A stretch of DNA of 26,385 nt from a virus: positions 1 through 26,385 of the IMG/VR virus record IMGVR_UViG_3300025832_000055; one strand, 5' to 3'. The notes below the pieces were generated by a model that worked only from the letters and a program-made list of their open reading frames with translations, was not told the DNA's origin and searched no databases. Both the position numbers and the translations under genes were made by a program. Below are positions 1-26,385 of the stretch, in pieces; the stretch's first letter is position 1, and each line of letters starts with the position of its first letter.

Positions 1-173
1 TCTATTTGATTGTCGGAATCCGTGTTAGACAGAATCCTATCTACAGTAGCTTTAGTCTGAGCTTCTACAATAGCAAAATCTTGCTTCTGTTTTACTGCTT
101 TTAATTCTGCTTTACGTGCTAAGTAGTCTTTACCTATGCCTAATAAGTTTCCTATTATGCTGAATATATTCAT
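1..173 (-). CDS. Holin-like/phage membrane protein, N-terminal part (cut by window edge)
   Basis: An open frame starts at the ATG at 171-173 and runs off the left edge, giving about 57 codons. The ATG shares a base with the endolysin stop codon (TAATG), which supports translational coupling. The visible part has a short hydrophobic N-terminus (MNIFSIIGNLLGIG) followed by a charged, Lys/Ala/Gln-rich helical stretch. Many phage proteins next to endolysins have this form, with a C-terminal membrane segment that would lie outside this window. A holin or lysis-accessory role is inferred from position and this partial pattern only. Confidence 0.6.
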   Translation of the reverse strand, partial: MNIFSIIGNLLGIGKDYLARKAELKAVKQKQDFAIVEAQTKATVDRILSNTDSDNQI

Positions 174-598
174 TATCGTTCGTATAAGTTTATAATATAA
201 TCGTATTCTTTAGAAACATCAAAAGAAGGACAGGCTTTTGAACTAAATTCATTGTGTCCGTGCAATGTAGCGTCTTCATAAGAAGCCATTAAATTGGAAA
301 GTAAGTTATGTAATGAGTCTTTTTGGTCTTGTGTCCTAGTATCTTTAGGATTTAATTCTCTATCTACTCCACCAACATAAGAAACCCCTATAGAATTTCT
401 ATTATATCCTTTTACGTGAGCACCTTGTTTCTCTTCTGGACGTCCTCTTTCTATTGTACCGTCTAATAAGATTAAATAATGATATCCAATATCTGACCAA
501 CCTCTTTCTAAGTGCCATCTTCTGACAGTATCTAAACTAACAGGAGCACCTTCTCTAGTAGCTGTGCAATGAACTATTATTTTATTTATATCTCTCAT
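173..598 (-). CDS. Endolysin: N-acetylmuramoyl-L-alanine amidase (Amidase_2, T7 lysozyme-like)
   Basis: The 141-aa protein is a single-domain zinc amidase that would cleave the bond between N-acetylmuramic acid and L-alanine in host peptidoglycan. The zinc ligands expected from the T7 lysozyme family are visible: His10 in IVHCTAT, His115 in LHGHNEF and Cys123 in KACPSFD, with Lys121 near the active site. W34 and the IGYHYLI stretch around residues 37-43 match the family core. There is no signal peptide, so release needs a holin or similar. The start is 1 nt from the upstream membrane-protein gene, and the stop overlaps the start of a holin-like gene, forming a lysis block. Confidence 0.92.
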   Translation of the reverse strand: MRDINKIIVHCTATREGAPVSLDTVRRWHLERGWSDIGYHYLILLDGTIERGRPEEKQGAHVKGYNRNSIGVSYVGGVDRELNPKDTRTQDQKDSLHNLLSNLMASYEDATLHGHNEFSSKACPSFDVSKEYDYIINLYER

Positions 599-599
599 A

Positions 600-1298
600 T
601 TAATTATACTTTATGTCTTTAAATTTACCGTTAAGTTTCTCAAAAGTCGTATTCATATCTTTAGGAAGTAAATCTATTCCCATTGCCCACATATCAAAAA
701 CAGCTAAAACTCTCTCAAAGTTATTAGGGTGAAAACTACTACCAAATATAGCAGATATCCTATGCTCAAAAGACTGAACTACATCAAATCTAAAGCCTTC
801 AAAAAGTCTTATAACGTGGTCTACATTTTTAGGGGATATTCCTTTACTAAGCCATAGAGACTTAATCTCTCTCACATAATTTATATGCATCTGTGATTGC
901 TTCTCTAGTATTAACTTCTTTAACGTATCTGTTGACATACTAGATATGTCTTTAGTTAATAGTATTTCTCTCATTAAAAACTGACAACTTATAGACTTTT
1001 GTTTTGCGAAATCTAAACACATTCTGGACTTTGTAGAATCGTATTTGTTATTCGTGTAAAATTTCATATTAGACACCTCTTTAACTACTCTAGAAAACGT
1101 TCTAAATATATCGTGGTCTATAAGAGCTGATATCTTTGTAATTTGCTTCGTGTCTTCTCTAAAAGTAAATTTTTTGAATTTATTTTGTATTTGTTTTCTT
1201 AATGTAAAAATAATTAAAGAAGATACAATAGTGGTAGAGATTAAATATTGGTTTTCTAATTTATAGAATAGGTTGTTCAATAAGTCTAGCAAGTTCAT
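600..1298 (-). CDS. Membrane-anchored alpha-helical protein next to the endolysin, function unknown
   Basis: The 232-aa protein has one probable N-terminal membrane helix at about residues 18-33 (ISTTIVSSLIIFTLR), followed by a basic stretch (KQIQNKFKKF) and a mostly helical soluble domain with no motif I recognise. The positive residues after the helix suggest the long domain is cytoplasmic. It lies between a coiled-coil peptide gene and the endolysin and is preceded by a divergent copy of the late-block motif at 1316-1331. A role in lysis or its timing is possible from position, but it is not a classic holin because of its size and single helix. Confidence 0.75.
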   Translation of the reverse strand: MNLLDLLNNLFYKLENQYLISTTIVSSLIIFTLRKQIQNKFKKFTFREDTKQITKISALIDHDIFRTFSRVVKEVSNMKFYTNNKYDSTKSRMCLDFAKQKSISCQFLMREILLTKDISSMSTDTLKKLILEKQSQMHINYVREIKSLWLSKGISPKNVDHVIRLFEGFRFDVVQSFEHRISAIFGSSFHPNNFERVLAVFDMWAMGIDLLPKDMNTTFEKLNGKFKDIKYN

Positions 1299-1315
1299 TT
1301 TTAGTGCATTATTAG

Positions 1316-1331
1316 TTTTTTTAAAAACAAT
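1316..1331 (-). promoter_or_regulatory. Late-block motif, divergent copy
   Basis: The minus strand reads ATTGTTTTTAAAAAAA, 17 nt before the ATG of the membrane-anchored protein (1298). Differs from the consensus at about two positions. Confidence 0.45.
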
Positions 1332-1459
1332 TATTTATTTATTATATACTTAATAGAGTTTATTTCTTTTTGCATCATATCTAATTGCCTATTCTGAAAA
1401 TCTATCTGTAGGTTTTGTTCTTTAATAGTTTCAATTAGTAAATTAATCTTGTCTTCCAT
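1331..1459 (-). CDS. Small coiled-coil protein, 42 aa
   Basis: The frame runs from the ATG at 1457-1459 to the TAA at 1331-1333. The peptide begins MEDKINLLIETIKEQN and is almost entirely a predicted amphipathic helix with Leu/Ile in heptad-like positions. It starts 1 nt after the stop of the upstream connector gene, and it fills what would otherwise be an empty gap, which argues that it is real. The function is unknown; short coiled-coil proteins at this position in phages can be lysis accessories or small structural proteins. Composition and spacing are the only evidence. Confidence 0.6.
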   Translation of the reverse strand: MEDKINLLIETIKEQNLQIDFQNRQLDMMQKEINSIKYIINK

Positions 1460-1460
1460 A

Positions 1461-1961
1461 TTATATCTCCCAACCTCCGAAAGTACTTTTCTTAATTGGC
1501 TTTATATCGTCATTATTATTTGTTAAGTATTCACTAAATTTAGTAGGATTAGCACAAAGATAGTCTATAAGTCTCTTAGCATAGTGCTGAGCAGTATCCC
1601 TAGTAGCTTCTGTCATTTGTTCCATATCTTCTCTAGTAAGTGTATTACTATTTTCAGAGGTATGTTTAAACACTCCTTTGTTGTTAATAGTATATTGACT
1701 AAAAGGTAAGTATTCTAAGAGGCTGTATTGAGCTAAAATAGGTTTTATATATGTAGATACCAAAGAAGCGTAATCACCGCTTAAAGTGCCTCCTATGATG
1801 TCTGACTGCAATCTCTCGTATAAATTAGTACCGATTAATTCGTGTACGTGTATATCTTGAGCGATTTCAACGTATTGTATTACTTTGTCAAAATCTATAT
1901 TCCCTGAGAGAGGAGTGAATCTTACTAAGTCCTCTCTATTAATTAATAATGCTTTACTCAT
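1461..1961 (-). CDS. Head-tail connector/adaptor-like protein (gp6-like)
   Basis: The 166-aa mostly helical protein starts with MSKALLINREDLVRFTPLSG and carries the stretch IGTNLYERL. I associate this pattern with a Bacteroidetes phage family placed just after the portal gene and thought to be a gp6-type head-tail adaptor. The gene starts 1 nt after the portal stop, as expected for a connector made together with the portal. If so, about 12 copies would sit below the portal ring. The call rests on pattern recall and synteny, not on a search. Confidence 0.65.
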   Translation of the reverse strand: MSKALLINREDLVRFTPLSGNIDFDKVIQYVEIAQDIHVHELIGTNLYERLQSDIIGGTLSGDYASLVSTYIKPILAQYSLLEYLPFSQYTINNKGVFKHTSENSNTLTREDMEQMTEATRDTAQHYAKRLIDYLCANPTKFSEYLTNNNDDIKPIKKSTFGGWEI

Positions 1962-1962
1962 T

Positions 1963-3834
1963 TTACTTTCTTTTTTTAGTTGGTTTTACATAAGAAGGAT
2001 GGTGACCTTTGTCTCCTCTATCTATTTGAGCTTCTGCTACTCTTTTGTCGTTTTTCCATTTACCTCTCTTAGGGTCGAAATTAGTTTCTTTAATTGCTTG
2101 AGCTACAGAAGTCTTTTTAACTCCATTCATAGCACCACCACCCCAAGCTTCACCGTTAACCTTTTTACGCTTAACATAGATACGTCTTTCGAATTTGTGA
2201 TAACAATTAACACCGCCTTTGTGCTTCCAAATGCTATAGGGTTGTTTATTATGACCTAAGGCAGAATTAACACCGTCAGACTGCATCTTTATAATGTCTT
2301 CTTTACGGTATAATCTACTAGCTGACTCCATAGCTCTACAGAATCCCCTTTGCTTTCCCCCTGAACTCTTACCGTGTTTGTGAGAGCCTTGAACATAAGC
2401 GTATCTTACCTTTACAAAATTAGTATCCTGTATAGAATCTTTAGTCCTATTATCTGCAGGAGCTTGAGAAGATAAATTAACTTCGTGAGAGTTTAAAATC
2501 TTTTCCCAATCTTCGCTCTCCTCTTCATTGTCATCTACTCTAGCATCTACTAAATCCCATTCGTCTTCGTTTATGGTTTCTCCTTTTTTAGAGAGGTATG
2601 TTAGCCATTCTACTTGCTCCTCTGGATTAAAATTTGCAGATAAATTCTGCTCTTTTTTATTGTCTTTTTTATCTTCTTTAGATACGTCTTTAGTTTTGTT
2701 TACTGCCTCATTGTCTTCTACTACCTCTGCATCTTCTACATCTTGGTCTTCTGTAGTTACTTCAATAGGTTGGCTAGTAATAAAGAACATTTCTGAAACC
2801 TCTCCGTTAGTCTCTAAAATCTCTTCTAAGCCTTCTATTATCTCATCTTGGTAAGTGCTAATAACTGTAGCGTTAAACATCTGAGAAGCTACTAAAATCT
2901 CGTCAGCGTTTGAACTAAATCCAGATGCATCTTTAATCCCTAATAACATAGGAGACGTTACTCTGTGTCCTACTAAAATTTTATGCATTGCTTCATTAGC
3001 TAAATACTCATAATGAGAAGGTGCATCATTTAAAGAAATATCTTCAACTGTTGCTTTATTATCTGCAGAATCATTAAAAGCTACTATAACTTTCTGACCT
3101 CTTGAGCCTGTTAACTTTCCTTTCACATCTCTAGTAATCTCTTGTCTTTGATTAGCGTCAGGGACTCCGTTATTAAAGTTTATAACCTTAGTACCTGAGA
3201 ATGAGTTCTTTGCCTCATTTAATAAGTAGTCACTAATTTCATTTTCAAGCTCAGCATAAGGTAAAGCTCCACTATAGTCTACAGGACTAAAATAAGAGTA
3301 TCCACTTACATAAGGTTTTAAAACAAATAGCTCTATCTTCTCTTTAGAAGTTCCGAAAGAAGGAATCTTTTTAAGAACATCTTTAGGTGATTTGTTTACC
3401 CAATCTGGATGGTAGTAGTAGTTTTCTATTACTCCGTCAGCATTCATTTTCTCAGGTCGAATAGTATGTATAGGAAAGTGTTTAATCTTAACGACTTTTC
3501 TGTCGTTACCTGACTTATTATATATAACTTGCATAGAAGCCTGTCCTAGCATTTTACGCTCCTGTATAATCTTCTTAAGACACCTGTGCCCTATTACATC
3601 TCTTAAAGCTTTAACCTCTGCAGAATCAGCTTCTAAGCCTTCAATGCTTAAACCTCTACCGTAGATTAAATCTGATATAGAGCGAATAGATGCATTATTA
3701 GTAGCTGACTGTAAATAGTTGTTTATAAGAAATCTATAATAATCATTGTCATCACCGTAAGAGACATAGTCTTTATGCTTCTCTTCTACAGCTTTAGGCA
3801 TTTCATACCCACTTAAACTTATTAAATCTATCAT
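1963..3834 (-). CDS. Portal protein with an acidic linker and a Cys/His-containing C-terminal domain
   Basis: The first ~360 residues of this 623-aa protein look like a phage portal: an early helical region with YGDDNDYYRFLINNY, then IRSISDLIYGRGL and a later stretch beginning at HRVTSPMLLGI. The portal forms the dodecameric DNA channel at one capsid vertex. A low-complexity acidic and lysine-rich linker follows at about 360-400. The last ~150 residues form a separate basic domain with GFCRAMESASRLYRKEDI, GGVNCYHKFERR (Cys499, Cys544, His546) and a lysine-rich tail. I have seen similar domains in Bacteroidetes phage head proteins, where they may act like MuF-type minor head proteins; this is inference. 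The connector gene follows directly. Confidence 0.85.
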   Translation of the reverse strand: MIDLISLSGYEMPKAVEEKHKDYVSYGDDNDYYRFLINNYLQSATNNASIRSISDLIYGRGLSIEGLEADSAEVKALRDVIGHRCLKKIIQERKMLGQASMQVIYNKSGNDRKVVKIKHFPIHTIRPEKMNADGVIENYYYHPDWVNKSPKDVLKKIPSFGTSKEKIELFVLKPYVSGYSYFSPVDYSGALPYAELENEISDYLLNEAKNSFSGTKVINFNNGVPDANQRQEITRDVKGKLTGSRGQKVIVAFNDSADNKATVEDISLNDAPSHYEYLANEAMHKILVGHRVTSPMLLGIKDASGFSSNADEILVASQMFNATVISTYQDEIIEGLEEILETNGEVSEMFFITSQPIEVTTEDQDVEDAEVVEDNEAVNKTKDVSKEDKKDNKKEQNLSANFNPEEQVEWLTYLSKKGETINEDEWDLVDARVDDNEEESEDWEKILNSHEVNLSSQAPADNRTKDSIQDTNFVKVRYAYVQGSHKHGKSSGGKQRGFCRAMESASRLYRKEDIIKMQSDGVNSALGHNKQPYSIWKHKGGVNCYHKFERRIYVKRKKVNGEAWGGGAMNGVKKTSVAQAIKETNFDPKRGKWKNDKRVAEAQIDRGDKGHHPSYVKPTKKRK

Positions 3835-3835
3835 A

Positions 3836-4225
3836 TTAATTTATTATTACGTATTCGTTTGTAGTGTTATTTTTAACGTACTTAGTATTATTGTGTATAG
3901 ATACACTATTTGCATCTACATCTGTAGCGTAAGCTTTTCCTCTGTAAACTACTACACCATCTAAAGTAGCTTTAATCGCATAGAAAGCATTATTTTCTAA
4001 AGTTAACCCATCTGTATAGAAATCTGCAGAAAGTCTCTGAGAATAGCTATTATTAGCTAATAGGTTGTAATTAGTTGAAGGAGTGCTAAAGTTTACGCCT
4101 GCTACATCGTTACCGTCTTTAGTCATAGTCCAAACCAAAGTAGAAGCTACTGCTAATTCAGTAGATATCTTTAGGTTTAAGAATAAGCTTACAGCACCTT
4201 CTGTAGTTGTATTTATGTAATTCAT
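3836..4225 (-). CDS. Hypothetical small structural protein upstream of portal
   Basis: The 129-aa protein is Asn/Thr-rich, has no membrane segment and alternates hydrophobic and polar residues, suggesting a beta-sandwich. No family is recognised. It is the first gene after the terminator at 4257-4287 and has an exact copy of the late-block motif 8 nt upstream of its ATG. It ends 1 nt before the portal gene, so portal, connector and this protein are probably made from one message. A head-decoration or minor virion role is plausible but unproven. Confidence 0.7.
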   Translation of the reverse strand: MNYINTTTEGAVSLFLNLKISTELAVASTLVWTMTKDGNDVAGVNFSTPSTNYNLLANNSYSQRLSADFYTDGLTLENNAFYAIKATLDGVVVYRGKAYATDVDANSVSIHNNTKYVKNNTTNEYVIIN

Positions 4226-4233
4226 TTAGTTAC

Positions 4234-4249
4234 TTTATTTAAAAACAGT
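4234..4249 (-). promoter_or_regulatory. Late-block 16-nt motif, exact copy (before portal block)
   Basis: ACTGTTTTTAAATAAA on the minus strand, 8 nt before the ATG at 4225, immediately downstream of the terminator at 4257-4287. Confidence 0.75.
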
Positions 4250-4256
4250 TTTAAGC

Positions 4257-4287
4257 AAAAAAAAAGCTACCTTTTACAGTAGCCTTT
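4257..4287 (-). terminator. Intrinsic terminator after the tail-tube candidate
   Basis: On the minus strand, AGGCTAC pairs with GTAGCTT (7 bp, one G-T) around TGTAAAAG, followed by a run of T. It lies 22 nt after the stop at 4309. Confidence 0.88.
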
Positions 4288-4308
4288 AATAATTCAATAA
4301 TCTAGGTA

Positions 4309-4824
4309 TTAAGCACCTACAGTAATAGCGAAATCAGTTGCTAAAACGCCTACGTAGGACTTAGCTAATCCTTTCTCCATTCCTGCGAATACTAATTCAT
4401 ATCCACTTTTGTCTCCTAAAGAAGCTCCTGTACTTGTTGTAGCATTCATTTCTACACCAAATTCTTCACCCATAACCCATAGTAAACCGTTGTTATCTTC
4501 AATGATAATGTGAGGTCTTCCATAAGCTAAAAGCTTTACTTCTTTGTGAGTTGTAGCATCTTGTTTCTTTAAAGATACTGTTAAAGTTTGTTCTGCAAAT
4601 GTAGTACCGTTATCTCTTGAAGATGTTAACGATTGGTCAAATGTAGATGTACCTTTAAGGTCATATTTAAAAGCAGAAGGCGTAGTCGCCGTTACTCCTG
4701 TTATTGTTTCATCTGTTACTGCGAACCCCTCTGGAGCTCCATAGTTGATAAAATAGATAGCGTTCAAGCCTCCTACTGAGTCTTTACATCCTTCTAATCT
4801 ACCAGCTGAAATATTGCAAGCCAT
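4309..4824 (-). CDS. Probable major tail (tube) protein
   Basis: The 171-aa protein starts MACNISAGRLEGCKDSVGG and is rich in Thr, Ser and Gly with many short beta strands. The stretch LLAYGRPHIIIEDNNGLLWV is typical of a protein I have seen in Bacteroidetes siphophages in the tail-tube position. It sits just downstream of the major capsid gene and is followed by a strong intrinsic terminator, as expected for an abundant virion protein. The tail-tube call fits its size and beta-rich character; a capsid decoration protein is the main alternative. Confidence 0.55.
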   Translation of the reverse strand: MACNISAGRLEGCKDSVGGLNAIYFINYGAPEGFAVTDETITGVTATTPSAFKYDLKGTSTFDQSLTSSRDNGTTFAEQTLTVSLKKQDATTHKEVKLLAYGRPHIIIEDNNGLLWVMGEEFGVEMNATTSTGASLGDKSGYELVFAGMEKGLAKSYVGVLATDFAITVGA

Positions 4825-4863
4825 AATTTTTTTGATTTAAGTTATTAATTATTAGATAGTTAG

Positions 4864-4885
4864 CTACCCCTAATTAAAGAGGTAG
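4864..4885 (-). other. Hairpin after the major capsid gene
   Basis: On the minus strand, CTACCTC pairs with GGGGTAG (7 bp, one G-T) around an 8-nt loop, 16 nt after the capsid stop. No T-run follows, so it is not a standard terminator; it may protect or pause the message. Confidence 0.5.
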
Positions 4886-4901
4886 TTTAACTAAATATTT
4901 A

Positions 4902-5822
4902 TTATACTGCTGGAGTAAGTAATACTATTTCAGAACCGATTGCATAATTTACAGTCGCTGAAAATCTCATCACTACTCTTACATTTTGACTCCCATCAAT
5001 GTCGCTTAAATCTAAAATTCTTACTTCATTCATATCACTTTGTAAAGAAGTTCCAAACATTAAGTTCTCTTTCTCACCTGCTAAAATTGTACCTGAAGCT
5101 AATCCGTTTGCTACAAATAATTTAACACCTTCAAAGTCCATTTGAGTCTGTCCAACGTGGTAAAGGTCTTTATAACCTAAAGCCGCTTGAGCTCTTACAT
5201 AAGAACGTGCATCTGCTTGAGAGATGTAGATAGAAAGTCCATCGTTTCCGTAGATAGTTGCTGGGATTGCATCTAAAACCTTTCCTAATTCTGAGATGAT
5301 ATTTGAAGAATCTATCCCTCCTGCACCTGCAGAAGCTCCAACTACATCAATTACATCAGCATCAGCAGTAGCTAAAGCGATTAATCCATCAAATTCACCT
5401 GCGTTAGCGTCAGCTCCGTTCCATATGTTCTGCTCCATTTTAGAAGCTACTTTACCTGCTACGTGTCCTACTAAGTAAGAAGCGAAAGATTTAGGCACTT
5501 CGTCAAAAGAAGAGAAACCTTGCTCAATTGATAACCAATCCTGCTCAAAATCAGCCTTACAAAGTTCTAAATTTACTTGAAAATCTTTAGGTATTAAGTA
5601 ACGCTCAGTTAAAGTAACTGTAGAAGTTGCAGTAAAATCACAAGAAGCATCAGCGATAATATCACCAACAGCTAATTTTTGCATTACTTGTTTATATTTA
5701 ATGTTTGCTTTTACTGTGATACCACCTTTGTCTAAAGTTGGTGCACTTAATAAAGCTCCAGCGATAAAGCCAGAAGCCTTTTCACCTGCGTAAGTAGTTG
5801 TAATACTTGTAGTAGTTGCCAT
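4902..5822 (-). CDS. Major capsid protein (HK97-like fold, Bacteroidetes phage type)
   Basis: The 306-aa protein lies directly after the scaffold-like gene (11 nt gap) and before the tail-tube candidate. It begins with a Thr/Ser-rich stretch (MATTTSITTTYAGEKASGF), has an Ala/Gly-rich central region, and ends with RVVMRFSATVNYAIGSEIVL, all typical of major capsid proteins of flavobacterial phages. It would form the icosahedral shell, probably processed by the XkdF-type protease encoded at 13154-13768. The start is preceded by an A-rich stretch with no Shine-Dalgarno sequence. A hairpin follows the stop. Confidence 0.82.
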   Translation of the reverse strand: MATTTSITTTYAGEKASGFIAGALLSAPTLDKGGITVKANIKYKQVMQKLAVGDIIADASCDFTATSTVTLTERYLIPKDFQVNLELCKADFEQDWLSIEQGFSSFDEVPKSFASYLVGHVAGKVASKMEQNIWNGADANAGEFDGLIALATADADVIDVVGASAGAGGIDSSNIISELGKVLDAIPATIYGNDGLSIYISQADARSYVRAQAALGYKDLYHVGQTQMDFEGVKLFVANGLASGTILAGEKENLMFGTSLQSDMNEVRILDLSDIDGSQNVRVVMRFSATVNYAIGSEIVLLTPAV

Positions 5823-5833
5823 TTTTTATTTTT

Positions 5834-6319
5834 TTAAATGTTATTAATATACTTATAAACTCTACTTTGTATAGAGTCTCCTTTTCTGCCTATTCCTGTA
5901 TTTTTAGAAGATACAAGTTTCTCAGGACTATGAGTTAAGCCTTTAGGCTCTTCTTTAACTTCAGGTATTACTTTCGCTTCCTCCTCAGGTTGACTTAATG
6001 CGTTTGTTAATATCGCTTTTAAATCTTCAATTTGTTTCTGCATTTCAGCTACTCTAGGGTCTTCCTTAGGCTCTTCGACTTTGTCTACTGCTTTAGGTTC
6101 TAAAATCTCTTCTTTTGCTTCCTCAATAATTTCAACAGCCTCAACTGCTTTCTCTTCTACTATAGGAGCTACTACGTCCTCTACAACGTCTACGCTTTCC
6201 TTAGTTTCGGTATTCTCTTCTACAGTTACTTTTTCTACTGTAGCGTCTGTTTTTACTTCTGCAGTTACAACTCCTAGAGCCTCTGCAATCTTTCTTAATG
6301 TGTCTTGTGTTTTGTTCAT
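5834..6319 (-). CDS. Capsid scaffolding-like protein, acidic coiled coil
   Basis: The 161-aa protein is extremely rich in Glu, Val and Lys. It has a short N-terminal helix (MNKTQDTLRKIAEALGV), a long acidic low-complexity middle, a coiled-coil patch at about residues 86-110 (RVAEMQKQIEDLKAIL) and a basic C-terminus (GRKGDSIQSRVYKYI). This layout, directly upstream of the major capsid gene, fits a scaffold that guides capsid assembly and binds the shell through its C-terminus. An exact late-block motif lies 8 nt upstream of the start, so scaffold and capsid probably share a message. Confidence 0.72.
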   Translation of the reverse strand: MNKTQDTLRKIAEALGVVTAEVKTDATVEKVTVEENTETKESVDVVEDVVAPIVEEKAVEAVEIIEEAKEEILEPKAVDKVEEPKEDPRVAEMQKQIEDLKAILTNALSQPEEEAKVIPEVKEEPKGLTHSPEKLVSSKNTGIGRKGDSIQSRVYKYINNI

Positions 6320-6327
6320 AAGGTTTA

Positions 6328-6343
6328 TTTATTTAAAAACAGT
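6328..6343 (-). promoter_or_regulatory. Late-block 16-nt motif, exact copy (before scaffold and capsid)
   Basis: ACTGTTTTTAAATAAA on the minus strand, 8 nt before the scaffold ATG at 6319. Confidence 0.75.
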
Positions 6344-6394
6344 ATTGTAAGCGATTTCTACATAGGTTTAAGACACTTAAAACTTTTTTCTATA

Positions 6395-6643
6395 CTAGAG
6401 GTTATAAATGATTAGATATTGAAGCACAGGGATTGAACTGTAAAGCCAATCTAAAAACTCCATATTACCTCTACCTAACAGTTTATCGTAAACAACTTCT
6501 TTAAGAGCATAAATAAGAATAGCAATTAATCCGCCAATATTACCGAACAATAATACCATAGGGAAACCACTTAAAACACCTACTATTAAGTGAGCTTTAT
6601 GGTCTGCTCTTATGTTGTTAATAAAATTAGATAATCTTTTCAT
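6395..6643 (-). CDS. Small membrane protein, YfiM/DUF2279-like pattern, possible holin
   Basis: The 82-aa protein has two probable membrane segments (about residues 18-33 and 35-48) and a hydrophobic C-terminus (66-82). The pattern DHKAH near residue 14, then KEVVYDK at 48-54 and a later Asp resembles small phage membrane proteins of the YfiM/DUF2279 type (recall only). Its start overlaps the upstream stop (TAATG). It is 5.8 kb from the endolysin, so a holin role is only a possibility. It is the last gene before the scaffold-capsid block. Confidence 0.72.
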   Translation of the reverse strand: MKRLSNFINNIRADHKAHLIVGVLSGFPMVLLFGNIGGLIAILIYALKEVVYDKLLGRGNMEFLDWLYSSIPVLQYLIIYNL

Positions 6644-6942
6644 TAAAATTTATTATCTAAGTAAGATACACCCATAAAAGAGTGTGAACCCTCATTAGTT
6701 AAATCTACATTATAAGACTTCCAACCGTAAGGATGGTCATCTAATCCTCTCCACATAACATCTAAGTGCCATCCTGTAGATAGTACAGCTTCTGTTATTA
6801 CTTCTCCATCTTCATCAACTATTGCAGACTCTAAGACTATATGTCCTAGAGTTACAATTGCGTGATTTGTTTCAATTCCTAAAGCATCAATTTTAGTCTG
6901 TGCTTGTTCTTTGCTATTAAACTCGTATTTTGCTATATTCAT
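6643..6942 (-). CDS. Hypothetical phage protein, 99 aa
   Basis: The protein has a helical N-terminus (MNIAKYEFNSKEQAQTKID) and a beta-rich remainder with WHLDVMWRGLDDHPYGWKS and a C-terminal HSFMGVSYLDNKF. There is no signal peptide or membrane helix. Similar small proteins follow receptor-binding genes in flavobacterial phages (from memory). It starts about 20 nt after the receptor-binding gene and shares a TAATG overlap with the membrane-protein gene that follows, so these two are probably translated in a coupled way. The function is unknown. Confidence 0.75.
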   Translation of the reverse strand: MNIAKYEFNSKEQAQTKIDALGIETNHAIVTLGHIVLESAIVDEDGEVITEAVLSTGWHLDVMWRGLDDHPYGWKSYNVDLTNEGSHSFMGVSYLDNKF

Positions 6943-6963
6943 TTTGGTTATAACTATTAGTGA

Positions 6964-8124
6964 TTATATTGTTGTTAAAGCTGTTAATTGTGCGTCTGTT
7001 AAAGCGGTTTTGTATAGTTGCACACTATTAAACAACATTTGATTATATCTACCCGATGAAGTTGCAAAATCTATATTTGTTAATGTTTGTGCAATAGTAA
7101 AAGTATTAGTAGAACTATCAACTAAAACCCCATTTATATACACTTTTATATCTCCACTTTTATAAGTAAAAGCAATTTTTAAACTTGTTAAATCACTATA
7201 ATCTGTTGGATTGTAAAAACTATAAGAAACACCACTATTAAGTTGATAGATAAACCTTAATCTCCCAGCTGTTGCGGTTAATATTCTAATTCTATCGACA
7301 CCACTCGCATTATTTATTGAGAATAATTGATAGTTATTTATACTTTGTAAAGCCATTTTACTATCTAAAAATATTGTACCCTCTGTTTGTCCTATCAAAC
7401 TTCCAATTCCGCTATTGGTAGCTATATCGGCTAACCTTGTGGAAATTACTCCTTGTGTAGGAATATACGATGTTGCGTAACTGCCGGCTTCTAATTGTGC
7501 ACCGAATATGTAAGCATTAAACAAAGTAGATGTTCCGTCAACTCTATACGCTGGATAAACTACGATATTTCCACTTCCAGTTTTAGTAAATGTTTGTGTA
7601 ACTCTTGTCCATTCTGTATCATTAACTTGTGTGTTTTGCCATAAAGTAGAATCTCCGTTAACTCTTGTTCTCCATACACCACTTTCCCCTTCTTTCGCTT
7701 TAATATAAAAACTAAATGTGTAAGTTCCTCCAGTAGAGCCAAGAACAGCAGCTAATCTGTCTAAATTAGAATCAAGTTCAATTAAATCAGCGTTTAAACT
7801 TCCATCTGGAGAAATAGATTGGTTTTCAGTTATAGTAGTTCCAGTATTACTCCACCCAGAACCATTAAAATCCTCCGAATAAGTTACCAAATTCGTACTC
7901 TGAGGCTCTAATAAAAGACTTCCGCAACCATCTGTATAGTCTATTCTTGGTAGGTTAGATGCTATATCTTCAATTAATCCCTGTGCGTTAACTCTCGTAG
8001 CTGATGAGCCACGTGAGAATGTCATATCACCGCTTCCGTCACTTGGTTGTATAGCTAATATACTACCGTTATTATAAGCGGTAGGTGTTAGTAAAATCGA
8101 TGCTGAATCTAATAAATTTGCCAT
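6964..8124 (-). CDS. Receptor-binding/tail protein: virion domain, CBM-like domain and C-terminal LamG-like domain
   Basis: Three parts can be read in this 386-aa protein. Residues 1-80 contain DMTFSRGSSATRVNAQG and IDYTDGCGSLLLEPQSTNL, a header I have seen in many Bacteroidetes phage tail proteins. Residues about 81-225 look like a carbohydrate-binding beta-sandwich (TYSEDFNGSGW through YTFSFYIKAKEG to FGAQLEAGSYATSYIPT). Residues 230-386 look like a concanavalin/LamG domain ending in FNSVQLYKTALTDAQL. It probably binds surface glycan on the host. The start shares one base with the stop of the upstream repeat protein (TAATG). Confidence 0.8.
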   Translation of the reverse strand: MANLLDSASILLTPTAYNNGSILAIQPSDGSGDMTFSRGSSATRVNAQGLIEDIASNLPRIDYTDGCGSLLLEPQSTNLVTYSEDFNGSGWSNTGTTITENQSISPDGSLNADLIELDSNLDRLAAVLGSTGGTYTFSFYIKAKEGESGVWRTRVNGDSTLWQNTQVNDTEWTRVTQTFTKTGSGNIVVYPAYRVDGTSTLFNAYIFGAQLEAGSYATSYIPTQGVISTRLADIATNSGIGSLIGQTEGTIFLDSKMALQSINNYQLFSINNASGVDRIRILTATAGRLRFIYQLNSGVSYSFYNPTDYSDLTSLKIAFTYKSGDIKVYINGVLVDSSTNTFTIAQTLTNIDFATSSGRYNQMLFNSVQLYKTALTDAQLTALTTI

Positions 8125-8510
8125 TATATTTCTATGTTTTCTAATTCTGTTAATATTGCAGTTGTACAGGTTACATTCTCATAGTATGTAGCTCTTGCTT
8201 GTAATAAACTTAATAAGTTAGGTATAATAGTAGGTGGATTAATATATCTAATTGTAGTAGTGCTATTAGTTGTACCTGTAGACTGTTCTATATCCCAAGA
8301 ATTAAGACCATCACTTACTCCTGTAATTGGTCTCTCTACTATACCTGTGTTGTTAACTACGCTAGTAGACTCACTATCTAACCATAACTCAGACTCGTTA
8401 ATTCCTGCTATTACTGTCTCTACTATACCTGTATTTGTTGCAGTACTTGTAGATTGCTCTATATCCCACGAATTTAATCCGTCACTACTATTAACTATTG
8501 TTCTACTCAT
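8124..8510 (-). CDS. Tail-fibre-associated protein with three tandem 28-aa repeats
   Basis: The first ~85 of 128 residues are three tandem units of 28 aa (residues 2-29, 30-57, 58-85). Each has a turn with Gly/Asp, an Asn-Ser/Leu-Trp segment, a Ser-Thr-rich stretch and, in units 1 and 2, NTGI; units 1 and 3 share SDGLNSWDIEQST. The same module occurs once at the N-terminus of the tail protein at 12327-13151. The C-terminal ~43 residues are helical. An exact late-block motif lies 6 nt upstream of the start, and translation is coupled to the receptor-binding gene. It may link fibres to the tail; this is inference. Confidence 0.75.
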   Translation of the reverse strand: MSRTIVNSSDGLNSWDIEQSTSTATNTGIVETVIAGINESELWLDSESTSVVNNTGIVERPITGVSDGLNSWDIEQSTGTTNSTTTIRYINPPTIIPNLLSLLQARATYYENVTCTTAILTELENIEI

Positions 8511-8516
8511 TATTTC

Positions 8517-8532
8517 TTTATTTAAAAACAGT
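8517..8532 (-). promoter_or_regulatory. Late-block 16-nt motif, exact copy (before repeat and receptor-binding genes)
   Basis: ACTGTTTTTAAATAAA on the minus strand, 6 nt before the ATG at 8510. Confidence 0.75.
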
Positions 8533-8542
8533 ATTTATTCAT

Positions 8543-8704
8543 TTACAAATTGTCTGGAAAGTTAGACTCATTTACAGTAACTAAAGTCTTTAATGTATCT
8601 ATCTTAGTTACGTTAGATATTTGATTACCGCCGTATAGGCTTCCAACTCCCTGAAAGCCTACGTATTCATTCCCTACTATTGGGTATTTTGCTTTTATTA
8701 CCAT
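8543..8704 (-). CDS. Small hypothetical protein, 53 aa, between tail-fibre genes
   Basis: The frame runs from the ATG at 8702-8704 to the TAA at 8543-8545. The protein begins MVIKAKYPIVGNEYVGF and is beta-prone with Gly-rich turns (GVGSLYGG) and a Thr/Val-rich second half. The start lies 3 nt after the stop of the 1202-aa fibre gene. It fills a gap that would otherwise be empty, and its spacing matches the tight packing elsewhere. No family is recognised; a small tail-fibre accessory is possible. Confidence 0.65.
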   Translation of the reverse strand: MVIKAKYPIVGNEYVGFQGVGSLYGGNQISNVTKIDTLKTLVTVNESNFPDNL

Positions 8705-8707
8705 ATT

Positions 8708-11700
8708 TTAAGGTGTATTTGTTACTAAGTTTGCATTTACAAAGTTATAACCTGTTAAATCTGCGTTTCCTTCTATATCTGTTATAGTTGTTACACTAGT
8801 TTCAATTTCGTAATAGTGAGAAGGTGCATTAGTCAAAAGACTAAGATTTTGAGTAGCTCCACTATTGTATATAGTAGATACGTTTGCAGTCTCATCAGTG
8901 TTCCAAATTGCTATTTGATTAAATGTACCGTCATAGTAGTTATTATGCACATTAGAAGCTCTACCAATTCTAAAGATATTATCACTAGGATTAGCTCCAC
9001 TTATAACTCCGTCATATCCACTACCACTAGCGACTCCTATAGCTGTTTGTAATACTCCATCAATATAAATAGCAAATCTACTGTAATAGTCAGCTGAATC
9101 CGCTGGTACACTTCCTGTAGTTCCACCGTCAAAAGTTACTACTACATTCTGCCAAGTACCTGAAGTAAAAGCATTACCTACTACTAATATAATGTTATTA
9201 TATACAGTACCATAGTTTAATACTAAGCTAGAGCCTCCTTGTTGTTTCAATGTAATAGCTCCACCGTTATAATCGTCTCCTGCTCCGTAAACCATTAAGG
9301 TTTGAGTTGAAGTATTAGAACTAGGTTTAACCCACATAGATATAGTCCAAGCATTACCGTCTCCATTAGAAGCTCTATCTAAAGCATTCATATTTACAGG
9401 ATTACCTTGTAGAAAGCTAGTGCTTCCATTAAAGTTTAATGACTTAGTATTTGTATAAGATATTTGAGCGACAGTTACTGTTACTGTAAAATCTACACTA
9501 CCTCCTACAGCATTACCTGCCTTACAATTAACTACTATAGTATCTGCACTTGTTCCTAAATAAGATGGAGCAGTACCACTTAATATACCGCTGTTTTGGT
9601 TTAATGTCATCCAACTAGGAGCATCTACCTCAACAAATTGATTAACGATATTGTCACTAGATATAATCTGAAAGTTTAAAACATCTGCTTCAGTTACACT
9701 AACTGTTTGATTAGCTACTGTAGGTACAAAATTTACATCAGGCTGTGAACCTCCGTTAATAGATTGCTTAGAAATTACAGGAATTGAGTAATAAGCTCTA
9801 TTCCCTTTAACACCAAAGTATAAGTTAACTGAACCACCTATTGCAGGGTCTGCTTTAGCAGTTGCTACCTTCTCATTATTATCTTCAGAATAGATAGTTA
9901 ATTTACCATCATCATTGAATCTCATAGAGAACATTCCTTGAATTGTATTAGCCCCTCCTTTTCTATATCCTACTACACCAGCACCATTATTAAAATAGTA
10001 CGTAGCATTAGTATTAACATTCCAATCAGATGCTCCACTAAAATCAAAGTCTAAAGCCTCATTTGTTGCATAACTAAATTGATTATCTAATTGTTCTTCT
10101 GCAGTTGATACACCACTAGAAGCATTAGTATAATTAGTTCCGAAATAATCACCTTGACCGAACTCATCTAACATAAACATAAGCTTCTCACCTTTCTCAA
10201 TAGATATAGCAGACTTTAATACTGTATGGTCTAATATACCATTAATTATACCTGCTTCAGTGTTAGCAAAATCGTGTACAATATCCCATATATAATCTAC
10301 ATTGTTTATAATTCCATTGGGTAATACTCCATTTGCCCAAGTGTACATTTGCATATTGAAAGATGTAACTGATAAAGCTATAGTAGTCTTTGCTACTGCC
10401 ACCTCGTTAGTACCGCTATAGTCTATTAGCGTTAAGTGACCGTCATTGCCAAATCTAATACCCATTGCATCTCCGTTAGAGACAACGTATTTAGAGCCTG
10501 AGTTAGTAGTTAGTAAAGTACTATTAGAGCCCGCTATAAATCCACCTGCGTATATGAACATTGTACCCCAATTAGAAGCTGTATTAGCTCCACCATTGTA
10601 AGCTATAGGTGCTTCTGCTCCATCCCATATACCTAATATTAAGTTAGAGCCTCCGTGACTTTGAAAGTTCCATTTAAACTCAGCTCCCTGCTCTAAAGCT
10701 TGTCCAAAATAGAAAGGTAATTGTTGATTTACTGTAGAATCATTTGTAGACGTTGCTACTGCATCGTTAGCATTTGTTCCGTAAGATATGTTCCAGCCTG
10801 AATTAGAAGCTAATCCGCTTGAGCCATTAATCATATTAGAAGCGTCTATTGTAATTATAGATGAGTCACTCATAGTTAACTCTAAGTTAGAGCCATTAAT
10901 AGCTCCACTATTTACAAACTTATTCTCATCTACTCCTAAAGTAGTTACATCTACTGTATAAGATGTTCCATCAGTTAAACTTATAGTTAAATCGTTACCA
11001 CTTAATACAAAGTTAGTAACATCGTTACCACCTCCACTACCTGAAAATCCTGCAGTATTAGTAAATATAGCGTTTAATTGTACTACAGCCTGATTAAGTA
11101 CTGAATTTACAAAAGCTCCGTCAATACTTACAGCACTAACAGGTAAACTCTCTACTATTACCTTAGCTCCACCTTTAGATTTTATCTTTATAGCTGTACC
11201 GTTAGCAATCGCTTCTAAGGTATTAACTGCGTGAGGTTGTAGTAAGCTTTCAGCTCCTAAAGATAAGTCTCTTAAAAGTATTGTAGAACCTGTAGAGTCT
11301 AATCCGAAGTCCATTGCTTGAAATTTAGAATAAGGACTAATTAATTCTAAGTCTTTATCTTCAAATAATCTACTTAATACACTTGTTTGATATCTTGTAG
11401 GTGAAGCATCGCCCTCACATACTTGTAATATACCGTCATTAACCTCCTGATTATTTACAGTACTTACTTTGTATATAGTAGCTCTTAATGTAGTATCTTT
11501 TTCAATATCTAACGGATGGTCAAAATACCACGTAATGTCATCATTTACAGCATAAGCTCCGTTATCTAAATACTGAATGTAAACAGAAATTCCATTAATA
11601 ATTATCTCGTATTTTAATTGCTGAGACGCTGTTACCACTTCTGCTACTCTAGTTGTAATTCCTACTCCTGAGATATTGAAAGGAAAAAAGTTTTCACCAT

Positions 11701-12316
11701 CGTATGGAATAGCTGTATCATTAACCGGAGAACCACCTAAAGGAACACTTTGAAAGTCAGCAAATACCCTCATTTTTGGAGTAGATGTTCCTGCTCCTGC
11801 TACTTGATTTTCTGCTAAAGATTGGTCAAATACTTCTCCCATTACAGGGTATTGATTATTTTTATTAGATAAATCTTCGTAGTATAAATTAGAGTTACCA
11901 GAAGCCATTTTGTATTTTCCACCAATAAAGAAACCGTGCTTCTTTACTTCAATGTTTTTATTTGCTTCTAATCTGTCTGTAATTGGATTGTATTCGAAAT
12001 ACTCAGTTACAATAGGCTTTTTTATCTGTCCTTCTACGTAAGCTATTACTGCGTCTCTGTCCATTCCTAGGTCAGCAACTAAATCTTGCCCAGCCTTGTT
12101 TTGAATTCTATTGATATTCAATTTACCAAAGAAGACTCTGTAATTAGTACTACTACCTCTTTTAAATACCGTATTTGATTTAATCTGTATGCGATTTGAA
12201 AGTGTTGGATGAGCATTAACCTCTAGAGAACCTATTTCTTTGTTTCTTACTCTTGAGCCATCAAATTGTACTTTACCAGATTTTAAGGTTGAGTATATTT
12301 TTACTTTATTTGCCAT
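8708..12316 (-). CDS. Large tail fibre/receptor-binding protein with Ig-like and LamG domains
   Basis: The protein is 1202 aa. Residues 1-400 are a virion-attachment region including GMDRDAVIAYVEGQIKKPIV. Residues ~500-670 and ~740-850 are two related beta-rich domains, sharing MGIRFGNDGHLTLIDYS and FSMRFNDDGKLTIYS and a following Val-Ala-x-Ala-Lys. Residues ~860-950 form an Ig/He_PIG-like domain (WMTLNQNSGILSGTAP). Residues ~957-1145 form a LamG-3-like domain (SLNFNGSTSF, WTISMWVKP, FAIYIDGVLQ, FNQIAIWNT). Such modules bind polysaccharide, suggesting a surface glycan receptor. The A-rich start region and small gaps on both sides place it in the fibre operon. It is likely the main host-range determinant with the 386-aa protein. 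Confidence 0.82.
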   Translation of the reverse strand: MANKVKIYSTLKSGKVQFDGSRVRNKEIGSLEVNAHPTLSNRIQIKSNTVFKRGSSTNYRVFFGKLNINRIQNKAGQDLVADLGMDRDAVIAYVEGQIKKPIVTEYFEYNPITDRLEANKNIEVKKHGFFIGGKYKMASGNSNLYYEDLSNKNNQYPVMGEVFDQSLAENQVAGAGTSTPKMRVFADFQSVPLGGSPVNDTAIPYDGENFFPFNISGVGITTRVAEVVTASQQLKYEIIINGISVYIQYLDNGAYAVNDDITWYFDHPLDIEKDTTLRATIYKVSTVNNQEVNDGILQVCEGDASPTRYQTSVLSRLFEDKDLELISPYSKFQAMDFGLDSTGSTILLRDLSLGAESLLQPHAVNTLEAIANGTAIKIKSKGGAKVIVESLPVSAVSIDGAFVNSVLNQAVVQLNAIFTNTAGFSGSGGGNDVTNFVLSGNDLTISLTDGTSYTVDVTTLGVDENKFVNSGAINGSNLELTMSDSSIITIDASNMINGSSGLASNSGWNISYGTNANDAVATSTNDSTVNQQLPFYFGQALEQGAEFKWNFQSHGGSNLILGIWDGAEAPIAYNGGANTASNWGTMFIYAGGFIAGSNSTLLTTNSGSKYVVSNGDAMGIRFGNDGHLTLIDYSGTNEVAVAKTTIALSVTSFNMQMYTWANGVLPNGIINNVDYIWDIVHDFANTEAGIINGILDHTVLKSAISIEKGEKLMFMLDEFGQGDYFGTNYTNASSGVSTAEEQLDNQFSYATNEALDFDFSGASDWNVNTNATYYFNNGAGVVGYRKGGANTIQGMFSMRFNDDGKLTIYSEDNNEKVATAKADPAIGGSVNLYFGVKGNRAYYSIPVISKQSINGGSQPDVNFVPTVANQTVSVTEADVLNFQIISSDNIVNQFVEVDAPSWMTLNQNSGILSGTAPSYLGTSADTIVVNCKAGNAVGGSVDFTVTVTVAQISYTNTKSLNFNGSTSFLQGNPVNMNALDRASNGDGNAWTISMWVKPSSNTSTQTLMVYGAGDDYNGGAITLKQQGGSSLVLNYGTVYNNIILVVGNAFTSGTWQNVVVTFDGGTTGSVPADSADYYSRFAIYIDGVLQTAIGVASGSGYDGVISGANPSDNIFRIGRASNVHNNYYDGTFNQIAIWNTDETANVSTIYNSGATQNLSLLTNAPSHYYEIETSVTTITDIEGNADLTGYNFVNANLVTNTP

Positions 12317-12326
12317 TTTTTATTTT

Positions 12327-13151
12327 TTATTTTTGTATGAATAAAGCCATCTCATTCATAGAGATAGTTCCTGTTACATCTGATTTTATTTGAAATCTTA
12401 CTTTTCCTGCATCACCAACTCCATTAGTATCAATAGTATCACCTACGAAAAACTGAGTACTTATTAAGTGAGGATAATCTTCGTCTGCTCCTGACTCCAT
12501 TGCTAAACCTGCCGCATTAATAGTAAAGTCAGCTCCTGCTCCTGTATGCCTCTCTAAAAATAATCTAGAATCTAATCTACCTCCATCTTCGTCAGGCGTA
12601 AAGCTTAAAGAAGTTCTTAACGTTGCAAAACTCTTTTCTACTAATCCTTCTAGTAAAAATACTATAGGGTCATTTAGAGCTCCTGTGCCTGAAAAACCTT
12701 GAGCCTGAGCTGTTTTCATATCTTCAGGTCTTTGGTCTGAAACTCCGTTAGCGTCTATTGTCATAATAACATCCATCCAAGTATCAACTTCCTCGATAAC
12801 TATTTCGCTAGAAGTAGCTACTCCACCAAAATAGAAAGGAGACAGTATTCCAATATATCCTTGAGAATATAGGTTAGTGCTTTCATTTATTGAGTCAGAG
12901 CTTAATATAGAAATCCACTCAGTACCGTTCCAATACTTGTTTTCATTTGTCGTCTTATCAAAGACTAGCTCACCTACATTAGGAGTTAAATTTACTAAGC
13001 CATCTGTAGTAACCTCATCAGGTCTAACGTCAGAAGACGAAGCCTTTCTCTCTCTGCTTGAGTTATTATTAATTGCTGTGCTAGTAGATTGGTCATTAAA
13101 TGAGTTTGAACCGTCATTTACTCCAACTACCGTTCTAGGTGTTACTGCCAT
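12327..13151 (-). CDS. Tail/fibre structural protein with N-terminal repeat module
   Basis: The 274-aa protein has an N-terminal module (TVVGVNDGSNSFNDQSTST) matching the 28-aa repeat of the protein at 8124-8510. A stretch with GELVFDKTTNENKYWNGTEW (about residues 58-77) follows; this short form is common in phage fibre proteins. The C-terminal ~160 residues are beta-rich and look like a jelly-roll trimeric fibre head, ending in MNEMALFIQK. The gene sits 10 nt upstream of the 1202-aa fibre gene and 2 nt downstream of the protease gene. No enzyme motif is seen. Confidence 0.7.
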   Translation of the reverse strand: MAVTPRTVVGVNDGSNSFNDQSTSTAINNNSSRERKASSSDVRPDEVTTDGLVNLTPNVGELVFDKTTNENKYWNGTEWISILSSDSINESTNLYSQGYIGILSPFYFGGVATSSEIVIEEVDTWMDVIMTIDANGVSDQRPEDMKTAQAQGFSGTGALNDPIVFLLEGLVEKSFATLRTSLSFTPDEDGGRLDSRLFLERHTGAGADFTINAAGLAMESGADEDYPHLISTQFFVGDTIDTNGVGDAGKVRFQIKSDVTGTISMNEMALFIQK

Positions 13152-13153
13152 AA

Positions 13154-13768
13154 TTATTCTTTAAAGTGATTTATTAGTATTTCTTTTATATTTTCTAAAG
13201 CGTTGTCTACTATTTGGTCTGAGAAATTCTGTTCTACATTCTCTGCTACTAATATATCTGCGAATCTACCTTCTAAAGAGAAACCGAATACTTTGTCATT
13301 CTTTACGTATTTGTCCCAAATTTCTTTATCGTCTACCTTCATTGAAACCATCCAAGTTCCTTTTGGTACATTTAAACCAAATTTCTTAGATTTATCCATC
13401 TCAGGGTCTTCTACTATCCAGCTTTCAAAGACCGTCATTCCGTCTAAAACATCTTTATGCTCTAGAGTTGCATTTGACTGATTACCTCTCTTAAAAAACA
13501 TCTCAGCAGTCTTAGCTACTGTGTCTTCGCTAAAGAAAACATAGTAATCCTCTTGACCTTTGCTACCTTGTCTGAAAATAGGCTTATCTGGTATTAAAAC
13601 AGCACCCATAAGGATTTGTTTATCAGGTGAAACCTCAGCTAATAGGATTGGTTTTTCGTCTCCTAAAGCTATGAAGTCTGACTGTATAGCAGGATTAGAA
13701 ACTAAACTCAGAGCGTGTACCCCGAACATCTCTGTAGCTTCATCTATTATTAATTCTATTAAATTCAT
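13154..13768 (-). CDS. Prohead maturation protease, XkdF-like (Peptidase S78-type)
   Basis: The 204-aa protein has the pattern of the PBSX XkdF-like prohead proteases: TLEHKDVLDG with His104 as a likely catalytic residue, FESWIVED at 114-121, PKGTWMVSMKV at 135-145, and FGFSLEGRF at 161-169 with Ser164 as a likely nucleophile. Such proteases cut the scaffold and the capsid N-terminus during maturation. Oddly, it is not beside the scaffold and capsid genes but about 7 kb away, between the tape measure and a fibre gene. An exact late-block motif lies 6 nt upstream of the start. Confidence 0.85.
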   Translation of the reverse strand: MNLIELIIDEATEMFGVHALSLVSNPAIQSDFIALGDEKPILLAEVSPDKQILMGAVLIPDKPIFRQGSKGQEDYYVFFSEDTVAKTAEMFFKRGNQSNATLEHKDVLDGMTVFESWIVEDPEMDKSKKFGLNVPKGTWMVSMKVDDKEIWDKYVKNDKVFGFSLEGRFADILVAENVEQNFSDQIVDNALENIKEILINHFKE

Positions 13769-13774
13769 TTTATC

Positions 13775-13790
13775 TTTATTTAAAAACAGT
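13775..13790 (-). promoter_or_regulatory. Late-block 16-nt motif, exact copy (before protease and fibre genes)
   Basis: ACTGTTTTTAAATAAA on the minus strand, 6 nt before the protease ATG at 13768. It fills most of the 24-nt gap after the tape measure stop. Confidence 0.75.
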
Positions 13791-13792
13791 TA

Positions 13793-16207
13793 TTAGTCAA
13801 TTGAAGCCATATTCAAAGCGTTTCTCCTAAGCGATTGAGAAGTAGATACATCATTCTCCACTACATAAGCTCTCATAGTTCTGTTATTAGTACTTGCTAC
13901 TGTGTCTGCAATCATATTCTCACCTGCAGAAGTTGCACCTATAACATTAAAAGAAGGAGCACTAACAGGAGAAGGAGAAGCACCTCCGCCACCACCTGAG
14001 CCACCACCTATAGAGCTAGTTATACTGTTTAATTTTTTCTTACTACCTGTAAAAGCTTTCACTAAAGAAACAGCCTGTAACGCATAAGAAGCCATAGTAA
14101 TGATATTCCAAGGGAAACCTACTTTAGAAGACTCTGCCATACCTGAAGCTACAGCCGTACCTGTTTTAGCACCATCTATATTAGCCTCTACTTGAGCACC
14201 TTTAGCTCTAGCCATTAAGCCAGACTTTATGATACCCATCTTAGAAGCTAATTCACTTAATTGTATAGCTAATTTTATAGCTTGTAAAGCTCTAGCTATT
14301 GCTGTCTCTTTACCTGCTACTTCTGAAGCTGTATCTAAAACACCATACATTCCCTCTATCTTTGCCAATCTGTCAGACTCTTCAGCGTCTCTTAAAGCTT
14401 GTCTTTCTAAGTCTAAGTCTTCTTTGTCTTTTATTTTTTTCTCTTTAAGCTTATCTGCATCTTCTTTCTCCTTTATAGCGGTTAATCCTGCGTAATAATC
14501 ATTTATACGTATTACAGCCTCAGCTTTTTCGGTTTCATTTAGCTTAAGTAACTCTAACTCAGCTATATGTCTAAGTCTTTTACGCTCTATCTTCTCTAAT
14601 TCTGTCTTATCTTCTGCGTTTTCCTCTATAGTTTTAAGCTTTAAGAAAAACTTCTCTCTATTTGCGATTAATTTAGCTAAACCCTCTTCGTCTTTCTTAG
14701 TTTTATCCTCTACAAACGTAGAAGCTAACTTCTTAAGTTTAGTATCTGCTTTCTTTTGTATGTCTACTTGTCTAAGTAACATATCAGAATAAGCTTTATT
14801 GGTGTCGTTATTTCTAGCTAATTGAGTGTTTTTAAGTTCTAATATTTGCTCTTTTGCGTGTCCTATTTCATTTGATAACTGAGCTCTTTGTGCTAATAAA
14901 GACTCTTCGTCTACTAAACCACCAAAAAAAGGAACATCTTTTAATGCTAATCTAGCATCTATACCAAACTGCTGAAATTCCTTAGCTAATATCATTACAT
15001 TTTGACCTATAATACTAAACTGAGTACCTCCGTTTTTCATATCATTAACAAACTGAGTGAAAAAGTAACCTACTAAGTCTACTTTTTTCTGTAAAAAAGA
15101 TATACTAGATGTAACTAATTGTATAGAACCTCTAGCAAGTGTAGACATAATACCTCCACCGTCTTCTAGATTAAGCATAAAACCACTCCAAGCTGAACTA
15201 AGTTTAGTTAAATCACCGTTTAAGTTATCTAACTTATCTTCTGCCATCTTCTCAACAGAACCCCCTGCATTATCAAAGGCTGTTTTAAGTTTATCTAACT
15301 CATCTGTATTCTCAGCTAAAGCTATTAAGGAACCTTTTGCCCTGTCTCCTACTAATTCTTTTGCTATTGCTAATTTTTCTGCAGAAGATGTAGCATTTGC
15401 TAATCTTTTTGATGTTAACGTTAAACTTTCTCTATAAGATTTACCTGTTTTCTGAGCTAAGTCAGACATAATCCTTTTTAATTGATTACCTGCTAAAGAA
15501 CCTGATATACCTCTATTTGCTAAGACAGCTAAAGATGCTGAAGCTTGTTCTATAGATACCCCTACAGTAGACGCAATAGGTGCAACTTGTTTCATAGACT
15601 CTTGAAACTTAGTTATGTCTAGAGATGAACTTGCAAAAGATTTAGCCATAACGTCAGCCACTCTCATAGTATCTGAAGCGGTCAAATTAAATCCCCTAAG
15701 AGTACCTGCCGCAATTGATGCCGCATTTGCTAAGTCAGTACCTGAAGCGGCCGCTAAAGCTAAAACAGCATTAGAAGAGGCTAATATTTGGTCTGAGTCA
15801 AAACCCATTTTTGCTAATTCCACTTGTAACTCTCCTACTTGAGTAGCAGTAAAGGCTGTAGTTGCTCCTAATCTCTTAGCTGATTGACTTAAAGCGTCTA
15901 TTGCCTCTGGTGTAGCACCATCTCCTAAAACAGCTTTTAAATTACTCATTTGCTGAGCAAAGTCTCTAGATTGGTTTATTAAACCCATAAAACCACCAGC
16001 TAAAGCACCTATAGCTACTACAAAAGCTCCAACTCCTGAAGATATTAGAGCCATAGCCATAGCTTTGATACCTCCTGTAGCTAAATTAGCTGAAGTAGCA
16101 ACACCTTTAAGAGAAGTACTTAAACCTGTAGAGGCTACAGTACCTTTATTCATTGAAGTAGCTACATTTGATGTTACATTAATATGTACATTCCGTTTTT
16201 CTTTCAT
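13793..16207 (-). CDS. Tail tape measure protein (TP901-like)
   Basis: The 804-aa protein has a hydrophobic Gly/Ala-rich segment at about residues 47-80, then the PhageMin_Tail/TP901 core at about 80-340 (SNLKAVLGDGATPEAIDALS, GATTAFTATQVGELQVELAK, SIEQASASLAVLANRGISG). A long charged coiled-coil region follows at about 440-630, with a Gly/Ser-rich stretch near the C-terminus. Tape measures set tail length and help DNA entry; 804 residues would predict a tail of roughly 120 nm by the usual ~0.15 nm per residue rule. It starts 1 nt after the 46-aa gene. The adjacent chaperone gene expected just upstream is instead 5 kb away. Confidence 0.9.
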   Translation of the reverse strand: MKEKRNVHINVTSNVATSMNKGTVASTGLSTSLKGVATSANLATGGIKAMAMALISSGVGAFVVAIGALAGGFMGLINQSRDFAQQMSNLKAVLGDGATPEAIDALSQSAKRLGATTAFTATQVGELQVELAKMGFDSDQILASSNAVLALAAASGTDLANAASIAAGTLRGFNLTASDTMRVADVMAKSFASSSLDITKFQESMKQVAPIASTVGVSIEQASASLAVLANRGISGSLAGNQLKRIMSDLAQKTGKSYRESLTLTSKRLANATSSAEKLAIAKELVGDRAKGSLIALAENTDELDKLKTAFDNAGGSVEKMAEDKLDNLNGDLTKLSSAWSGFMLNLEDGGGIMSTLARGSIQLVTSSISFLQKKVDLVGYFFTQFVNDMKNGGTQFSIIGQNVMILAKEFQQFGIDARLALKDVPFFGGLVDEESLLAQRAQLSNEIGHAKEQILELKNTQLARNNDTNKAYSDMLLRQVDIQKKADTKLKKLASTFVEDKTKKDEEGLAKLIANREKFFLKLKTIEENAEDKTELEKIERKRLRHIAELELLKLNETEKAEAVIRINDYYAGLTAIKEKEDADKLKEKKIKDKEDLDLERQALRDAEESDRLAKIEGMYGVLDTASEVAGKETAIARALQAIKLAIQLSELASKMGIIKSGLMARAKGAQVEANIDGAKTGTAVASGMAESSKVGFPWNIITMASYALQAVSLVKAFTGSKKKLNSITSSIGGGSGGGGGASPSPVSAPSFNVIGATSAGENMIADTVASTNNRTMRAYVVENDVSTSQSLRRNALNMASID

Positions 16208-16208
16208 C

Positions 16209-16349
16209 TTATTTTTGTCTTATTTTAAACTTTATATATCTCTTAAATTCTTTCCAATTCTCAGGATATTTATTTAAGCCTCTAGCAATGTCTAATTCTG
16301 GAGACGTATAGTCTAAGGTGTCCATTAAGTAAAGCATTATTTTAATCAT
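16209..16349 (-). CDS. Small protein (46 aa) directly upstream of the tape measure
   Basis: The frame runs from the ATG at 16347-16349 to the TAA at 16209-16211, one base before the tape measure start. It begins MIKIMLYLMDTLDYTSPELD and ends in a basic, aromatic helix (NWKEFKRYIKFK). A late-block motif variant lies 8 nt upstream of the ATG, as it does for other first genes of blocks. No family is recognised. Its position before the tape measure suggests a small tail-assembly factor or a translation-coupling leader; this is inference. Confidence 0.7.
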   Translation of the reverse strand: MIKIMLYLMDTLDYTSPELDIARGLNKYPENWKEFKRYIKFKIRQK

Positions 16350-16458
16350 TGTATATCTTTATTTAAAAATACTATAAACCTTGTTAGGTGGTCTTGCTAT
16401 TGTTGATAACTACATAAAACTATGTATTGACTCAATCATCTTAGAAGTGTATCTTTAC
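16350..16458. other. 109-nt intergenic region before the tape measure block
   Basis: Apart from the motif at 16358-16373, no gene is seen. On the minus strand there are two weak inverted repeats, ACATA/TATGT and ACCT/AGGT, neither followed by a T-run, so neither is a convincing terminator. No good TTG/TAnnTTTG promoter pair was found. It is the longest gap in the tail region and separates the baseplate genes from the tape measure block. Confidence 0.5.
16358..16373 (-). promoter_or_regulatory. Late-block motif variant (before tape measure block)
   Basis: AGTATTTTTAAATAAA on the minus strand, 8 nt before the ATG at 16349. Shares the TTTTTAAATAAA core. Confidence 0.6.
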
Positions 16459-18726
16459 CTATATCTCTACTAAAGTATATTCAGAATTACTAAAAGAAGA
16501 TATTTCCCCCACTAAAGCAATGTCTGAGAAGTTGCCTATCAGGATAGTCGCCTCTTCTAAGACTCCGCTTTGGTTTAAGTAAGTTATCCTTAAGTCTACT
16601 GCTCCTGTATTAGTTACTCTAATAGTTTTCTTAGTAAAATAACTCAACTTACTCATACCGACTAAAGTTAAGTCTAATTTAGACTCTCCATTTAAGTAAT
16701 TAGTCTCTATAGAATTTATAGAGTAAAAAGAGTTGTTTATAGTTAAAGTATCTGACAAAGTTATCTGCTTAACTAAAGAACTAGGTAAGAAAGACTTAAA
16801 TACTACACTTCTTTTATCTTCGTCAAACATCATAGCAGTAAGCCCCTTATAGAAGTTGTTAAATAATCCCAAACCTACAGTACTATCTATAGCGTTGTAC
16901 TCGTTTAACTCTTCTCCAAAATACAAACCTAATAATCCTGTAGCAGGAATATCTGAAGGCTCAAAGTCATCAGTAAAGACATTAGATGGTGTTATATATT
17001 CTGTAACTCTAGTAATAGTACCTCCTGTGTCATAAGATAAGGGATTAGACGGATAGTTTTTAGCAATATAAGTAAACATCGGTTTAGTTTGTTGCTCTGC
17101 TCCTTTTAAATCTGAAAACTGACTATATACTAAAGGAAAAAACACTACAGGAAAACCTGAACTAACGTAACTTAAGTCAAGTAAAGGCTCTAAAGGTACT
17201 CTTTGATTAGGTATATCTAAGGTGTATTCGTTGCCTGATAACTTTACTCCTGTTTGTCCTATTAAATCGTATTCTAATTCACCGTATTGTTTACCATTTA
17301 CTTTCTCGTATCCTATCTCCATTGCTACCTTAGGGTCTGCAAATTTAAACCTCATAGAAGAGAATACATTAGGTCTATTTACGTTATAAGATGACGTATC
17401 TACATACTCTGAGATGTCTCTAGAAACTCCATTAGACATAAAATGGTCGAAATGAGTTGTTTTTATATTTAAAGCCTCATCTACCTCAGCAACAATATTG
17501 AACATCTTAAACAAAGAAGATAAGAAGTCTAATATCTTCATAGTTGGTAAGTTATTAACTACTTGATAATGTCCTGCATTACCTGTATTAATAGTCGATG
17601 TATATAATTTAGCTATTCCGCTTATAGATAGGTCAGCGGGTATTTCTGCTACTGTAATATTCAAATTAATTGTAATACTAGAGTCACTTTCAGCACTAAA
17701 AGTTAAATTACCTGATGTATTCCTCATATAATAATAAGCAGTACTACTTCCTGAAGTATCTATTTGACGTACTATTGCTCCGTTAAATTTAACAAATACT
17801 GTTGCTTCACCTGTCCAATTACCTTGTATCTTTACCCCTAAATCTCTTTTAGGATAGGAATTTGCAAAAAATTTTATGTAGTCGTTATATACTATAGTTG
17901 AATTAAAACTATTAGTATTACCACTAGAGAAAGCTATATCAGTAGACAAAGCATCTTGCTTCTCTCCTGCTCTCTCCTTATCTGTTTTATGTAGCCATAA
18001 ATATAAATCCCTGACATATGTCTCATCAAATACACCACTAAAAGAAATACTGTAAGCTGAAGCTATATTATCTAATATAGTACCTACTTTAAGAGCTCCT
18101 ATTAAATCTTGGTCAGTAACTCCGTATTTGTCTCCTGATATAGCTGTATAGTCTCTAAAGCTTATGTTTTTAGCTCCTTCTATATTTATATCTTTATTAG
18201 TTAAATCATAAAGCATCCTTTTAGACCTAGAAGCTAAAGGAAATACTAAATCTCTTACTGTATTATCTGAGAAATGAGTAACAGCAGAGAAAGTAGATAT
18301 ATTACTACTAGAAAAATCTAGTGTAGATAGTTTATCTTGTCCTATTTTACGTGATAATTCACTTAATTTACCTATATACCTTACATTATAAGACATAGCC
18401 TTACCATTAGACATTTTAACACCTTCAATAGATAAGTTTCCAACTTCTTGAGTAACGTTATTAATAAGTATCTTGCAAGGTATTAATTCTCTAGAGTCTA
18501 GTCCATTAATTATATCAATATTGTAATAGTGTTTAAATATAATGTTATTCTTTTTAGATGCTGGAATACTAAAGCTTCTAGATAAAGACGTAAACAACTT
18601 CTTAGGGTCATTTAAGTCCTTTACCATCTTCTTTATAGTTATTGACTCATCTTTAAACATATCTAAGATAGGAGGCTGTCCTAAAGAGTCGTCTACAGAT
18701 AGTAATATTTGGATAGGTATTTTCAT
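16459..18726 (-). CDS. Large distal-tail/baseplate protein (hub-like)
   Basis: The 755-aa protein begins MKIPIQILLSVDD and has a conserved-looking early region (KKMVKDLNDPKKLFTSLSRS, then FSIPASKKNN and ELIPCKILIN) that I have seen in Bacteroidetes phage proteins lying beside the tape measure. The central ~250-370 region is a beta-rich insert (FVKFNGAIVRQIDTSG, LTFSAESDSSI). The C-terminal third contains VVFFPLVYSQF and a final beta domain. A baseplate hub or tail-fibre-holder role is inferred from size, position and recalled family pattern. The ATG directly abuts the upstream stop codon (TAAATG). Confidence 0.72.
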   Translation of the reverse strand: MKIPIQILLSVDDSLGQPPILDMFKDESITIKKMVKDLNDPKKLFTSLSRSFSIPASKKNNIIFKHYYNIDIINGLDSRELIPCKILINNVTQEVGNLSIEGVKMSNGKAMSYNVRYIGKLSELSRKIGQDKLSTLDFSSSNISTFSAVTHFSDNTVRDLVFPLASRSKRMLYDLTNKDINIEGAKNISFRDYTAISGDKYGVTDQDLIGALKVGTILDNIASAYSISFSGVFDETYVRDLYLWLHKTDKERAGEKQDALSTDIAFSSGNTNSFNSTIVYNDYIKFFANSYPKRDLGVKIQGNWTGEATVFVKFNGAIVRQIDTSGSSTAYYYMRNTSGNLTFSAESDSSITINLNITVAEIPADLSISGIAKLYTSTINTGNAGHYQVVNNLPTMKILDFLSSLFKMFNIVAEVDEALNIKTTHFDHFMSNGVSRDISEYVDTSSYNVNRPNVFSSMRFKFADPKVAMEIGYEKVNGKQYGELEYDLIGQTGVKLSGNEYTLDIPNQRVPLEPLLDLSYVSSGFPVVFFPLVYSQFSDLKGAEQQTKPMFTYIAKNYPSNPLSYDTGGTITRVTEYITPSNVFTDDFEPSDIPATGLLGLYFGEELNEYNAIDSTVGLGLFNNFYKGLTAMMFDEDKRSVVFKSFLPSSLVKQITLSDTLTINNSFYSINSIETNYLNGESKLDLTLVGMSKLSYFTKKTIRVTNTGAVDLRITYLNQSGVLEEATILIGNFSDIALVGEISSFSNSEYTLVEI

Positions 18727-20175
18727 TTATCTAATTGTGTTAATATAGTTAGAAGCTGTTTCTACTTCAATAGAGTAGTTTATAAGTTTATCGTTTATAT
18801 GTGTTTTCTTATCTAATTTAGATGTAGTTATGTTAACAGGTAAAGTTAAAGAGCCTTTCTCTAGCCATACGTATTCGCTTAACATTAGCTCTTCAAATTG
18901 ACTAACGTAGTATTCTGCTATCCAATCTGAGTTAAGTACAAAAGCTTGCTTAGTGTCCTTTATACGCTTTCTTGAGCTATGTGACGATGTGTTTAATGTC
19001 AATGCTCCATAATCTACAGTAGACCTGCTAAATGAGTCAGACTCTACACTTATTTTCTCAGTTGATTTAAGTATAAAAGGAAACTTAGTTTTAAAACCGA
19101 ATTTATTAACGTAAAGTAAATTTACAGCATCAAACTTAGAGCATCTTAAAACATCTACAAAAACCCTTCTACTGTCTCCATTGAAATCAAAATCTATTGT
19201 TGTATCATTGGCATCTACTAATTTAGCCTTAACCATAGTAGTACTTGTAGTAGTAGCTGGAATAATAACGGATATACCATCGTCTACAGTATAAATTGAG
19301 CCGTCAGAGTTTGAAAAATAAGGTATAGAATTAGTACCACCGTCTGCAACCATAATTCTAGAAGAGTTTGCTAAGCCATTTATTGTAGCTGTAGGTAATC
19401 CTACGAAGTCATAAGAGATAGCGTCTTCGCTATTAGTCAATAAAGGTGTCCAAACGTCAGCGTTAATAATACTTTGTGAAATCATTACTATTCTCGGAGA
19501 GTTTCCATCTACTAAGGTAGTTCCTGAAACTTCATATCTAACCCAAGTACCAGATAAAGTTATGTCTCTAAAAAAGTAAGAAGAGTAATCCCCACCATTT
19601 TCCTGAACTAGTAATTTTATTACCCCACTTCCCTTAAGATATACAGAGAAAGTAATGTCACTACCTTCTGTTATATTTTGAATAGAATTATTAGAAATAT
19701 ATCCGCCACCAGATTGAGTTAATATATTATATGCTGAGGTATCGCCTATAGGTGAAGTTACTCCACTAGTTGTAGTTATTGTGCTCTGATACCAATCATT
19801 TTGCAAATCTATACTAGGTATTAAGTTATTTACATTACTAGACTGTAAGCCTTCAGTACTTAAAGAGTAACCTTCAGATACTAAATAAGTAAAAGTGTCA
19901 TCTGCTACTATTGTATCTTTTAGTATTATTTGCATCCAAGCAAAACCTGAGCTTAAATCTGTGTTATGAGATAAGAAATCTCTAGCTAATTCAGCTACCT
20001 CAAAAGTAGACTTTCCTGCAGTAGGTTCTTTAGATAGTAAGTAAGTATAATTTGTAGGTAAATCTGTCACTACGTCACCCTTCCATAGTCTAATCTCACA
20101 GTTAACTACAGAGCCTGTAGTAGCTTTCTGAGTAAAAAAAGGACTTCTTACATTAATGTTTCTATAATTTGGCAT
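18727..20175 (-). CDS. Distal tail protein with an inserted CBM-like domain
   Basis: Residues 1-105 (VRSPFFTQKATTGS, NCEIRLWKG, FEVAELARDFLSH) and 265-482 of this 482-aa protein look like a Bacteroidetes phage tail protein. Between them, at about 116-250, lies a separate beta-sandwich-like stretch (NLIPSIDLQNDWYQS, ITFSVYLKGSGVIKL, LSGTWVRYEVSG) resembling a CBM_4_9-type carbohydrate-binding module. That suggests glycan contact at the tail tip. It starts 1 nt after the gp10-like gene stop and abuts the baseplate gene, so these genes are clearly one transcription unit. The exact structural role (distal tail versus baseplate) cannot be settled here. Confidence 0.72.
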   Translation of the reverse strand: MPNYRNINVRSPFFTQKATTGSVVNCEIRLWKGDVVTDLPTNYTYLLSKEPTAGKSTFEVAELARDFLSHNTDLSSGFAWMQIILKDTIVADDTFTYLVSEGYSLSTEGLQSSNVNNLIPSIDLQNDWYQSTITTTSGVTSPIGDTSAYNILTQSGGGYISNNSIQNITEGSDITFSVYLKGSGVIKLLVQENGGDYSSYFFRDITLSGTWVRYEVSGTTLVDGNSPRIVMISQSIINADVWTPLLTNSEDAISYDFVGLPTATINGLANSSRIMVADGGTNSIPYFSNSDGSIYTVDDGISVIIPATTTSTTMVKAKLVDANDTTIDFDFNGDSRRVFVDVLRCSKFDAVNLLYVNKFGFKTKFPFILKSTEKISVESDSFSRSTVDYGALTLNTSSHSSRKRIKDTKQAFVLNSDWIAEYYVSQFEELMLSEYVWLEKGSLTLPVNITTSKLDKKTHINDKLINYSIEVETASNYINTIR

Positions 20176-20176
20176 C

Positions 20177-20749
20177 TTATTTTAATTTATTTTTGTTTCT
20201 TAATTTCTTTGCTATTTGGTTAGCTATATTATTAGCTATATCGTCTGCTATTGCTCTATGGTAGAGGTTCATAGTAGTATTAAAACGTTTATCGAATGGC
20301 TTACTAAAGAAAGCTGTCTTCTCTATACCTTTTTGATAAATAGACTTTGCTATAGCATACTCACTACCAGCGTCTAAACCTTTAGATTGTACCCATTTAC
20401 GAATAGGCTCTACAGGTACACTTTTCTTGTCTCCATTTCTACCAAACTTATAAGGTGTATTTCTATTCTTTATATAATTAGATTTACTACCCTTTACTCC
20501 TTTATCTAAGAACTCACCATAAGCATTCATTTCAAAAGACAACTGAGGCATACTAGAGCCTCCTGTGAATTTACCTGCTAAGCTTCTTTTTTGTCTCTTA
20601 TTAATATAACCTTTAATAGAGCCATATAAAGCACTCGAAGCATTGTGGTTTCCTTTCGTAAGATTACTCTTAGATTGTTGAACTACATACCTCTTAAACT
20701 TATCTAGAACCTGATAAGCTCTAGTATATTGACTCGTTATTCTTAACAT
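20177..20749 (-). CDS. Tail completion/neck protein, HK97 gp10-like
   Basis: The 190-aa basic protein has an N-terminal helix (YTRAYQVLDKFKRYVVQQS), then SLAGKFTGGSSMPQLSFEMN and AYGEFLDKGVKGSKSNY, followed by VPVEPIRKWVQSKGL. The EFLDKGVKG and IRKWVQSKGL pattern is typical of HK97 gp10-type neck proteins in Bacteroidetes phages. It would act at the head-tail joint. Its start overlaps the upstream stop by 7 nt (ATGTTAA), showing translational coupling to the tail-terminator candidate. The C-terminus is strongly basic (RNKNKLK). Confidence 0.72.
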   Translation of the reverse strand: MLRITSQYTRAYQVLDKFKRYVVQQSKSNLTKGNHNASSALYGSIKGYINKRQKRSLAGKFTGGSSMPQLSFEMNAYGEFLDKGVKGSKSNYIKNRNTPYKFGRNGDKKSVPVEPIRKWVQSKGLDAGSEYAIAKSIYQKGIEKTAFFSKPFDKRFNTTMNLYHRAIADDIANNIANQIAKKLRNKNKLK

Positions 20750-21204
20750 ATATCCATAGTGTTTCTAATAGCTACTGAAAAGTCTAATCCTACTCCTGCT
20801 AATTTGTCTTCAAATCTCTCACTAAAGAACTCTATATTTACATCCTCCTCTAATTGGTAACCATCTGAATGCATCTGACCTCTTGTAAGAGCTGAGACTA
20901 ATTTAGTAGCTACAGCAAACATACTATTCTTAATATAGTGCTCGTTATCATTACCGTAGTATTGGTCTGTCTGAGCCTCTTTAGACTCATCTACCATATC
21001 TAATAGTAATACACTCATATTAACAGAAGCCATTCCAGACTCTGCAGACATATTAGCTGTAGTCATTACAACGTGAGCCATTGGGAAAGTATTTTTCTTT
21101 AGTAAATCTATGTCAAATAAATCACCCATAGTAACAGAGTTAAGAAGTACATTGCCTTCTAATTCTGTTTTAATTGCGTCTGTAAGTTTAAATAAGTTAT
21201 TCAT
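20743..21204 (-). CDS. Tail terminator/completion-like protein
   Basis: The 153-aa mixed alpha/beta protein starts with MNNLFKLTDAIKTELEGN and carries FPMAHVVMTTANMS and NIEFFSERFEDKLAGVGLDF. This arrangement (N-terminal helix, a beta strand at MAHV, a final strand ending the domain) fits tail-terminator/completion proteins that cap the tail tube. It sits upstream of the gp10-like gene with a 7-nt overlap and 1 nt after the end of the frameshifted chaperone reading frame. The call is based on position and general pattern. Confidence 0.6.
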   Translation of the reverse strand: MNNLFKLTDAIKTELEGNVLLNSVTMGDLFDIDLLKKNTFPMAHVVMTTANMSAESGMASVNMSVLLLDMVDESKEAQTDQYYGNDNEHYIKNSMFAVATKLVSALTRGQMHSDGYQLEEDVNIEFFSERFEDKLAGVGLDFSVAIRNTMDIC

Positions 21205-21205
21205 A

Positions 21206-21945
21206 TTATCTTTTTTTTCTATATTGTAATCTTTCTATCTCTGCTTTTTCTTTTTCAAACTCTAAGTACATTAGAGCTTCTAAATGATTTACCTCTGTTA
21301 CTGCTTTAAATTTTGTGACACTACCCTTAGAAAGTGCATAGAGGCTGTTAAACCATCCGTATTTTTTGGAGAACTGTGCCTCTCTAGAGTAGTCAGACTC
21401 TCCGTCATTGTCGACTGTGAATAGTGCTGGGAAGCCTGAAGTAACTCTTTTACGATATGATAAAAAAAAACCACCGCAGATGAAGCGATTCCTAAAGGTG
21501 CTGATTTCATTATCTCCTGCCGTTCTATTGAAGCGTCATAAGTCTCTACTGTGTAGAGGTTACTGAAGCTCTTTACTATTGGTCTATACATAACAGACAT
21601 AGCTTTATGAAAAGACTTAGTCTCTTTTAAAGCCTCTTCTAAGTCAATGTACTCTCCTAGTGACATTTGAGATAAGTCAGGTATAAAACCGTATTTAACA
21701 CCCTCTAACTCAAACTGAGTAGTATGAGGTGTCTCCTGTGACAATACTCCTGCTATTTGGCTCTCTATATCTTCTGCGTCCTTTAAAGGAAACTTACTAA
21801 CTAAGTTAATGTCTACACCACAGAATATCTCTATAGTCTTATGTAATAAGAAGTCACTATCCTGATTCTCTATATTTATCTTATCAAACTTCTGAAACTC
21901 ACTTAGAGTTATGTCATTTATGTTAGTTGGTACACTTATAGTCAT
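21206..21945 (-). CDS. Tail assembly chaperone-like, -1 frameshift fusion product (GT-like, 246 aa)
   Basis: If ribosomes slip -1 on the T9 run (21462-21470) after Phe161, translation leaves the 215-aa frame and continues for 85 codons to the TAA at 21206-21208, giving a 246-aa fusion. The shifted part contains FSKKYGWFNSLYALSKGSV and a charged helical end (EFEKEKAEIERLQYRKKR). I have seen the (F/W)GW-S-Y-LA pattern in proteins of other Bacteroidetes phages. This frame has no ATG, GTG or TTG between its upstream TGA and a late internal ATG, so it needs the slip. It ends 1 nt before the next gene. Alternative: an indel error in the T run, in which case this is the only real product. Confidence 0.68.
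21298..21945 (-). CDS. Tail assembly chaperone-like protein, unshifted product (215 aa, gpG-like)
   Basis: The protein begins MTISVPTNINDITLSEFQKF and is mainly helical, with VKYGFIPDLSQMSLGEYIDL at about residues 83-102 and FHKAMSVMYRPI at 112-123. This matches a family I associate with Bacteroidetes siphophages at the start of tail genes. Its C-terminus (SSPKNTDGLTASMHFLRVVS) also looks like a known family ending, so the zero frame is probably used too. An exact late-block motif lies 11 nt upstream of the start, directly after a strong terminator. A lambda gpG-like role in tail assembly is inferred mainly from the frameshift. Confidence 0.72.
   Translation of the reverse strand: MTISVPTNINDITLSEFQKFDKINIENQDSDFLLHKTIEIFCGVDINLVSKFPLKDAEDIESQIAGVLSQETPHTTQFELEGVKYGFIPDLSQMSLGEYIDLEEALKETKSFHKAMSVMYRPIVKSFSNLYTVETYDASIERQEIMKSAPLGIASSAVVFFYHIVKELLQASQHYSQSTMTESLTTLERHSSPKNTDGLTASMHFLRVVSQNLKQ
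21462..21470 (-). other. T9 slippery run, probable -1 frameshift site
   Basis: On the coding strand the zero frame reads GTG GTT TTT TTT TAT. Nine consecutive T residues allow a T-TTT-TTT slip of one base back, changing to the frame starting with TTA TCA. Run length is also the type of feature most prone to sequencing or assembly error. Confidence 0.62.
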
Positions 21946-21956
21946 TATTTAAAGGT

Positions 21957-21972
21957 TTTATTTAAAAACAGT
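21957..21972 (-). promoter_or_regulatory. Late-block 16-nt motif, exact copy (before tail assembly chaperone)
   Basis: The minus strand reads ACTGTTTTTAAATAAA, ending 11 nt before the ATG at 21943-21945. It starts within 6 nt of the terminator T-run (21978-21984). It is one of five identical copies. Confidence 0.75.
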
Positions 21973-21977
21973 ATAAC

Positions 21978-22005
21978 AAAAAAAGCCACCTCTCTCGAAG
22001 TGACT
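21978..22005 (-). terminator. Intrinsic terminator after the accessory block
   Basis: On the minus strand, a 9-bp stem (AGTCACTTC paired with GAGGTGGCT, two G-T pairs) closes a GAGA tetraloop and is followed by seven T. It follows the gene at 22029-22235 by about 24 nt and separates the small accessory genes from the tail block. Confidence 0.88.
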
Positions 22006-22028
22006 CCATAATTAACAAACAATTTATC

Positions 22029-22235
22029 TTAATAGTCTTCTATAAGCTGTCTTTCAAACTCATCATATAGAGCCCATTCTACGCTATCTAAGATGTTATT
22101 ATCATTCTCATCTAAGATAGTCTCAAATTCTACCTCTAGACCGTTAGCACCGAAGTCACAACCTTGCCGGTACATCTTAGCTACTACGTAATAGGATACT
22201 CCATCCCATTCCATCTCTTGTTCTATATATCTCAT
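22029..22235 (-). CDS. Small acidic hypothetical protein, 68 aa
   Basis: The protein begins MRYIEQEMEWDGVSYYVVAK, has a single Cys (near residue 26), and ends in an acidic helix (VEWALYDEFERQLIEDY). No family is recognised. It is the last gene of the accessory block, followed by a strong terminator. A repeated element (22248-22267) sits upstream, between it and the preceding gene. It probably lies on the message started at the 22549-22576 promoter. Confidence 0.7.
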   Translation of the reverse strand: MRYIEQEMEWDGVSYYVVAKMYRQGCDFGANGLEVEFETILDENDNNILDSVEWALYDEFERQLIEDY

Positions 22236-22247
22236 ATCTTTAATTGT

Positions 22248-22267
22248 GGCTTTTACACCCCTTTGTT
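22248..22267 (-). promoter_or_regulatory. Repeated intergenic element (copy 1)
   Basis: The minus strand reads AACAAAGGGGTGTAAAAGCC. A near-identical copy lies at 23212-23231. Both follow a small gene's stop codon and precede the next gene's ATG by under 40 nt. The inner GGGGTG resembles part of a Shine-Dalgarno sequence but is too far from the ATG to act as one in the usual way. Confidence 0.45.
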
Positions 22268-22274
22268 ATTATTA

Positions 22275-22511
22275 TTATTTTGCAATGAATTTAGCTACAT
22301 AATTAACGAAATGCATAACGTCTCCGTTTTGAAAATCTATCTGAGTTAAAGTATTTCTCATTTTTAATTGAGTAGCTTTATCAGCGTTCTCCATAAATTC
22401 TACTACACATTCTACAGGTATAAAGTTAGTTCCATAATCTGCTCCCTCTATTTCTAATACTGTATCTAAGTTGATGTTTTTTTCGTTTAATAATGTTCTA
22501 AAGTATTTCAT
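22275..22511 (-). CDS. Small hypothetical protein, 78 aa
   Basis: The protein begins MKYFRTLLNEKNINLDTVLE, with a central VECVVEFMENADKATQLKM and a helical C-terminus (FVNYVAKFIAK). No catalytic or membrane motif is seen. It is the first gene behind a clear host-type promoter (22549-22576), whose start site would give a leader of about 30 nt. The downstream gap carries the repeated element 22248-22267. Early or middle expression by the host RNA polymerase is likely from the promoter type. Confidence 0.72.
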   Translation of the reverse strand: MKYFRTLLNEKNINLDTVLEIEGADYGTNFIPVECVVEFMENADKATQLKMRNTLTQIDFQNGDVMHFVNYVAKFIAK

Positions 22512-22548
22512 AATGTTGATTTTTTACTGTCCCTTATTTGGTACACTA

Positions 22549-22576
22549 CAAAGATACAGCTTTTTTATAATACCAA
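22549..22576 (-). promoter_or_regulatory. Bacteroidetes-type promoter
   Basis: The minus strand reads TTGG, then after a 17-nt spacer (counted from the TTG) TATCTTTG, matching the TTG / TAnnTTTG consensus of the Bacteroidetes primary sigma factor. It is preceded by AAATTAGG. The gene at 22275-22511 starts 37 nt downstream of the TATCTTTG box. Confidence 0.85.
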
Positions 22577-22582
22577 CCTAAT

Positions 22583-22753
22583 TTATTTTAGTTTTTTTTC
22601 ACTTTTTTTTAAATTAATTTCTACATCAATGATTATCAGCGACTTAGCTCTTAATCTTTTATTGTATTCTCTTCTACACTGTAGCACTAATTCAGGTAGA
22701 AACCATCTGGAGTGTCTTAATATGTGTCTAAGCTCTGTTAAAGTAACCTTCAT
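22583..22753 (-). CDS. Small basic hypothetical protein, 56 aa, overlapping its upstream gene
   Basis: The frame runs from the ATG at 22751-22753 to the TAA at 22583-22585. It overlaps the upstream 101-aa gene by 26 nt. The peptide begins MKVTLTELRHILRHSRWFLP and is rich in Arg and Lys, ending in a low-complexity Lys stretch coded by A-runs, so its C-terminus is sensitive to indel error. It fills the gap up to the promoter at 22549-22576, which begins 6 nt beyond its stop. No family is recognised; a small nucleic-acid-binding protein is a weak guess from charge. Confidence 0.5.
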   Translation of the reverse strand: MKVTLTELRHILRHSRWFLPELVLQCRREYNKRLRAKSLIIIDVEINLKKSEKKLK

Positions 22754-23033
22754 TCTTTATGTATCTCTTATAGTCTTCTGACTGTCTAAAGTAGTGGAGG
22801 TAAATCTCATCTATCTTATTAGTCATCTCTCTATTTTGTTTATATAGCTCCTTACCTTCGTGTCTAGCATTACCTATATGTATAACTAATTTGACCTTAC
22901 TAACGTTTACAGTCTTTCTCTCTTTCTTATATTTATAAGCTGAGGTAGTTAATACAGGTGTTACCTTAACGTGTCCTGTAGATAGAGCCCACGTCCAAGC
23001 GTCTCTTATCTCTTGTTCTAAATCTATTTGCAT
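22728..23033 (-). CDS. Hypothetical basic protein, 101 aa
   Basis: The protein begins MQIDLEQEIRDAWTWALSTG, is Lys/Arg-rich in the middle (YKYKKERKTVNVSKVK), and has a helical, Tyr-rich C-terminus (IYLHYFRQSEDYKRYIKNEG). No family is recognised. Its start overlaps the stop of the 56-aa Cys-cluster gene by 10 nt, and its end overlaps the next small gene by 26 nt, so this trio is probably translated in a coupled way from the promoter at 23453-23479. Confidence 0.7.
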   Translation of the reverse strand: MQIDLEQEIRDAWTWALSTGHVKVTPVLTTSAYKYKKERKTVNVSKVKLVIHIGNARHEGKELYKQNREMTNKIDEIYLHYFRQSEDYKRYIKNEGYFNRA

Positions 23034-23194
23034 ACGCAGTTATTACATACTCTCTCAGTGCATCTGTCTTGAGCTATAAGCCTACCATTTCTGTAATGCT
23101 TTACGATTAGACCTGTAGGTAGCTTAACTATCTTGTAAGGCTTGATGCTGTGTATTTCTTTAAAGTTTCTTAGGTAATTGAATAATCCTTTCAT
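23024..23194 (-). CDS. Small basic protein with a C-terminal Cys cluster, 56 aa
   Basis: The frame runs from the ATG at 23192-23194 to the TAG at 23024-23026. The start MKGLFNYLRNFKEIHSIK is basic, and the C-terminus contains CTERVCNNCVCK, four Cys within 11 residues (C45, C50, C53, C55), which could bind zinc. The end overlaps the next gene by 10 nt. The repeated element 23212-23231 lies upstream. A regulator or nucleic-acid-binding role is possible but cannot be assigned. Confidence 0.65.
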   Translation of the reverse strand: MKGLFNYLRNFKEIHSIKPYKIVKLPTGLIVKHYRNGRLIAQDRCTERVCNNCVCK

Positions 23195-23211
23195 AATGTT
23201 TTATTTAATGG

Positions 23212-23231
23212 GGTTTTTACACCCCTTTGTT
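23212..23231 (-). promoter_or_regulatory. Repeated intergenic element (copy 2)
   Basis: The minus strand reads ACAAAGGGGTGTAAAAACC, sharing 18 of 19 positions with the element at 22248-22267. It lies immediately after the stop of the 60-aa gene (23234) and 17 nt or more before the ATG at 23194. Here the sequence could also form GGGGT/ACCCC, but copy 1 cannot, so conservation is of sequence, not of that hairpin. Confidence 0.45.
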
Positions 23232-23233
23232 TA

Positions 23234-23416
23234 TTAATAGCTTCGCTTAATCATATGAGGGTACTGTGTTCCTTGTAGGTTATTTGCCCATAAAACGTCC
23301 TGTCTAAATCTTTCTACCCTATCTTCTCTAACGGGTTTAGTTACATTAATGTCTTTAGATAAAAAAGATACTTTAATCATTTGTAAGTTTCTGTCTGATA
23401 TTTTAACGTATGCCAT
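23234..23416 (-). CDS. Small hypothetical protein, 60 aa
   Basis: The protein begins MAYVKISDRNLQMIKVSFLS and is basic with Val/Arg-rich VREDRVERFRQDVLWANN. No family is recognised and no membrane segment is seen. It is the first gene behind the host-type promoter 23453-23479, after a leader of about 35 nt. The layout (promoter, small gene, repeated element, next gene) matches that of the gene pair 22275-22511 / 22029-22235. Confidence 0.7.
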   Translation of the reverse strand: MAYVKISDRNLQMIKVSFLSKDINVTKPVREDRVERFRQDVLWANNLQGTQYPHMIKRSY

Positions 23417-23452
23417 TTTGTTTGTTTTTAATAGTGTGCCTTATTGACACTA

Positions 23453-23479
23453 CAAATATACATCATAAAGAATATACAA
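23453..23479 (-). promoter_or_regulatory. Bacteroidetes-type promoter
   Basis: The minus strand reads TTG, a 16-nt spacer, then TATATTTG (23453-23460), with AAATTAGG upstream as in the 22549 promoter. The downstream leader TTTGTAGTGT and AATAAGG are shared with that promoter. A perfect 6-bp inverted repeat, TAGTGT/ACACTA, lies in the leader. Confidence 0.85.
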
Positions 23480-23517
23480 ACCTAATTTATTTGCAATTAT
23501 TTTCAAAAAACTTTCAT

Positions 23518-23550
23518 AAAAAAAGAAAACCCCCTGAAAACCAGAGAGTT
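23518..23550 (-). terminator. Intrinsic terminator after the 68-aa membrane protein gene
   Basis: On the minus strand, AACTCTCTG pairs with CAGGGGGTT (9 bp, two G-T) around a GTTTT loop, followed by TTCTTTTTTT. It ends the message from the 24092 promoter. Confidence 0.85.
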
Positions 23551-23566
23551 AAGTCTTAAATTATTT

Positions 23567-23773
23567 TTAGTCAATATCGTAAATAAGTGTTATAACCATA
23601 AAAGCTATATGTATTTCTAGTACTGCATAATTAGTCTCCTCGTTAGTTCCCTCCATATAAGAGACTCCAAATAATAGAGCTCTCCAGAAGGTTAAAGTAA
23701 CTACGCTATTTGTCTTACTGTAGTATAGGTTAACTAATAAAGCTAACGTTACTAATGTTATTAATCCTATCAT
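23567..23773 (-). CDS. Small membrane protein, 68 aa
   Basis: The protein has two probable membrane helices: about residues 2-18 (IGLITLVTLALLVNLY) and 50-66 (AVLEIHIAFMVITLI), with a polar loop between. There is no lipobox. No family is recognised. It is the last of three tightly packed genes behind the promoter 24092-24118 and is followed by a terminator. A host-membrane role (superinfection exclusion or other takeover) is possible but cannot be inferred from sequence. Confidence 0.75.
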   Translation of the reverse strand: MIGLITLVTLALLVNLYYSKTNSVVTLTFWRALLFGVSYMEGTNEETNYAVLEIHIAFMVITLIYDID

Positions 23774-23779
23774 ATCTGT

Positions 23780-23893
23780 TTAAGTTGTTCTCCTGCGTCT
23801 CCACGCTTTACTAGGGTTTAATACTACTCTTCTTTTACTGTTGTCGACTGCCTCTACTCTTTTAGCGTGTCTGTCTTCTGTACGTGTAATCAT
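23780..23893 (-). CDS. Very basic small protein, 37 aa
   Basis: The frame runs from the ATG at 23891-23893 to the TAA at 23780-23782. It starts MITRTEDRHAKRVEAVDNSK and ends in WRRRRTT, with about a third of residues basic. Its ATG overlaps the upstream stop (ATGA), and the next gene starts 6 nt after it, which supports coupled translation. An arginine-rich nucleic-acid-binding peptide is possible. It is short, so the call rests on the overlap pattern. Confidence 0.55.
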   Translation of the reverse strand: MITRTEDRHAKRVEAVDNSKRRVVLNPSKAWRRRRTT

Positions 23894-24087
23894 AATCTAT
23901 TATTTAATTGGTTGTCTTCTATATTGTCAAAAGCCATATACCAGCTACATCTTTCGTAGTAAACCGCAGTACCTTCTGTTATACGTCTGTTCTGCATATC
24001 TGCATAGTCTACGCTTATTACTAACTTATAGTCACCGTTAGGTTTCTGTATAGTGGTGTCTTTCCTCTCGCTATAGTATTGTTTCAT
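23890..24087 (-). CDS. Small hypothetical protein from a near-leaderless promoter, 65 aa
   Basis: The protein begins MKQYYSERKDTTIQKPNGDY and has EGTAVYYERCSWYMAFD; it looks like a small soluble alpha/beta protein. No family is recognised. The ATG lies only 4 nt after the TATCTTTG box of the promoter 24092-24118, so the message probably begins at or within a base or two of the start codon. Its first codons and promoter match those of the HNH gene, a likely duplication. Confidence 0.7.
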   Translation of the reverse strand: MKQYYSERKDTTIQKPNGDYKLVISVDYADMQNRRITEGTAVYYERCSWYMAFDNIEDNQLNNRL

Positions 24088-24128
24088 AAGGCAAAGATAT
24101 AACTTAATTAGATACCAACCTAATAAAA
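24078..24128 (-). repeat. Direct repeat copy 2: promoter plus first codons
   Basis: The first 10 nt (TTTTATTAGG) and the last 25 nt (through ATGAAACAAT, two mismatches) match the 51-nt copy at 24671-24721; the middle ~16 nt differ. The HNH cassette lies between the copies. Confidence 0.7.
24092..24118 (-). promoter_or_regulatory. Bacteroidetes-type promoter with a 4-nt gap to ATG
   Basis: The minus strand reads TTG, 16 nt, then TATCTTTG (24092-24099), with TTATTAGG upstream. The ATG is at 24085-24087, so transcripts would be leaderless or nearly so. The -33 side lies inside the end of the 40-aa membrane protein gene. Confidence 0.82.
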
Positions 24129-24226
24129 TGTAAAATAATTTGATAAATAATTAAACCAATTACGTAAAGTGTTGATAGTAAAGCTAATAACGTGTAAAAT
24201 AAAACTTTGAATTTGAAATTGCGCAT
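24104..24226 (-). CDS. Small single-helix membrane protein, 40 aa
   Basis: The frame runs from the ATG at 24224-24226 to the TAA at 24104-24106. It starts MRNFKFKVLFYTLLALLSTL, and a hydrophobic helix spans about residues 8-32, preceded by basic residues. It starts 10 nt after the HNH stop. Its 3' codons (ATT AGG TTG GTA) contain the -33 side of the next promoter, so the coding and promoter sequences overlap. The function is unknown. It might be a chance frame in AT-rich DNA, though the clean charge/hydrophobic pattern argues for a real gene. Confidence 0.5.
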   Translation of the reverse strand: MRNFKFKVLFYTLLALLSTLYVIGLIIYQIILHFIRLVSN

Positions 24227-24236
24227 AGTATATTGA

Positions 24237-24680
24237 TTAAAGGTTTTCGTATTTGATTTTAAATTCTTTTATTACGTCTAGATTAGAAGATGTTTTAAGA
24301 GTAACTCTTTTGCCATTAACTGTACGTCTATATGTGTAACTAACCCACTTATTACGATTAGGTTGCTTAGTTATATACTCTGGTAGATTGTTTTTGTTTC
24401 TATCTGTCTTATTCATATTTTGAACTTGAGAAACATACTCTAAATTGTTTAACGAGTTGTTCGTCTTGTTGTTGTCTATATGGTGTACCTGTTTATTTGA
24501 AGCACCTCTATATACCTCCATAACTAACCTGTGAGATAAGGCTTTTAATCTTAACTTATCCTTATATAGGTCAAATACTAGGTAGCCATTGCTCATAATA
24601 TATCCCTTAAGGAATTTCTTACCATTCCATACTTTGCCTTCCTTAGTAATGTAATATGTTGTGTCTCTAAATTGTTTCAT
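24237..24680 (-). CDS. HNH homing-type endonuclease with C-terminal AP2-like domain
   Basis: The 147-aa protein has an N-terminal stretch (YYITKEGKVWNGKKFLKGY), then a classic HNH pattern: ALSHRLVMEVYRG, QVHHIDNNKTNNSLNNLEYV (HH at about residues 81-82, the Asn and second His/Asn of the motif following). The C-terminal ~40 residues (KWVSYTYRRTVNGKRVTL) look like an AP2-type DNA-binding domain. It is a free-standing homing-type endonuclease beside the large terminase. A role in packaging, as reported for some terminase-associated HNH proteins, is less likely for this architecture. Its flanking repeats suggest insertion. Confidence 0.85.
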   Translation of the reverse strand: MKQFRDTTYYITKEGKVWNGKKFLKGYIMSNGYLVFDLYKDKLRLKALSHRLVMEVYRGASNKQVHHIDNNKTNNSLNNLEYVSQVQNMNKTDRNKNNLPEYITKQPNRNKWVSYTYRRTVNGKRVTLKTSSNLDVIKEFKIKYENL

Positions 24681-24721
24681 AAAGCGAAGATATAATAAAT
24701 ATATGACATATCCTAATAAAA
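24671..24721 (-). repeat. Direct repeat copy 1: promoter plus first codons of the HNH gene
   Basis: The counterpart of 24078-24128, with the same 51-nt length and no gap. Includes TATCTTCG (24685-24692), an imperfect TAnnTTTG box 4 nt before the HNH ATG, and TTATTAGG upstream. Likely a functional but weaker promoter for the HNH gene. Confidence 0.68.
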
Positions 24722-24722
24722 C

Positions 24723-25931
24723 TTAAGAAATAAAATAGCGTCCAGCATTTGGTGTGCTTAAGTGATAAGAAACAAAATAACGAATACCATCTAAAAGGTG
24801 ATTATAGTCATCGATTGCGACATCTTTACCTTGCTTAAATACATAGTTATTAAGCTCTGTAACAAGGTTAACACTTGAAGGATGAACGTATAGTTTATAC
24901 TCTTGCATTAAGGCAATACCTAAGTTGATACTACCTGCTCCTTTTATAGAAGGCTTTATATTAAGACCATAAGAATGCTTTAGCTCGTGTAATAGACGAG
25001 GTTCTGCAGAGTCTCCTATAGTAAGTACATCTTTATAGCTCTTTAGCTTGTAAGCAATCTCTGAAGTCGTTAATCCTTGAGCGTAAACTATCTCCTTTAA
25101 GTATATCTCTTTTCGTTTTTTATCTATAGAAATTAAAGTAGCTCCTGTAGGGTCTGCAGAAAATCCGAAGTCCATTCCTATTCCATAATGGTCACCACCT
25201 TCTCTAAAAGGTTTTAGCTCCCAATTCTTAAATATAACACCTTCAGCCGTATCTCTCCAACCTCCTAATATCTGAGCCTTATACTCTTCAGGTCTATCCT
25301 TAGCCATTCTATCTATGTTATCTATAAAGGTACTATCTAAGTGCTCATAGTTATCTAAGTAAGTTGTATGTATATATGTAGTGTCTTCAGTCTTTTGGTT
25401 ACTACCATCTGCTATACCTCTCTTCTCAAAGAATCTCTTATATATCCAATGAGCTTTTGTAGTGGGGTTCATAATCATTATAACTCTGTTCTGAGCATCT
25501 TTACTTCTTACTGACAAATCTATCTTATCAAATAAGAGCTCGTCTGGCATCTCTTCTGCCTCATCTAATATCCAAGTAGTAATACCTGTAAGAGACTTTA
25601 AAGAAGCTGTCTGTATCCCTGAACCTGTCTTAAGACCTCTAAAGTAAATCTTATTACCTGTAGTCTTATTAGTGATGTCTGTCTTGTTAATTATAAAATC
25701 TTCCTCTCTACCTAGCATTTCTATCTTCTCTGTCATCTCAGGAATAATAGATGTAGAAGCTGAGGTCATTGTGTAACGAGTGAATAGGATATTATGTCCT
25801 TTCTCATAAGTAAGTAAAAGTATCATAGTAGCTATACTAAAAGACTTAGCTGAGCCACGACCTCCTGTTACTACAAAGTACCTAGAGTCGTTATGCGATA
25901 AAGGTCTGTATTTAGGGTTTAATATTATCAT
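24723..25931 (-). CDS. terL: Large terminase subunit (Terminase_3/PBSX-like)
   Basis: The 402-aa packaging motor protein has Walker A GGRGSAKS (residues 23-30), Walker B TTWILDEAEE (catalytic Asp123/Glu124), a coupling motif around MIMNPTTKAHWIY (155-163), and a C-terminal nuclease with GMDFGFSADP (Asp254), TIGDSAEP (Asp307) and HLLDGIRYF (Asp381). It would translocate DNA into the prohead and cut the concatemer. It starts 2 nt after the small-subunit gene. Its stop is followed directly by the repeat-bearing promoter of the HNH gene. Headful versus cos packaging cannot be told from this alone. Confidence 0.95.
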   Translation of the reverse strand: MIILNPKYRPLSHNDSRYFVVTGGRGSAKSFSIATMILLLTYEKGHNILFTRYTMTSASTSIIPEMTEKIEMLGREEDFIINKTDITNKTTGNKIYFRGLKTGSGIQTASLKSLTGITTWILDEAEEMPDELLFDKIDLSVRSKDAQNRVIMIMNPTTKAHWIYKRFFEKRGIADGSNQKTEDTTYIHTTYLDNYEHLDSTFIDNIDRMAKDRPEEYKAQILGGWRDTAEGVIFKNWELKPFREGGDHYGIGMDFGFSADPTGATLISIDKKRKEIYLKEIVYAQGLTTSEIAYKLKSYKDVLTIGDSAEPRLLHELKHSYGLNIKPSIKGAGSINLGIALMQEYKLYVHPSSVNLVTELNNYVFKQGKDVAIDDYNHLLDGIRYFVSYHLSTPNAGRYFIS

Positions 25932-25933
25932 AG

Positions 25934-26239
25934 TTATTCGTCAGAAAATGAGACTAGCCCTTTTAATGTTATGTTTAAATCTACATCCGACTTAGTATTT
26001 AAGTCTATCTCTTGCTTAGGTAATCCTGCTCTATACTTTAGAAACAACTCTATTGCTCGTTGGTCTCCTGACTCAATACGTTCTAATAGTTTTTGTATTA
26101 CTACATCTATATCTATATTGTCGTCTAGTATCTTTCTTATGTTAATTACTTCTCCGTTAGTTGGTCGTCCGCTATTTGGTCTAACGCCTCCCCAATTATC
26201 TGAACTATTTGCTCCGTCTATTTTCTTTTTTCCTGCCAT
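25934..26239 (-). CDS. terS: Probable small terminase subunit
   Basis: The 101-aa protein has a basic N-terminus (MAGKKKIDG), GGVRPNSGRPTNGE (about residues 17-30), a helical middle (VVIQKLLERIESGDQRAIELFLKYR) and an acidic C-terminus. Its size and position, 2 nt upstream of the large terminase gene, fit the DNA-recognition subunit. A late-block motif variant lies upstream at 26265-26280. The assignment rests on synteny and general form; the protein family itself is not recognised with certainty. Confidence 0.68.
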   Translation of the reverse strand: MAGKKKIDGANSSDNWGGVRPNSGRPTNGEVINIRKILDDNIDIDVVIQKLLERIESGDQRAIELFLKYRAGLPKQEIDLNTKSDVDLNITLKGLVSFSDE

Positions 26240-26264
26240 CTCGGTTTATCTTGGTTTCTAGTAC

Positions 26265-26280
26265 TTTACTTAAAAACAAC
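26265..26280 (-). promoter_or_regulatory. Late-block motif variant (before terminase)
   Basis: GTTGTTTTTAAGTAAA on the minus strand, 25 nt before the terminase small-subunit ATG at 26239; the longest spacing of the set. Confidence 0.5.
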
Positions 26281-26385
26281 TAAAGGTTTTCTTTAAGATA
26301 CTGTATTAACATTTTCTTAGCAATTGGAAAAATAGCACCATCATTACTAGAGGCTGTAGTCTTCATAAGCATAGTAGTACCGTGC
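26280..26385 (-). CDS. C-terminal end of an unknown gene (cut by window edge)
   Basis: An open frame enters from the right edge and ends with a TAG at 26280-26282, giving at least 34 residues ending in MLIQYLKENL. Possible starts at 26372 or 26366 exist within the window, but the frame is also open to the edge. It lies directly upstream of the small terminase gene. Nothing about its function can be said. Confidence 0.5.
   Translation of the reverse strand, partial: HGTTMLMKTTASSNDGAIFPIAKKMLIQYLKENL

Follow-up and report, generated by a model that had tools for sequence, protein, structure and literature searches.

A conserved T run in a phage gene family may set the ratio of two putative tail chaperone forms by RNA polymerase slippage between overlapping, selected C-terminal domains

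Few recoding events in tailed phages are as widely conserved as the −1 shift of reading frame in tail assembly genes, which has been described as ribosomal. In phage lambda, the single tail-cluster gene G/GT gives two products with a common N-terminal part, and a −1 shift supplies the long product with an added domain (PMC5009743). Efficient slippage by bacterial RNA polymerase takes nine A or T residues, and in many genomes selection against A/T runs appears from length nine (PMC5009743; PMC1088944). Such a run of nine A/T lies in the coding region of Thermus thermophilus dnaX, where its length sets the product forms (PMC5009743; PMC1088944), while a conserved homopolymer joins two frames in IS elements and in Shigella type III genes (PMC1088944). 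In potyviruses, polymerase slippage opens the overlapping P3N-PIPO frame (PMC5009743).

The phage gene described here shares features with each of these systems. Its products, as predicted from sequence, follow the lambda layout: a tail-cluster gene, a common N-terminal part, a −1 shift and an added domain in the long form. Unlike lambda, it has a site of T9-T10 of constant length, without clear ribosomal stimulators, and its sequence is not detectably related to any named chaperone family. Moreover, whereas the lambda shift occurs near the 3' end of G, the zero frame here continues for 17 to 86 selected codons over the −1 domain. Slippage in T. thermophilus dnaX leads mainly to a truncated product; in this phage structural-assembly gene one selected C-terminal domain would instead be swapped for another. 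The IS elements and Shigella type III genes differ in gene function, and in the literature on their slippage we found no comparable long stretch with both frames under selection. P3N-PIPO differs in having an RNA virus polymerase, a GAAAAAA site and unrelated proteins.

We analyzed 26,385 nucleotides of DNA from a marine phage (IMG/VR record IMGVR_UViG_3300025832_000055, positions 1 to 26,385), which we refer to as the window; the features of the gene are all on the minus strand. The zero-frame gene (21298..21945) encodes 215 amino acids, consisting of an N part shared by both products (codons 1-161) and a tail of 54 residues (tail A). A run of nine T's (21462..21470), read as GTT TTT TTT TAT in the zero frame, is entered at codon Val159. 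The −1 frame encodes a different tail (tail B, 21206..21463) of 85 codons plus a stop at 21208-21206, and the step in synonymous rate described below marks 21298..21461 as the stretch read in both frames. Upstream, the −1 frame is closed by a TGA (21536..21538), and the third frame meets a stop four codons after the run. A gap of 93 nucleotides separates the zero-frame stop from the next gene, which has no assigned function, encodes 153 amino acids (20743..21204, ATG at 21204) and starts one base past the −1 stop. An earlier sequence-only reading of the window had reported the T9, the 215-residue and 85-codon frames and the gap, and we confirmed their coordinates. It had also claimed that the −1 frame lacks a start before a late ATG; indeed no ATG, GTG or TTG occurs until roughly 63 codons beyond the run, where an ATG stands at 21271-21269. 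Just upstream of the gene, a hairpin followed by T's resembles a terminator by pattern match only (21982..22007), and on this pattern the 215-codon gene may be the start of a transcription unit.

Relatives were drawn from IMG/VR scans, a scan of GTDB genomes, phage and plasmid records, and Bacteroidota genomes. The resulting set holds 368 distinct sequences with both parts of the gene, mostly from metagenome assemblies, and clustering at 70% identity placed the first 302 of them in 55 clusters. Two long-read "plasmid" records with T7 and T8 were excluded from the counts (see below), and L542, initially taken for a relative, proved to be a false match to an M23-peptidase-like protein. The hosts known from isolates are Bacteroidota. 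Included in the set are the isolated Nonlabens phages P12024L and P12024S, both with the run, and the isolate genomes of Flagellimonas onchidii and Galbibacter pacificus (Flavobacteriaceae). The run was T9 in 344 relatives, T10 in 23 and T11 in one, with none of the 368 having fewer than nine T's, and the two parts kept their −1 relation in 367 of the 368, as expected if the −1 frame change is programmed, which the sequence-only reading had proposed. That reading had looked to homologues for a conserved poly-T with both frames kept open, which is what the relatives carry, and had regarded homologues with one continuous frame as evidence to the contrary. The sole relative of that kind is L085, in which a T11 lets both parts be read straight through; it is closely related to the T10 phages and therefore does not overturn the −1 reading. 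Other same-strand runs of at least nine T's are rare: the 55 clusters gave only six in 309 kb, of which most fall outside long frames and resemble terminator tails. The window itself has a second coding-strand T9 at 4257-4265, between a gene for 171 amino acids (4309-4824) and one for 129 (3836-4225), and it is probably the tail of a terminator.

Among the relatives, the run was found in all three codon phases. The commonest form of the site is NTT TTT TTT TNN. A second form, NNT TTT TTT TTG, occurs in four or five separate lineages with GCT, GAT, GGT or TAT as the 5' codon (GGT again in L541); in these the second base of the 5' codon is not T, and the TTG completes the run downstream. The third form is TTT TTT TTT with C or G as the next base. 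On a maximum-likelihood tree there were four changes to NNT TTT TTT TTG and two to TTT TTT TTT. T's lost on one side of the run are regained on the other, and all runs reach nine (permutation P = 7e-6 for 55 clusters, which the test takes as independent although this is not fully true). In the near-identical phages L031 and L038, the T9 sits three bases apart and its length is unchanged (TATGTTTTTTTTTGG vs TATTTTTTTTTGTGG), as if run length were held near nine.

The RNA-DNA hybrid in transcription is 9-10 bp long, so about nine T's are needed in any phase, whereas the ribosomal slip heptamer T_TTT_TTT is seven T's in one phase. Because at least nine T's are kept in every codon phase, and seven would serve a ribosomal heptamer, we favor transcriptional slippage. 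RNA polymerase would copy the T9 faithfully in most transcripts, yielding the 215-residue, G-like protein. In a fraction of transcripts the RNA would slip on its template and acquire an extra U, giving U10 or some other net −1 change of equal effect; read normally by the ribosome, these would yield a 246-residue, GT-like protein with a different C-terminal domain from the same DNA. With U8 or U11, translation would pass into the third frame and end a few codons later. From the run, the −1 relation and the selection on both frames, which sequence comparison shows, we infer both that slippage is transcriptional and that it sets a product ratio. That the gene makes a G/GT-like tail assembly chaperone pair by programmed transcriptional slippage thus seems to us reasonably probable. 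We lean, with somewhat less assurance, toward the wider proposition that, throughout the family, slippage by RNA polymerase governs the proportions of the two chaperone forms and decides which of two overlapping, selected C-terminal domains is made.

The main rival explanation is that −1 frameshifting on the ribosome yields both products, as in lambda G/GT, with two Phe-tRNAs slipping back one base on U_UUU_UUU while the mRNA is unchanged, and we consider it unlikely, though a serious contender. A T_TTT_TTT stands in the right frame at the sites of all clusters, in every phase, and a longer T run could simply increase ribosomal slipping. Stimulators are also absent from some ribosomal −1 sites. 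In the known tail chaperone genes, −1 ribosomal shifts are the rule (PMC5009743). However, T7 would suffice for such a shift, and yet a run of seven or eight was found in 0 of 368 relatives, and the extra T's are kept whichever side of the heptamer they fall on. Nor did we detect a conserved stimulatory signal: across 55 clusters there was no conserved RNA fold within 60 nucleotides of the run (mean z −0.21 upstream and 0.10 downstream) and no excess of Shine-Dalgarno-like sequence at the site (match 3.44 vs background 3.31), while the window taken alone has a weak hairpin before the T run. The retention of the run and of both endings in hundreds of phages suggests that the two forms are set by the enzyme that copies RNA and not by the ribosome. 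Thus, of the lambda G/GT pattern proposed by the sequence-only reading, the −1 shift stands, but it probably arises through slippage by RNA polymerase and not at a ribosomal heptamer. A search of the open-access literature (subscription journals were outside its scope) found no description of transcriptional slippage in a tail chaperone gene. If transcriptional slippage is indeed the mechanism, a large family does the same job by transcription, and what is conserved would be the product ratio and not the ribosomal mechanism.

A second alternative is that only the long −1 product matters, and that the zero-frame tail is a by-product, kept open through the codon make-up of the other frame. Rates at first and second positions show the −1 frame to be more constrained than the zero frame, and the zero-frame tail varies from 17 to 86 codons across relatives, both of which would fit a by-product. 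Within one close marine group around L236 (L237-L316), the tail alternates between about 26 and about 40 codons. Given the −1 protein and codon usage, the chance of the zero frame staying open is 0.046 in the window and 0.05 averaged over 52 clusters. We compared synonymous third-position change between related sequences (101 pairs, 25 clusters), and found rates per site of 0.261 in the N part, 0.080 in the overlap and 0.213 where only tail B is encoded. Synonymous change in the −1 frame was thus 0.38 of its single-coded level in the overlap (95% interval 0.26-0.52, bootstrap over clusters). The lineages differ in zero-frame tail length and therefore provide an internal control on this step. 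Over codons 41-54, synonymous change scaled to the N part was 0.78 and 0.79 in lineages whose zero frame had stopped and 0.39 and 0.27 in lineages where it was open. Over codons 58-78, it was 0.69, 0.60 and 0.95 in stopped groups and 0.25 in the open group. Rates over codons 27-38 were raised in all groups and were highest where the zero frame had stopped. The step in synonymous rate tracks each lineage's own zero-frame stop, and because suppression follows the stop codon in this way, a constraint from RNA structure is an unlikely cause.

A by-product would not be expected to lower −1 synonymous change for as long as the zero frame is open and to let it recover past the zero-frame stop, and stop avoidance alone accounts for only 7% of the missing synonymous changes. 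The rate step therefore rules against a by-product, which we regard as very improbable. Amino-acid replacements in the zero-frame tail showed no leaning toward conservative ones (BLOSUM observed −0.31, expected −0.37), and so the support for the zero frame comes from rate suppression and not from residue conservatism. Judged by these substitution rates, both frames are protein-coding, with dual coding over up to 85 codons, which bears out the view of the sequence-only reading that both C-termini are real and share a long stretch of DNA. The overlap also serves as a clean natural case of dual coding, in which the position of each lineage's zero-frame stop determines whether a given codon is constrained or free.

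A third alternative is a switch at the level of DNA, in which replication indels in the T run would put the long product in frame in some of the genomes, while the rest encoded the short product. Long homopolymers mutate easily, and L085 with its T11 does read both parts in one frame. Nevertheless, this in-frame state was seen in only that one relative, and both endings are under selection simultaneously. The T10 lineages retain the −1 relation, and therefore the out-of-frame state is what is maintained. We reject phase variation of this kind on the constancy of the −1 relation and consider its probability slight. Errors of sequencing or assembly in the T run do occur, as T7 and T8 in the two long-read records of one contaminating relative show, but 26 gaps separate that pair over 10.5 kb. 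That the T9 is such an error has a negligible probability and is ruled out by the homologues: nine or ten T's are found alike in two isolated phages, in a genome at 413x coverage (Galbibacter) and in hundreds of assemblies made independently. The T9 in the window was also present in L002, a 99% identical contig from a different metagenome, and the run is thus genuine. The two excluded records, L396 and L397 (NZ_CP040811.1 and CP045836.1, 66-67 kb), carry the species names Escherichia fergusonii and Lysinibacillus pakistanensis. Their identity over those 10.5 kb is 99.7%, and each matches the phage gene at two places. Probably both come from a single contaminating phage whose assembly is a dimer containing homopolymer errors, and they were set aside because they represent the same phage with many indels between copies.

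Counting downstream from the frameshift gene, the fifth gene encodes the tail tape measure (13793..16207, minus strand; PHROG tape measure, E 3e-54). It lies on the same strand, not directly adjacent to the frameshift gene, and on this basis we place the frameshift gene in the tail cluster. The gene product had no match in a Pfam search, and its PHROG match is the unnamed family PHROG 32199. No named PHROG or curated tail-chaperone family matched at a convincing score; PHROG_166, "tail protein", was marginal (best E 0.0014, 6 of 23 members). A model of the zero-frame protein from the relative L057 was confident (pLDDT 85), with tail A, its least certain part, starting in a long helix and continuing into a second helix. 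Searching the PDB with the zero-frame model gave no convincing match, only common helical arrangements, and a BFVD fold search returned two annotated chaperones (probability 0.77 and 0.89, with weak E of 0.3-1.1). The −1 domain was modeled poorly (pLDDT 65), and its BFVD matches are therefore hints only. Some unnamed BFVD proteins of 240-267 residues match both the N model and the low-confidence tail B model; these may be distant relatives with both parts in one continuous frame. Taking the tail cluster, the two-product layout and the weak fold matches together, a role as a tail assembly chaperone is likely. The lambda-like chaperone proposed by the sequence-only reading thus stands as a G/GT-like product pair in a tail cluster, while the name chaperone is drawn from context.

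Flavobacterium phage 6H (L398:10352-10927), a weak fold relative, has no T9; the 3' end of its gene seems to change frame near short T5-T6 runs, and this may reflect another route or sequence errors. Gene callers currently split or truncate genes of the kind described here. The annotations of P12024L and P12024S divide the gene into two hypothetical proteins, in P12024L a "hypothetical protein" of 175 amino acids and a separate small protein. Over 1963-26239 of the window the gene order is unusual: terminase precedes the frameshift gene and the tail cluster to which the tape measure belongs, and the capsid and portal genes come last.
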